From assembly GCA_902775025.1 (NCBI GenBank), contig CACYKP010000005.1:1-58029 (forward strand): a stretch of 58,029 nt of DNA. Reading direction: 5' to 3'. Positions 1 to 58,029 of the stretch are shown piece after piece; positions within the stretch are counted from its first letter, which is position 1; each line of letters begins with the position of its first letter. The DNA is from an uncultured bacterium (GTDB lineage: Bacteria; Cyanobacteriota; Vampirovibrionia; Gastranaerophilales; Gastranaerophilaceae). The notes beneath the pieces are model-generated. The model made no database searches. It saw only the letters and a list, made by a program, of their open reading frames with translations, and was not told the DNA's origin. Both the position numbers and the translations under genes were made by a program.

Positions 1-152
1 GTTTTAATTACATTTAATCCTTGTTTTTTTGCAAACTCTATTGCATCACCTTCAAAACAAAAATCTGTATCAAAACTTTGTGAGCCGATTATTTCATCTC
101 TCACAACTCCGCCTATATAGTATAGATTTTTATCGGTCAGTAAGTTTTTCAT
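1..152 (-). CDS. CCA tRNA nucleotidyltransferase / poly(A) polymerase family, N-terminal part (runs off window)
   Basis: Reading leftwards from the ATG at 152, the first 50 codons give the head domain of a class II nucleotidyltransferase. The nucleotide-binding motif YYIGGVVRDEIIG is followed by the metal-binding D-x-D segment TDFCFEGDA. This family adds CCA to tRNA 3' ends or polyadenylates RNA; the visible part cannot separate the two. The tRNA-Ile gene in this window does not encode CCA, so the cell needs such an enzyme. The ATG overlaps the TGA of the upstream DUF475 reading frame (ATGA), suggesting translational coupling. The remainder lies outside the window. Confidence 0.85.
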   Translation of the reverse strand, partial: MKNLLTDKNLYYIGGVVRDEIIGSQSFDTDFCFEGDAIEFAKKQGLNVIK

Positions 153-1160
153 TTTTCCTGCTTTTTGTTATGAATAATAGAAGAAGCAAGCGCACTTAGT
201 ATAAACACCAAACCTAAAAGTCCCGTTACAACCTCCGGCACTTCGTGAAAGGTTGAAACAAACATTAAAATTGCAAGTGTCCCAATTGCCCAATGAGCGC
301 CGTGTTCAAGGTATAAAAATTGATCAAGAGTTTTCTTTTCAACTAACATTATAGTAAGTGAACGCACAAACATCGCACCAATAAACAAGCCGATTGTAAT
401 TATAATAATATCCTGACTTAATGCAAAAGCCCCTAATACTCCATCAAGCGAGAAGGAAGCATCAATAAGCTCTAAATATAAAAAGCCCACAAGACCGGAA
501 CATTTTACGGTATCTGCACAAAGTTTTGCTCGTTCTTCTTGACGTTTTTCAAGCCATTCGGCAAGTTCCTGCAACACCTGAACTTAAAACCGACAAGCGT
601 TGTTCAATAGGAATAAAATAAAGAAGTATGCCTAATGCGATTAAAGTCGTTGCAGTACAAATGCCTTTAAACTTATGAAGTTTTTGTATATTTTTTTCTA
701 TAAAACCAAGCCAATGGATATCTTTATCTTCTTCCGTAAAATAATCCATAAATAGCATAAGAAGGAATGCTCCGCCGAATGCAACTATAGGTGCGTGTGT
801 AAGTTCTAAATAGTGAGCATATTTGTTTACATCATGTAGCGCCATGTCCAAAACGGATAATATATTTACCCCTGCAAATATTGATACGACAAGAAGCGGG
901 AATAAAAATCTCATCCCGAATACTGCAATAATTATCCCCCAAGTTATAAATCGGTGGCGCCATTTTTCTGACATTCCCTCCAATTTCATAGCGTTAACGA
1001 CTGCGTTATCAAAAGATAAGCTTATTTCTAATATTGCAAGCACAGAGGCAATAAATACACAAGTAAAGCCTGTTCCGGCAAGGACATGTTCCCCCCAAAG
1101 ATACGCTGCAATTAAACCAAAAATTGTTACAAAATATGATCCTGAAAAATACTTTAACAT
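149..1160 (-). pseudogene. DUF475/TerC-like integral membrane protein, frameshifted into two frames
   Basis: Two overlapping frames together make one protein of the expected DUF475 length (about 345 aa). Codons from 1160 to about 580 give the N-terminal half, with several membrane segments and the conserved ILEISLSFDNAVVNA motif. The frame then runs into a stop at 549. The continuation (LQELAEWLEKRQEERAK, then LIDASFSLDGVLGAFA and four more membrane segments) lies in another frame from about 577 to 149. The two acidic ASFSLD/LSFDNA motifs are the internal repeat of the TerC-like fold. The break lies near 572-582, where restoring a lost GT in a GTGT run would rejoin the frames. It could be a real pseudogene, a sequencing error, or two polypeptides translated separately (the second frame could start at a GTG at 577). 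The family's function is unknown; tellurite/metal-ion export is only suggested by name. Confidence 0.75.
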
Positions 1161-1228
1161 AATCTCTCCTAATTACAAAAAAATTATAGTATAATTAAAA
1201 CCAAGAGTAAATATTCTATGGAGTTTAT

Positions 1229-1789
1229 ATGGATATAGAGAAAAATATTGATGTTATTATCGATAATTTCACAAAGTTAAAATCTTGCAAAGATAATATT
1301 CAAAAAATTGCTGAGATTAGCATAAAAGCAATAGAAAACGGAAATAAGATTTTATTATGCGGAAATGGTGGTTCTGCTTCTGATGCTCAGCACATAGCGG
1401 CTGAACTTGTTGTCAAGTATAAAAAACTAAGAAGGGCGCTGCCTGCTATTGCGCTAACAACTGATACTTCTATAATGACTGCAATTGGTAATGATATAAG
1501 CGCAGAAAAGATTTTTGAGCGTCAAGTAGATGCATTGGGCGTAAAGGGTGATATATTAATTGCAATATCAACCAGCGGGAATAGCATTAATATTATAAAT
1601 GCCATTAATACAGCAAAAGAAAAAGGTTTGGTAACGATTCTTTTTACAGGTTCGAATGGCGGAAATGGTGCTAAAATTTCTGATATAGTATTAAAGGTTC
1701 CTTCGGATATTACAAATAATATTCAAGAAATGCATATTGCTTCAGGACATTTAATTTGTGATCTAATAGAAGAACATTTTGCAAAATAA
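1229..1789 (+). CDS. gmhA: Phosphoheptose isomerase (SIS domain)
   Basis: A 186-aa single-domain SIS protein of normal GmhA length. It carries the phosphosugar-binding motif CGNGGSASDAQHIAAELV near residue 45, the second SIS loop ISTSGNS near 113, and the C-terminal EMHIASGHLICDLIEE that supplies the catalytic His/Glu of the family. GmhA converts sedoheptulose 7-phosphate to D-glycero-D-manno-heptose 7-phosphate, the first step of ADP-heptose synthesis for lipopolysaccharide core. This supports a Gram-negative envelope. No other heptose gene is adjacent. The ATG is preceded by GGAG at 1219. Confidence 0.92.
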   Translation: MDIEKNIDVIIDNFTKLKSCKDNIQKIAEISIKAIENGNKILLCGNGGSASDAQHIAAELVVKYKKLRRALPAIALTTDTSIMTAIGNDISAEKIFERQVDALGVKGDILIAISTSGNSINIINAINTAKEKGLVTILFTGSNGGNGAKISDIVLKVPSDITNNIQEMHIASGHLICDLIEEHFAK

Positions 1790-1834
1790 ATTTATTTTAT
1801 GATAAAATCCATGGTGTAAATTAAGGAGGGAAAA

Positions 1835-2668
1835 ATGAGAAAGATAATATTGTCATTATTTACAGTAGCTTTATTAATATTGCCGTCGTCGGCAGCAACA
1901 ACTTGGAATGCAACAAACAGAGTTGCTCCCGTAGGTAAAGTTATTATAGAAAAGAACAGTTTGCCGGCTAAGCTTCAATACAAAGTTGTAGAAGACGCTG
2001 TTGATAATTCACAAACTTCAACTACAAATATAGTTCAAGTTACAAAAGCTGATTTGGCTTATGCGGGAAATGATAACGAAGTTGCCGCAGTAATAGCTTA
2101 TGAACTCGGTCAAATTATTAACGGTAAAAGCGGAAAAGATAACATTAGAGCAGCTGCAAAAGCACTTTTGGCTCAAAAATTAAGCGGAGAGAACATTGTT
2201 AATACAACTGCAAATAGCGAATATTGGAACAGTAAAACCGCATTAAGAGATCAAAAAGAAGCTGATATGACAGCAGTAGATTTGATGGTTAAAGCCGGTT
2301 ATAATCCATTAGCTTTAGTTGTTGTAATTACAAAAATGCCGGGGACGAATTTGGAATTAGTAATGGGGAAACCTGCTAACTCAGAAAGAGCCATGAGTGC
2401 ATATAACTATTTAGCTTACAATTATCCTGAAAAAGTAAAAGCAGGATATGGATGTCAAGAATACAGAAACTTTTTAACTTATGCTGACCCTATAGTTGAA
2501 AAAAGAAACAAAAGTAAACGACAAGTTAAAAAATTTGCAAAAGAACAAGAAAAAATTAAAAAGGAAAGAGCAAAAAGCCTAAATCAATACAAAATGTCCG
2601 GCGGTCTAAGCGGTTGGGATGCAACTTATGCAATCTTGAATGAAATGACAACAACAGAAAAGAAATAG
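1835..2668 (+). CDS. Secreted M48-peptidase-like protein lacking the zinc site (pseudoenzyme)
   Basis: 277 aa with an N-terminal signal peptide (cleavage likely after residue 20, SSA-A). The middle has the layout of a periplasmic M48/BepA-type metallopeptidase: NDNEVAAVIAYELGQIING at about 79-97, where active enzymes have H-E-x-x-H, and KEADMTAVDLMVKAGYNP at about 141-158, matching the family's E-A-D third-ligand motif and the helix after it. Both zinc-binding histidines are replaced (Tyr89, Gln93) while the glutamate and the EAD motif remain, so proteolysis is unlikely. The C-terminus is a basic, Lys-rich helix. A strong SD (AAGGAGGG) sits before the ATG and a terminator follows. Inferred role: chaperone-like or scaffolding protein in the periplasm. 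Confidence 0.7.
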   Translation: MRKIILSLFTVALLILPSSAATTWNATNRVAPVGKVIIEKNSLPAKLQYKVVEDAVDNSQTSTTNIVQVTKADLAYAGNDNEVAAVIAYELGQIINGKSGKDNIRAAAKALLAQKLSGENIVNTTANSEYWNSKTALRDQKEADMTAVDLMVKAGYNPLALVVVITKMPGTNLELVMGKPANSERAMSAYNYLAYNYPEKVKAGYGCQEYRNFLTYADPIVEKRNKSKRQVKKFAKEQEKIKKERAKSLNQYKMSGGLSGWDATYAILNEMTTTEKK

Positions 2669-2686
2669 TAAAGGAAAAACAAATTA

Positions 2687-2721
2687 AAACCGAGCAGATT
2701 TATTCTGTTCGGTTTTTTTGT
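2687..2721 (+). terminator. Rho-independent terminator after the M48-like gene
   Basis: The inverted repeat AACCGAGCAG / CTGTTCGGTT (one G-U pair) with a short AT loop is followed by seven T, starting about 20 bp after the stop codon. Confidence 0.85.
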
Positions 2722-2834
2722 ATATGCATTTTACCTTTTTACTTTTGTAAATTTTTATAAAGATAAATGATAAAAGTGAAATTTTTTTTTATTTAAATAC
2801 TTTATATATATGAGAATATAAAAAGGATAATAAT

Positions 2835-4010
2835 ATGGGTATTACAAGCAATATTAAAACATTAGCAATGCAAATTGCACAAAAATTGGATAAAAAAGAC
2901 GGTCAGGATAATAATATTACTGCAGATACTTGGAAAAAATATGCTATTACTGAATATGGCGCTAGAGAAGGGGGTGTAAAAACTCAAATCAGCATTTTCG
3001 AAGCATCAAAAAATATTGAATATTATCTTCGAAAAACAGCAAAAAGAGAAAATTTATCTGAAAATGATATTGCTGAAAGATGGTTGAAAAATTTAGATAG
3101 TGCGGAAGGAAATAAGAAAATTGAAACCAGCAGAAAGATTCAAAATGAACAAACACAAAAGCCCACATCCGCAAAACAGAGTGAATTAGTTCAACAATTG
3201 GCAGAGAACAAGGCTAAACTTGATAATTTTTTAAAATTCCCGAAACCTGTGAAAGAAATTACAAAAGAAGATGTTTGCAACTTAATGCAAAATGAAATAA
3301 AACGTAGAGATATGAAAGACGGAAGCGTCAGTCTTTACAATATTCATTATTGGTCTGATAAAATACTAAGTGTGGCAGCAGAATATAATATACAGCCGGC
3401 ATTATTTGTTGCTATTATGGCGCAAGAAACTACAGGAAATTTTAAAACGAATAGAATAGATTCAGGGTTTGGACGCGGAATAATGGGTATAACATCAATA
3501 GCTGCGAATGACATTTTGAAAGACAGAACAGATGCATACTTAGCTATGAATAAAGAATTAACTGAAGATGTTCTATATAAAAAGGATGCTTCAGGTAAAT
3601 TAGTAAAAAGATTTACCAACACAAAAGATTTTTTAAATGCTTGTGTTAATGACAGCACTTTCTGTTTAAAAGTTGGGCTTCTTGCATTTGAGATGAAATA
3701 TATGCACCAAGTGGTAAATAATAAATTAAAATTACCGAACAAACAAGATTGGAACAGGATATCATTTGCTGATAAAATTAAAATGGTTAAAGAACAATTA
3801 GAATCCGGACAAATTGAGATCTCAACTCAAGAAAATATGCATTTCATGGATAAAGCTGCAAAGAAATATAATAATAGTACATTTGTATACAAAAGCGGTC
3901 CCAATAAAGGGAAACAAGTTATGAATGTATATCATGAACAAGTATCTGACTCTTTACTTGTTAACGGATATAATTTTAACGGTGATTACTTGGTTATCAA
4001 AAAAAGCTAG
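2835..4010 (+). CDS. Lytic-transglycosylase-like protein with unknown N-terminal region
   Basis: 391 aa, no signal peptide or membrane segment. Residues about 172-225 resemble the start of a soluble lytic transglycosylase fold: AAEYNIQPALFVAIMAQETT, with Glu198 at the place of the catalytic acid, then GRGIMGITS where the family has G-x-x-Q. Glutamine is replaced by methionine there, so the match is partial. The N-terminal 140 residues are polar and helical and unlike known domains. The start is supported by AAGGA upstream. It lies alone between a terminator and a convergent gene 4 bp away. A peptidoglycan-cleaving or -binding role is an inference; without a signal peptide, export would need another route. 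Confidence 0.5.
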   Translation: MGITSNIKTLAMQIAQKLDKKDGQDNNITADTWKKYAITEYGAREGGVKTQISIFEASKNIEYYLRKTAKRENLSENDIAERWLKNLDSAEGNKKIETSRKIQNEQTQKPTSAKQSELVQQLAENKAKLDNFLKFPKPVKEITKEDVCNLMQNEIKRRDMKDGSVSLYNIHYWSDKILSVAAEYNIQPALFVAIMAQETTGNFKTNRIDSGFGRGIMGITSIAANDILKDRTDAYLAMNKELTEDVLYKKDASGKLVKRFTNTKDFLNACVNDSTFCLKVGLLAFEMKYMHQVVNNKLKLPNKQDWNRISFADKIKMVKEQLESGQIEISTQENMHFMDKAAKKYNNSTFVYKSGPNKGKQVMNVYHEQVSDSLLVNGYNFNGDYLVIKKS

Positions 4011-4014
4011 TAAC

Positions 4015-6123
4015 CTATACCAAGATATAATTATAAACTTGCCCTAACGTATCAAAAAATGCATTTTCGTTACCAAAGAATACATACATTTCTGCCTGAT
4101 TTTTGCCAAGCATTTGTAAATCGTTTGTTTCTATTGGCGGCCCTGCCGGAGTAGTTCTTGCCGGATTCTTAGGGTTCGATATTTGTCCGGTTGCTCTTAA
4201 AATTGGTATCATAAGATTATTCTCAAATACTTCATATTGAGTTAAACCTTTTGTAATTACTCCTATATTATTGTTATCTTCATCAATTAACAAGCCTCTT
4301 TGCATTGGTGCAGTATTATTTTTAACTTCTATACCTTTTTCATTTGGCAGATTTTTTCTTATATCATAATCAGGTTTGAATTGGCGCTTTATCAATGTAT
4401 TCATATCTTCAGAATATACTGTATATATTGGTTCATTTAATTCAAAACCTGCATAAAGAATATGATTTTTACCGGTATTTTCCCACTCAAACGATAGTTT
4501 AATAAAAGCGGAATTCTTATCCAACGTTACAAAAAGCGGAACAATATCCCATGATCCTTCCAAATCTATTCTTAAAGTTGCTCTTGTAGGAGTGTTTAAT
4601 ACGATTTTAGAACGCATAACTTTAAATTTCACACCTACATCGTTTACATCAGGTGCGGAATTATAACTATCACCAAGGTCTTTAAAATCTTTTAGTGAAA
4701 ATTTTATTCCGTTTATGTAGATTTTGTTGCGCTTTACAACTAAACAAATCCGAGAATTTTCGATAGAATTTTCTGTGATTTTTAAATCTGATGATGTACA
4801 GACGGGAAGTAAAAATTCGGTTTCATAAGGCTTTACATTATTTACTTCTGCTAAATATTTATATATATTTCCATAATCCTCTGTAACAGGTATTCTTTGA
4901 GTATCAGCAAGTAAATATTTATCAAAACCTTTCCTTGCAGCGATTTTTTCATAACCTTCTAGTGTTTCTACAGATTCAAATTCTACTATTCCGGAGAACG
5001 GTTTTCCAGATACGTTTAATATCTTATTTTTATCAAAATGTTCTTTAAATTTTATCTCATCTATAATCCCATCTGCGATTTGAAGAATTTTTTTATACCT
5101 TGTAATATTTTCTTTATGTACTTCATCTGTTGAACAACCGCAAATACTGTCGTGTGCTTGATTTTTTATAAGCATTTTATACGCATATTCTATTAAATTG
5201 TCGTATTGATTATTGTCGAGTGTTTTTACAAGCCTTGATACTAAATCAAGCTTATATGTACATTCAACATTAAATCTTTTTAAGTCAAGCCTTGAAGAAT
5301 AGCAGCCTTGCAGAGTAAAGGTATTTGAATTATCTCTGAGTTCTCCGTTAAATCTGTGCTGAGAAAAATTGTTTTCTACTCGTTTAAAATAATCAAAAGG
5401 ATTACTTAAAGTTATATAGTATTCATCTTTTAATAAATTATTTACAGCTTCAATTTGTTCAGGCAAATCTTCTTCAATTCCCAAATGGTCTGCACCAATT
5501 GGCAGCAGAAGATAATCTGAATTTGATTTTTCTGCTATCAAGTCCAGATTTTTTTTCAAAATACTTGCTTTTGTTTCCATATCCGTATTAACAGAAAATA
5601 CATCGTTAAAATATCCTCGGACAAGGTTTACAGTATCCATTCCGCACCACTTGAATTCAGATGGAGTATCCTTAGGGCAACCTCTCCAAACAATGCATTT
5701 ATCAATCCCATAATCTCTTAAGACATCAACAACATTTTGGCTATGCCCAAAAGTGTCAGCAAGATATCCGATAAAATCATTGCAGCCAAACTCTTGAGCT
5801 TTTTTAATACCTATTTCAAGGTTTTTTGCAAAGCAAGTTTTGTCTGTCAAAAATTCATCAACTAAACAATAAAAAGGCCCTATAAAAAGTTTTTTATGTC
5901 TGATTAATCCTTCAATCAGCATTCTATTTTCAGGGCGCATTTCAAGGTAATCTTCTAATGCGCTGATTTGTCCGTCAAAATAAAACGAGGGGATTCTTCC
6001 TTTGTAAAGCATGTCTAAAACGTTATCGAACACTCTTAAAAGACGCATTCTGAATACTTCAAACTCTCTATACCATTCCCTATCCCAATGGGTGTGCAAA
6101 TATGCTATAACATGCTTTGTCAT
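4015..6123 (-). CDS. Glycoside hydrolase family 38 alpha-mannosidase
   Basis: The N-terminus has the GH38 signature HTHWDREWYREF, in which His12 and Asp14 are the expected zinc ligands. The likely nucleophile lies in YLADTFGHSQNV, and NQAHDSICGCSTDEVH carries the second zinc histidine region. The C-terminal half is the beta-sandwich part of the family. At 702 aa it is shorter than many GH38 enzymes. I use the ATG at 6123 because the GH38 domain begins at once there; an upstream TTG at 6147 adds eight unlikely residues. There is no signal peptide, so it probably acts in the cytoplasm on imported mannosides, such as host or dietary glycan fragments. No dedicated transporter or regulator is adjacent. 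Confidence 0.9.
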   Translation of the reverse strand: MTKHVIAYLHTHWDREWYREFEVFRMRLLRVFDNVLDMLYKGRIPSFYFDGQISALEDYLEMRPENRMLIEGLIRHKKLFIGPFYCLVDEFLTDKTCFAKNLEIGIKKAQEFGCNDFIGYLADTFGHSQNVVDVLRDYGIDKCIVWRGCPKDTPSEFKWCGMDTVNLVRGYFNDVFSVNTDMETKASILKKNLDLIAEKSNSDYLLLPIGADHLGIEEDLPEQIEAVNNLLKDEYYITLSNPFDYFKRVENNFSQHRFNGELRDNSNTFTLQGCYSSRLDLKRFNVECTYKLDLVSRLVKTLDNNQYDNLIEYAYKMLIKNQAHDSICGCSTDEVHKENITRYKKILQIADGIIDEIKFKEHFDKNKILNVSGKPFSGIVEFESVETLEGYEKIAARKGFDKYLLADTQRIPVTEDYGNIYKYLAEVNNVKPYETEFLLPVCTSSDLKITENSIENSRICLVVKRNKIYINGIKFSLKDFKDLGDSYNSAPDVNDVGVKFKVMRSKIVLNTPTRATLRIDLEGSWDIVPLFVTLDKNSAFIKLSFEWENTGKNHILYAGFELNEPIYTVYSEDMNTLIKRQFKPDYDIRKNLPNEKGIEVKNNTAPMQRGLLIDEDNNNIGVITKGLTQYEVFENNLMIPILRATGQISNPKNPARTTPAGPPIETNDLQMLGKNQAEMYVFFGNENAFFDTLGQVYNYILV

Positions 6124-6291
6124 ACCAATTATTTTACAACAAATCAATTAAATATAAAATATGTAAAGTTTTATACACTAAATATAGTATTTTTTTTAAA
6201 TTTATTAAACTTGTTTTTATTTTAGTCCGTTTAACATGTTGACTTTGTCTAAAAAAGTATTAATACAAAAATAAAAATAGGAGAGTCCGCT

Positions 6292-7821
6292 ATGGGAATG
6301 GCAGCATCACAAGCAAGATATTTAGCATTAACCGCACGAAAGACCAATACTGAATGGGAAGGTCAGCAGATCAACCAAGCAAGAACAGCTTTAGCTAATC
6401 AAAGTGCTAATTTGTTCAATCGATTGTTAAATATGGAAGTTCCCAACCCTCCTAAAGAAACAGATTATACAGAAGTTCAGTATTCATATTCAGATGGAGA
6501 TAATGATTCTGTTATTAATAAATGGGAAAAAATCGGGAATAAGAACGGTGAATATAATTATATTGTTCAGCATTATTATATGGCGGACATATTTACCGGT
6601 TCAAAAAAACAACTCCAAGATCCGCAAGTTCAGCTGGGCGATGTACTTAAAAAGTTGGATTATGATCCTGCAACAACTACTGTCGAAAAAGATGGCAGCG
6701 GGATAAAAGTAACTTATAAAATTAATAACTATCCTTACGAGCAGCAATATGATAAAAAAATAACTCAAGAAGATATAGATCGTGATGATAAGCTCAAAAG
6801 CGCAGTTACAAATTTTGAGACCGCAATCGGTTATGCAAAGGCTGACGGGACATTAAATACTGATGCAGTATATGGATATCAAGATTCTGATGGAACTTGG
6901 CATTTCTTTATAGCAAATGAATATAATAAAATTAATGAAAGTCAAACTTCTGAAGAAGCCTTCAAAAATGCTCTTACAAAATTTGAAACAGAGCATAAGT
7001 TGTTAGATGATAAAGGCGATTTGACTTATGATAACATATACTATTATAAATCAAGTGACGGAACATATCATTTTACGGTTAATACACAAACAACAGAAGA
7101 TTCTTTTGTAAAAGCTTACGATAACATTGATTATTCAACTGTATACGGTCCGGCTTACGTTGGTAACTCAAAACTTACAGAATTAAATAAGCTTGTTGTT
7201 GATAAAGATAAAGGAATTGATCAAGTATCAGATCTTGCACAGATTTTAAGAGATTGTCCTTCTGATTCAATAAATAAATATGTAAGCTTTGATAGCGACG
7301 GCAATCTTTTGTATGATGGGAAAGGTATTTATACTTTTGAATTAAACGGCAAATCTTATTACACGACTCAAGCTGATTTATTAAGATCTGCCCAATCTTC
7401 AACAAAAGCAAGAAATGGTATTGATACTCAAACTAAATTGAACTATTATAATGCTTCATATATATCTAAAAAAATCGAAGAAAAAAATCAAGCTTTGCTT
7501 GAAACAGATAATAAGGGAAGATTCAAATCCGTAAGATTTGATAATGATACAAATACTTATACTCTGAATTTTGAAGAAGTAACGAATGATGCCGCATACC
7601 AAGATGCTATGAACGCTTATTTGCATAAAAAAGCACAGTATGAAAAAACAATCGCTGATATTAATGCAAAAACTTCTATTATTCAAAAAGAAGACAGAAC
7701 TCTGGAATTGCGATTAAAGCAGCTTGATACGGAACAAAATGCTTTGGCGACCGAAATGGATGCTGTTAAAAAGGTTATTAAAGATAATATTGAAAAAACA
7801 TTCAAAACATTCTCTGATTAA
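6292..7821 (+). CDS. Large protein of unknown function with duplicated internal segment
   Basis: 509 aa, no signal peptide. The first 50 residues (MGMAASQARYLALTARKTN... then Q-Q-I-N-Q-A-R-T-A-L-A) form a polar helix of a type I associate with a recurring Gastranaerophilales family of unknown role. The last 60 residues are a predicted coiled coil rich in Lys/Glu/Gln. Between them is an internal tandem duplication: about residues 174-215 and 224-265 both run F-E-(T)-x-...-Y-x-x-S-D-G-T-(W/Y)-H-F. The gene stands alone, with a 144-bp AT-rich leader shared with the divergent mannosidase and GGAGAG before the ATG. Helical ends around a variable centre suggest a filament-forming or surface protein. 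That is a guess. Confidence 0.6.
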   Translation: MGMAASQARYLALTARKTNTEWEGQQINQARTALANQSANLFNRLLNMEVPNPPKETDYTEVQYSYSDGDNDSVINKWEKIGNKNGEYNYIVQHYYMADIFTGSKKQLQDPQVQLGDVLKKLDYDPATTTVEKDGSGIKVTYKINNYPYEQQYDKKITQEDIDRDDKLKSAVTNFETAIGYAKADGTLNTDAVYGYQDSDGTWHFFIANEYNKINESQTSEEAFKNALTKFETEHKLLDDKGDLTYDNIYYYKSSDGTYHFTVNTQTTEDSFVKAYDNIDYSTVYGPAYVGNSKLTELNKLVVDKDKGIDQVSDLAQILRDCPSDSINKYVSFDSDGNLLYDGKGIYTFELNGKSYYTTQADLLRSAQSSTKARNGIDTQTKLNYYNASYISKKIEEKNQALLETDNKGRFKSVRFDNDTNTYTLNFEEVTNDAAYQDAMNAYLHKKAQYEKTIADINAKTSIIQKEDRTLELRLKQLDTEQNALATEMDAVKKVIKDNIEKTFKTFSD

Positions 7822-7867
7822 TAGCTGAAGATATTTTATTATAAAGTTTGTAGAATTTTACTATAAA

Positions 7868-7990
7868 GATCATTCGCTAACGCTCAGGATGACGAGTACG
7901 CCCAAAGCACTTCATACAAGGATAACGAATTGGGTTTACGCAATACAGGCACGTCATTCTGAGGGAAATAACCATTTTACCCGAAGAATC
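7868..7990. repeat. Dispersed intergenic element with CTCAGRATGACG arms (copy 1)
   Basis: A block begins GATCATTCGCTAACGCTCAG, contains GATGACGAGTACG and later GCACGTCATTCTGAG in opposite sense, and ends CCGAAGAATC. The same arrangement occurs inverted at 29599-29687, and partial copies lie at 21697-21748 and 31815-32051. It has no coding capacity. Confidence 0.7.
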
Positions 7991-8025
7991 TATTTCTTAA
8001 TAAGCATAGATTTTTCCCGCCAACT

Positions 8026-9519
8026 CTATACAAATTTACAAAGCCTTTTGTATTCGTTTATTAATATCTGTTTAGCAGGAGGCATTTCTATAAAGTCCCA
8101 AGGTAATTCTTCGTTAAAATCGAAACCTTCAACAGATTTTGTTATGTCTATATTTAAGCCTTTTATTGCTTTTTTATAAGCTCCGATTTTACCTCCGTTA
8201 TTGTAAATCTCAACTAAAGCAGGTGTAATATTTTCGTCGGAACGTGAAAGAACAGTTTGCCAATAATCCCATTTTGCGCTTGAAAATTTTGAATTTATAC
8301 CTATTTTGGATAATTCTTTTTCTAAAAACTTTTGCTTTTTTTCCAAAGATTTTATATCTTCTCTTTTTGACCATTGTAATGGAGTTTGCGGTTTAGGTAC
8401 AAATGTAGAAAATGAAAATTCAATATTGAATCCCTTGTTTTCATTTTTAATTTTTTTAGCTAAAGATATGAATTCTTCTATATCTGTGTAAGTTTCAGAA
8501 GGGATTCCAATCATTGAATAAATTTTAAGTCCTTTTAGACCGTTATCTTTTGCGATTTTAACCGCATTTAGGATTTGTTCTTCTGTTAAATTTTTATTAA
8601 TAAATTTTCTAAGCCTCTCGCTTGCGGCTTCAATTGCTATTGTGGAATGCTTTTGTCCACCCAGAACAAGAGTTTTAACCGTGTCTGCCGTTACCGAATC
8701 AGTTCGAAGAGAAGATATTCCAAGCTCAATATTTTGACCGTTTTCGATTTTATTTCTAATATAGCTCATTATGTCATTAAATTGAGGATGGGCACTAATT
8801 TGTGCACCTAAAAGTGCAATTTTATTTGTATGTTTAAGTCCTAATTCAATAGCATCTATAATTTTATCATACTCATAATATCTGTACGGGAGATTTGTGA
8901 ATGATGCAGTACAAAATGCGCAGCGATTCATGCACCCTCTGGAAACTTCTATGATAAAGGTATTTTTAAAATAACTTTTTTCACTGATTATTGGAGTATA
9001 GATTACGTTATTCAGACTGACAGACGCTTTTTTACATTGTTTGTTAGGAATATAAATTCCTTCTAATTCTGATAATTGATTAAGAGTTTCTTTTTTTGAA
9101 AGTTTTAATTTTAATATATCAAGAATTTTATCAAAAATTTCTTCTCCGTCGCCTATTATCATAAAGTCAAAGAAGGCTTCGTAAGGTTTTGGATTTGTAG
9201 TAATAACAGGGCCTCCCGCAAAAATAAGTGGTAAATATTCGTTTCTGTCTTTTGCATAAAACGGTATGCTAAGTTTGTCGAGTACTTCTAAAACTCCTAA
9301 ACAGTCAAAATCAAAAGATAAAGAAAAAGCAAGAGAGTCAACTTCTTTGAAATTAATGCTTACGTTGTCCGTTGAAATTCTGACAGCATTAATTCCTTGT
9401 TTTTCGTCTGCAATTTTGTAAAGCCAAAGATATCCTAAAGATGACAGTGCAAATTCTTCAATAGCCGGATATGCCATCACAAAGTTGTATTCGCCTGTTT
9501 TTGGAGTATATAGTTTCAT
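8026..9519 (-). CDS. Radical SAM protein with N-terminal cobalamin-binding-like domain
   Basis: 497 aa. The iron-sulfur motif C-x3-C-x2-C is CMNRCAFC in the segment EVSRGCMNRCAFCTASF near residue 195. The N-terminal 180 residues resemble the B12-binding-like domain of this subgroup (LIFAGGPVITTNPKPYEAFFD, IGDGEEIFDKIL). The C-terminal part has family features such as KIYSMIGIPSET and FVPKPQTPLQW. The layout matches uncharacterised B12-binding-domain radical SAM proteins; the substrate is unknown. It is monocistronic, with a weak ribosome site. A cobalamin requirement is not certain because I see no D-x-H-x-x-G motif. Confidence 0.8.
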   Translation of the reverse strand: MKLYTPKTGEYNFVMAYPAIEEFALSSLGYLWLYKIADEKQGINAVRISTDNVSINFKEVDSLAFSLSFDFDCLGVLEVLDKLSIPFYAKDRNEYLPLIFAGGPVITTNPKPYEAFFDFMIIGDGEEIFDKILDILKLKLSKKETLNQLSELEGIYIPNKQCKKASVSLNNVIYTPIISEKSYFKNTFIIEVSRGCMNRCAFCTASFTNLPYRYYEYDKIIDAIELGLKHTNKIALLGAQISAHPQFNDIMSYIRNKIENGQNIELGISSLRTDSVTADTVKTLVLGGQKHSTIAIEAASERLRKFINKNLTEEQILNAVKIAKDNGLKGLKIYSMIGIPSETYTDIEEFISLAKKIKNENKGFNIEFSFSTFVPKPQTPLQWSKREDIKSLEKKQKFLEKELSKIGINSKFSSAKWDYWQTVLSRSDENITPALVEIYNNGGKIGAYKKAIKGLNIDITKSVEGFDFNEELPWDFIEMPPAKQILINEYKRLCKFV

Positions 9520-9696
9520 AAATATAGAATAGAAAAAAAAACACTTAATATCAACTACAAACGATAATGGTAACTAAGAACAATAACTTAAAGTTTCTTC
9601 GATTGCACCAAAAGCGTAATTTATATTTACCCCTGTATGACAGATTTGAGCAAATATCCATTTTAAGAAAAGTTTGGATCTTTCCCGCTTCATATA

Positions 9697-10728
9697 TTAA
9701 TTAACATTTTTAATATACAATTCTTCCAGCAAGACGCAAAAAGTTGCAGCTATTGCAGGTGCAAAAATTACTCCGACTATACCTAAGTATTGTGCAGTTA
9801 CCAGCAAGAAGAAATATATTATTAGCGGATGTATGTCTAATAACTTACCGAATACATAAGGTCTTACAAGATTATTTTCCGCCCATTGAGCAAAGCCAAA
9901 AATTAACACAACAAGCCCGATTTTTATTGCTCCCAGTTTACATACCGCTATCATTATTATTATAAATGCAATTGTAGGACCTACAACAGGAACAAGGTCA
10001 AAAACAGCTGTCATTAAACCCAATATTAATGCATAATCAATTCCTAAAATTGCTAAACCAATCACAATAATTAAACCCACGCTTGTTAGTGTTACCACTT
10101 GAGCAAGTATATATCCGCCGACCTTTTGAGAAATTGATTCTATTATCTCGTCTGCTCTTTGTTTTAAATCCTTAGGGAATAGGCTTAAATATCCTTTTTT
10201 AACTGTCTTTTTGTCAGCCATAAAATAGTAAATTATTATACAAGCTGCAAGAAAATAAACTAAAAAAGCGGCAATTCCTTTGCTGAACATTATTGATTTA
10301 TCAACAATATTAGACGTAACATCAGACGCTGATGACATCAAACCGCCTAAATCAATGTTATTTATATTTGTATCCGCAAGATAAGGTATTTTTAATAAAA
10401 AAGTTTTTGTATGTTCAAATCTCTCCGGCAACGCTTCTATAAACGAACCAATTTGCTCTCCGCCGGTTACAATGATTGGTATTAATAACAAAAAAACAAT
10501 AAAAAGTGTTCCCAATAACACAATTGCAGATGCTGCAGGGCGGTTAATTTTTTTGAATTTATCACATATCCTATCGACAATCGGATTTAGCGAACAAGAT
10601 ATTACAAAAGATGCAAAGAATAATATTGCGATATCTTTAATTTGTGCAATAAAAATTATAAACAAAATTGATAATACTAAAAATATAAAATTCTTTACTC
10701 CTAAATATTTTTCAAACAAATTAATCAT
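9697..10728 (-). CDS. AI-2E family transporter (PerM/TqsA-type membrane protein)
   Basis: 343 aa with about eight membrane segments in the family pattern: two pairs at the N-terminus, a soluble loop of about 80 residues (about 80-155), then the conserved C-terminal block D-L-V-P-V-V-G-P-T-I and NNLVRPYVFGKLLDIHPLIIYF. Members export small molecules (autoinducer-2 in the namesake) or act in Na+/H+ exchange, and the substrate cannot be read from sequence. The start is set by GGAGAG at a good distance from the ATG. It is divergent from the ABC ATPase gene, with about 85 bp of AT-rich DNA between. Confidence 0.85.
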   Translation of the reverse strand: MINLFEKYLGVKNFIFLVLSILFIIFIAQIKDIAILFFASFVISCSLNPIVDRICDKFKKINRPAASAIVLLGTLFIVFLLLIPIIVTGGEQIGSFIEALPERFEHTKTFLLKIPYLADTNINNIDLGGLMSSASDVTSNIVDKSIMFSKGIAAFLVYFLAACIIIYYFMADKKTVKKGYLSLFPKDLKQRADEIIESISQKVGGYILAQVVTLTSVGLIIVIGLAILGIDYALILGLMTAVFDLVPVVGPTIAFIIIMIAVCKLGAIKIGLVVLIFGFAQWAENNLVRPYVFGKLLDIHPLIIYFFLLVTAQYLGIVGVIFAPAIAATFCVLLEELYIKNVN

Positions 10729-10814
10729 ATTAACTCTCCTAACAAATGTTATACTATCATAAAATTATCCTTTTATATATTCTCAATAAAAATAAATAAT
10801 GATAAAATAAATTT

Positions 10815-11600
10815 ATGGGTAATTTACTTGAGATAAAAAATCTGACGGTAGAATATAAAAATACTGAGTCAAATAATAAAAAATCAGGTGTAATAGCAGT
10901 AAATGATGTTTCTATCACAATTAAAGAAGGAGAGATATATGCACTCGCAGGAGAATCCGGATGCGGAAAATCAACTCTTTCAAAAGCTGTTACAAAATTA
11001 GTTCCGATTAAGTCTGGGGATATACTATTTGATGGTACAAGTATAATAAATCATAATAAAGAACAAAAAAAAGAGTATCCTAAGCAGGTTCAGATGGTTT
11101 TTCAAAACCCTTATTCAAGTTTGAATCCAAAAATGAAAATAGGTAATATTTTAACAGAACCTCTTGATATTAATACAGAGTATTCTAAAAATAGAAAAAT
11201 TGCTATTATTAAAGAAGTCCTTGAGGAAGTCGGTCTTAACGAAACTATCCTTGATTTATATCCTCACGAATTTTCAGGAGGTCAAAGACAAAGAATTGCT
11301 ATTGCAAGAGCATTAGTTCTTAACCCAAGACTATTAATTGCGGATGAACCGGTTAGTGCTTTAGATGCAAGCATTCAAGCTCAAATAATAAATCTTTTTA
11401 AGGAGCTGCGAAAACAGAGAAATTTGACAATTCTGTTTATATCACATGATTTGAATGTAATAAGATATTTGGCAGACAGAGTCGGAATTATGTATTTTGG
11501 TAAATTGATTGAAGAAAATGATGCACTTTCGATTTTTAATTTTCCTAAAAAGGATTATACAAAATTATTATTGAGTTCTGCACCTATTTTAAAAAAATAA
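10815..11600 (+). CDS. Opp/Dpp-type ABC transporter ATP-binding protein (OppF-like), orphan
   Basis: 261 aa. Walker A GESGCGKST near residue 47, Q-loop MVFQNPYSSLNP typical of oligopeptide/nickel importers, signature FSGGQRQRIAIARAL, Walker B LLIADEPVSALD and switch His in ISHDLN are all intact, so it should hydrolyse ATP. The family energises uptake of peptides or nickel together with two permeases, a binding protein and usually a second ATPase (OppD). None of these lie in the window, so partners must be elsewhere. Confidence 0.85.
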   Translation: MGNLLEIKNLTVEYKNTESNNKKSGVIAVNDVSITIKEGEIYALAGESGCGKSTLSKAVTKLVPIKSGDILFDGTSIINHNKEQKKEYPKQVQMVFQNPYSSLNPKMKIGNILTEPLDINTEYSKNRKIAIIKEVLEEVGLNETILDLYPHEFSGGQRQRIAIARALVLNPRLLIADEPVSALDASIQAQIINLFKELRKQRNLTILFISHDLNVIRYLADRVGIMYFGKLIEENDALSIFNFPKKDYTKLLLSSAPILKK

Positions 11601-11706
11601 TCTACTCCGTTCGTATGAAAATTATTGCAAAATGTAAAAAAAATAAATTTTTCTCTAAAGTTTTTAAATTTTTTGCCGATATACATGATGTAGTATAGGA
11701 CATGTC

Positions 11707-13617
11707 ATGCGAAAATTGAACGGAATCACTATCAACGGAGAATATCTGGGTAATAGTGTTGTTATAAACGGTATGTTTAGAGCAATATGCACTATTTCTC
11801 CTGTTATAATGCGCGATTTTGTTCTTATAATTAATAAAATAGACAGATTAGACGAAGCAGTAAAAATACATAATTTTAATTGCGGATTTGATTGTATCGA
11901 TATAGAGTTTGAAAATAAAACATCTAAAGGCATGGCTAGTCTATACTTTAAGCTTTACGATGGTGAACCGTTATTAAAAGACTGCAAATTAGTAATAGAT
12001 AATGAGGAGTATAGTACTTTTGAAGAAAAAATAAAGTTGCGCACAAAAAATAATAAAGACATGACAAATCCTAACCAACAGCCCCAGAGTGGCAAGAATA
12101 GCGAACTTGATCGTCTGCAAAAAATAAGAGAGTTAAGGGAAAGAAAACAAGCAGAAAAAGCCGCAGGGACAAATTTTAATACAGGCAATTCGTCTAAAAA
12201 TGCCCCGAATCGACAAAATCCTGCAAATCTTTCTCCTGAACAGCTGAAAGAACAAAAGAAAAAAGAACTTTTGGACAAAAAACGAAGACTTTTAGAAGCA
12301 AAAAAAGCTAAAACATCATCTGCTGATATATCTGCTGAACAAGTAAACTCTGAGCAAAACGAATTAGCATTAGAAATAAATAATGATGATTCAGGAATAT
12401 CATCAACCAATTCAAGTGTACAAGATAAAAAGAAACCTGTAAGCAAACCAAGTACAATTGTAACACAGCCGGACGGCACTATTACTAATGAAAAAGGAGA
12501 GACCGTTGTAAAAGAAGAAAGGATAAATCCTGACGGTACGGTTTCGGAAGTTTATGTAAATCCAGATAATCCTGAAGAAGTTTATGAACAAAATGAAAAT
12601 GGCGAATTTATATGCGAAAAACCCGCTCAGGAAGAGTCATATAATGGAAATGATTATGCTGATGAGTTGGGAGAAAACGAATTCCAAAATAATACAGACA
12701 GTATTTTAGAAAATTTATCTGATGAAGATTTAGAAAATATGTCAGATGAAGAACTTGCAGCCTTAGAAGCCAAACTTAATGCAGAATTGGGCGAAAATAG
12801 CGGAGAATATAACAATTATGATAATTATTCCTCAAATCAAGGCGGATATCAGGGTAATAATTTTAATTTTGATGGTTTTGCTCAAGAATTAGCTCAAGGT
12901 CTCACTGAAGGATTGACTCAAGGGCTAGCACAAGGGCTGGTTCAAGGTTTAAGCCAAATCGGCGTTAATGGGGTTGGTGCAGGGATTGGTGCGGGACAAA
13001 GTTTTAGTACTGAGATGAACGCTGGAATGGGGACCGGAATGGGAATGGGCGGAATCGGGAATAATTCGGGTTTTGAGAACACTGATTTTGGTGATTCCTT
13101 CAGTGGCGGGTTTTCTGATGGTAATATATCAGGGCAAGGTTTCAATTCTGCTCCCGTTCAGCAAATAATGCCCGACTACTCTCAAATAGACGGTATGAAT
13201 TTTAATGCCGCTTATACTGCCAGAGATTCTTATTCCTATGACGAAAATTCAAATGTTGATGATATATCTGACTTCTATTCCGATTTTTATGATAATGTAA
13301 GTTCGTCAAACGAACAAAACTTAAATGCTCAATCACAACGTTCAGGCGCAGAAGGAGAAATGTCAGAATTAGATGCACTAAAAGCGGAATTAGAAGCTCT
13401 AAAAGCGCAGAATGAAGAAAAAAAAGATTTAATGACTGTAGAAGAATTTATGGCGCAACAGCAACAATTAAAAGAAGAAAAAGAGAAATTAAGCAGAAAA
13501 AAGATGCGAATAGTAGGCAGTAGTGGAAGAGTTAATGCGAGTGCGCTTGACGGAGGAGTTTTTGCTGCGGGCAAAAAACTTTATAAATGGGGTGATACCC
13601 GTGTTTTAGACGAATAA
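11707..13617 (+). CDS. Low-complexity 636-aa protein with small N-terminal domain and amphipathic repeats
   Basis: Residues 1-115 form a compact, beta-rich domain that might be PilZ-like, although I see no RxxxR or D/NxSxxG motif. Then come a Lys/Gln/Glu-rich helical stretch (about 120-210), a short proline- and glycine-containing linker with G-T-I/G-T-V repeats, an acidic stretch with LSDEDLENMSDEELAALEAK, a period-4 run (AQGL/EGL/QGL units) at about 395-415, a Gly/Met-rich segment, and a C-terminal coiled coil. There is no signal peptide. The 3' end overlaps the convergent TPR gene by 37 bp. The modular, disordered composition suggests a scaffold or surface-assembly protein; function not recognised. 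Confidence 0.6.
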   Translation: MRKLNGITINGEYLGNSVVINGMFRAICTISPVIMRDFVLIINKIDRLDEAVKIHNFNCGFDCIDIEFENKTSKGMASLYFKLYDGEPLLKDCKLVIDNEEYSTFEEKIKLRTKNNKDMTNPNQQPQSGKNSELDRLQKIRELRERKQAEKAAGTNFNTGNSSKNAPNRQNPANLSPEQLKEQKKKELLDKKRRLLEAKKAKTSSADISAEQVNSEQNELALEINNDDSGISSTNSSVQDKKKPVSKPSTIVTQPDGTITNEKGETVVKEERINPDGTVSEVYVNPDNPEEVYEQNENGEFICEKPAQEESYNGNDYADELGENEFQNNTDSILENLSDEDLENMSDEELAALEAKLNAELGENSGEYNNYDNYSSNQGGYQGNNFNFDGFAQELAQGLTEGLTQGLAQGLVQGLSQIGVNGVGAGIGAGQSFSTEMNAGMGTGMGMGGIGNNSGFENTDFGDSFSGGFSDGNISGQGFNSAPVQQIMPDYSQIDGMNFNAAYTARDSYSYDENSNVDDISDFYSDFYDNVSSSNEQNLNAQSQRSGAEGEMSELDALKAELEALKAQNEEKKDLMTVEEFMAQQQQLKEEKEKLSRKKMRIVGSSGRVNASALDGGVFAAGKKLYKWGDTRVLDE

Positions 13618-14933
13618 TAAGATTTTTGCGGAATTATGTGAGAACCGATAAGTGTTTTAAACTTTGGATCTTTATATAAATAAATATCAACAGTATAGTG
13701 CTGTAACTCTCGTTTTGTAAATATTTTGCTGCCTAATACCACATCTAAACGTCTACCTTCTGTGTCGTTTGCAAAAAGTGGTAATTTTTTTGAAGCGCAA
13801 GGTACAACAACAGTCTGCTTTACTTTGTCGTCCTTTTTTAATACGAATTCTACGTATAATTTTTTGATATCTTCTGTTGATACATTTTTAATTTTATATG
13901 TATTTCTTAATTGGTAGGTAAAAAATATTTTTTTTACTATTAACGACTTTAAATCAATATTAATATCGTTTTTATAAACAACCTTATTCTGCGTATATAA
14001 ATCCAAAGAGTGAATTCTATATCTGTAGTATTTAGCCTGAATTTGATTATTCTGAATATCCATCATATTGGCAGCTTTAATTAATGCTTTTCCGAATGCG
14101 AGGTAGTCAATTTCTTGCGGGATTTTTTGCATTAGTTCCTCAAAAAAGTCAATAGCCAAAATGGGATCTAAATCAGCATAAATAAGTGCAAGTCTATATT
14201 TAATATTCAAATTATCCGGATCGTATTTAAGGGCCTTTTTCAAAAATCTTGCTGCATCAGAAGAACTTCCGCCTTTCTCTATTATAACTGATGCAGCTTC
14301 GATATAAGATGATACAATTCGTTTTTTTATTGATTCATGAATATATCTATCTCGTTTTTTTAATCTGGTATAATAATAATTTGCTTTTTCATAAGCTTCT
14401 GCTGCTTTAAGAAATTTTGATTCAGAATAATATTTATCTCCCAATATAATATATGTACGAGTTTTGAAACGAACAAGTTTTAATGAATTTATGTCAGGCA
14501 CATCATTAATAACCTCTTCTGCATCTTTTGTTTTATTTTGAGTAATAAGAACAGTTGCAAATTTTTGATGGGCAGCAAAAGTTCCGTTAGGTGATTTTTC
14601 TAGTGCTAAATGATATGCATATTCGGCTCTTTGCATATCACCCGCTGCATAATATAAATCACCTACATTAATACAAACAGCGTAATTTTTGCCGGTTAAA
14701 GAAGATGTTAAATCAGCATGATTGACAATTTGTTTAGCAATTTGCTGCTCTATTTGCACCCTATCTGCTCTGTTTGAATATAGATTTTTAATCATTTCAC
14801 TTCTGGAATGGAATGATAATAATACAGTAAATATAACTGCAAACAAAAATGATATCCCCGCAGTTTTTATATATCCTTGCAGTTCTTGTTTTAGTGTTAT
14901 TTCCGGTTCACGTTTTGTTTTTTCTTTAATCAT
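13581..14933 (-). CDS. Membrane-anchored TPR protein
   Basis: 450 aa. One membrane helix at about residues 27-44 is followed by tetratricopeptide-like repeats, clearest at INVGDLYYAAGDMQRAEYAYHLALEKSPN, LGDKYYSESKFLKAAEAYEKAN and AARFLKKALKYDPDNLNIKYRLALIYADLD. The C-terminal 150 residues are a beta-rich domain of unknown kind. The protein probably sits in the inner membrane with the repeats outside the cytoplasm as a protein-binding platform. Its ATG lies inside the end of the MgtC-family gene (8-bp overlap, AGGAA upstream), so the two are translationally coupled. Confidence 0.75.
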   Translation of the reverse strand: MIKEKTKREPEITLKQELQGYIKTAGISFLFAVIFTVLLSFHSRSEMIKNLYSNRADRVQIEQQIAKQIVNHADLTSSLTGKNYAVCINVGDLYYAAGDMQRAEYAYHLALEKSPNGTFAAHQKFATVLITQNKTKDAEEVINDVPDINSLKLVRFKTRTYIILGDKYYSESKFLKAAEAYEKANYYYTRLKKRDRYIHESIKKRIVSSYIEAASVIIEKGGSSSDAARFLKKALKYDPDNLNIKYRLALIYADLDPILAIDFFEELMQKIPQEIDYLAFGKALIKAANMMDIQNNQIQAKYYRYRIHSLDLYTQNKVVYKNDINIDLKSLIVKKIFFTYQLRNTYKIKNVSTEDIKKLYVEFVLKKDDKVKQTVVVPCASKKLPLFANDTEGRRLDVVLGSKIFTKRELQHYTVDIYLYKDPKFKTLIGSHIIPQKSYYSSKTRVSPHL

Positions 14934-15639
14934 TTAATTCCTGTAAAGACACAGAGTCAGCATCTGTAATATTGTTAATTGCATCGTATATTTCATCAAT
15001 TACTTTTTTATTGGAAAGTTCAAAAGATGATGAAATTTTTGACTTTTGCGGATTTTCAATCAGTTTTTTTACCGTAAAATCTTTCATTTCATCTACTTTT
15101 GACTTTAAGCATTCATATATTTTCTTGGCATCATCACCCGAACAGTATACTGATATTTTAAACCTTTTAACCTGTTTTCCGCTGGAAGGAAGAAATTGTC
15201 TTTCAAAAACCCTTATTAACGTCAAAACAGCAACGCTTATTATCGTAGATATAACTGCAACATCATACATTCCTGCACCGCACGCCATACCTATACTTGC
15301 AGCAATCCAAAGAGTAGCAGCTGTTGTAAGACCAAATACCATTGGGCCATTTCTTAAAACAGTACCTGCGCCGATAAAACCGATACCCGTTACAATCTGT
15401 GCGGCTATTCTTGCGGTATCTCTAACGCCGGTTGCTTGGTCAACAATTACATTATCTCCGTCAGCAAATGTCGGAAAACCATATATTGAAAGAAGTGTAA
15501 ACACACAAGCACCCAAACAAACTAATATGTGTGTTCTTAAACCGGCATATTTGTTTGTGAGTTCTCTTTCCAGTCCGAGTGAAAAACCCAGTATTAATGC
15601 AACTAAAAGTCTTATTGCAAAATCTATATTAAAATCCAT
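14926..15639 (-). CDS. MgtC/SapB family membrane protein
   Basis: 237 aa. The N-terminal half has four to five membrane helices with the family motifs LGLERE-(L)-x-N-K near residue 20 and TGIGFIGAGTVLRNG near residue 88. The C-terminal part is a soluble domain of about 90 residues that resembles an ACT-like fold, as in MgtC. Relatives affect magnesium homeostasis and modulate F-type ATP synthase in pathogens; commensals carry them too. It heads a two-gene operon with the TPR protein. GGGAGAGAG lies before the ATG. Confidence 0.88.
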   Translation of the reverse strand: MDFNIDFAIRLLVALILGFSLGLERELTNKYAGLRTHILVCLGACVFTLLSIYGFPTFADGDNVIVDQATGVRDTARIAAQIVTGIGFIGAGTVLRNGPMVFGLTTAATLWIAASIGMACGAGMYDVAVISTIISVAVLTLIRVFERQFLPSSGKQVKRFKISVYCSGDDAKKIYECLKSKVDEMKDFTVKKLIENPQKSKISSSFELSNKKVIDEIYDAINNITDADSVSLQELND

Positions 15640-15738
15640 ATACTCTCTCCCTATACAATCAATAATACTATATATGCCTTAAAAATACAATGTTTGGTAT
15701 ATGGAAGCTTAAGTTGTTTTAAAGTATAATTAGTTATT

Positions 15739-16770
15739 ATGAATACAAAGCAAATGACTATAAAAGAACAGCTTCAAGAGCGTGAATATGAATTATTAAG
15801 TCCGTATGCAACAAAATGCAAAGAGTCGAAAGGCAGAAAACGTCCCAGAACGGATACTTTTGAGATAAGAACCGAATTCCAAAGAGATAGAGATAAAATT
15901 TTGCATTCAAAATCATTTAGAAGGTTAAAACATAAAACACAAGTTTTTTTATCTCCGTACAATGATCATTTTAGGACAAGATTAACCCATACACTAGAGG
16001 TATCTCAGATAGGAAGAACAATGGCAAGGGCTTTAAGGCTGAATGAAGATTTAGTCGAAGCAATTGCTCTGGGACACGATTTAGGTCATACAGCTTTTGG
16101 TCATTGCGGAGAAGGAACTTTAGATGAGTTATTATCTAACGGTTTTCACCATAACTTACAATCAGTAAGAGTTGTGGAGGTTTTGGAAGATATGAATCTT
16201 TGTCAAGAAGTTGTTGACGGTATTTTAACTCATACTTGGGGATATAAGCCAAAGACTCCTGAAGCTCAAATTGTACAATATGCCGATAAAATCGCATATA
16301 TTAATCATGATATCGAGGATTCTGTAAGAGCGGGAATTATTTCAGAAAAAGACTTGCCGGCTGATTGTGTTAAATATTTCACCTCCGATCAATCAACACG
16401 GTTGGGAAAAATGATAACTGATGTTATTACAAATTCAATGGACAATCCAAAAGTTGAAATGACTGAAGAAGGCTGGTTTTATGTAACAAAACTGAGAACT
16501 TGGATGTTTGATAATGTTTATCTTGATCCTGTCGCAAAAGCAGAGGAAAAGAAAGCAAAAAATATTATAAAATCTTTGTATGAATATTATACGGAAATGT
16601 TAAAAGCTTATTATTCTGAAGAAGAAATTCCTCAAATTGTAACGGATTATATTTCAGGAATGACTGACCAGTACGCTATAAGAAGATATTTGGATTTATT
16701 TGTACCATCACCGCTTGCAGAACATGCAAACGACGATGCACTGTTAAAAAAAGCCAGAGAACGCAAATAA
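15739..16770 (+). CDS. dgt: Deoxyguanosinetriphosphate triphosphohydrolase-like protein (HD domain)
   Basis: 343 aa, matching the shorter dGTPase-like type. The N-terminal R-D-R-D-K-I-L-H-S-x-x-F-R-R-L motif and the HD-domain metal ligands (RLTHTLEVSQIGR, then ALGHDLGHTAFGHCGE) are intact, and a further conserved D lies in ADKIAYINHDIED. It hydrolyses dNTPs to nucleosides plus triphosphate, controlling dNTP pools. It is a single gene; the stop codon is 1 bp from the convergent methyltransferase end. The ribosome site is weak. Confidence 0.9.
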   Translation: MNTKQMTIKEQLQEREYELLSPYATKCKESKGRKRPRTDTFEIRTEFQRDRDKILHSKSFRRLKHKTQVFLSPYNDHFRTRLTHTLEVSQIGRTMARALRLNEDLVEAIALGHDLGHTAFGHCGEGTLDELLSNGFHHNLQSVRVVEVLEDMNLCQEVVDGILTHTWGYKPKTPEAQIVQYADKIAYINHDIEDSVRAGIISEKDLPADCVKYFTSDQSTRLGKMITDVITNSMDNPKVEMTEEGWFYVTKLRTWMFDNVYLDPVAKAEEKKAKNIIKSLYEYYTEMLKAYYSEEEIPQIVTDYISGMTDQYAIRRYLDLFVPSPLAEHANDDALLKKARERK

Positions 16771-16771
16771 T

Positions 16772-18181
16772 TTAGTATGGTAATTTTATCTCAGGAATTT
16801 GAACATTTTTTAAATCTATAATGGCAACATTTTCTATGTGATATGTGTGAGGGAACATGTCAAACGGCTGTATATATTCTACTATTGCACCGTGTTCTTT
16901 CAGGTATTTCAAATCTCTTGCAAGTGTTGCGGGATTACAAGATACATAAATAATTTTCTTTTCCGTTAGCTTTAAAGCATAGTCTAAACTGTTAAGCGAG
17001 CATCCCTTTCTCGGAGGGTCAAGAATTGTTATTTGAAATTGCCTGCCTAATGCTGTTTCATTTGATAAAAAATCACCTGCATCGCCCTGATGAAGCTCTA
17101 TATTTTTTATTTCATTATCATCAATTACTTCTTTTGCAAGCTCTACTGACTGCTTTACTTCTTCTATACTTACGACTTTTGAAGCTATATCGGACAAACA
17201 AATACCAAAAGCTGTTATTCCTGCGTATGCATCCAGTATTGTTGGTTTATCAAAATTGTTTTGTATATAGTTTTTTACATACCTAAATATTTTATCTGCA
17301 CTTAAAGGATTGACTTGGAAAAAAGTATTAACTGAAACCTTGAAAGTCTTATCGCATAAATTTTCTTCTATAAAATCCTGACCGCAAACTATTTCTGTTT
17401 TGTTACTTAGTATAAGATTTGTTTTTTTGTCGTTAAAATTTATTCCGACACCCGAAACATTTTCAAAATTATCAAAAATCAAATTACATAATTCTTTTGC
17501 ACTATTTGATATTTTATTAGAATTAACAACTAAAACCACCAAACTTTTTTTATTAGCATATGATGTTCTAATAACAACGTGCCTAAGTTCTCCTCTATGC
17601 GTACTTTCATCATACCCTGTTATATTCCCGTTATTCCTGATAAAATCAATTATTTCATCGCAGTATGCCGGCTGTATCGGACAATGCTTAACATTAACAA
17701 GTTCATGGCTTCCTGTTTTGTAGTAACCTGCAAGTATTCTTTTAGAATCTTTTGTTTGTCCTATAGGATATTGAATTTTATGCCTGTATTCTTTTGTTAT
17801 TGGTGAAGGAATAACATCTCTAACTTCAACGTCATGACCATATATAGACCTCATTGTATCTTGTACAATTTCTTTTTTTATTTTCAATTGAGCATCATAA
17901 TCAATAAATTGAAGCTGACATGCTCCGCAAACTTTTTGCATCTTGCAAAACGGTTCTATCCTATTTGGGGAAGGTTCAATTACCTCAATAATTTCAGCAT
18001 TAGCAAAATTTTTGTTCTTTTTTCCGACTCTAATCTTAACAATATCATTAGGACAAGCATTTTTTACAAAAATAACATACCCGTCAACTTTTGCAATTCC
18101 TAAACCTAAATTAGAGAGTTTTTCTATTTTAACTGTAAGTTCTGATGGTATTTCTTTTTTAGTAATCAATTGTTCCTTCAC
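16772..18181 (-). CDS. 23S rRNA (uracil-5)-methyltransferase RumA/RlmD-like
   Basis: 469 aa. An N-terminal TRAM domain (about 10-70) is followed by the iron-sulfur cysteines PFCKMQKVCGACQLQ, the SAM-binding block ILDAYAGITAFGICLS, the catalytic-site motif LDPPRKGCS, and YVSCNPATLARDLKYL with the nucleophilic cysteine. It methylates C5 of a uridine in 23S rRNA or tRNA; the exact position cannot be read. The start is a GTG at 18181, whose only SD-like sequence (AGAGGG) comes from an arm of an inverted repeat between this gene and the upstream exonuclease gene; a TTG four codons in is an alternative. Probably co-transcribed with the exonuclease. Confidence 0.88.
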   Translation of the reverse strand: MKEQLITKKEIPSELTVKIEKLSNLGLGIAKVDGYVIFVKNACPNDIVKIRVGKKNKNFANAEIIEVIEPSPNRIEPFCKMQKVCGACQLQFIDYDAQLKIKKEIVQDTMRSIYGHDVEVRDVIPSPITKEYRHKIQYPIGQTKDSKRILAGYYKTGSHELVNVKHCPIQPAYCDEIIDFIRNNGNITGYDESTHRGELRHVVIRTSYANKKSLVVLVVNSNKISNSAKELCNLIFDNFENVSGVGINFNDKKTNLILSNKTEIVCGQDFIEENLCDKTFKVSVNTFFQVNPLSADKIFRYVKNYIQNNFDKPTILDAYAGITAFGICLSDIASKVVSIEEVKQSVELAKEVIDDNEIKNIELHQGDAGDFLSNETALGRQFQITILDPPRKGCSLNSLDYALKLTEKKIIYVSCNPATLARDLKYLKEHGAIVEYIQPFDMFPHTYHIENVAIIDLKNVQIPEIKLPY

Positions 18182-18186
18182 CCCAA

Positions 18187-18207
18187 CCCTCTCCCTTAGG
18201 GCGAGGG
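18187..18207. repeat. GC-rich inverted repeat between two co-directional genes
   Basis: CCCTCTCCC-TTA-GGGCGAGGG is a near-perfect palindrome, standing out in AT-rich DNA. It lies in the 34-bp gap between the exonuclease stop and the methyltransferase GTG start, and its minus-strand arm (AGAGGG) sits five bases before that GTG. The resulting RNA hairpin would occlude the ribosome site. Confidence 0.7.
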
Positions 18208-18215
18208 AGTTTTTA

Positions 18216-19133
18216 TTACTTGCATGGTTTTATTACTTGAATATTTCTTGTTTCGGATATTTCCTGACGAGCATCACGAATTATCTCTTTGTATTCTTCA
18301 GAAAGACTTAATCCGTTGCATAACCTGTCAATAAATCCGTTGTTTACTTTAACTGCTTTTTCTAAAGCACCGACATCTTCTAAAACATCTTTAATTTCAG
18401 CTAAATCGTACCCAAAAGACTGTTTTGATTGATAAATCATCATTTCTCCGGTTTCAGCAACAAGGGGTTCTCCGCCTAAGTCAAAGTGAAGCTTAAATAC
18501 TGATTTTAAATCTTGAAGTTCAGCCTGCATAGTTGCGATACTTTGTTGGATTCTTAAGTATCTGTCAAAAAGATAGTCAACATTTTTAAGCTGTTTTTGC
18601 TGCCAATCAAGTCTTTGTAGATATAATTTTTTAAGCTTAGGATAAGCTAATGCAAGCCCCATTGTATCAGCCATAGCTCTATGATGGTTTTGAAGGTCAA
18701 CATTAAATCTGTGAGTTAAAGCTTCAAGACCGTGAGATTCAAGCTCCGGTGCAATCTCTTTAAACATCATTTGAGAATCTATTCTGGGGTTCTCTAATTT
18801 CGTCCCAAAAACTCTTAATTTTGCTTCATTCAAGAATGAGTAATCAAAAATTACATTGTGGGCAACGATAGGATAATCACCTATAAATTCTAAAATTTTT
18901 GGTAATGCTTCTTCTTCACTTGGCGCATCTTCTACCATATCAGGTGTAATCCCGTGTATGGCAATGCTTGATTTTCTAATGTGCTGATGCGGATTTATTA
19001 AAGTTTGATATTCATCTTTAATTTTTCCGTTTTCAAGACGAACTGCAGCAAATTCAATAATACGTTCCCTTGTGTAATCTAAACCTGTTGTTTCTGTATC
19101 TAAAACTATTTCTATCTCTTTTTTTCTAGGCAT
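18216..19133 (-). CDS. DnaQ-like 3'-5' exonuclease (DEDDh)
   Basis: 305 aa. Exo I is VLDTETTGLDYTRERIIEFAAV, Exo II is PIVAHNVIFDYSFL, and Exo III is HHRAMADTMGLA (His and Asp of DEDDh), all in the first 170 residues. The rest is helical and not recognised. Such proteins act as proofreading subunits, in RNA trimming, or alone in repair; the C-terminal part does not match a polymerase. Located directly upstream of the rRNA methyltransferase gene. Confidence 0.88.
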   Translation of the reverse strand: MPRKKEIEIVLDTETTGLDYTRERIIEFAAVRLENGKIKDEYQTLINPHQHIRKSSIAIHGITPDMVEDAPSEEEALPKILEFIGDYPIVAHNVIFDYSFLNEAKLRVFGTKLENPRIDSQMMFKEIAPELESHGLEALTHRFNVDLQNHHRAMADTMGLALAYPKLKKLYLQRLDWQQKQLKNVDYLFDRYLRIQQSIATMQAELQDLKSVFKLHFDLGGEPLVAETGEMMIYQSKQSFGYDLAEIKDVLEDVGALEKAVKVNNGFIDRLCNGLSLSEEYKEIIRDARQEISETRNIQVIKPCK

Positions 19134-19264
19134 GATGTATATATCCCTTTTGACCTTTTCTATAAGTTAAAAAACTTACCTCATATCTCCTCAATAGAAT
19201 AATAGCATAAATATTTCAAATATGGTAATATTATTAAGAAGTTAAAATCTTAAGGAGAGTTTAT

Positions 19265-19582
19265 ATGGTACAAGAAGTTAATGTTAGCAATTTTGAAGAC
19301 GAAGTAATAAAAAATGATAAAGTAACTGTAGTTGATTTTTTTGCAGATTGGTGCGGACCATGTAGGAAATTATCTCCTATAATAGAAGAAATTGAGCAGG
19401 AACTGTCAGAAAAGGTAAAATTTACTAAAATTAACACAGATGATAATATAGAACTTGCCCAAACATATCAAATAAGCGGAATACCAACATTATTGGTATT
19501 TAAAAACGGACAACTTGCAGAACGCATGGTAGGCTTGATGCCAAAAAATTCTATTATTACAAACATAGAAAAGCATTTGTAA
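19265..19582 (+). CDS. trxA: Thioredoxin
   Basis: 105 aa with the redox motif WCGPC in VDFFADWCGPCRKLSP, the cis-proline segment ISGIPTLLVFKNG, and the family's normal length. It reduces protein disulfides using electrons from thioredoxin reductase. Single gene with GGAGAG before the ATG and a terminator about 30 bp after the stop. Confidence 0.96.
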   Translation: MVQEVNVSNFEDEVIKNDKVTVVDFFADWCGPCRKLSPIIEEIEQELSEKVKFTKINTDDNIELAQTYQISGIPTLLVFKNGQLAERMVGLMPKNSIITNIEKHL

Positions 19583-19608
19583 TAAATAATAAAGTATATC
19601 TATGTAAT

Positions 19609-19637
19609 AAAAAAGACCCCTTTACGGAGTCTTTTTT
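19609..19637 (+). terminator. Terminator after thioredoxin gene
   Basis: AAAAAAGAC / GTCTTTTTT stem with a small GC-containing upper stem and loop, ending in six T. The A-run makes it usable in both directions. Confidence 0.8.
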
Positions 19638-19763
19638 ATCTGGGCCGCAGTGGACTCTCTTGACCTGTTCGCATTAAACGTGTCTTCGTGTTTTGCTTTT
19701 TGTGCTAATCGCGCTTCAAAGCAAAAACACTCCGCACTCTGCTCACAGGTCGCTCGAACCACC
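19631..19763 (-). pseudogene. Broken duplicate of the tRNA-Ile 3' end, split by a ~95-bp insert
   Basis: 19631-19657 matches 19821-19847 (terminator T-run plus the tRNA acceptor/T-arm) at 26 of 27 positions. The next tRNA segment, CTCGAACCACC, reappears only at 19753. The intervening ~95 bp carry short inverted repeats at their ends (GACCTGT and ACAGGTC) and an inner hairpin. The anticodon half of the tRNA is absent, so this is a non-functional fragment. Confidence 0.65.
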
Positions 19764-19793
19764 CAAAGCGGTTCTCGTCCTACTGACAACAAT

Positions 19794-19827
19794 AAAAAAG
19801 GAAGCAACAAAAGTTACTTCCTTTTTT
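19794..19827 (-). terminator. Bidirectional terminator after tRNA-Ile
   Basis: AAGGAAGCAAC / GTTACTTCCTT stem (one G-U pair) with four-base loop, flanked by A- and T-runs, immediately downstream of the tRNA 3' end on the minus strand. Confidence 0.8.
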
Positions 19828-19830
19828 ATA

Positions 19831-19904
<74 letters not shown>

Positions 19905-20062
19905 TTACATCAACAAGGGAAGTTTGGCTAGTATTTCCCTCGCAATTCTTAATCTATCACAGACAAATTTTTAAATCAAGTATATGTTTTATTTATTCTT
20001 TTATTCCATTAATCTTTACATTTACACCTGTTTAAAGTAAGCTTAGGTAGAGGATAACTATC

Positions 20063-21595
20063 ATGATTACCGTATTATATTTATATGTAACAATATTTAC
20101 TGTGTATTTTATTATTTTGGCTATTGTTAGTCTGAAAAAAGAAAAGAAAGTAAGAGACAAATACACATCAAAGGATTCAAATATTTGCGTTATTTTATAT
20201 GCAACGGGAGAAGCAGGAACTTTAGAATATTTAATCAGACAGTTAAAAAATCAAACTTATGCTAAAGAAAGATACACAATATATGTAATTTTAGACAAAG
20301 TGGAAAACCCGCCTGAATTCATTTTCCAAACAGATTTAGGTATAAATGTTGTTAATATAAACAATCTTGAACCGATTGGAAAAAGTCAGGCATATTCTAT
20401 ATTAGCCGAAAAACTTAGCGAAGTTCCGAATTTGGATGCTTATGTTTTTATGGATTCAAAGAATTATATTGATTCTGATTTCATGGAAAATGTTAATTAT
20501 TACTTAACCAAATATCCTGTTTTTATGCCTATTACAAACTACATAGGAGAAGATAACGAACTGAAGTTTTGGGATAGTGTTAGAGTTACTTATGCAAGAT
20601 ATGTTTCCAAATTTATATATTCATCAAGAACAAAACTCGGATTAACAAATCTATTGAATACAAATACTTTTATTATTAAACACGATCTGTTGAACAAAAT
20701 CGGTTCTTTTGATTTTAAAGATAAGACCTCCGAGATGAATTATACCCTAAAACTCGCAAATGAAGATGTTGCTGTTGCATCGGTAGACGATGTTAAGATA
20801 TATAGAGAAGTTGAACATTATGATTCAAGAATCCCTTCAATTACAAAAAGAATAGGATTATTCAAAGATAATTGGACACATTGTAAAAATATAACCTCTT
20901 TTGAATACATATATTCTTTACTAATTCCGAATTGGTTGACAATCCTGTTATTATATGTATTTTTGTTATCACATACATATCATTTTGGCTCTGTCAAAAT
21001 CCTTGGTTTGTTCAATGTCGGATATTACGGAATTCTGATAACTGCAATTGTATTTTTACTTGCTTTTTGTACCGGCTTGCTTCACGCAGGAATATATTCA
21101 AAGGGATATATATATTTATTTGCTTATCCACTGTATTCGATTGGTCATTTGATTGTTAATTTCCCGCCTGTAAGAGGAATTCGTAATTTTATAAAAAATA
21201 GCAGAAGAAAACACAATATCGAAAAAATGGTTACTGATGCTATTGTTACTGACGGCAAGCAAGACTATGTTTGCAAGATAGAGCTCATATCTGATGACGG
21301 TCTGGCACGAGTCAGATTTATTAACAGGGGTAAGTCATATACAACAAAAAATAATCATTTAAGAATGACTGATGCTCTCAAAGAATTATCAAATAAATTA
21401 AACGATTACGGATTATCATTAAAAATATGCCAATGCTGTAAGTACTTCCAACCTGTGGTTGACGGTTCTACAAATATGGTTCAGGGGAATTGTAAATGCC
21501 CGATGAGCGGAAGAATAGAAGGTGATATTATGCCGACACTTATTTGGAATACCTGCCCTAATTTTGAAAAAGAAAACGTTGTAAACTTGTTTTAG
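20063..21595 (+). CDS. Membrane glycosyltransferase (GT2-like) with Cys-rich C-terminal domain
   Basis: 510 aa. One N-terminal membrane helix precedes a GT-A fold: ICVILYATGEAGTLEYLIRQLKNQTY at about 47, and the D-x-D-like VFMDSKNYIDSDFM at about 143. After that come three or four membrane helices (about 288-385). This is the layout of processive or lipid-linked GT2 enzymes. The last ~110 residues form an extra soluble domain with six cysteines (C-x-C-C, C-x-C, and one near the end: ICQCCKYFQP, GNCKCPMSGR, NTCPNF), which suggests a metal-binding site. The Q-x-x-R-W motif of cellulose synthases is not evident. Sugar and acceptor unknown. No other polysaccharide genes adjoin. Confidence 0.72.
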   Translation: MITVLYLYVTIFTVYFIILAIVSLKKEKKVRDKYTSKDSNICVILYATGEAGTLEYLIRQLKNQTYAKERYTIYVILDKVENPPEFIFQTDLGINVVNINNLEPIGKSQAYSILAEKLSEVPNLDAYVFMDSKNYIDSDFMENVNYYLTKYPVFMPITNYIGEDNELKFWDSVRVTYARYVSKFIYSSRTKLGLTNLLNTNTFIIKHDLLNKIGSFDFKDKTSEMNYTLKLANEDVAVASVDDVKIYREVEHYDSRIPSITKRIGLFKDNWTHCKNITSFEYIYSLLIPNWLTILLLYVFLLSHTYHFGSVKILGLFNVGYYGILITAIVFLLAFCTGLLHAGIYSKGYIYLFAYPLYSIGHLIVNFPPVRGIRNFIKNSRRKHNIEKMVTDAIVTDGKQDYVCKIELISDDGLARVRFINRGKSYTTKNNHLRMTDALKELSNKLNDYGLSLKICQCCKYFQPVVDGSTNMVQGNCKCPMSGRIEGDIMPTLIWNTCPNFEKENVVNLF

Positions 21596-21967
21596 GGGTA
21601 AATGAATAACTGTTTATTATGTCTGGTACTTTTATTCTAAAAAATTATGTAGGTCAGGTTCCACCTGACAAAAATTGTTACTATACAATAAGTTATGGCA
21701 ATTCTTCGGGGGTAAAATGGATATTTTCCCCCTCTGAATGACGATTGGTAAGTATAAGTTACACGATTATCGTATTTTTTATTTATTTTTTGTAAAATAA
21801 GGGGTAAATATAAATCGCGTTAATCGTAAAATATTACGCCCTTTCGTCAGGGGTAAATGTAAATTACTTTAATTGTAAAGCATAACGAATTAGCGTATCA
21901 ACACCTAATTTTGTATTCTATACTTTTGTCATCGAATTATATAATATATATTTGTTTATAATACTTA
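21596..21967. other. Repeat-rich intergenic region
   Basis: No coding potential. It holds a REP-like palindrome (21649-21672), a partial copy of the ATGACG element (21697-21748) and two GGGGTAAATRTAAAT-type repeats around 21801 and 21850, followed by AT-rich DNA downstream of the secreted-protein gene. Confidence 0.6.
21649..21672. repeat. REP-like palindrome GTAGGTCAGG/CCTGAC, copy 1
   Basis: GTCAGGT-TCC-ACCTGAC palindrome preceded by GTAG and followed by AAA. Further copies lie at 29465, 30403 and 32065, always intergenic. Confidence 0.75.
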
Positions 21968-22873
21968 CTATTCAATATAAGCATCATCAAGCAGTTTTAT
22001 TCTGAATTGGCTTCCTGAGTTTATGGAAACGTGTTTCCCTTTTTGGAAGAAAGCTGTAACAGGTGATATAAGAGTGTTAGTACCTAAACATAAACTTCCG
22101 TACAAGAAAGGAAATGGCGAAAGCAGGATAGTTGAACCTTCTGAACCTAAATTAACAGTAAGTGTTAACATTCGCTTAAATAAACTTCTCCCCCAATTAC
22201 CTTTCCTCCATAGTGTTTTAAGGTATGTTCTTTCACCTTTTATGTTGTTTAAGAAAATCATTTTGTCATTTGCTCTTGTTACATAAGCGTTGATTGGTAT
22301 TGTTTGCCCTTTGTATATCACATTCCTCACTCTTATTACAACTAACCCCCCGTTACAAGAAACTTGCGGTTGATGAGATTCTATTACTTCACCTGTAAAA
22401 ACAGTTCCTGCAGGAAGAGTGTATCCTGTTTTATTAATTAACGATGTTGTTTTAAATTTGACTTTTGTTCCCTTTCTTTGCCAATCTGAAATTTTCCCTA
22501 TATTAACAACATTAAAGGATGTTCCTTTTTTCATCTTTACATTCCCAATATTTATATTTTTTATCGGTGGTGTATATTGTTGTATATTTTGTTTTGACTG
22601 AACTTTATTATTACTGCCATTATTGACACTTGCTCCTTCATTTTGCAGGTTTGACGGTAAATCCGGAAGTGTATCAAAATCTACGGTATTAGTATCGTTA
22701 ATTAGTTTTGACGAATTATAATTTTTTCTAATTTCATCATCAACTGTAGTATCTAAATCAAAGCAAAAAGCATGGTTTGAACAGAATATTAGTAGAAAAA
22801 GTGTAATTGTTACAATTCTTAATGAGTTTTTATTTCGTTCCATGTAGTTAAAATCCTTATTCTTATTACACAT
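21968..22873 (-). CDS. Secreted protein, TrbI/VirB10-like beta-barrel features
   Basis: 301 aa with a signal peptide whose hydrophobic core is IVTITLFLLIFCSNHAFC, then a Asn/Ser-rich linker. The C-terminal half has KTGYTLPAGTVFTGEVIESHQP, VVIRVRNVIYKGQTIPINAYV and SINSGSQFRIKL, which recall the conserved strands of VirB10/TrbI-type domains (L-P-x-G-T-x-F-x-G-x-V). No other type IV secretion gene is in the window. A second ATG at 22843 (AAGGA upstream) would give a shorter, more typical signal peptide; the choice is open. Likely periplasmic or outer-membrane associated. Confidence 0.6.
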   Translation of the reverse strand: MCNKNKDFNYMERNKNSLRIVTITLFLLIFCSNHAFCFDLDTTVDDEIRKNYNSSKLINDTNTVDFDTLPDLPSNLQNEGASVNNGSNNKVQSKQNIQQYTPPIKNINIGNVKMKKGTSFNVVNIGKISDWQRKGTKVKFKTTSLINKTGYTLPAGTVFTGEVIESHQPQVSCNGGLVVIRVRNVIYKGQTIPINAYVTRANDKMIFLNNIKGERTYLKTLWRKGNWGRSLFKRMLTLTVNLGSEGSTILLSPFPFLYGSLCLGTNTLISPVTAFFQKGKHVSINSGSQFRIKLLDDAYIE

Positions 22874-22987
22874 TTACACCTATTTACCCTCAATTGTAAC
22901 AAATTTTTAACGAACTAGCAAAAAAAATTTTGATTTGTTTTAAGATAAATGTAGGGACAAAAAATAAAATTAGATTGGAAACAGTAA

Positions 22988-25141
22988 ATGAACATTCATA
23001 CTACAACGCAAGATCTAAAATCTTTAGTACAACCAAATCAACTTTCAACCAACAATGTATCGTCTAAGGACTTTAGGTTAAAAAATTATTCGGAGCAAAT
23101 GCTTATGCCGAAACTATCGGTCGGAAAAGCGGATTGTTATAGTTCGTCTATTTCGTTTGGTGCTAATATGCCAAAAAATTTAAAAGATGGTAAAAAAATC
23201 ATTAAAGCAGTTAATAAGAAAGTAGGGGATATTAAAGAAAAGGGTGTCCCTGAGGTAAAAAAAGGGGACGGGTTTAGAACTAGTTCCCTTTTTAATAAGG
23301 CATTGGATGTAACTGATTATGAAACACTAGCAACCGCTCTTGTTGCTGCTATCGCTTGTGCGGCTCGTGCCGGTACAATTATGGCTTTACCGACAAAGAA
23401 AAATAAAGAAGATAACAGATATGCGGCATCTCACGCAGCAGCTTCAGGTATTGTCGGATTTATGACTGCATTCATATTAACTGCTCCTTTTAAAGCAGGT
23501 TCAAATTATGTTATGAAAAATATGAAGAAAAATTTAAGCGAAAAAACACTAAAGCGTTTATATCCGCATATTGATTTGGATTCTATAAAAGATGCTAATG
23601 GCGTAAGAAAAGAAATAAAAGAATGGAAGGATGTTGTTGGTAATAAGTTTGTAGATGCAATGAAAAAGAGTGAGCAGTTACCTTTACTTAGAAACCTTGC
23701 TGATACATCAAAACAAACATTCAATTTACTATTAGACAAGAAAGAAGTAGATTGGGCAGCTCAAAAAGGTAAATCTTTTAATGATGTAATTTTAAAAGAC
23801 GGTTCAAAACTATATGATGTAATTGATATGTCCAGACTGGGTATTGTTGTACAAGAAGAGGGCATGAACAAAGCTCAGATTATGCTAAAAGATCTTAACA
23901 GAGATTTTATGCAAAACTTAATAAAAGATGCAAAAGAAGCAAAATCAAAATGGGGAGACTTAGATATTAACTCAATGTACAAAGAACTTCCTATAAAAAA
24001 AGGTGCAACTGAAAAAGAATATGAGGTTATTGACTTCAGACAATGGAAAGATGTAAATGGCAAACAATGGAAGCTTAATTTAGATGAAGTCGGTGTATCT
24101 TCTCCTTATGAAACATGCGATTATAAACCTCGTATATCAGGTAAAAAACGTTTTGACTCAAAGGAAAATATTTATAAATACTGTTCATATCAAGAAAATG
24201 GTGTAAACGGAAAACTCGGAACAGAAATAACAAATTCTATGGCAGAAGCAGATGCAGCAAATGACGGTTTGTTTAAGACATTAACTTGGGCTCCTGATTT
24301 GTTATTCAGAATCCCTGTAGCTGCTTTAACTGTAGCTTTAATTCCTTGGGCATTAAAGAATATATTTAATATCCAAAAATCAACTGCAAAAAACAAATCA
24401 GAAAAAGTTCAAAAAGATACATCAAAGCCGGAAAACTTAAAAATAGAAAATGGCAAGAAAGAAGTAAACTTTAAGGGTAAAGAGCCTGAAGCGGGTATTA
24501 TAAGAAGAGCTTGGGAAGCGCTGATGGACAAGGTCGGTCAATTCTTAGGCAAGTTATATGGTAAACCGCTTATTGAGAGTCCGACATTACAAAAGTTATC
24601 TGCAAGTTTATCAAAATTACCGGGGAATCTTACTCAACATATGACTGCTTTTGGTTCATTAATTACAAGCAGCGTTTATATGCAGCAAACTTTAACTAAT
24701 AAAGAATTAGATCCTGACAGAAGAAGAACATTAGCTATTAACCAAGGTTTATGTTTCTTTGTACCGACAGCTGCAGCATATACAGTTGACAGAGGTATTA
24801 ACAGCTGGGTTAAGAAAAATGAGTACAGATATTCAGGTCAATATCAACACGATATTGATATTGCCAAACTTGAAGGAAAGGATGCAAAGGAAATTGCAGA
24901 TAAGGCAGTTACATTAAGTAAAAAACTTAAAGGTTTTAGAACACTCGCTTCAATTACAGTATTTGCTCTTATCTACAGATACTTCACTCCTGTAATTATG
25001 ACACCTGTTGCAAACTGGTTTGGCGATAAAATTAATGCAAAAAAAGCTGAACAAAAAGCACAAGAAATTGCATTAGGAACACAAGAAACTGCTAAAGAAG
25101 TTTCAATAAATGAAAACAAAGAGTCAAAACAAGTTGCATAA
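22988..25141 (+). CDS. Large membrane protein of unknown function with S-F-G-A tag
   Basis: 717 aa. The N-terminal 55 residues are polar and end in SSSISFGANMP. Hydrophobic helices lie near residues 112-130 (ALVAAIACAARAGTIMALP), 148-165, about 435-450, about 585-605 and about 655-675. A long polar middle (about 170-420) is predicted mixed helix/strand. A second tag, EVNFKGKEP, lies near residue 495. No known catalytic motif. Single gene with a strong terminator after it. I associate this architecture with gut Gastranaerophilales, from memory and unverified; role unknown. Confidence 0.6.
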   Translation: MNIHTTTQDLKSLVQPNQLSTNNVSSKDFRLKNYSEQMLMPKLSVGKADCYSSSISFGANMPKNLKDGKKIIKAVNKKVGDIKEKGVPEVKKGDGFRTSSLFNKALDVTDYETLATALVAAIACAARAGTIMALPTKKNKEDNRYAASHAAASGIVGFMTAFILTAPFKAGSNYVMKNMKKNLSEKTLKRLYPHIDLDSIKDANGVRKEIKEWKDVVGNKFVDAMKKSEQLPLLRNLADTSKQTFNLLLDKKEVDWAAQKGKSFNDVILKDGSKLYDVIDMSRLGIVVQEEGMNKAQIMLKDLNRDFMQNLIKDAKEAKSKWGDLDINSMYKELPIKKGATEKEYEVIDFRQWKDVNGKQWKLNLDEVGVSSPYETCDYKPRISGKKRFDSKENIYKYCSYQENGVNGKLGTEITNSMAEADAANDGLFKTLTWAPDLLFRIPVAALTVALIPWALKNIFNIQKSTAKNKSEKVQKDTSKPENLKIENGKKEVNFKGKEPEAGIIRRAWEALMDKVGQFLGKLYGKPLIESPTLQKLSASLSKLPGNLTQHMTAFGSLITSSVYMQQTLTNKELDPDRRRTLAINQGLCFFVPTAAAYTVDRGINSWVKKNEYRYSGQYQHDIDIAKLEGKDAKEIADKAVTLSKKLKGFRTLASITVFALIYRYFTPVIMTPVANWFGDKINAKKAEQKAQEIALGTQETAKEVSINENKESKQVA

Positions 25142-25161
25142 TAAAGATAAATAATATATTG

Positions 25162-25190
25162 AAAAACCGCTCTAAAAAAGAGCGGTTTTT
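25162..25190 (+). terminator. Terminator after the 717-aa membrane protein gene
   Basis: Perfect stem AAAAACCGCTCT / AGAGCGGTTTTT with a five-base A loop, 20 bp after the stop. Confidence 0.9.
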
Positions 25191-25216
25191 ACTTTTGTTT
25201 ATCATATAATAGTAAT

Positions 25217-25951
25217 ATGGAATTTTTGTATTTAGAAGAGATTGATTCAACAAATAAGTACGCAAAAGAGAGGATAAATGATATAAACGACATGACAGTC
25301 GTTTACACATTTAAGCAAACTGCAGGCAGAGGAAGACTTCAAAGAAAATGGAGTTATATGGGCGAAGATAATATTTATGCAAGTATTGTTTTAAAGCCTT
25401 CAAGAGATTATAAAGAAGTCTATTCAAACCTTACTCAACTTTTGTGCGTAGTTTTAGCAGAAGTTTTTGAAGAATACGGAGTTGAACCCCAAATAAAATG
25501 GCCCAATGATATTAGAGTAAACGGTAAAAAAATATCAGGAATTTTAGCAGAAGGGGTAGGGGTAAATGATAAGGAAAAAGGGTATTTACTACAAGGGCTT
25601 ATTTTAGGTTTTGGTGTAAATTTGAATACAAAGATAGAAATATTATCCAAAATTGACCAGCCTGCAACATCACTTAATATTGAGACAGGGAAGTTTATAG
25701 ATAAGGAAATTTTTCTAAAAAAAGTTACGGAAAAATTTTGTTTATATTATAATAGATTTATTGAGGAAGGATTTTTATTAATAAGAGATGATTATTTAAG
25801 AAGAGCGGAATTCCTCAATAAAGAAGTAGCCGTAAAAGTTTTTGATAAGACTTATACAGGAATTGCAGTCGATGTAACCCCAAACGGTGCTTTAAAGCTA
25901 AGAGATAAAAACAACAAAGAACAGATACTTTTAATAGGAGATATTTTATGA
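25217..25951 (+). CDS. birA: Biotin--protein ligase (class I BirA)
   Basis: 244 aa. The biotinyl-adenylate loop is QTAGRGRLQRKW (family G-R-G-R-x-x-R-x-W), followed by IKWPNDIRVNGKKISGIL with the catalytic lysine, and a C-terminal SH3-like domain (KTYTGIAVDVTPNGALKLRD). It lacks the N-terminal helix-turn-helix, so it should not be a repressor. Its stop overlaps the start of oadG (ATGA) and the biotin-carrying oadA follows, so ligase and substrate are in one transcription unit. Confidence 0.95.
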   Translation: MEFLYLEEIDSTNKYAKERINDINDMTVVYTFKQTAGRGRLQRKWSYMGEDNIYASIVLKPSRDYKEVYSNLTQLLCVVLAEVFEEYGVEPQIKWPNDIRVNGKKISGILAEGVGVNDKEKGYLLQGLILGFGVNLNTKIEILSKIDQPATSLNIETGKFIDKEIFLKKVTEKFCLYYNRFIEEGFLLIRDDYLRRAEFLNKEVAVKVFDKTYTGIAVDVTPNGALKLRDKNNKEQILLIGDIL

Positions 25952-26181
25952 ACGAATTATTGATTGAAGGATTGTCCGCAATGTTTATCGGCATGGGTAC
26001 AGTTCTTTCTTTTTTATGCTTAATGATTATTTCGATGTTCGTAATGTCAAAAGTAGTCAAAAAGCTAAACGAAATTTTCCCTGAAACAGTTCCTGCTGCC
26101 GCAGGGGCAAAAAAAGTTGCAGCAAAAAGTGACGATTCAGAAATTGCAGCAGCTATTGTTGCGGCTTTATTTAAAAAATAG
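25948..26181 (+). CDS. oadG: Oxaloacetate decarboxylase Na+ pump, gamma subunit
   Basis: 77 aa: one N-terminal membrane helix (GLSAMFIGMGTVLSFLCLMIISMFVMSKV region, residues 7-36), then an Ala/Lys-rich tail ending EIAAAIVAALFKK, the standard OadG/OadG-like layout. Gamma anchors the alpha subunit to the beta ion channel. The start overlaps the birA stop by 4 bp. Size, position and pattern make the call firm despite low sequence information. Confidence 0.88.
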   Translation: MNELLIEGLSAMFIGMGTVLSFLCLMIISMFVMSKVVKKLNEIFPETVPAAAGAKKVAAKSDDSEIAAAIVAALFKK

Positions 26182-26257
26182 TGATGTAACTGGTGAATGT
26201 GAATTAATGGAAAATTGAATAAACTTAAAAATAGACACATAAAATGGAGATACAAAA

Positions 26258-28069
26258 ATGACAAAACAAATTAAGGTAATGGATACGTCATTCCGTGACG
26301 GTTTCCAATCAATCTTCGGGGCAAAGGTTCTCGTTGATGACTTTATTCCTGCACTCCAAGCAGCAGTTGACGCAGGAATCAGACATTTTGAAACAGCAGG
26401 CGGTGCAAGATTTCAAGCTCCGATTTTCTTCTGCAACGAAAATGCATTTGAAACAATGGATAAAATTAGAGCAGCAGTTGGTCCTGATGTTACATTACAA
26501 TCACTCGCTCGTGGTGTTAACGTAGTAGGTCTTAACTCTCAACCAAGAGATGTTATAGATTTGCACGCAAAAATGTTTGCTAAACATGGTGTTAATGTAA
26601 TCAGAAACTTTGATGCATTAAATGATGTTAATAACTTGATTGATTCAGCTAATTCAATTAAGAAATACGGACTTCGTCACGAAGTTACAATCACAATGAT
26701 GGAACTTCCTTATGGTTGTGAAGGCGCTCACGATCCTGATTTTTATGAAAGAGTTTTGAGAAATATCCTTGATGCGGGTATTCCTTTTGATAGTTTGGCA
26801 TTCAAAGATGCATCAGGTACTTCAAATCCTCGTAAGGTTTATGAAACAGTTAGAAGAACAAGAGAGATTTTAGGTCAAGATGCTCATATCAGATTCCACT
26901 CGCATGAAACTGCAGGAACAGGCTTAGCAGCATATCTTGCAGCTCTTGAAGGCGGTGCAGACGGAATTGATTTAGCTATGAAACCTGTTTCAGGCGGTAC
27001 AGGTCAACCTGATATTATTTCTATGTGGCATGCTCTAAAAGGTACTGAGTATGAGTTAGGTTTGGATATAAAGAAGATTATGGAAACAGAAGAAATCTTC
27101 AAAGAATGTATGAAAGATTATCCGATATCACCAATTTCTCTTGCAGTTAACCCAATTCTTATTCAAGCTCCGCTCCCGGGTGGTGCTACTGCTACAACAG
27201 TTAACCAATTAAAAGATATGGGTATGTTAGATAAATTCCCGAAACTTATTGCTAATATGAAGGAAGTTGTTGAAAGAGGCGGTTTTGCAACATCAGTAAC
27301 ACCTGTTTCTCAATTCTATGCTCAACAATCTTTCTTAAATGCAATAACAGAACATCCTTGGGAACAAGCAAATCCGGGGTATGCAAAAATGTTATTGGGT
27401 TACTTTGGTAAAACACCTTGTGAACCGGATCCTGAATTAGTAAAATGGGCTGAAGAAAAAACAGGACTTCAACCTACAACAGAAAAAGTTGTTGATATTA
27501 ATGAAAAAGATCCTGAAAAAGGTGTTGAAGCAGCTAAAAAACGTCTTGAAGCAGCAGGACTTCCTACAACAGAAGAAAACATCTTTATCGCAGCAGCATG
27601 TAAAGACGGTAATGTTGATAAAGGTATCGATTTCTTGCTTGGTAAAGGTCAAGTATCTGTTAACAAAGTTAAAGCTGATGCTCCAAAGGCTCAAGCAACT
27701 GCTAACGCATCAGGCGAATATACTGTTAAAGTTAATGGAAAATCTTATGCTGTTAAATTAGACAGTGATAATAAAGCTACAGTTAACGGTAAGGCTTATG
27801 ACATTGATGTTAAAGCAGGTATCGAAGCTAAAGGTTCTTCAGCAAGCGCTGGCGAAGGCGAAGAAATCAAAGCCGGCTTACCGGGGAACGTTCTTAGAAT
27901 AGAAGTTTCTGAAGGTGATTCAGTATCAGAAGGCGATGTACTTTTGGTAGTAGAAGCTATGAAAATGGAAACAGAAATTAAAGCTCCAAAATCAGGAACC
28001 GTTAACTCAATTCTTGTTGCTCAAGGCGATAAGGTTGTAACAGGTCAAGGTTTGGTAGTGATTGGATAG
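26258..28069 (+). CDS. oadA: Oxaloacetate decarboxylase alpha subunit (carboxyltransferase + biotin carrier)
   Basis: 603 aa. Residues 1-280 form the HMGL-like carboxyltransferase barrel (VMDTSFRDGFQSIFGAK, RFHSHETAGTGLAAYLAALEGG with metal-binding histidines). Next come the conserved carboxylase domain (about 290-440), an Ala/Lys-rich linker, and a C-terminal biotinyl domain with the acceptor Lys569 in VVEAMKMETEI. It removes the carboxyl group of oxaloacetate (the barrel also fits pyruvate carboxylase subunit B) and passes it through biotin to OadB, driving Na+ export. The neighbouring oadB and oadG decide for the decarboxylase. ATG with TGGAGA upstream. Confidence 0.95.
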   Translation: MTKQIKVMDTSFRDGFQSIFGAKVLVDDFIPALQAAVDAGIRHFETAGGARFQAPIFFCNENAFETMDKIRAAVGPDVTLQSLARGVNVVGLNSQPRDVIDLHAKMFAKHGVNVIRNFDALNDVNNLIDSANSIKKYGLRHEVTITMMELPYGCEGAHDPDFYERVLRNILDAGIPFDSLAFKDASGTSNPRKVYETVRRTREILGQDAHIRFHSHETAGTGLAAYLAALEGGADGIDLAMKPVSGGTGQPDIISMWHALKGTEYELGLDIKKIMETEEIFKECMKDYPISPISLAVNPILIQAPLPGGATATTVNQLKDMGMLDKFPKLIANMKEVVERGGFATSVTPVSQFYAQQSFLNAITEHPWEQANPGYAKMLLGYFGKTPCEPDPELVKWAEEKTGLQPTTEKVVDINEKDPEKGVEAAKKRLEAAGLPTTEENIFIAAACKDGNVDKGIDFLLGKGQVSVNKVKADAPKAQATANASGEYTVKVNGKSYAVKLDSDNKATVNGKAYDIDVKAGIEAKGSSASAGEGEEIKAGLPGNVLRIEVSEGDSVSEGDVLLVVEAMKMETEIKAPKSGTVNSILVAQGDKVVTGQGLVVIG

Positions 28070-28072
28070 ATA

Positions 28073-28205
28073 AGAAATGGAAAATGGAAAATTGAAAATG
28101 GAAAATTGAAAATGGAAAATTATTTTAATTTATAAAATAGTAAAACAAGTTATATAATGAATGTTTTATACAATTTTCCATTTTACATTTTCCATTTTCA
28201 ATTAG
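28073..28205. repeat. Inverted repeat of GGAAAATTGAAAAT units between oadA and oadB
   Basis: The left arm (28073-28121) has four tandem copies of GAAAATGGAAAATT-like units; the right arm (28170-28205) holds the reverse complement (CAATTTTCCATTTTACATTT...). Transcribed, it can form a long AT-rich hairpin between the oadA stop and the oadB start. Confidence 0.75.
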
Positions 28206-28214
28206 AAAAAGTAG

Positions 28215-28234
28215 GGTGCGTCGTTTGACGCACC
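28215..28234. repeat. Perfect GC-rich palindrome upstream of oadB
   Basis: GGTGCGTC-GTTT-GACGCACC, an eight-pair perfect hairpin 25 bp before the oadB start codon; intergenic repeat type or translational/mRNA-stability element. Confidence 0.65.
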
Positions 28235-28258
28235 GCAACAAAACAAAAGGTGGAAATT

Positions 28259-29455
28259 ATGAACATAGTAGACGGACTTCATACCCTTTGGGAAACGACA
28301 GGTATAATGGGTTTTGTACACTCGGCACAAAACGCATTTGCTAATCCTAATGTTTCAGGGTTTGAACAAATATTGGAAGCTCACGGACAGTGGATAATGA
28401 TTATTATCTGCTTGTTCCTTTTGTGGCTTGGTATTAAAAAACAATTTGAGCCGTTGCTTCTTGTGCCTATAGCATTCGGCGGATTATTATCAAACATCCC
28501 GATGCCGTTAGGTGAAGAGATAGCAGGACCAAACGGTTTCTTGGGAATTATTTTTGAAGCAGGTATTCATAAAGGATTGTTCCCTCTTATAATCTTTATG
28601 GGAGTTGGAGCTATGACAGACTTTGGGCCGTTGATTGCAAATCCAAAGATGGCACTTTTAGGCGGTGCTGCTCAATTTGGTATCTTTGGTGCATTACTCA
28701 TGGCTTATTGCTTGTTTGGATTTAGCCTTCCGGAAGCTGCATCAATCGGTATTATTGGCGGCGCTGACGGGCCGACTTCAATCTATGTAACAACAAAATT
28801 GGCTGAAAACTTACTAGGACCAATTGCGGTTGCAGCGTACTCTTACATGGCTTTAGTTCCTGTTATTCAACCTCCGATAATGAAGTTGTTAACAACTGAA
28901 GCTGAACGTAAAATTCAAATGGAACAATTAAGAGAAGTATCTAAGAGAGAAAAAATTGTATTCCCGCTTATGATTTTACTTCTTTGCGTAATCTTGTTAC
29001 CTAGTGCTTGTCCTTTACTTGGGGCTTTGTGCTTTGGTAACTTATGTAAAGAATGCGGTGTTGTTGAAAGATTATCAGATACTATGCAAAACGCTTTAAT
29101 CAATATTGTTACAATATTTTTGGGCTTGTCAGTAGGTTCAAAACTTTCGGCAAGCCAGTTCTTGACTGTTCAAACACTGTTTATTTTAATTTTAGGTGTA
29201 ACAGCATTTGCTTTAGCAACTGCAGCAGGTGTATTGATGGCTAAGTTGATGAATGTATTTTCAAAAACAAAAATCAATCCGCTTATCGGTTCAGCAGGTG
29301 TTTCTGCAGTACCAATGGCAGCTCGTGTATCAAATAAAGTAGGCTTGGAGGCTAATCCTCAAAACTTCTTATTGATGCACGCAATGGGACCGAACGTATC
29401 AGGTGTAATCGGTTCTGCTGTCGCAGCAGGTGTATTATTGGCACTTTGTCATTAA
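28259..29455 (+). CDS. oadB: Oxaloacetate decarboxylase Na+ pump, beta subunit
   Basis: 398 aa polytopic membrane protein with the Na+-transporting decarboxylase beta signatures: [64 protein letters not shown] (the GADGPT motif) and [23 protein letters not shown] near the C-terminus. It decarboxylates carboxybiotin on OadA and pumps Na+ outward. I start it at the ATG at 28259, preceded by AAGGTGG at normal spacing, rather than an in-frame GTG at 28250 that lies inside that ribosome site. The gap to oadA contains two hairpins, which may set different expression levels. Confidence 0.95.
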
Positions 29456-29464
29456 TATAAAGAA

Positions 29465-29489
29465 TTTGTCAGGTGAAACCTGACCTACA
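29465..29489. repeat. REP-like palindrome, copy 2
   Basis: TTTGTCAGGT-GAA-ACCTGACCTACA: the same palindrome as 21649 in the opposite orientation, 10 bp after the oadB stop. Confidence 0.75.
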
Positions 29490-29598
29490 ATTAATAATAT
29501 AAAAGCGTTTAATTATATAAGTAATATTAATAATTGAACGCTTTTTATTTGTTTAATATAGGTTGGGTGTCCTAAAAGTCAGAATAATGTTTGAAAGA

Positions 29599-29687
29599 GA
29601 TTCTTCGCCCTATATGGATAAATAGCTCAGAATGACGTGCTTATTGGTTTTATACGTACTCGTCATACTGAGCGTAAGCGAAGTATC
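29599..29687. repeat. Dispersed ATGACG element, copy 2 (inverted)
   Basis: Begins GATTCTTCGCCC, contains CTCAGAATGACGTGC and TACTCGTCATACTGAGCG, ends GCGAAGTATC. Reverse-complemented, it lines up with 7868-7990, with a shorter centre. Confidence 0.7.
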
Positions 29688-29783
29688 TTGTATATTTATT
29701 TTGGACACCCTCAAAAATTATAGATGTTTTGTCGACTTGGGAAAGCCGACCTATAAACTATAAACTAATATTAACATTGAATA

Positions 29784-29814
29784 CGTCGGTTTTTGCAAAT
29801 TGCAAAAACCGACG
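29784..29814. repeat. Perfect hairpin CGTCGGTTTTTGC / GCAAAAACCGACG
   Basis: 13-bp perfect stem with five-base loop, followed by CTTGATGTTTAAT. A relative with the same trailing sequence is at 33780-33810. It may end transcription of the convergent genes. Confidence 0.7.
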
Positions 29815-29844
29815 CTTGATGTTTAATGGTTATTTATTTTAAAT

Positions 29845-30357
29845 TTAATTCATGTAGTCATATCCACCTTTTTCATTTTTCCAAACGGAATATTGTGCTT
29901 CTGTAAAACCGCCTATTTCATCTTTTATTTTAAATTTTCCTTTTACCAAATTACCGTCCTTATCGTAATACATTACTTGTTCGAAACGATCTGTTTTATA
30001 TACAGCTTTATAGTAAGCACCTTTTTCTTCCATGTCTGCATGTGTATATAAACTTAATCCATTATTATAATGTGTATTTCCATTCATGTCGAAACTTGAT
30101 TTTAAGTACCCTATATTAGATAAATCTTTATCAGATGGTAGTGTCATCCCAATAGGACTATTTAAAATTAAATGTTTAACGGCATTAGATGGTAATTTTT
30201 CTGACATAGCATTTTCTAAATCTTCATTTTTGACCGATTTTAAAGGTGTTGATTCCGGCATTTGTATAATAGATGTTGCTTTAAATTTGTCTTTTGATTG
30301 TGGTTTTGATTCTCTTACCTGAGACAAAATAGTCTCTATAGTTTCATTAATTTTCAT
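29845..30357 (-). CDS. Protein of unknown function (170 aa)
   Basis: No signal peptide or membrane segment. The first 60 residues are polar with Lys/Ser-rich stretches; the rest is predicted beta-rich, with aromatic residues in MNGNTHYNNGLSLYTH, YKAVYKTDRFEQVMYYDKDGNLV and TEAQYSVWKNEKGGYDYMN, which may form sheet repeats. The start has AAGGAAATATAAAA upstream. Faces the same way as the next gene, with 120 bp containing repeats between them, so an operon is uncertain. Confidence 0.55.
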   Translation of the reverse strand: MKINETIETILSQVRESKPQSKDKFKATSIIQMPESTPLKSVKNEDLENAMSEKLPSNAVKHLILNSPIGMTLPSDKDLSNIGYLKSSFDMNGNTHYNNGLSLYTHADMEEKGAYYKAVYKTDRFEQVMYYDKDGNLVKGKFKIKDEIGGFTEAQYSVWKNEKGGYDYMN

Positions 30358-30402
30358 TTTTATATTTCCTTATTCTCGTGTTTATTACTTTATATTTATC
30401 TC

Positions 30403-30427
30403 TGTAGGTCAGGCTTCACCTGACAAA
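30403..30427. repeat. REP-like palindrome, copy 3
   Basis: GTAGGTCAGGCTTCACCTGACAAAT; same family as 21649, 29465 and 32065. Confidence 0.75.
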
Positions 30428-30442
30428 TTCATTTATATAAAA

Positions 30443-30474
30443 GGTAGGCACAATTACGTTTTGCCCACCCTACG
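30443..30474. repeat. GTAGG...CCTAC inverted repeat
   Basis: GTAGGCA ... TGCCCACCCTAC arms around an AT-rich centre that includes ACGTTTTG, immediately downstream of the beta-barrel-like gene's stop codon. It shares the GTAGG edge with the REP-like family and with the palindrome before oadB. Confidence 0.5.
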
Positions 30475-30477
30475 TTA

Positions 30478-31161
30478 TTAGAATGTAAATCTTATACCGC
30501 CTTCAACTCCTCGTTTTGTGTTACCTTCAGCAAATGCTTGCAATGCGCCATTTTTAGTTAAATTTGCATGAATCCCGGCATCAAAGGCAACAAAGCCACT
30601 CCCTATGTGCTTGATACTATGGTGTGAACCTGTCATAATTGATACATCTTTTGATTGATCTAATAAAGTTGTTTCAGATTTAAAAGTTATATCTGGAGAT
30701 AAGCTGTTTTGATAGCCTGCTTCTACCCCGACTTCATATCCGCCCCAACTTGTAGTTTTATTAAAACTTGCTTTACCGCTAAATGTAAGATTGCTCGGAT
30801 GCCATGAAGTAGAACTTAAGCCTTGAATTTTTTGTTCTTGTCCGTTAAAATTTAAGTTTATTTCAGAAGTTGTGGTATATGTTTTAGTATTTGTCAAACT
30901 TCTGTTATAAGAAGCGTTAGCTGTAAATTTAAGTTCTGAACGATTTCCGATATTTCTTTGATAGCCTATGCTTGCATCAGCAGTCATTGCTGTTCCGGTT
31001 CCAACTTGAACACCGCCTATAATTGCATCTTTTTGTGATAACATTGCTTTACCGTCTGCACCTAATGATACACCAACGTTGCTGTAAGTGTTGCCATCGG
31101 CATTTCTTAATAGTCCTGCATTAGCTTGTGTGTAAACATTTAGTGATAGTCCTTTGCCCAT
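30478..31161 (-). CDS. Beta-barrel-like protein without signal peptide (227 aa)
   Basis: Almost the whole sequence alternates polar and hydrophobic residues in short strands rich in Gly, Ser, Thr and Asn (for example FTANASYNRSLTNT, GGYEVGVEAGYQNSL, GFVAFDAGIHANL), and it ends in GGIRFTF with a C-terminal phenylalanine. This is how outer-membrane beta-barrels look. No signal peptide is visible from the ATG at 31161, which has GGAGACAG upstream, and no better start lies upstream. It could be a barrel exported another way, a mis-started gene, or a fibrous protein. Confidence 0.55.
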   Translation of the reverse strand: MGKGLSLNVYTQANAGLLRNADGNTYSNVGVSLGADGKAMLSQKDAIIGGVQVGTGTAMTADASIGYQRNIGNRSELKFTANASYNRSLTNTKTYTTTSEINLNFNGQEQKIQGLSSTSWHPSNLTFSGKASFNKTTSWGGYEVGVEAGYQNSLSPDITFKSETTLLDQSKDVSIMTGSHHSIKHIGSGFVAFDAGIHANLTKNGALQAFAEGNTKRGVEGGIRFTF

Positions 31162-31396
31162 ACTCTGTCTCCTTTTCTTTTTAATATTCTCGTGTTAAAA
31201 TTTGTTTGTGTATTCGTTATGTATATATAAAGTATTTACTCAATAAGAAATTGCCTGATTTTATGAAATTAAATCTCTAAAATCCCAAAGAGTAGATATA
31301 ACACTGCATTACAGGTTTACAAAGCTTAACATATAATACTTTTAAGTTCATAAATTGCAAATTTTATGAAACAAAATGTATATTGTTGGTGAGCTT

Positions 31397-31723
31397 ATGG
31401 GCGTAAAAGAAGAATTAGGCAAAAAGATAAAGAGAATGCGGATAAACAGAGGGCTTACGCAAGAGCAGCTCTCGGAAGCGGTTGATATATCACAGCGTAC
31501 TTTGAGCGGAATTGAGATTGGAGAGAATTTTGTTACAGCAGAAACTCTTGATAAACTTATAAAAGCTCTTAATACAACGACTGAAGAACTTTTTGCAACG
31601 AATCATTTACGCCATACGGAAGAAATTGTTGAAGAGATAACATCAGACTTGAAAATTATATCCCAAAATCCAACAAAACTTGATATTTTATATAATGTAA
31701 CAAAGAGTTTAATGAGAGAATAA
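31397..31723 (+). CDS. XRE-family helix-turn-helix regulator
   Basis: 108 aa. The Cro/C1-type HTH is at about residues 6-60 (LGKKIKRMRINRGLTQEQLSEA, ISQRTLSGIEIGENF, LDKLIKALNTTTEELF), followed by a short helical tail for dimerisation or ligand response. I use the ATG at 31397 because the domain starts there and GGTGAG lies just upstream; an ATG at 31376 without a ribosome site would add seven residues. Target unknown; the nearest divergent gene is the beta-barrel-like protein. Confidence 0.85.
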   Translation: MGVKEELGKKIKRMRINRGLTQEQLSEAVDISQRTLSGIEIGENFVTAETLDKLIKALNTTTEELFATNHLRHTEEIVEEITSDLKIISQNPTKLDILYNVTKSLMRE

Positions 31724-31739
31724 AATATAGATTACGCTT

Positions 31740-31850
31740 TTGCGTGAAATTCAGCACCTATCCGTCAGGGGTAAATATATATATTACATATTTTTGTAAA
31801 AGTTTACGTTCTGTCGTCATTTAGAACGTGAGCGAAGAATCGCCATAACT
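31740..31850. repeat. ~111-bp direct repeat, unit 1
   Basis: Contains CCGTCAGGGGTAAATATATA, a TTTTTGTAAAA core, a CGTCAT segment and GCGAAGAATCGCCATAACT. It aligns end to end with 31941-32051, differing at scattered positions. Confidence 0.75.
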
Positions 31851-31940
31851 GTTTTATTTACAAAAAGTTTTAGAGATTCTTCGGACTTCGTGGGGGTAAA
31901 TGTATTAACTCGCAAATCTTTTCCTCTGAATGACGATTTC

Positions 31941-32051
31941 TTGCAAAAAATCACACCAATCCGTCAGGGGTAAATATATATATATTACATTTTTTTGTAA
32001 AAATTCACGTTCAGCCGTCATTCTTAGCGTAAGCGAAGAATCGCCATAACT
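31941..32051. repeat. ~111-bp direct repeat, unit 2
   Basis: Same order of segments as 31740-31850, about 201 bp downstream. Related shorter pieces (the GGGGTAAAT motif) lie at 21801-21870. Confidence 0.75.
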
Positions 32052-32064
32052 TTTGAAAAAAAGT

Positions 32065-32090
32065 ATTTGTCAGGTAGAACCTGACCTACA
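32065..32090. repeat. REP-like palindrome, copy 4
   Basis: ATTTGTCAGGTAGAACCTGACCTACA, same orientation as copy 2. Confidence 0.75.
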
Positions 32091-32097
32091 CAACTTA

Positions 32098-32154
32098 ATT
32101 TACCCCCCTATATTTACACCCCTATATTTACCACTTATATTTACCCCCCCCACC
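32098..32154. repeat. Degenerate tandem repeat TATATTTACCCCCC
   Basis: Four consecutive units of 13-16 bp (TTTACCCCCCTATA, TTTACACCCCTATA, TTTACCACTTATA, TTTACCCCCCCC) upstream of gdhA. Confidence 0.65.
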
Positions 32155-32269
32155 CTGATATAAAATTTTTATAAAGTTTTTGTAAATTCTATTGCAATTT
32201 AAAAAAAATTATTGTATAAAAAATAATGAAAAAATAGTGTAAAACAATAGGTAAGAGGGTTAGAGAAGT

Positions 32270-33619
32270 ATGAACGAATACATAACTAGGGTTGTTAATG
32301 ATTTAGAAAAGAAGTATGCTTGTGAGCCTGAGTATTTGCAAGCAGTAAAAGAAGTTTTATGTTCTGTAGAACATTTGGTTGATAAGCATCCTGAATATGA
32401 AAAGCTTGCTATATTGGAAAGAATGGTTGAACCTGAGAGAATTATATCTTTTAGAGTTCCTTGGGTTAACGATAAAGGTGAAGTAAAGGTTAATAAAGGA
32501 TATAGGGTACAATTCAGTTCACTAATCGGACCTTATAAAGGCGGTTTAAGATTTCACCCAACTGTTAATCAAAGTATTATGAAGTTTTTAGGGTTTGAAC
32601 AGATATTCAAAAACGCTTTAACAGGTTTACCGATTGGCGGCGGAAAGGGCGGTAGTGATTTTGACCCTAAGGGTAAATCTGATAATGAGATTATGAGATT
32701 TTGTCAAAGCTTTATGACGGAATTATACAGACACATAGGACACGATGTTGATGTTCCTGCCGGAGATATTGGAGTCGGCGGACGAGAGATTGGATATTTG
32801 TTCGGACAATATAAAAGAATTCGTGATGCTTATGAAGGCGGAGTTTTGACGGGTAAATCAATTTGTTATGGCGGTTCTTTAGGCAGAACGGAAGCAACAG
32901 GGTATGGTTTAGTATTCTTTACTCGTGAAATGTTAAAGACTAAAAACGAAACGTTTAAAGGAAAAACTGTTACGATATCAGGATCGGGTAATGTTGCAAT
33001 TTATGCATGTCAAAAAGCTCAGGAGTACGGTGCAAATGTTGTTGCGATGTCTGATTCAAATGGTTGTATATATGATAAAAACGGTATTGATTTAGCCCTT
33101 ATTCAACAGATTAAAGAAGTTGAAAGAGGCAGAATAAAAGAATACTTAAGAAAACATCCTGACGCTCAATATATGGAAAGAACAAGCGAAGATTCTCCGA
33201 TTTGGACAATAAAAACTGACATAGCACTTCCTTGTGCAACACAAAATGAAGTAACATTAAACTCTGCTAAAAAACTTGTAGAAAACGGAGTTATAGCAGT
33301 TTCAGAAGGCGCAAATATGCCTTGTACGCAAGAAGCAACAGATTATTTGCTTGAAAAAGGTGTTCTTGTAGGTCCGGCTAAAGCTGCAAATGCAGGCGGT
33401 GTTGCAACATCAGCAATAGAGATGAGCCAAAATAGTATGAGATATTATTACACATTTGATGAAGTTATTGAAAAACTTGATTGTATAATGGTAAATATCT
33501 TTAATGCTTGCCGTGATAACGCTGAAAAATATGGTTGTGCAGGGAATTACGTTGCTGGTGCAAACCTTGCTGCATTTGATAAGCTGGCTGAAGCTATGAA
33601 ATGCCAAGGTATAGTTTAG
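32270..33619 (+). CDS. gdhA: Glutamate dehydrogenase (hexameric, GdhA-type)
   Basis: 449 aa, normal length for the bacterial 50-kDa class. Substrate-site motifs are GPYKGGLRFHP, LPIGGGKGGSDFDPKGKSD with the catalytic lysine, and DVPAGDIGVGGREIGYLFGQYK. The dinucleotide fold has VTISGSGNVAIYA (G-S-G-N-V-A), and ANAGGVATSAIEMSQNS closes the substrate domain. It interconverts glutamate and 2-oxoglutarate plus ammonia; NADP preference is likely for this class but not proven. A 2-oxoglutarate/ammonia link fits an amino-acid-fermenting anaerobe. Single gene with a GAGGG-type ribosome site some 14 bp upstream. Confidence 0.96.
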   Translation: MNEYITRVVNDLEKKYACEPEYLQAVKEVLCSVEHLVDKHPEYEKLAILERMVEPERIISFRVPWVNDKGEVKVNKGYRVQFSSLIGPYKGGLRFHPTVNQSIMKFLGFEQIFKNALTGLPIGGGKGGSDFDPKGKSDNEIMRFCQSFMTELYRHIGHDVDVPAGDIGVGGREIGYLFGQYKRIRDAYEGGVLTGKSICYGGSLGRTEATGYGLVFFTREMLKTKNETFKGKTVTISGSGNVAIYACQKAQEYGANVVAMSDSNGCIYDKNGIDLALIQQIKEVERGRIKEYLRKHPDAQYMERTSEDSPIWTIKTDIALPCATQNEVTLNSAKKLVENGVIAVSEGANMPCTQEATDYLLEKGVLVGPAKAANAGGVATSAIEMSQNSMRYYYTFDEVIEKLDCIMVNIFNACRDNAEKYGCAGNYVAGANLAAFDKLAEAMKCQGIV

Positions 33620-33973
33620 AAAGAACGGAAATTGTGTTCTTTTCTGAAGAAAAGAACCAAAAGACTTTTCATATTGGTCGGCTCCTGGAACACATAAGGA
33701 GATAGAAGTCGAGATTTGAGTATCCGCCTCTTGAACAGTTAAGGAGTTGATTGATACAGTTATAGATTAATAATGAAGGCGGCGGTTTTTGGAAAATCCA
33801 AAAACCGCCGTTTGATGTTCAATTATTGAAATTTATATATATCCCCCGTAATTTCCAACTTTAGTTATAGATAAAATTCAGAATATATCCTCTATTTTAA
33901 TGATTTTTTTTAACCACAATATTGGTATTGTAGTAAGGTGAATTAGTCATAAGAAAGAGAAAGGATATAGGAT
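33620..33973. other. Intergenic region downstream of gdhA
   Basis: 354 bp without a supportable gene. The first ~150 bp are mixed sequence with no clear element. A perfect hairpin (33780-33810) is followed by AT-rich DNA carrying the promoter region of the next gene. Confidence 0.5.
33780..33810. repeat. Perfect hairpin CGGCGGTTTTTGGA / TCCAAAAACCGCCG
   Basis: 14-bp stem with a three-base loop, followed by TTTGATGTTCAAT. It shares the T-run-in-stem design and the trailing motif with 29784-29814; may act as the gdhA terminator. Confidence 0.7.
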
Positions 33974-34576
33974 ATGGCAAAAATTCAAAAAATTGAACTC
34001 AATCTGGGTCAAAAAATTGCTAATCCGTTTAAAACAACTCGCAAATCAACAACAAACCCTTTTAAGTACAACGATTTTGAAGGAAACACTTTAGATGTTG
34101 CTGCATTTGCAGACGTGTTTAGCGGAGCATCTGACAAAAATTTTTCAAAGTTAAAAATGATTACATCTTCAGTTATGGGAAGTATGACAAAATTGCGCAA
34201 CAGTATTACAGAGCCGATTGTTAATTTTGTTAACAGAGTGAAAGAAGGCATCTCTTCTACTTGGAATAATACTATTCATAATGAAGGTTTAAAAAATATA
34301 ACAGAAAAACTGCAAACTACCGGTGATAAGATAGGTGATATATTGAATTATGACATAGGAAAAGGCTTATCTGATTCATTATCAGGACTTGGTAAAACAA
34401 TATCTGATAAAATGAATATTACAGGTATTGGTGAAGATTTATCAACAAAATGGGCTGCTCTTATCGGTAAAATACATGGAAGAAAAATATCAAGCGATAT
34501 GACCGTTGCCGAATTAAAAGACTTGTGGATAAAAGAAAATGAATTAATCTCTAATTCTGTTAAGGAGGCTGCATAA
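33974..34576 (+). CDS. Protein of unknown function (200 aa), first of a two-gene operon
   Basis: Soluble, mostly helical. A basic N-terminus (IANPFKTTRKSTTNPFKYNDF) repeats N-P-F-K twice within 13 residues, followed by long amphipathic helices rich in Lys, Asn, Ser and Thr. No signal peptide or catalytic motif. GAAAGGATATAGGAT before the ATG. Its stop overlaps the start of the next gene by 1 bp (TAATG), so the two are probably made together. Function not recognised. Confidence 0.6.
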   Translation: MAKIQKIELNLGQKIANPFKTTRKSTTNPFKYNDFEGNTLDVAAFADVFSGASDKNFSKLKMITSSVMGSMTKLRNSITEPIVNFVNRVKEGISSTWNNTIHNEGLKNITEKLQTTGDKIGDILNYDIGKGLSDSLSGLGKTISDKMNITGIGEDLSTKWAALIGKIHGRKISSDMTVAELKDLWIKENELISNSVKEAA

Positions 34577-34935
34577 TGATTAATAAAAACGTTGCTGAAA
34601 TTATAGATGCGCTTACCGCTCACCAAGATCATTCTTCTATAGAAGTATTGGAAGAATTAGGCACTAATTCACCTGACAATGAAGTTAGAGAATACACTTC
34701 AAGAGCACTTGTCAGAAAAAATGTACACGATTCATTAGCGGTTGTAATTATAAATCAAGGTAAAGGTATTAATGACCTTTCTCCGGCTGTTGCAATGAGT
34801 ACAATTAATGAGATTCTTTCTTTAAAAGATAAATCAGAAGTTATTAAGATATTAGATGATACAATTAATATGCATTCTGACGAAACTGTTAAAGAAAATG
34901 CTCGTTCAGTAAAATCATTGTTAGCTTTAAGCTAA
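34576..34935 (+). CDS. Small helical protein (119 aa), possibly HEAT-like
   Basis: All-helical prediction with a repeat-like pattern: VLEELGTNSPDNEVREYTSRALVRKN and ILDDTINMHSDETVKENARSVKSLL look like two HEAT-type helix pairs in which a short D/S-N-E/D-x-V-(R/K) turn recurs. Translationally coupled to the preceding 200-aa protein (AAGGAGG inside that gene's end) and followed by a terminator, so the pair forms a closed operon. It may bind its partner. Confidence 0.6.
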   Translation: MINKNVAEIIDALTAHQDHSSIEVLEELGTNSPDNEVREYTSRALVRKNVHDSLAVVIINQGKGINDLSPAVAMSTINEILSLKDKSEVIKILDDTINMHSDETVKENARSVKSLLALS

Positions 34936-34957
34936 TAAGTTAATTATATAAATTTAG

Positions 34958-34990
34958 AAGGCGGCTTCTTATATAAGAAACCGCCTTTTT
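34958..34990. terminator. Terminator between the two-gene operon and rubrerythrin gene
   Basis: AAGGCGGCTTCTT / AAGAAACCGCCTT stem (one G-U), loop ATAT, T-run on the plus strand. It overlaps the region just after the convergent rubrerythrin stop and probably serves the plus-strand operon. Confidence 0.85.
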
Positions 34991-34992
34991 GT

Positions 34993-35562
34993 TCAATATT
35001 TATCAGAAAAGAGTTTGAAGTATTCTTGTTCGTGTCTGCAAACAGGACAGATGCAAGGTGCTTCTTTGCCGATATGAGTATGTCCGCATTCTGTGCAAAT
35101 CCATTGTGTTACTTCATCTTTTTTATAAAGTGTTTCGTTTTTAATTTCTTCTGCTAAAATTGAAAAACGGTGAAAATGTCTTTTTTCGATTTCGCCTATA
35201 TTGTAAAATAGTTTAGATATTTCATCAAAACCGTCAGCTTTGGCAGCTTGGGAACCATGTTTATAAATATTTTCCCACTCATCTTTTTCAGCTTTTGATG
35301 CTGATATAAGATTTTCTGGTGTTGTACCTGTAAAAAAGGGATAAATAGCATTTGGTGTATAAAAACCGTTAGGTATTTCTTTGTAGAATAGTTTTGCATG
35401 TTCTTTTTCATTTTCAGCTGTTTCAAGAAAAACTTCCGAGATAAGCTTATAACCTTCTTTTTTTGCAATTTTTGCATACATTGTGTATTTGTTCCTTGCC
35501 TGCGACTCTCCGGCAAAAGCGTTAATCAGGCATTGTAAAGTTTCCGAATTTTCAAATCTCAT
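34993..35562 (-). CDS. rbr: Rubrerythrin
   Basis: 189 aa. The N-terminal ferritin-like four-helix domain carries diiron ligands in NAFAGESQARNKY, ETAENEKEHAKLFY and IGEIEKRHFHRF. The C-terminal rubredoxin-like domain has the C-x2-C ... C-x2-C pair (ICTECGHTHIG, CICPVCRHEQEYF), with two extra residues inside the second knuckle. It reduces hydrogen peroxide in anaerobes using NAD(P)H-linked donors. Single gene; GGAGAATATAATT lies before the ATG. Confidence 0.95.
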   Translation of the reverse strand: MRFENSETLQCLINAFAGESQARNKYTMYAKIAKKEGYKLISEVFLETAENEKEHAKLFYKEIPNGFYTPNAIYPFFTGTTPENLISASKAEKDEWENIYKHGSQAAKADGFDEISKLFYNIGEIEKRHFHRFSILAEEIKNETLYKKDEVTQWICTECGHTHIGKEAPCICPVCRHEQEYFKLFSDKY

Positions 35563-35723
35563 AATTATATTCTCCTTTTTTACTATTATTTATTAGCTTT
35601 TACACGTATTGAATTACCCGATTATATATTTATTTTAATTATTAATTTTTCATTAACTTTTATCAGAAAGAGTAAAATTTATAGTATAAATATAATTGTT
35701 AGATAAGATAGGAGGATTAAATT

Positions 35724-37680
<1,957 letters not shown>

Positions 37681-37708
37681 TTATATCGAACACAAATTTG
37701 TATAAATT

Positions 37709-37745
37709 TAAAAAGCGATTTTGTAAAATTACAAAATCGCTTTTT
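37709..37745 (+). terminator. Terminator after groEL
   Basis: AAAAAGCGATTTTGTAA / TTACAAAATCGCTTTTT, a 17-bp perfect stem with a three-base loop, symmetrical and usable both ways. Confidence 0.9.
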
Positions 37746-37795
37746 ACTAGCAAAAAAATTTTTTACGTGTTTTATATACTGTGAAAGGATTTTAT

Positions 37796-38650
37796 ATGAA
37801 TTTATCAATCAACTCAAACGTAAATAATTTAGCATTTAATGCAAGATATACCAAATTAGCAAAAGAAAATATGGATAAAACTTTGTTTCCGCTTTTAAAA
37901 AGATCCGATATGAACATTAAGAAAATGGCAGAGGAATCAAAATTTACCAATCATGCAATTTGTAAATGGTTTCAAGAAACCTTTGGAGTTACTCCTGCTG
38001 CATATTTTAAAAATAAAGAACAAGAAACTTTAAAAAATGAACTTTCTGCTTTTTATAACAATAAAATACCTGTTGATGATATTGCTAAACACTACGGTTT
38101 AACAAGAAGATGGGTTTATGATCAATTTACAAAATTTAAAATTAAAACAAGTCGTGAAGAATTAAATGCTATGTTAGATAATGAAGTTCTAAATTTAATT
38201 CATCAAGGTTATCCGATGGACTCTATTGCAAAAAAAATTAATTGTTCGGAAACGACACTACAAAAATGGCTAAATAAAAATATTCCTCAAGGTGTAGTAA
38301 AATATAGACACGACAATAATATTGAATTAAATCACGGCACTCGTAATACTAAAGATTTTATTGTAAGTATGATTGAAGAATCTTTTAATGCAGGTAATTC
38401 TATAAAAGAAACAGCTGACCTTTATAATTTAAAAAAAGATAAAGTTTTACGAATTAAACAAAAACATAAATTAAAAACAAATTTAGAACATGCACAAGCT
38501 CTTTTAGATAACTTTTTACCTGATTTTATAAAGGACAATGAAAGCTTAAAGGTAATGTCAAGAATAGTCGGGCTCTCAAAAGCAACAATAGCAAGAAAAA
38601 TTAGAGCAATATACGGTAAAAACTATATTGATATTAGAATGAATCGATAA
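37796..38650 (+). CDS. Protein built of five helix-turn-helix units
   Basis: 284 aa. I start it at the ATG at 37796, which has AAAGGA at good spacing; a GTG at 37781 overlaps that site. After a short tail with the tag NNLAFNARYTK, five helix-turn-helix-like segments follow at roughly 50-residue steps: NIKKMAEESKFTNHAICKWF, PVDDIAKHYGLTRRWVYDQF, PMDSIAKKINCSETTLQKWL, SIKETADLYNLKKDKVLRIK and LKVMSRIVGLSKATIARKI. There is no ligand or catalytic domain. Known resolvase- or AraC-type regulators use one or two such units. Inferred: binds a long or repetitive DNA site. Alone between groEL and pflA. Confidence 0.6.
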   Translation: MNLSINSNVNNLAFNARYTKLAKENMDKTLFPLLKRSDMNIKKMAEESKFTNHAICKWFQETFGVTPAAYFKNKEQETLKNELSAFYNNKIPVDDIAKHYGLTRRWVYDQFTKFKIKTSREELNAMLDNEVLNLIHQGYPMDSIAKKINCSETTLQKWLNKNIPQGVVKYRHDNNIELNHGTRNTKDFIVSMIEESFNAGNSIKETADLYNLKKDKVLRIKQKHKLKTNLEHAQALLDNFLPDFIKDNESLKVMSRIVGLSKATIARKIRAIYGKNYIDIRMNR

Positions 38651-38693
38651 TTGTTACATTTAAAAAATATTTAATTTATTATAAAATTGCTTT

Positions 38694-39446
38694 ATGAGTA
38701 ATTTAATCGGTAATATACATTCAATAGAAACATGCGGAACAGTTGACGGTCCGGGGATAAGATTTGTTGTGTTTACTCAAGGGTGTCCAATGAGGTGTCT
38801 ATATTGCCATAATCCTGATACTTGGGGGGTAGGGGTAAATAAACAAATATCTGCAAGTGAGATTTTAACACAATTTGAAAGCGTAAAAGAATTCTGCAAA
38901 GGCGGAATTACTGTTACAGGCGGTGAACCTTTAATGCAGATTGAATTTGTTACAGAACTATTCAAACAAGCAAAAGAAAAAAATATTCACACGGCACTTG
39001 ATACATCGGGTATATTATTTAATCCTGAAAATACTAATAAAATCGATGAATTAATGGAATATACAGACCTGATACTGTTGGATATTAAGCATATAGACGA
39101 TGAAGAGCATAAAAAACTCACATCTCATTCAAATAAAAATATTTTAGCATTTGCCAAATATCTTTCGAAAAAAAATAAGCCAATGTGGATAAGGCACGTT
39201 GTTGTACCGGCTCTAAATGATAAAGAAGAATATTTAACAAAACTGGGTGAATTTTTAGGAACACTAAGTAATGTTAAAGCACTTGATGTACTACCTTATC
39301 ACAATATGGCTGTTCCAAAGTACGAAAACTTAGGTATAGATTATCCGCTAAAAGAAATTCCTCCAATGACAAAAGATGGTGCAATTAAAGCAAGAAATAT
39401 TATTCTTAAAGCGTACAAATCTATTCACGCACAATCTATACAGTAA
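38694..39446 (+). CDS. pflA: Pyruvate formate-lyase activating enzyme (radical SAM)
   Basis: 250 aa. The radical SAM motif C-x3-C-x2-C is TQGCPMRCLYCHNPDTW, preceded by SIETCGTVDGPGIRFVVF as in PflA, and TGGEPLMQ binds SAM. The protein has the length of PflA and lacks the extra ferredoxin domain of glycerol-dehydratase-type activases. It installs the glycyl radical on pyruvate formate-lyase. No pflB lies in the window. The 3' end overlaps the convergent ABC exporter gene by 11 bp. Confidence 0.93.
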   Translation: MSNLIGNIHSIETCGTVDGPGIRFVVFTQGCPMRCLYCHNPDTWGVGVNKQISASEILTQFESVKEFCKGGITVTGGEPLMQIEFVTELFKQAKEKNIHTALDTSGILFNPENTNKIDELMEYTDLILLDIKHIDDEEHKKLTSHSNKNILAFAKYLSKKNKPMWIRHVVVPALNDKEEYLTKLGEFLGTLSNVKALDVLPYHNMAVPKYENLGIDYPLKEIPPMTKDGAIKARNIILKAYKSIHAQSIQ

Positions 39447-41262
39447 CCCCTTCTTGATTGCGGAATTGCATTTCATACAAAGCTTTGTATTCACCATGCT
39501 CAATGTTCATAAGTTCATCATGGGTTCCAAGTTCAACCAGTCTGCCTTCATTTATTACCGCAATTCTATCCGCATTCTTAATAGTTGATAATCTGTGTGC
39601 AATAATAAATACTGTTCTGTTTACCATTAAGTTATCCATAGCTTTTTGAACGATTGCTTCAGATTCATTATCAAGAGCAGATGTCGCTTCATCTAAAATA
39701 ACAATCGGAGCATTTCTAAGCATTGCTCTTGCTATTGCAACACGCTGCCTTTGACCGCCTGATAATGTTAAACCTCTCTCTCCAAGCATTGTATTTATAC
39801 CGTCAGGAAGTTCTTTTATCATATCCTGTAGATGAGCGGATTCTATTGCCTTCTGCAGGTCTTCCTCTGTAGCTTTTGGATTGCCCATCATAATGTTTTC
39901 TCTAACGGTGCCTGAATATAGGAAGTTGTCCTGAAATACCATAGATATATTTTTTCTTAATGAACTTATCGTATATTCTCTAATATCTACATCATCAATT
40001 TTTATTGAACCTGATTTTATATCATAAAATCTTGGTATTAAGTTTACTAATGTTGACTTTCCACCGCCTGAATTTCCGACTATAGCTAATGATTCATTCT
40101 TGTGTACAGTTAAATTTAAATCTTTTAAAACAGGGTGATTAGGAATATATTCAAAATTAACATTTTCAAACTTAATATCACTATTTAATCCTGTTAGAGT
40201 TTTTGCATTAGGTGCATCTTTGATTTCCGGTTCTAAATCAAATAATTCAAAAACACGCCCCATAGCAACAAATATTGTTTGAATGCTTGTTAAAGTGTTT
40301 CCTAATGTCTTAACAGGTTTATACAAAAGCAATAAAGAAGTTACGAAAGATGCGAAACTTCCTGCGGTCATATTACCTGATTTTATTAAATAAGTACCAA
40401 CACCGAGTACTGTTGCAATACCAAATGATGCAATAATATACATTAACGGAGACATCCAACCGGCTCTTTTGTAAAGGGACATATTAACATTGAAAGAATC
40501 CCAAGTCTGATGTCTGAAGTATTCGTTTTGACGATCCTGAAGCTCGTACGCAGCCATTACTTTATTACCGGAATATGTTTCATTTATATTAGTTGTAATG
40601 TTACCGCCAATTACCATATTTTTATTTGATGCAGCTTTGATTCTTTTTCTTATTAGTGCTATAGGTACAAATGCAATACATAATACCAATACTCCAATTA
40701 TTGCAAGTCTCCACGAACTGTATAGCATAACTGCAATTAAACCTAATGCTCCAAAAAAACTTGTTGTAATTGTTTTTACTTGATCAACAATCCCTGATGA
40801 CGCAGTAGAAGGATCGTGCATGTATCTTGAAATTATAATACCGGAAGAATTTTCATCAAAGAATTGAGGGTGCATGTGTATTAATCTGTCAAACAAATCA
40901 AATTTAACATCATTTGTAATTCTTTGACTTGTCCAAGTAGAAAGATATCCGTTTAAGTATCTCAGAACTCCTTGAAATGCAGCAAATAAAACTACACCTA
41001 TTGGCAAAATTATTGCCATTTGCAAACTTGTAATTGAAAAACCATGATTTAATATTGTAAATTCGCAAGCTTTTCCGCCGATTACATAATCCATATACGG
41101 CTTAAGTGCAAAAGCGGTTACACCGTCTAATAGTCCGAGAGGAACCGCAACTAAAAAACCTAATAATATTCTAAACCAATAAGGTTTGATATATGGCCAA
41201 ATTCTTGATAATAACCAACCGTACTTAAATGAATTTTGTGCTGTAGTTGATGATAATTTCAT
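39436..41262 (-). CDS. MsbA-type ABC exporter (fused permease and ATPase)
   Basis: 608 aa. Six membrane helices lie in the first ~330 residues, then an ATPase domain with Walker A VGNSGGGKSTLV, signature LSGGQRQRVAIARAML, Walker B VILDEATSALD and switch His in IIAHRLST. Half-transporters of this type work as homodimers and flip lipid A-core, glycolipids, peptides or drugs. LPS transport is plausible given gmhA in the window, but no neighbouring lipid A gene confirms it. Single gene with GGGAGAG before the ATG. Confidence 0.9.
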   Translation of the reverse strand: MKLSSTTAQNSFKYGWLLSRIWPYIKPYWFRILLGFLVAVPLGLLDGVTAFALKPYMDYVIGGKACEFTILNHGFSITSLQMAIILPIGVVLFAAFQGVLRYLNGYLSTWTSQRITNDVKFDLFDRLIHMHPQFFDENSSGIIISRYMHDPSTASSGIVDQVKTITTSFFGALGLIAVMLYSSWRLAIIGVLVLCIAFVPIALIRKRIKAASNKNMVIGGNITTNINETYSGNKVMAAYELQDRQNEYFRHQTWDSFNVNMSLYKRAGWMSPLMYIIASFGIATVLGVGTYLIKSGNMTAGSFASFVTSLLLLYKPVKTLGNTLTSIQTIFVAMGRVFELFDLEPEIKDAPNAKTLTGLNSDIKFENVNFEYIPNHPVLKDLNLTVHKNESLAIVGNSGGGKSTLVNLIPRFYDIKSGSIKIDDVDIREYTISSLRKNISMVFQDNFLYSGTVRENIMMGNPKATEEDLQKAIESAHLQDMIKELPDGINTMLGERGLTLSGGQRQRVAIARAMLRNAPIVILDEATSALDNESEAIVQKAMDNLMVNRTVFIIAHRLSTIKNADRIAVINEGRLVELGTHDELMNIEHGEYKALYEMQFRNQEGVTV

Positions 41263-41425
41263 ATTATAAACTCTCCCTCAAGCTAATCCTAATCTGTATT
41301 TATATATTATCATAAAAATAAAGTTTAATGTCAGATGTAAATAACCTGCTTGTCGGATTTTAAATTTATAAAAATATATGATATAATATAATAAATAAAA
41401 TTTATAGTTTATTAAGGGGTTTATA

Positions 41426-41890
41426 TTGAGAGCGAAATTAAGCAGAATTATCACAGCACTGGCTATATGTGTCGTTTTTACTTGTAATGTTCATGCGGCA
41501 AGTGTTGATGATGTTAAGCAAAATATTATAAAACAGGCTAAGGCGATGGGCGTAGATCCTGCTATTGTTTTAAGTATTGCAAAAGCGGAATCAGGATTTA
41601 ATCAATCCGTTAAAAGTGCAAGCGGTCATATTGGTGTATTCCAACTTTCACATCACACAGCAAAACACATGGGATTGGATCCGTATAAATTAGAGGATAA
41701 TGTTAAAGGCGGAATAATATATTATAAGAATATGTATGATATGTTCGGTTCAGTAGAGCTTGCTATTGCTGCGTATAATTCCGGTCCGTCTGCCGTAAAA
41801 AGATGCAACAATTCTGTACCAAGACACTCAAAACCTTTTGTATCAAGAATTATGAGCGATTACAAATACTATAAAAGCATAGGTATTTAG
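41426..41890 (+). CDS. Small secreted lytic transglycosylase (SLT domain)
   Basis: 154 aa. A signal peptide (hydrophobic core ITALAICVVFTCNVHAA) is followed by one SLT domain: DPAIVLSIAKAESGFN with the catalytic glutamate, SGHIGVFQLSHHTAKHMG where the family has G-x-x-Q-(L/I), and AIAAYNSGPSAVKR. It cleaves glycan strands of peptidoglycan in the periplasm. The start is an unusual TTG at 41426, chosen because AAGGGG lies eight bases upstream and no ATG precedes the signal peptide. Confidence 0.9.
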   Translation: MRAKLSRIITALAICVVFTCNVHAASVDDVKQNIIKQAKAMGVDPAIVLSIAKAESGFNQSVKSASGHIGVFQLSHHTAKHMGLDPYKLEDNVKGGIIYYKNMYDMFGSVELAIAAYNSGPSAVKRCNNSVPRHSKPFVSRIMSDYKYYKSIGI

Positions 41891-41894
41891 CCTA

Positions 41895-43199
41895 TTAATT
41901 CAAACCTATATACAATAAGCCTGCCAAAATAATCGGAACAACATACTTCAATCCGATATCAAATATATTTGCTAAAAATTTGTTTTGTATAAAATCTTTA
42001 CCTTTGATTTTGAAGAACCAACCACCAAGCAAGCATAAGCAAAGTGCATTTATAGGCATTAGCATGCTTGATGTAATAAAATCTAAGAAATCAAATATGT
42101 TTTTGTTAAAAATAGTGTAATTTCCAAGAATGCCAAAAGAAAGTGTCGCAGGAATTGATATAATTCCGATTATAAAAAACAGAATGGTGCAAGCTTTTGC
42201 TCTTGTTATTTTGCACCTTTCTATCATAGATGCTATCGGAACTTCAATAATACTTATACCTGATGTTACCGCTGCTGCAAATAGCAGGAAGAAAAATAAT
42301 ACCGATACAATATTTCCGTGCGGAATTTGTGCAAATATTTGGGGAATTGTAATGAATACCAGTCCCGCACCGGAACTCGGCTCTAACCCGAAAGAAAATA
42401 TTGCGGGGAAAATCATTATACCCGCAGTCAGCGCAAAAAATGTATCTGAAAAAATAATAGTATATGTCGTTTTGGTTATGTTTTTGTCTTCCCCTATGTA
42501 GCTGCCGTATGTAAGTAATGCTCCCATACCTATACTTAGTGTAAACAATGCCTGTCCTAAAGCTGCTAAGAACATGTGAACATTGAGTTTTGAAAAATCA
42601 GGCTTAAACATGTACTCTAATCCCAAATGAGCATTAGGAAGCGATAAAGAAAAAAGAGTAAGAATTATTAAAATTACTGCGAAAACCGGCATTAGAACAT
42701 TATTTGCAAATTCTATTCCTTTTTTTATCCCTCTTCCTGCGTAATATATACATATAAAAAGAAATAAAATAGTAAAAATGCACGGTGTTACAGGATTTTG
42801 TACAAATGTACCAAAATAGCTTTCGTAATTTGAGATTTGTGCGTTTTTTATCCCCAAATATATATAATTAATAATCCAACCGCCCACAATAAAGTAAAAA
42901 GATGATATCAAAACTCCAGTAAAAGGATTAAGAAATCCTAAGAATTTAAGCTTAGGACTGATTTGTTCATAAGTACCGATACATTCTTTTTTTGTTATTT
43001 TACCTATTGTTAATTCGGTGAATAAAGGAATAAAGCAAATGGTAAGTATTAAACCTAAGTAAACAACTAAAAAAACAGCTCCGCCGTTCTGTCCCATAAT
43101 ATACGGAAAACGCCAAATATTACCTAAGCCAACTGCAGAACCTACTGCAGCTAAAATAAATGCAACTCTAGATGACCAAGTCGGTCTTTCCTTTTCCAT
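41895..43199 (-). CDS. Sodium:neurotransmitter symporter family (SNF/NSS) transporter
   Basis: 434 aa with 11 to 12 membrane helices. The family start WSSRVAFILAAVGSAVGLGNIWRFPYIMGQNGGAVFL holds the Na+ and substrate-site residues of LeuT-like proteins. I use the ATG at 43199 because AAAGGAAGAG precedes it and family proteins begin here; an upstream in-frame GTG at 43319 adds about 40 unlikely residues. It probably imports an amino acid with Na+, drawing on the gradient made by the oxaloacetate decarboxylase pump. The stop lies 4 bp from the convergent transglycosylase. Confidence 0.92.
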   Translation of the reverse strand: MEKERPTWSSRVAFILAAVGSAVGLGNIWRFPYIMGQNGGAVFLVVYLGLILTICFIPLFTELTIGKITKKECIGTYEQISPKLKFLGFLNPFTGVLISSFYFIVGGWIINYIYLGIKNAQISNYESYFGTFVQNPVTPCIFTILFLFICIYYAGRGIKKGIEFANNVLMPVFAVILIILTLFSLSLPNAHLGLEYMFKPDFSKLNVHMFLAALGQALFTLSIGMGALLTYGSYIGEDKNITKTTYTIIFSDTFFALTAGIMIFPAIFSFGLEPSSGAGLVFITIPQIFAQIPHGNIVSVLFFFLLFAAAVTSGISIIEVPIASMIERCKITRAKACTILFFIIGIISIPATLSFGILGNYTIFNKNIFDFLDFITSSMLMPINALCLCLLGGWFFKIKGKDFIQNKFLANIFDIGLKYVVPIILAGLLYIGLN

Positions 43200-43360
43200 T
43201 TCTCTTCCTTTAGTTATTTTTATTATATGATAAAACTTTTTGTATGTATAAAACTTTACAAAAATTATATAAAATAATGAGTTTGACATAAGCTTTTTGT
43301 TAAATTTTCTCTGGACCAAAATATAGTTATCAGATTACTCAATTGGGTGAATATTCAAAA

Positions 43361-43390
43361 TGTTTCCGATTTTATCGTGTTGTTTCCGAT
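43361..43390. repeat. TGTTTCCGAT direct repeat, two copies 20 bp apart
   Basis: Copies at 43361-43370 and 43381-43390. TG-starting, phased repeats are what Mu/IS21-type transposase ends look like, but no matching inverted copy is visible on the right. Confidence 0.45.
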
Positions 43391-43725
43391 ACAAACCATC
43401 AATATATGAATTCTTTTTAAAACTTAAAAAATCGCAGAATAATTGCACAGAGAACAAAAACAAGGTTGGGGTTTATTTGGGACATTTGAATTGTAATTAT
43501 TAACTCTCTGTTAAAGCAATATCAAGTGTTTTACCAAGATATTGAAACATTGCGACACAAAGATTTATTTAATCTTTCAAGCATCCTATCGGGACAATAA
43601 AAGTATCATTATCTTTATATGCATATTTTCCGGTGCCGGTTATGATGTTTAATCGCCATGTTTGGCTTTGTGCTTGAGTTTTACCTGCTTCCCCGAGTCT
43701 GAGAGTTGGGGTTTTGAAAAGTCCG

Positions 43726-43758
43726 AAATGTCCGGTTATTAGGACTAAAATGTCCGGT
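43726..43758. repeat. AAATGTCCGGT direct repeat, 22-bp period, with an inverted copy nearby
   Basis: Copies at 43726-43736 and 43748-43758; the reverse complement CGGACATTTT lies at 43830-43839. Possible protein-binding sites near the left end of the mobile element. Confidence 0.45.
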
Positions 43759-44129
43759 ATCTTTCCATAAAATTTTATAAAATCGCCAAGTTTCCCTATT
43801 ATATTTGAATTACAGCCGAGTGCAAAAAGCGGACATTTTGTGTAATTTGCTATTCAAAATTTATATTAAACTCGGAAAAACCCCGCAAATTGTGCCTTTT
43901 AGAATTATAATTATTTCGCATAATTCTATGATATTTACCCCTAAGTCGGAAGTAATTTTTTTAGTGGGAAATCTCTTCCCTGACTTTATTTTTCAAATAT
44001 TTTATTGAAATAAATTCCAAAACTTAAGAACGAGTTTTTCAAGACTAAATGTAAAAAATATCGGATAAATTTTACCCCTCAAAGCAGGAAGCAGAATTGA
44101 GAGAAAATAGCAGATTTTTGCAAAATTAT

Positions 44130-44173
44130 GAATTCAAACCGTGTTTAAATTGCGTTTAAAAGGTGTTCAAAAG
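44130..44173 (+). repeat. Left array of four 11-bp tandem repeats
   Basis: GAATTCAAACC, GTGTTTAAATT, GCGTTTAAAAG, GTGTTCAAAAG: consensus GTGTTYAAAAG, one helical turn per unit, 135 bp before the transposase start. Confidence 0.7.
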
Positions 44174-44307
44174 CAGTTTTATAAAATTTTCTGCTTAAAA
44201 TTCAGATATAATCAGACATAAAACAACACATTTCCCCCTCAAACACTTCCATTTTGAGAGAAACCAGTCTAACATACAGTAGCTTCAATAATAAATAAGG
44301 ATACGGT

Positions 44308-46380
44308 ATGGCAGACATTAATAATAATGATATTTGGATCGATGTTGAGACTTTAGCGAAACTCAAAAATATTACTCGCAGAGCAGTTCGGCTTGCACTA
44401 AATCAAAATAAATATGAATACAAAGTTGAAAATATCAGAGGCGGAAAAACATATAAAATTAAATTATCCACACTCGAAGAAGAGCTTCAGCTTAAGTATT
44501 TTCAAGAATATTATGATGATTATAAAACGTGTGATAACGAGGTTATTGAATTAAGCAATCTCAATATCAAACAAGAAAAACTAATTTCTGAAAACCAAAG
44601 AAAAATTGCACTTGCAAAGTATGACTTAATTTATGCTTGGCTTGATTTTAGGAAAGAATATAAAAGGGACAAGTTGAAAACAGGCGGCAACATCCCTGAT
44701 AAAGAATTTATGCAATTATATAATACAGGGATGTTTCAGGAAAAGATTTTTAAAATCTTGGGCAAAGTCTCAATAGGGTCGCTTTATCGCTGGCGGGCGT
44801 TATTAGATTATAACAAAGATTGGACAGCTCTTGTCGGGCAATATAAATATTCAACCCGAAAGGAATACAGAACAACATTAAATGAAGAACAAATAAAAAT
44901 ATTTATACAGATTTTGCTCTCTCCAAGTTCGTTTTCAATAGGTAAAGCAATTTCACTCACTAAGCATATTTTAAAAGAACGTGGTCAGGAGATTTTACCT
45001 AAAGATATTACTTTTCGCAGGTATGCAGAGTGGTTTAGGGATAACAATTTTGATAAATGGACACTCGCTCGTGACGGCGAAAAAGCATTAAAGGATAAAG
45101 TAAGCCCCTTTATAGTCAGAAACGCAGCACTTTTAAAAGCTGGGCAAGTGCTTGTGGCAGACGGGCATACCCTCAACTTCCAAGTAATAAACCCATTTAC
45201 AGGCAAACCCTGCCGAGCAACTTTGCTCGGTTTTTTGGATTGGAAATCAGGTGGACTTGTGGGGTACGATATTATGCTTGAAGAATGTACGCAAAATATA
45301 GCATCGGCTCTAAGAAATGCGATATTAAAGATGGATCATATCCCTGAATACGTTTATCAAGATAATGGTAGAGCATTTAAGAGCAAGTTTTTTAACGGGG
45401 ATAAAAAGTTTGAGGAATTAGGATTTACAGGAGTTTACAACAAGCTCGGAATAAAACCTGTCTATGCTACTCCATACAATGCTCGGGCCAAAGTCATCGA
45501 GCGTTTCTTTTTGGATTTTCAGGAGAGTTTTGAAAAGCTGATTCCAAGCTATATCGGAACAAGCATTGAAAATAAGCCGGCATATTTGATGCGGAATGAA
45601 AAGTTGCACAAAAATATCCATGAGAAATACAGTTTTACCCCGACAATAGAACAGGCACTCAAAATGATAGAAAAATGGCTTGAATTTAAGCATTCTCAAC
45701 CTTGTCCGAATGCTAAAGATAAAACAATTCAAGAAGTTTTAAACGAAATCAAAAAGCAAAATATTGATGAAAACTCGCTTGATGATTTGATGATGGCGCA
45801 AGAGATAAAATCAATCGGCAGAAACGGAATAAGGTTTTTGAAAGCTGATTATTTTGACGAGGCACTTTATGGTATCAAAGAGAAAACCGTCATAAAGTAC
45901 AGTCTGTTTGACCTTTCATATATCAAAGTCTATTCGATGAAAGGCGAATTTATTTGTAAGGCAAACCGCATAACAGAAACGCATCCGCTTGCGTATCAAA
46001 TGGGCGATATTAAAGATATTGAGGATTACAAACAAAAAATAGAAAAGCAACAGGTACTTCGCAGAAAGACGATTAAGGCAGTTCGTGAGCATTTTAATTT
46101 AGAGGATATGGATTATCTTGAAAAAGAATTAATGCAAAATATTCGCTTGCCTCAGCCAGAACCGATTAAAGAAATAACGGTTCAACCTGAACCCAAACAA
46201 GAACAAAAATTTGAACCAAAGGTTAAAACCTCAATTGTAGCAAGGCCGATATTTAAAAGTGCATACGAACGATACGAATGGCATATGCAAAATGGGTGCA
46301 TTTGCCAAGAGGACAGAACTTGGCTAACTAACTACATAAAATCAGACGAATACAAAGAAATATACGGAAAGGAGCAGTAA
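44308..46380 (+). CDS. MuA/TnsB-like DDE transposase
   Basis: 690 aa. A winged-helix DNA-binding start (DIWIDVETLAKLKNITRRAVRLAL) and Mu-type HTH segments (about 95-250) precede an rve/DDE core. The catalytic triad is Asp285 (VADGHTLNF), Asp352 (YQDNGRAFKS) and Glu398 (AKVIERFFLDFQ). Then come the Mu C-terminal beta-barrel (about 510-580) and a Lys/Glu/Pro-rich tail that in MuA and TnsB contacts the ATPase. All key residues are intact, so it should be active. AAGGA precedes the ATG. It overlaps the ATPase gene by 1 bp (TAATG). Confidence 0.92.
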   Translation: MADINNNDIWIDVETLAKLKNITRRAVRLALNQNKYEYKVENIRGGKTYKIKLSTLEEELQLKYFQEYYDDYKTCDNEVIELSNLNIKQEKLISENQRKIALAKYDLIYAWLDFRKEYKRDKLKTGGNIPDKEFMQLYNTGMFQEKIFKILGKVSIGSLYRWRALLDYNKDWTALVGQYKYSTRKEYRTTLNEEQIKIFIQILLSPSSFSIGKAISLTKHILKERGQEILPKDITFRRYAEWFRDNNFDKWTLARDGEKALKDKVSPFIVRNAALLKAGQVLVADGHTLNFQVINPFTGKPCRATLLGFLDWKSGGLVGYDIMLEECTQNIASALRNAILKMDHIPEYVYQDNGRAFKSKFFNGDKKFEELGFTGVYNKLGIKPVYATPYNARAKVIERFFLDFQESFEKLIPSYIGTSIENKPAYLMRNEKLHKNIHEKYSFTPTIEQALKMIEKWLEFKHSQPCPNAKDKTIQEVLNEIKKQNIDENSLDDLMMAQEIKSIGRNGIRFLKADYFDEALYGIKEKTVIKYSLFDLSYIKVYSMKGEFICKANRITETHPLAYQMGDIKDIEDYKQKIEKQQVLRRKTIKAVREHFNLEDMDYLEKELMQNIRLPQPEPIKEITVQPEPKQEQKFEPKVKTSIVARPIFKSAYERYEWHMQNGCICQEDRTWLTNYIKSDEYKEIYGKEQ

Positions 46381-47105
46381 TGAAAAAGGTCTTCGTAAAA
46401 ACAAACAACGTTAAGCGGTTCATCACGATGATGAACAACTTACAAAACCGAGCGGAAGGAGTTCCCGGAATGGGACTTGTCTACGGTGAACCCGGACTCG
46501 GCAAAACTCAGGCTATAAAATGGTGGGCATTTAAAAACGATGCGATTCTTATCCGCTGTAATCAGATGATGTCCGCAAGATGGCTCTTGAAAGAGATTCT
46601 TGATTATATGTCAGAAATCAAGCCTTATTCTATATCAGATTCTTTTGATGAGGTTATACGGAATCTTATTCTGACACCTCGGGTTCTTATAGTAGATGAA
46701 GTTGATTATCTGACGATGGATAAAAATAAATCAATAGAAATACTAAGGGATATTCACGACAAAACTAACGTTCCTGTTGTTTTGGTTGGTATGACAAATG
46801 CTCATTCAAGACTCAAAAAATTTAGTCACCTTTATGACAGATTATCAGAAATAGTTAAATTTGAAAGATTTTCAAAAGCGGATATTAAAACTATCGTAAA
46901 AGAGCTTTCAGAAATTGAATTGACAGATTGTGCGATTAAGTACATTTACTCGAACCTCAACAGATTTAGACAAATTGTAAAAGTCATAAACAAAGCTGAA
47001 ACCATCGCAAAAGCAAACGGGTTAAGTTCTATAGACGAAATATTAATAAAGGAGGCAATACAAAATGAAACAGAAAATTCTCAAACTGATAAAGATTCTG
47101 AATAA
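46380..47105 (+). CDS. MuB/TnsC-like AAA+ ATPase
   Basis: 241 aa. Walker A is YGEPGLGKTQ (36-45), Walker B is VLIVDEVDYL (102-111), followed by a sensor-1-like LVGMTN and an arginine-rich C-terminal lid, as in IstB/MuB/TniB-type target-selecting ATPases. Such proteins coat target DNA, recruit and activate the transposase, and give target immunity. It is made from the same transcript as the transposase, with a 1-bp overlap, and its own end overlaps the next gene by 41 bp. Confidence 0.9.
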   Translation: MKKVFVKTNNVKRFITMMNNLQNRAEGVPGMGLVYGEPGLGKTQAIKWWAFKNDAILIRCNQMMSARWLLKEILDYMSEIKPYSISDSFDEVIRNLILTPRVLIVDEVDYLTMDKNKSIEILRDIHDKTNVPVVLVGMTNAHSRLKKFSHLYDRLSEIVKFERFSKADIKTIVKELSEIELTDCAIKYIYSNLNRFRQIVKVINKAETIAKANGLSSIDEILIKEAIQNETENSQTDKDSE

Positions 47106-48594
47106 ATTTACTATAGATGATATTTTGTCTATGAATGATTTTGAAGAACAAGAAGTTTCAGAAATATTGTCAGAATTAGAAAATTCAGGAATAATAAATA
47201 AAATTTCCAAAGAAGAATATATTTATTTCTCAAATGGAAAAGCAGAACCGCAGACCTCAAACCGGCTGCATAATTTAAATATAGAAAAAAGAAAAGATTT
47301 AACTGATATTAAAACATTGTTTTCTATAGACGAAGAGCAGGAAGTCTATGAAAATGCATCACCAAATGCAAAACGCAGAATTGTTAAATATTATACAATT
47401 CTAAAAATTGCAAGCCAGTTTGATAACCGGTGTATTGGTGCGTTTTTAAAACAATTTTCAAAAGAACATCCTGAGTACAAAATATCGCCATCGACTTTTT
47501 ACAGAATCCGCCTAAAATATGCTCAATACGGCATAAGAGGACTTATCCCAAACTATGCACCGGGAGCACAAAGTGCGGTACCACCTGAAATGTACGATGA
47601 ATTTAAAAATATGTACCTTAAACCAAATGCCCCATCAGTAAAAGAATGTGTAAGGCAACTCGCAAATACTTACGATAAAATGTCCGTACCAACACCGCAA
47701 TGCTTTAGACGGCTGCTGAATAAGGAGTTTACCCCGGAGCTTGTTGCACAAATGAGAGAAAAGTCATATCGGCTGCCGGATTTGAATTTTTCGCAAGAAG
47801 AAAAACTCAAAATAGATGAAATATCAAATAAAGTTTATGAAAATTTTATAGACGGCGCAAAAGCATATTTAGAATATCTCGCAAAACTCAGACGAACTCA
47901 GGATATTCAGGTAAAAATAAATGCAGTAAGGTTGCATATCATTCCGTTTTTTAAGAATTACAAGTTTTCTGAAATCACACAGGATGTCGTTTTTAGTTTT
48001 CAAAATAAAAAGATTCTTGAAGGGTATTCAAGAAAATATTTAATAATTTATTCAAAAGAACTTGAAATTATTATTAAAAAATATTCTGATAAAAATAAAT
48101 TCAACTTAATTTTTTCAACTCCGCAGAAATACAAAGAACATAAGATTTTAACAAAAGATGAAATTAATAAAATAACCGAAAAATATTCGCAGCAACTTTG
48201 GATTTTGTGTTTAGGAATCACACCTATGGAGTTGTATAATCTTGATTTTAGTGATATAAACTATGACGAACAAACGGTTCTAATTCGCAGTTCAAAATAT
48301 ACAATTTATAACCATCATCACAAAGAAAATCTGGATAGAACCCTTTATATCCCTGATATTTTGTTTAATAAAATTCCTAAACATCAAAAAGGACAGGTAT
48401 TTTTAAAGGTTAATGTGTCAAACTATGATACGCTTATAAATACGCATGTTTATTTATCTGTTAAACACAATATTCCTCTAAATGTTATATGTAAAAACAT
48501 AGGATATACTTGTTTTGATGACTTTTTAAACAGATTCGATTTCGCACTATCACATGATTTTATTCATAAAATCGATATTCTTAACGGTATATAA
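47065..48594 (+). CDS. Third transposition protein: wHTH + Mu-type HTH + dead tyrosine recombinase
   Basis: 509 aa. Residues 1-58 look like a winged helix. About 95-240 resembles the HTH region that precedes the DDE core in Mu-type transposases (KRRIVKYYTILKIASQF, ISPSTFYRIRLKYAQYGIRGL). About 255-345 is an integrase core-binding (SAM-like) domain, and about 355-505 the fold of a tyrosine recombinase. There LCLGITPMELYNLDFSDI replaces the usual G-L-R-x-x-E-L (no Arg-I), TH at 460-461 replaces R-H, and no catalytic Tyr is seen. DNA strand transfer by this part is therefore unlikely; DNA binding for target choice is the natural inference. AAAGGAGG sits before the ATG inside the ATPase gene. Confidence 0.75.
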   Translation: MKQKILKLIKILNKFTIDDILSMNDFEEQEVSEILSELENSGIINKISKEEYIYFSNGKAEPQTSNRLHNLNIEKRKDLTDIKTLFSIDEEQEVYENASPNAKRRIVKYYTILKIASQFDNRCIGAFLKQFSKEHPEYKISPSTFYRIRLKYAQYGIRGLIPNYAPGAQSAVPPEMYDEFKNMYLKPNAPSVKECVRQLANTYDKMSVPTPQCFRRLLNKEFTPELVAQMREKSYRLPDLNFSQEEKLKIDEISNKVYENFIDGAKAYLEYLAKLRRTQDIQVKINAVRLHIIPFFKNYKFSEITQDVVFSFQNKKILEGYSRKYLIIYSKELEIIIKKYSDKNKFNLIFSTPQKYKEHKILTKDEINKITEKYSQQLWILCLGITPMELYNLDFSDINYDEQTVLIRSSKYTIYNHHHKENLDRTLYIPDILFNKIPKHQKGQVFLKVNVSNYDTLINTHVYLSVKHNIPLNVICKNIGYTCFDDFLNRFDFALSHDFIHKIDILNGI

Positions 48595-48598
48595 ATTG

Positions 48599-48686
48599 TT
48601 TCCTGTAAAAAAATGTAATTTTGCCCCAAACTTTCCTGTAAAAAAGTGTAAAAACTTATTGATTTTTCCTGTAAAAAAGTGTAAAA
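48599..48686. repeat. Three 22-bp direct repeats with exact 33-bp period
   Basis: TTTCCTGTAAAAAAGTGTAA begins at 48599 (one mismatch), 48632 and 48665, so each start is 33 bp, three helical turns, from the next. The array fills the gap between the third transposition gene and the DUF4143 ATPase start, ending about 20 bp before that ATG. Could be operator sites for the ATPase gene or transposase-binding sites. Confidence 0.85.
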
Positions 48687-48708
48687 TTAAAACAAAAGAG
48701 GTGTTGTC

Positions 48709-50019
48709 ATGCAAAGAAGCGCAATAAAAAAGCTAAAAGAATGGAAAGATGAAAAAGATCATAAACCATTAATTATAGAAGGTGCAAGGCAGGTTGGAAA
48801 AACTTGGCTTATGAAAGAATTCGGGAAACAATATTATGAGCAAGTTGTTTATTTGCATTTCGACAATAATCCTGAGCTTGCTGCGGTTTTTGAAAATGAT
48901 TACAAGATACCGCGTTTAATAGAATCTTTTGAAATTTTATCAGGTATAAAAATCAATCCTGACAACACTTTAATAATTTTTGACGAGATTCAAGAATGTC
49001 CGAGAGCATTGACATCGCTTAAATATTTTAACGAAAATGCTCCTGAGTATGACATCGTAGCAGCAGGAAGTTTACTCGGACTTATCCACCATGAAGGAAC
49101 AGGCTTTCCTGTCGGGAAAGTTTCATTCTTAAATCTTTATCCAATGGACTTTTTGGAATTTGCAAGAGCACTTGGAGAAGAAAGATTTATTGAATTAATT
49201 GAGAAAAAAGACTTCCAAATGATAAGTATATTTAAAAACGAGTTTGAAAAACTTGTTAAAATGTATTGCTATATTGGCGGTATGCCGGAAGTTGTTCAAG
49301 ATTTTATAAATAATCGTGATTATAAGAGAGCCAGAGAGATACAAAAAACAATTCTTGCTTCTTATGAAAATGATTTTTCAAAACACGTTCCTGCAAATAC
49401 AGTTGAAAAAATAAGGATGTTATGGCAAACAATTCCATCACAGCTTGCAAAGGAAAATAAAAAGTTTATATATAGTGCTATAAAAACAGGTGCAAGAGCA
49501 AAAGAATACGAACTTGCTCTGCTTTGGCTAAAAGATGCAGGACTGGTATATCAGGTTAATCGAATTAAAAAGCCGGATTTACCACTAATTGCTTATCAGG
49601 ATTTTGAAGCATTTAAACTGTTTGTTGTGGATGTCGGTCTGTTATCTGCTTTAACAAATTTGGATGTAAAAACGATTTTAGAAAAAACTCAAATTTTTGA
49701 AGAGTTTAAAGGTGCAATAGCAGAACAATATGTATATCAGCAATTAAAAAGCGCTGAGGATGATATGCCAATTTATTATTGGTCAAATGATTCAAGCCGT
49801 AGCGAAGTTGATTTTGTGGTACAACTTGACGGATATGTTATTCCGGTTGAGGTAAAAGCGGAGAAGAATTTAAAAGCAAAGAGTTTAAAGAATTTTATTC
49901 AGGATTATAAGTCCGAAAAATCTGTTCGGACGTCACTTGCTGATTATAAATTGAATGATAATAATTTATATGATATTCCGCTCTATGCCATTGGAAATAT
50001 TGATGCTATTGTTGAATAA
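48709..50019 (+). CDS. AAA ATPase with DUF4143 domain
   Basis: 436 aa. Walker A EGARQVGKTWLMK (about 24), Walker B LIIFDEIQECPRAL (about 97) and a sensor in VAAGSLLG define the AAA_14 ATPase. The C-terminal DUF4143 domain ends with a nuclease-like strand (SEVDFVVQLDGYVIPVEVKAEKNLKAKSL) that keeps the D-x(n)-E-x-K pattern of PD-(D/E)XK folds. Such proteins are common, variable genes in gut bacteria with no proven role; links to DNA or toxin-antitoxin functions are speculative. Preceded by the 33-bp-period repeats. The 3' end overlaps the convergent phosphoesterase by 14 bp. Confidence 0.85.
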   Translation: MQRSAIKKLKEWKDEKDHKPLIIEGARQVGKTWLMKEFGKQYYEQVVYLHFDNNPELAAVFENDYKIPRLIESFEILSGIKINPDNTLIIFDEIQECPRALTSLKYFNENAPEYDIVAAGSLLGLIHHEGTGFPVGKVSFLNLYPMDFLEFARALGEERFIELIEKKDFQMISIFKNEFEKLVKMYCYIGGMPEVVQDFINNRDYKRAREIQKTILASYENDFSKHVPANTVEKIRMLWQTIPSQLAKENKKFIYSAIKTGARAKEYELALLWLKDAGLVYQVNRIKKPDLPLIAYQDFEAFKLFVVDVGLLSALTNLDVKTILEKTQIFEEFKGAIAEQYVYQQLKSAEDDMPIYYWSNDSSRSEVDFVVQLDGYVIPVEVKAEKNLKAKSLKNFIQDYKSEKSVRTSLADYKLNDNNLYDIPLYAIGNIDAIVE

Positions 50020-50512
50020 TTTGTTTAATCTCTTCAAAAGGAATCGGAGCATAATTGTTAACTTCAACGCAAGTGTTATAATACCAAGGATCTGTTAAAC
50101 TGTTTGCGTGAACGTGTCCATGGATATTTAATTTAAACTTACTTTTACATTCCGGATGAACCGGTATATGTGTCAGCAAAAAGTTATCTAAATTATGACA
50201 CCCGCGAATATCTTTAAAATGCTGTAAATAAAATTTTGGTTTAAATTTGTCGTGATTACCTTTAATTAATATCTTTGTACCATTCAGTTTTGGCATTATT
50301 ATATCCAATTTATTCCTGTTAATTCCGACATCTCCTAAATGGTAAACCTTGTCATTTGGTTTGACTATTGAATTCCATTTTTCAATCATAAAATCGTCAG
50401 CATTTTCCGCGCTATCCCACGGACGCATTTTTGTTCCGTCGTAATTGAAAAATTGATACATATTTTCATGCGAAAAATGAGTGTCAGAGATAATGAAAAT
50501 GTTGTAACTCAT
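50006..50512 (-). CDS. Calcineurin-like metallophosphoesterase
   Basis: 168 aa. Metal-site motifs are in order: ISDTHFSHENMYQF (D-x-H), VYHLGDVGINR (G-D), ILIKGNHDKF (G-N-H-D), LLTHIP and NIHGHVHANS (G-H-x-H). All ligands are present. I start it at the ATG at 50512 with GGAGGAAAGG upstream; the longer frame from 50557 adds 15 residues. Small enzymes of this type occur in phages and gut bacteria and hydrolyse phosphodiesters or nucleotides. It lies 63 bp downstream of gajB on the same strand, so it could be co-expressed with Gabija. Confidence 0.85.
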   Translation of the reverse strand: MSYNIFIISDTHFSHENMYQFFNYDGTKMRPWDSAENADDFMIEKWNSIVKPNDKVYHLGDVGINRNKLDIIMPKLNGTKILIKGNHDKFKPKFYLQHFKDIRGCHNLDNFLLTHIPVHPECKSKFKLNIHGHVHANSLTDPWYYNTCVEVNNYAPIPFEEIKQIIQQ

Positions 50513-50575
50513 ACCTTTCCTCCTTTTTGAAATCAAGCCACAACATACATCACTCAACTATAATAAAAAAGCAAG

Positions 50576-52429
50576 TTAACAGTTATTTGTATATGAAATA
50601 ACATTTGCCATCCCTGATTCTTTCAACAATACAAAAAATTCGTTAATTACATCTTTCTTCTGTTCTGGATATTTTAAACCAGAACGCACATTTGAAAAAG
50701 TAAAAGTTACAGAACATTTTGCTCTTGATAAAGCAACAAAAAATGCACACCTATCCTCTTCCGGCTGATTTTTAAAATTCCAAAAAGCAGAATCTTCCAA
50801 TCCAACAAAATATACAGCAGAATATTCCAATCCCTTGCTTTTATGTATAGTCATAATAGGAATAGAATTTAATCCACAGAAATTATCGATAGCATTTTGC
50901 CAATTTTGATTTGCTTCCTCAAATTCAGTATTAAAAAGCTCAATAAATTTATCTAATATTGTATCAAAATAATTTCCTTGACTATAAACCGGGAAATATG
51001 CTTTTATGCGATTTGTATCCAAAAAGGATTTTATAATATTAATAATTTCAGATATATTACATTTTTGTTCTATCATATTTTTCAAATTATTTTTCAAATC
51101 AAAAATTTGGTTTTGCAACTCTTCATACGTAGTATTATTATCACTATTAATACTAAAAATATTAATTATACATTCCTTAACTGTTTCCCATTTTTGTGCC
51201 TGTTTTATATTTATTGAACAAGAAACAATATCCAAAACAAGTTGTATTATAGGTTCTTTAATCAAGTCTTGATATTCAGTTTCAATTCTTGCTCGGATAC
51301 TTTTTACTTTTAATGCTTTTTCTATTGCCTGATTATAATCTTGCGGTCTTTGTTTGCATAAAATACAAATATCATTAGGTTCTATACCATTGCAAATTTT
51401 TTTATAAATATCATTAGCAATTGCGTCTGCTTCAAGCATCTCATTATCTGAAATAAAAAGATTAATTTCGCCATCTGAAGGATTCCATTTATTAGAACAT
51501 TTAATATCTAGATCTACTTCTTGTAAAGATTCATACATTTTTCTTTGAAACTCAACTAATTTTGGCGCAGATCTATGATTCATTAATAGCACTTTTGTAG
51601 CAGCCTTAAATTCATCACTATATATTTCAAAAACATTTTTCATTGCTCCTGCCCAAACCATAATACGTTGTTTATTGTCGCCAACAGCAGTTATTATAGA
51701 ATTTGACTCTAAAAAGCAATCTTTGATAAATTTATATTGTAAATCAGTAGTATCCTGAAATTCATCTAAAAACACATGACTATATGTTTTTTGTATTGCT
51801 AATTTAATTTGTTCATTTGTAAGTATTATATAATCTGCTAATTTATTAATCATTTTAAAAGTAAGAGTAGCCTTGTGATTATCAAATCCTTTGAGTAATA
51901 AAGGCCAGATTTTACTTCCAAATTCATCTGGATTTAGAGGTATAGTGGTATCTTTAAGAGGTTTATCATAATATCTGTAAAACTTACTTTTTGCGGTTCC
52001 ATTATGTGATACTCCTTGTCTAACAAAAGCTTTATCAATTACATCAAAATCTTCCACTAAATAATTGGAATTTGGTCTTAATTCATTTGGTAAAGCATAG
52101 AGAAAATGGTCTAAAATTCTTTTAAAAAAAGCATCATATGTCATAGATGAGAATCTTGATTTCGCATCTTGTCCACATCGTTTTTCAACTCTTTCTTTCA
52201 AATTTTGTGCAGAATCCGTCTTAAAACTAATTGCTAATATTTTTTTGGGATCTTTACAGAGATTTGTTTGTAAAAGATAAGTAGCTTTTTGTGCCAATAA
52301 TTCAGTTTTCCCCGCTCCTGGTCCAGCTATTACTAAAATATTATTTTGAGATATTACAGATTGTTTTGCAGATTCTTCAAGAATAATACCATCACTTGGT
52401 TGCCAAATTTCTTTATTAATTATTTTCAT
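50576..52429 (-). CDS. gajB: Gabija protein GajB-like UvrD/Rep superfamily 1 helicase
   Basis: 617 aa. Helicase motifs: I ILVIAGPGAGKTELL (Q-motif upstream), Ia AISFKTDSAQNLKERV, II HVFLDEFQDTTDLQ, III AVGDNKQRIMVWAGA, IV LLMNHRSAPKLVEF, V TIHKSKGLEYSAVYF, VI FFVALSRAKCSVTFTF. All are intact. In Gabija, GajB works with the GajA nuclease/ATPase against phage DNA. The ATG is 5 bp after the gajA stop, with AAGG within the gajA end, the normal gajA-gajB order. It is somewhat longer than many GajB proteins. A general helicase is the alternative, but the pairing argues for Gabija. Confidence 0.85.
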   Translation of the reverse strand: MKIINKEIWQPSDGIILEESAKQSVISQNNILVIAGPGAGKTELLAQKATYLLQTNLCKDPKKILAISFKTDSAQNLKERVEKRCGQDAKSRFSSMTYDAFFKRILDHFLYALPNELRPNSNYLVEDFDVIDKAFVRQGVSHNGTAKSKFYRYYDKPLKDTTIPLNPDEFGSKIWPLLLKGFDNHKATLTFKMINKLADYIILTNEQIKLAIQKTYSHVFLDEFQDTTDLQYKFIKDCFLESNSIITAVGDNKQRIMVWAGAMKNVFEIYSDEFKAATKVLLMNHRSAPKLVEFQRKMYESLQEVDLDIKCSNKWNPSDGEINLFISDNEMLEADAIANDIYKKICNGIEPNDICILCKQRPQDYNQAIEKALKVKSIRARIETEYQDLIKEPIIQLVLDIVSCSINIKQAQKWETVKECIINIFSINSDNNTTYEELQNQIFDLKNNLKNMIEQKCNISEIINIIKSFLDTNRIKAYFPVYSQGNYFDTILDKFIELFNTEFEEANQNWQNAIDNFCGLNSIPIMTIHKSKGLEYSAVYFVGLEDSAFWNFKNQPEEDRCAFFVALSRAKCSVTFTFSNVRSGLKYPEQKKDVINEFFVLLKESGMANVISYTNNC

Positions 52430-52434
52430 TGTAT

Positions 52435-54471
52435 TTAACCTTTTAATATAGATTTTGCTTTATTAAATATTTTAGAAAAAACATCTGGTAAATTTGCTTT
52501 TAAGTTTTCTTCAGGTATAGACGATAGCATTAACATGTGAGTAGTTGGTTTGCCTCTGTTTAAGAAAAAGTAATTATACCAAATCATAAGTTCTTTTTGT
52601 TTTTCACTGTAAGTTTCTCCACTTCCACCTTTTTCTTTGAGAGAATTTTTTACATCCTTAAAAATTCTATCTTTAAATTCATTGCTGGTTTTTTCTTTTT
52701 CACTAAGATCTTTAATTTTTTTATAATGTTCTCCCAGTTTTATTTCTGGACCCTCATTATTTTCTAATATATTTTTGTAGAAATTTTCATATTTTTCAAG
52801 CATCAAAAAATCTATATCCAAAGGGCTTGAAAAAAATATTCTAAAATTTTCCAAATAATTCATCCATCCTTCCATATTTTCATTTATTTCCCAATTATGC
52901 ATACTATCAAGATTTTCTTGTGATAAAATTTCCCCATTATCTAACTTTAATATATCTTCCCTTTTATAACCGATATTTAACAATTCCTTTATTACATACT
53001 GTATTCTGCCCCAACCCCCACCGTATCTTTCTTTATCCAAGTCTAAAAGAGTAATGTATGGTATTTTCAAGTCATTTAATAAACGCCAAAAATGATTAAC
53101 GTGCCTACCTCCAAGAGGAACGATAGATATTTCACTTAAATCAATATCCCCATTATATTTATCCCATAGTTTTGATAATATTAACTCTTCACTATCACCT
53201 TCACCTAGAATAACGAGTTTTGCAAAATATAATTCAGGATATGCTTTAACAGCTTCTTTTACATATTTATATTGCTCATCTGTCTTATTTGGTAAAGTTA
53301 TATTGCAAACATTAGTATATCCCTTGTCATCCACTCTAAAATAGCGTACTTGAGATGGCTCAACTCTTTTGATGATTGAAGCAGAATGAGATGTTATAAT
53401 TGTTTGAGCATTATTTTTATCTGCAATATTTTTTAAGTTATTTACTAATCTTCCAAGTAAATGTGGTGCTACATGGTTTTCTGGTTCTTCTACTGCCATA
53501 ATGGTCAAAATGGGCAAATTTTTATTAAAAGATATGTTTTCTGAATCAGTTTCTATTTCTTTTTTAATAGTATTTTCAATATTTAAAATACTATCTATTA
53601 ATGAAATATAAAACAAAGATTTTAATCCATCACTCATTTGATCAACAGTATAATCATTTCCTGTTTCAGTTGGGCTAAAAACAACATCTGCTCTTCTTAT
53701 AGATGTTTCAATATCTGCGCTATTAAATTTTAATGCTACATTTTTATACTTTTCATTTGTGTCGTAATTTTTCCAGCGCTTATCTAAAGAATCATTTAAT
53801 ATTTTAACACCTTGTTCGGCTTCAAATTCAGAATTTAATTCTTCGATCTTTAATTTAATATTGTTTCGCCTTTCATCTTTCCAATTAATACTATTAATAA
53901 GTTGATACATCATGGCTCCAGATGTGTTTTTAAGCTGTTTAGAAGGGTCCCTAACGGCAGGTACATATATGACCCTGATTTTATCTAAATCTCGCCTTTG
54001 CGCATTAACATAATCTTTATCTTCTATTTCTGTAGATTCTGGGCAGGTAATGTATCTAATCTGATAATCTATCGCACCTTCAATAGTATTGCTTTTTTCC
54101 CAAGTTGCATCCAATCTAATACGTATATATGGAATGCCACCTGGAGTATCTACAATTACATGCTCAAAAAATTGAGGTATAGAGGCATCTTCTTCTCCTT
54201 CTTGTATATTTTTAAATTCAAAAACAGCTTCAATATACATTTTTTGCTCTGTCATATTTTCAGGTAGCGTATTCTTGGGGACATAGAAATCGCTACGCCT
54301 TATATTTCTATCACTTGTAAACTCTGAAAACATGCAATTTAGTGCAGCCAATGCTGCCGTTTTTCCTGTACTATTACTTCCAATAAATGTTGTTAAATCA
54401 TCAATAGTAATCGTATGTTCTTTTTCTCCAAAACAACGAAAGTTAAATAACTTTATTTTTCTTAGTCTCAT
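52435..54471 (-). CDS. gajA: Gabija protein GajA-like OLD-family ATPase/TOPRIM nuclease
   Basis: 678 aa. The N-terminal ABC-type ATPase has Walker A FIGSNSTGKTAAL (residues 29-41), signature QMSDGLKSL (278-286), Walker B LTIMAVEEPENH (322-333) and the H-loop TSHSASI. The C-terminal TOPRIM domain has Glu424 in VILGEGDSEE, VPLGGRHVNHFW, and the D-x-D in TLLDLDKERYGG (Asp477, Asp479). These are the residues that make GajA a DNA-nicking nuclease repressed by nucleotides. I use the ATG at 54471 (AAGGA upstream); in-frame ATGs at 54480 and 54495 are alternatives. First gene of the Gabija operon. Confidence 0.85.
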   Translation of the reverse strand: MRLRKIKLFNFRCFGEKEHTITIDDLTTFIGSNSTGKTAALAALNCMFSEFTSDRNIRRSDFYVPKNTLPENMTEQKMYIEAVFEFKNIQEGEEDASIPQFFEHVIVDTPGGIPYIRIRLDATWEKSNTIEGAIDYQIRYITCPESTEIEDKDYVNAQRRDLDKIRVIYVPAVRDPSKQLKNTSGAMMYQLINSINWKDERRNNIKLKIEELNSEFEAEQGVKILNDSLDKRWKNYDTNEKYKNVALKFNSADIETSIRRADVVFSPTETGNDYTVDQMSDGLKSLFYISLIDSILNIENTIKKEIETDSENISFNKNLPILTIMAVEEPENHVAPHLLGRLVNNLKNIADKNNAQTIITSHSASIIKRVEPSQVRYFRVDDKGYTNVCNITLPNKTDEQYKYVKEAVKAYPELYFAKLVILGEGDSEELILSKLWDKYNGDIDLSEISIVPLGGRHVNHFWRLLNDLKIPYITLLDLDKERYGGGWGRIQYVIKELLNIGYKREDILKLDNGEILSQENLDSMHNWEINENMEGWMNYLENFRIFFSSPLDIDFLMLEKYENFYKNILENNEGPEIKLGEHYKKIKDLSEKEKTSNEFKDRIFKDVKNSLKEKGGSGETYSEKQKELMIWYNYFFLNRGKPTTHMLMLSSIPEENLKANLPDVFSKIFNKAKSILKG

Positions 54472-54607
54472 ATACACATTCCTTATATTAATCATGCTAA
54501 AAGCATTGTGAATACTAAATTTATTATAATACAAGAAGTGATATTTTTATTATGGAAATATATCCGATCCATGTTTGTGATAACCTAAAAAGAAAAAGGA
54601 GTTAGAC
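54472..54607. promoter_or_regulatory. Divergent promoter region between gajA and mrr-like gene
   Basis: 136 bp between two divergent start codons. It contains a perfect ATGCT-AAA-AGCAT palindrome (54494-54506), a good -10-like TATAAT (54525-54530) for the plus strand, and AGGAG before the mrr-like ATG. One regulator bound here could control both systems. Confidence 0.4.
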
Positions 54608-55513
54608 ATGGCTGTACCTGATTTTCAATCATTAATGAATCCTGTTTTAAATTTGTATGAAAAGAAAAATGTAGAATTGCGTCCACGTGATATTGAGGAT
54701 GAAATTGCTGAATTGTTTAATTTATCTGAAGAAGATAAAAATGAAATGATACCAAGTAATATTGAGACTATTCTTCGTAATCGTGTTAATTGGGCAGTTT
54801 ATTATTTATTCAGAGCGGGATTATTAGATAGACCAAAGAGAGGTTACTATAAAATTAGTGAAGCCGGTGCTCAAGAAAATAAAACCGGAAATAAAATAAA
54901 TATTGGATACTTAAAGAAATTCCCTTCATTTGTAGATTTTTCAAATATTGAAAATAAGAAAAGCTCTGATTCTGAAAATAGTATAGAAAACAATGAATTT
55001 CAAACTCCAGATGAAATGATATCTAAAGCACAGGCTTTATATTCTGATAATCTTCAAAACGAATTATTAGAAAAGCTAAAACAAGTCGATCCTGTTAAGT
55101 TTGAAAGAATAGTTTTACAACTTATGGAAAAGATGAACTATGGTATTGGATCAATGACAAAAATGAGTCATGATGGCGGTATTGATGGAATTATTGACGA
55201 GGATGAATTAGGTCTCGAAAAGATTTATCTTCAAGCAAAAAGATATTCGGATAATAAAGTTAACGAAAAAGAAATGCAGAATTTTGCCGGAGCTCTAGGT
55301 TGTTCAACAGTGCGCAAAGGTGTATTTATAACTACAAGCTTTTTTGATGAAAGAGCAAAGCAAAAAGCTGCCTCTGTACAAGGCAAAGTCATAAGACTTA
55401 TTAATGGTGATGAATTAACGAAATTAATGATAAAACACAATGTTGGCGTTCAACCTAAAAATACAATTGAAATTAAAAAACTTGATGAGGACTTCTTTGT
55501 TGATGAAGGTTGA
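54608..55513 (+). CDS. mrr: Mrr-type restriction endonuclease
   Basis: 301 aa. The N-terminal winged-helix domain (about 5-90; RPRDIEDEIAELFNLSEEDK, VNWAVYYLFRAGLLDRPKRGYYKIS) matches Mrr_N, followed by a polar linker. The C-terminal Mrr catalytic domain (about 155-275) has Asp193 in HDGGIDGII and Gln209-Ala-Lys211 in IYLQAKRY, the D-x(n)-Q-x-K form of the PD-(D/E)XK nuclease. Mrr enzymes cut methylated or otherwise modified foreign DNA and need no partner methylase. Divergent from Gabija; its stop abuts the stop of the small-gene operon. Confidence 0.93.
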   Translation: MAVPDFQSLMNPVLNLYEKKNVELRPRDIEDEIAELFNLSEEDKNEMIPSNIETILRNRVNWAVYYLFRAGLLDRPKRGYYKISEAGAQENKTGNKINIGYLKKFPSFVDFSNIENKKSSDSENSIENNEFQTPDEMISKAQALYSDNLQNELLEKLKQVDPVKFERIVLQLMEKMNYGIGSMTKMSHDGGIDGIIDEDELGLEKIYLQAKRYSDNKVNEKEMQNFAGALGCSTVRKGVFITTSFFDERAKQKAASVQGKVIRLINGDELTKLMIKHNVGVQPKNTIEIKKLDEDFFVDEG

Positions 55514-55747
55514 TTACATTCTTTCTATATACCAGTTACTATTTCCAAAATGATTGAAGTTCCAATGGAGTTCAAAGTAAAAATTAAACTCCAAAGAATT
55601 GTCATCTTTGAAGTTCCAAGAGTATTTATTTAATTGTGTTTTGCGATAACTTTCAAATGCATCCTGAATTTCCTTAGCAAACTTTATCCTGAAATCAGAA
55701 TACGGAATGTCCAATGTTTCTTTAGTTAATTTATTTTTCAAAATCAT
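55514..55747 (-). CDS. Small protein of unknown function (77 aa), third of a three-gene cluster
   Basis: Started at the ATG at 55747, which has AGAGGA upstream and overlaps the end of the 66-aa gene by 17 bp; a longer frame from 55816 lacks a ribosome site. No signal peptide. The N-terminal half is helical (SDFRIKFAKEIQDAFESYRK), the C-terminal half aromatic and beta-like (SLEFNFYFELHWNFNHFG). No known motif. Translationally coupled with its neighbours in the island. Confidence 0.55.
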   Translation of the reverse strand: MILKNKLTKETLDIPYSDFRIKFAKEIQDAFESYRKTQLNKYSWNFKDDNSLEFNFYFELHWNFNHFGNSNWYIERM

Positions 55748-55931
55748 CTTCAAATCCTCTGATATTATCCAGTTCAATGTTGTATTGCTTACCGTTTTTA
55801 TCCACACAGGTTGCAAAATCTACAGTTTTATCAGCATATTTGTTTTCCCATAAGCAAATCAGTAGTCCGATTTCTTGTGTTTTAAGATTTAAAATCTTTG
55901 TCCCATATAATTTATAATCTTTTTCAGTCAT
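55731..55931 (-). CDS. Small protein of unknown function (66 aa), second of three
   Basis: AAAGGAAAATA precedes the ATG, which lies within the end of the 73-aa gene (8-bp overlap). The sequence (TKILNLKTQEIGLLICLWENK, FATCVDKNGKQYNIELDNI) suggests a small beta-barrel such as an SH3-like fold, loosely resembling the 73-aa neighbour's LCESPSGELYVF. No known domain can be named. Confidence 0.6.
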   Translation of the reverse strand: MTEKDYKLYGTKILNLKTQEIGLLICLWENKYADKTVDFATCVDKNGKQYNIELDNIRGFEDDFEK

Positions 55932-56145
55932 TATTTTCCTTTCTTACTTCGATTTTTGAATATATTTCATCCGGCTTTTCTGGATCAAATAAAAATTCTT
56001 TTAAAAATACATACAATTCGCCGCTTGGACTTTCGCATAAAACTGTATCTTCACTATAAAAACCAATAACAGTATATTCTCTGTTGTCATTGATTTCCCA
56101 TCCGCGGATTTTCTTTAATCTGTATTTGCTGTACTGTTTAATCAT
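55924..56145 (-). CDS. Small protein of unknown function (73 aa), first of three
   Basis: Started at the ATG at 56145, with AAAGGAATAAAT upstream; the frame could extend to 56220 but without a ribosome site. Basic N-terminus (IKQYSKYRLKKIRGW), then strands (EYTVIGFYSEDTVLCESPSGELYVF) and an acidic C-terminus. It heads the overlapping three-gene cluster between Mrr and the DUF1804 gene, and starts 158 bp from the divergent DUF1804 start. Confidence 0.6.
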   Translation of the reverse strand: MIKQYSKYRLKKIRGWEINDNREYTVIGFYSEDTVLCESPSGELYVFLKEFLFDPEKPDEIYSKIEVRKENND

Positions 56146-56302
56146 ATTTATTCCTTTTGTTACACAATACATCACTCTTTTTAGATAAAATATCAACTTG
56201 GATTCCTGAAATCGTATCATTTGGACACATTTGGGACTTGATGTTTCTGCGAAACAGAGTTATCCTGTGTGTACCAAAACTTTATTTACCCCGAGGTTAA
56301 CT

Positions 56303-56758
56303 ATGAAAAAACACACATTGGCACAAGAAGCCTTTAAACTCTATGCTGAAAAATTTATGTCGTTAGAAAATATCGCAAGGCAGCTTCATTTGAACGAAAG
56401 AACGCTTCGTCGGTGGAAAAAGTCTGATGATTGGGAAACCAAAAGAGCTGAATATCTTCGTACTAAAACGACATTACATTCGGATTTATATGATTTTATC
56501 CGAAGTTTAATAAATTCTATCGAAAAGGATATGGAGAATAACGGTAAAGTCGAGCCAGCAAGGTATTATGCTGTTACTAAAATGCTGAAATTGATTGGTC
56601 TGGTTAAATCTTACGAGGATGAAGTGATAAGTGAAAAACAAAAACAGAAAGAGGAAAAGCCGAAAGGTTTAACACCGGATGTGATACGAGAAATTGAGGA
56701 ACAAATTCTCGGCATAACACACGAAGAAATTTGTGAACACGATTTGAACACCGATTAA
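56303..56758 (+). CDS. DUF1804-like (Mu phage gp27-type) HTH protein
   Basis: 151 aa from the ATG at 56303, chosen for GAGG at good spacing; a longer frame from 56231 adds 24 residues. The N-terminal HTH is AQEAFKLYAEKFMSLENIARQL with LNERTLRRWKKSDDWETKRAEYL, the pattern of terminase-small-subunit-like and DUF1804 proteins of Mu-like phages. A helical dimerisation region follows and the tail is acidic. In Mu-like phages this gene precedes terminase and portal genes, none of which follow here. The last ~10 codons coincide with the right 11-bp repeat array. Confidence 0.7.
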   Translation: MKKHTLAQEAFKLYAEKFMSLENIARQLHLNERTLRRWKKSDDWETKRAEYLRTKTTLHSDLYDFIRSLINSIEKDMENNGKVEPARYYAVTKMLKLIGLVKSYEDEVISEKQKQKEEKPKGLTPDVIREIEEQILGITHEEICEHDLNTD

Positions 56759-56773
56759 ACACCTTTTAAACGG
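56730..56773 (-). repeat. Right array of four 11-bp tandem repeats (inverted to the left array)
   Basis: On the minus strand: CCGTTTAAAAG, GTGTTTAATCG, GTGTTCAAATC, GTGTTCACAAA. Same consensus GTGTTYAAAAG and same period as 44130-44173 but opposite orientation. It lies between two convergent genes, so a promoter role is unlikely. Confidence 0.7.
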
Positions 56774-56783
56774 TATTTAAATT

Positions 56784-56999
56784 TTAAACATCTTTTTCGT
56801 GATCGATAAAGAATGCATTTAATACATCTGCCTCATTTCGCAGGTGTTTTATTACCGGTGCAAGATTATAACACTCTTCAATCTCTGGTTGATTAGCAAC
56901 AAAATAATCAATAACAACTGCTGTGTTATAAATATTCTCTGACCATTTGCTTAATTGTTTAAACTCCTTGGGAGTAATATTTAATCCGACTTTTTCCAT
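56784..56999 (-). CDS. Small helical protein of unknown function (71 aa)
   Basis: A strong ribosome site (AAAGGAGG) precedes the ATG at 56999. All-helical prediction: NITPKEFKQLSKWSENIY, VVIDYFVANQPEIEECYNLAPVIKHLRNEADVLNAFFI. No HTH, signal or metal motif. It ends 11 bp outside the right repeat array and so may lie just outside the element. Confidence 0.65.
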   Translation of the reverse strand: MEKVGLNITPKEFKQLSKWSENIYNTAVVIDYFVANQPEIEECYNLAPVIKHLRNEADVLNAFFIDHEKDV

Positions 57000-57166
57000 A
57001 TTTAAACCTCCTTTGGTTCACAACATTAGCTTGAAAGCAGAGAGAAAGCATTGAAAGATTTACATAACAACACAAATACTCTATTTTTTAAATTTACGGT
57101 CACTTTTACAGTAACCTTTGTAGTAACTATGTTTTTGATACAATTAAACAAAATAAGGATTAAAAA

Positions 57167-57904
57167 ATGGTTTTAAGAACTGGTTTTGCAAGATTTCCAT
57201 CAACGGATTATAAAACTACAAATCATATTATTGCATATCTTGATATACTTGGTGCAACGGACTTGATCTGTAATGACAATGATTTTAGTTTTCTAAATCA
57301 TTTAAATATGTTCATGGAAGATGCTATTGAAGAATCTGGCGGCGGAATTTTTTCTAAAAAAGAAGATATATTTGTAAAAATATTTTCAGACAATATTGTA
57401 TTAGCCATTGAATTAAAAGAAAATGACGACCAAAGAGATGATAAAATCGCAGCATTATTCAATACAGTAGCAAATATATATAATGAAATTTTGCGCTATG
57501 GATATTTAATGCGTGGTGCAATTATCGAAGGTGAATTTTTTCACAATAACATTATTGTATATGGCAAAGGGCATGTACAAGCTGTAAAATTAGAAGAAAA
57601 AGAAGCTATTTATCCAAGAATTCTTGTTCAAAAAGAATTATCAAAAATTTTACCACATTACCTTTTACAAGATAGAGATGGTTGGGACATTTTAAATATT
57701 TTTCAATTTAGTGAATATTTTGACCACTTATCTTTTAAATTTGAACTTCTTAAAATGCTTAAAAAGAACAAAGACAATGACCATATAAAAGCAAAAATTA
57801 TGTGGGTAATAAATTATTTTAATTCTTGGTTTATTCGACCAGAGGCAAGAATTTTAGAAAAACCACAGATTACAGATGCTGAAATCACAGATGCTTTAAA
57901 ATAA
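57167..57904 (+). CDS. Stand-alone class III nucleotide-cyclase-like protein
   Basis: 245 aa; AAGGATT before the ATG. The core follows the class III adenylate/guanylate cyclase pattern. IIAYLDILGATDLI carries Asp26 where cyclases have F-x-D-I-x-G-F, and KIFSDNIVLAI carries Asp75 where they have G-D. YLMRGAIIEGEF corresponds to R-(x)-G-I-x-x-G, and VYGKGHVQAVKLEEKEAIYPRI to the G-x-x-V-N-x-A-x-R-L-E region. Both metal-binding aspartates are present; the usual transition-state Asn-x3-Arg is not clear. No membrane or receptor domain. Pycsar defence systems use stand-alone cyclases of this fold, but no effector gene is visible before the window ends. Confidence 0.6.
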   Translation: MVLRTGFARFPSTDYKTTNHIIAYLDILGATDLICNDNDFSFLNHLNMFMEDAIEESGGGIFSKKEDIFVKIFSDNIVLAIELKENDDQRDDKIAALFNTVANIYNEILRYGYLMRGAIIEGEFFHNNIIVYGKGHVQAVKLEEKEAIYPRILVQKELSKILPHYLLQDRDGWDILNIFQFSEYFDHLSFKFELLKMLKKNKDNDHIKAKIMWVINYFNSWFIRPEARILEKPQITDAEITDALK

Positions 57905-57916
57905 TATTATTTTTAA

Positions 57917-58029
57917 ATTTTATATTGTTGTGATAAGTTACATTATGAGAAGTTCGCAGACGGAAGTGTAGTTTGCATAGAAGATGAAATACCGTTCGAG
58001 ATACCGGAATCCTGGGCGTGGGAAAAATT
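57917..58029 (+). pseudogene. hsdS: 5'-truncated type I restriction specificity subunit (HsdS) fragment, continues past window
   Basis: An open frame with no ATG, GTG or TTG start, opened by TAA at 57914, reads HYEKFADGSVVCIEDEIPF and then EIPESWAWEKI to the window end. This wording is typical of the segment leading into a target-recognition domain of HsdS. Intact HsdS would need at least another domain upstream, but the cyclase-like gene ends only 12 bp earlier. It is therefore a truncated or silent cassette. Confidence 0.75.

Follow-up and report, generated by a model that had tools for sequence, protein, structure and literature searches.

On balance, we judge it likely that the third protein of a transposase operon in a Gastranaerophilales (Melainabacteria) genome, here called C, selects the target site, or acts as target adaptor, for a Mu/Tn7-type transposon that lacks TniQ and carries defence genes. 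Relatives of this element that keep integrase parts in C lie mostly beside tRNA genes, so C probably steers where the transposon lands. The element sits in the 58,029-nucleotide stretch that we analysed (the window), from a genome of 2.29 Mb, and a scan of named genomes found its relatives in Candidatus Gastranaerophilales / Melainabacteria MAGs.

The window itself encodes the DDE transposase and AAA+ ATPase of a Mu/Tn7-type core. Gene A (44308..46380, forward strand) codes for a 690-aa MuA/TniA-type DDE transposase (Mu-transpos_C 1.4e-13, rve and HTH_Tnp_Mu_2; phrog_310, 5.6e-91) and gene B (46380..47105, forward) for a 241-aa MuB/TniB-type AAA+ ATPase (AAA_22 3e-16, TniB 1.6e-9; phrog_296, 2.9e-49). 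As the initial annotation had proposed, C is the third gene of this operon (47065..48594, forward); it starts inside the end of gene B, with a 41 bp overlap, and its frame stays open for 509 aa. Gene D, an AAA/DUF4143 ATPase (48709..50019, forward; AAA_14, DUF4143; PADLOC PDC-S01 2e-181), is followed by a Gabija defence pair on the reverse strand (50576..54534) made up of GajB (50576-52429, PADLOC 1.4e-216) and GajA (52435-54534, PADLOC 5.2e-257), and by an Mrr-type methyl-directed restriction enzyme (54608..55513, forward; Mrr_cat 5.8e-31; PADLOC mREase_IV 8e-70). Two conserved element genes come last: gene E, a small HTH protein of DUF1804 or terminase-small-like type (56231..56758, forward), and the 71-aa gene F near the right part of the element (56784..56999, reverse). 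D stays beside C in the window's subgroup and was found in L035-L038, and F is kept in L035, L038, L075, L076 and L077. Copies of the element agree in their A-B-C-D block and in the E region, and in some of them the intervening genes differ, which is the pattern of a transposon with exchangeable cargo. The slot from D to E (50576-55513 in the window) holds genes other than Gabija and Mrr in the L035 and L038 copies.

On the left, the element has a conserved end region (43649..44307, forward) that shares 91% identity with relatives starting at 43644-43649. Near-identical relatives start with TATRGTTTTTCGGACACTTTTGAAAT about 40 bp outside this region; a search of the window for that motif found none, and the outermost end there is missing or altered. 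Two adjacent repeats of 33-47 bp, with many copies in the genus, lie just outside the conserved region at 43467-43533 and may be the mark of another mobile element that disturbed this end. Because the left flank holds such short repeats, the insertion site of the window's element could not be reconstructed. No right end was found in the window, and it may lie beyond the contig. In three relatives (L038:7250-7760, L039:11440-11740, L113:9281) pieces of the left end, about 190-240 bp long and all beginning with TATRGTTTTTCGGACAC, stand in tandem, and in L113 the left-end start is repeated after about 20 bp; possibly the element inserted or excised several times at this one end.

Pfam and PHROG matches, a PDB search by sequence profile and structure modelling give one consistent layout of C, and it agrees with the combination of winged helix, Mu-type HTH, core-binding domain and tyrosine-recombinase fold that had first been read from the sequence. 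Residues 1-57 (47065..47235, forward) form a winged helix common to all C variants, as seen in the structure model, in the alignment across variants and in phage-type third genes. A helical DNA-binding region resembling Mu I-beta/gamma follows at residues 89-233 (47329..47763, forward), with matches to the MuA transposase family phrog_310 at 90-233 (2e-11) and to HTH_Tnp_Mu_2 at 170-245 (1.2e-4). Residues 256-340 (47830..48084, forward) are an integrase core-binding (SAM-like) domain, matched by Phage_int_SAM_3 at 268-316 (2.8e-5) and modelled as four helices at 261-340. The remainder, residues 361-497 (48145..48555, forward), is an inactivated tyrosine recombinase catalytic domain according to model, alignment and profile; a PHROG integrase family matches residues 261-448 (1.9e-6). 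A profile of 15 C homologues retrieved integrases from the PDB (3nkh at 2.9e-15, XerA at 9e-11), and the AlphaFold model (pLDDT 76.7, pTM 0.37), which is good within domains and not in their mutual arrangement, matched Tn1549 Int at 1.5e-6 and the Mu transpososome more weakly. The recombinase fold predicted by the initial annotation is therefore present, and by Pfam, structure and profile C has both the core-binding domain and the catalytic fold that define the tyrosine recombinase superfamily.

In every complete operon examined, C is the third gene after A and B, so its homologues consistently follow MuA/MuB-like genes. Alignment across variants shows a constant N-terminal winged helix followed by parts that differ. 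One form joins a core-binding domain to a near-intact catalytic domain in which Arg-I is replaced by Lys (L163, L169). The window type (509-570 aa, sometimes a tandem pair) has the Mu-type HTH, the core-binding domain and a dead catalytic domain. A third form, C184, consists of 184 aa with the core-binding domain alone (Pfam 2.8e-9), and its model (pLDDT 83) best matches integrase N-terminal domains. The fourth, C414, has 414 aa with an unrelated tail and no recognised integrase part, and a fifth of 243-249 aa is without the core-binding domain. Gene A is about 44% identical between clades. The window and L041 share an A at 97% identity, yet L041 carries the unrelated 414-aa C; the C module has therefore been swapped.

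Other arrangements of the operon were also observed. Two differing recombinase-type C genes stand in tandem behind B in L043, L140, L143 and L152. In L066 (8136-9801) and L067 (9811-11438), C is split into two frames, an N-terminal part and a recombinase part, which represents either decay or a two-protein version. A gene for a coiled-coil-like protein of 208-236 aa follows C in some elements (L082:7803-8438, L138:5492-6115).

A search of viral contigs with C alone returned no relative. B is followed in Mu-like viral contigs by a gene that, where recognised, encodes a winged-helix (wHTH) protein of 89-230 aa, and some of these carry a C414-type tail. Most simply, the transposons would have added integrase modules to a small accessory protein of Mu type. 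Three viral contigs (L210, L211 and L213) contain an A-B-C operon with a C of about 226 aa and, directly 3' of it, another A-like gene of Mu type, about 652-662 aa long, with a B gene (292 aa).

Insertion sites differ between these groups. In all 14 independent C184 elements the left end, TATAGGTTTTCAGGACAGTT, lies 41-128 bp downstream of the 3' end of a tRNA or tmRNA gene, usually just beyond its terminator hairpin and always in the same orientation to it, and many different tRNAs serve as sites. One member, L180, has a variant end, judged from its sequence; L167 and L175 fit the same pattern. In the clade with a 550-aa C (clade 2 of the C recombinases), whose ends are TGTAAAGAAACAGGACA... 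and, read inward, TGTWAATTAACATGAG..., a tRNA 3' end lies within about 400 bp of one element end in 14/18 cases, in either orientation. The TGT...ACA ends and 5-bp target duplication of a Mu/Tn7-type core were seen in these relatives, not in the window, and the duplication is perfect in 8 of the 12 clade 2 elements with both ends. Four of the 18 are not at tRNAs, three of them with clean duplications. Only 1 of 13 C414 elements is at a tRNA. Against a chance expectation of about 0.8% per element (48 tRNAs in 2.29 Mb) the clade 2 count gives P ~3e-26, and Fisher's test of 30/34 against the 1/13 of C414 gives p = 4e-7, both values overstating independence since elements were gathered by similarity and de-duplicated by gene A start only. 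Among C414 elements, L110 is inside an integrase gene and others are at a site near hipA, while L114 is inside a gene that looks terminase-like by eye and has no Pfam match. At the insertion sites lacking a tRNA, Rfam found no other RNA gene.

Two elements of differing types, L052 (right end 3755, left end ~18064) and L110 (7826), have gone into tyrosine integrase genes, and the conserved position, four residues past LRHT...KGV, is nearly identical in both. L038, L078, L109 and L128 share an upstream flank of 84-89% identity before their left ends; it precedes both window-type and C414-type elements, lies upstream of a hipA-like gene in L038, and is a second insertion hot spot.

The strong tRNA contrast is one between clades whose A and B differ as well, and the specificity could therefore reside in A, B or E. 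C might then be an accessory or regulatory transposition protein that binds ends or promoters or shapes the transpososome, with targeting left to A, B or E. Its MuA-like HTH domains could, from their sequence, bind element ends; E is conserved in all clades and element types and stands directly behind C in two of them; and Mu-like viral contigs keep a third gene of winged-helix type without the integrase part. Yet with A conserved at 97% identity, C varies exactly where a selector would be expected to vary, C has no significant similarity to A of the same operon in pairwise BLASTP, and E is the same where targets differ. We consider such a purely accessory role unlikely, and prefer a C that selects the target.

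Adjacency to tRNAs might also be passive, with tRNA flanks acting as general hot spots where harmless insertions survive. Remnants of other elements do occur at the same sites (for example the tmRNA site in L082 and L182), as do integrase genes at some insertions (L052, L110). General selection, however, should treat all elements of the same hosts alike, and C414 elements are rarely at these sites, whereas C184 elements are there without exception, in one orientation and over a narrow range of distances. Passive adjacency thus seems distinctly improbable beside active choice of the site by C.

For the window's own close subgroup, the case for tRNA siting is weak and mixed. L039 lies 275 bp from tRNA-Asp, L038 is at the site near hipA also taken by C414 elements, the close relatives L118 and L178 are neither at tRNAs nor at the hipA site, and no tRNA is present in the window's left flank. 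Among clade-1-type elements, judged from left sides only, those with a core-binding C are at tRNAs in 5/18 cases against the 1/13 of C414, with no clear difference. The initial annotation had suggested that C could read attachment-like sites with a recombinase scaffold. The inactivated scaffold stands, as does tRNA-side insertion in two core-binding-domain groups, C184 and clade 2; the suggestion does not extend clearly to the window's subgroup or to the clade-1 type.

Two rules were considered and rejected. The catalytic domain is ruled out as the source of tRNA targeting, as C184, which is without it, is the most consistent tRNA group. A strict equation of core-binding domain with tRNA is ruled out by clade-1 elements, which do not clearly obey it; the three elements with a C of 243-249 aa, no more than a few kb from tRNA-His or tmRNA, are also possible exceptions.

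The recombinase part of C has lost its catalytic residues. In the window protein the Arg-I position is Thr386 (LGI-T-PMEL), as first proposed from the motif GITPMEL, and Phe491 occupies the column of the nucleophilic Tyr, whose absence had likewise been noted. Arg-II is also lost, though not at the TH of residues 460-461 to which its replacement had been assigned: by alignment its column is Ile458, two residues earlier. The window's C is thus without all three residues, Arg-I, Arg-II and Tyr, of an active tyrosine recombinase. Across 41 distinct homologues, Arg-I is absent in 40 and Arg-II in 35, none has both, and the nucleophile column is still Tyr in 32. A loss spread so widely is a feature of the family and not a fault of the window copy. 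No homologue with intact R-H-R-Y was found that would point to gross misalignment of the motif, the nearest being L163. This L163 protein (12734-13825), encoded beside tRNA-Ala, combines the winged helix and core-binding domain with a near-intact catalytic domain that keeps Arg-II, the His after Arg-II and Tyr, Arg-I being replaced by Lys.

It is very improbable that the recombinase part no longer has a role and is the decaying remnant of a fused integrase: catalytic residues are lost in all 41 homologues and some C copies are split or truncated (L066, L067, L045), but four genomes of other genera hold full-length open frames of C that are 93-95% identical, and a fifth has a contig-cut one, structural residues are invariant across homologues of 23-36% identity, the fold is confidently predicted, and the successful C184 group retains the core-binding domain alone.

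Taking C as a target selector, we infer that it binds DNA, contacts A or B and causes the choice of target. The constant winged helix would probably dock on the A/B machinery, and the region behind it would be a DNA-reading module that can be exchanged. This module appears, in the window and many relatives, to be a captured tyrosine integrase whose catalytic residues are gone, and which keeps the core-binding domain and usually the fold of the catalytic domain. The integrase part would clamp attachment-type DNA such as tRNA gene ends and recruit the B ATPase, and A would insert the element nearby with a 5-bp duplication. More tentatively, and with nearly even confidence, we propose a Gastranaerophilales family of TniQ-less Mu-type defence transposons in which a common winged-helix adaptor takes exchangeable DNA readers. 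Integrase parts would have been captured and then, step by step, inactivated or cut down to the core-binding domain, so that a Mu-type machine with random targets came to home to tRNA and tmRNA flanks, convergently with and independently of TnsF. If so, transposons have more than once made targeting devices out of the DNA-binding modules of recombinases, in this case where TniQ is absent and natural intermediates run from near-intact forms down to the core-binding domain alone. Natural swaps, in which the same transposase is paired with another C, offer a direct way to test how Mu/Tn7 elements acquire target specificity. As a protein-guided targeting part, a 184-aa adaptor that prefers tRNA flanks would be very small.

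Several known systems share parts of this arrangement. Residues 256-497 of C have the fold of Tn1549 Int and XerA; unlike these, C has lost the catalytic arginines and, in the window, the nucleophile too. The resemblance to phage Mu and Mu-like phages is that A and B fall in PHROG families of Mu-type transposases and transposition proteins, and that related viral contigs have a small wHTH gene behind B. Here, in contrast, the cargo consists of defence genes, C has acquired integrase modules, and the surroundings of the window's operon contain no recognised phage structural genes.

TniQ/TnsD proteins of Tn7-like elements and CASTs likewise have a constant N-terminal core with a variable DNA-reading extension, and some home downstream of tRNAs, as in the TnsD/CyCAST homing 30-33 nt downstream of tRNA-Leu (PMC10293859). 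C, however, has no Pfam TniQ match, and its elements lie at variable distances from the tRNA (39-380 bp) where Tn7 spacing is fixed. Among the operon genes named above, none resembles the TnsA endonuclease of Tn7 proper. TniQ (PF06527) was found in 0/60 family genomes, a weak result as control genomes were silent too.

A full-text search of an open-access library for the architecture of C led only to Faure et al. 2023 (PMC10293859), who described TnsF of Tn6022, a target selector with an inactivated tyrosine recombinase domain. The initial annotation's suggestion of a new kind of selector is therefore not supported. In TnsF, zinc fingers at the N-terminus precede tandem core-binding domains and a partial catalytic domain; the protein acts through TniQ on the target comM, and has an active relative, Tsy (PMC10293859). 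Both are operon proteins of about 500 aa with an inactivated tyrosine recombinase part, and C has a near-intact relative, L163, where TnsF has Tsy. The N-terminus of C, in contrast, is a winged helix with Mu-type HTH instead of zinc fingers; C has a single core-binding domain and a full-length dead catalytic domain; its A-B-C operon is without TniQ; and its relatives with resolved sites are mostly at tRNA flanks. By the defining features tested C is not a TnsF, but, built on the DNA-binding parts of a recombinase, it may by analogy work like one.
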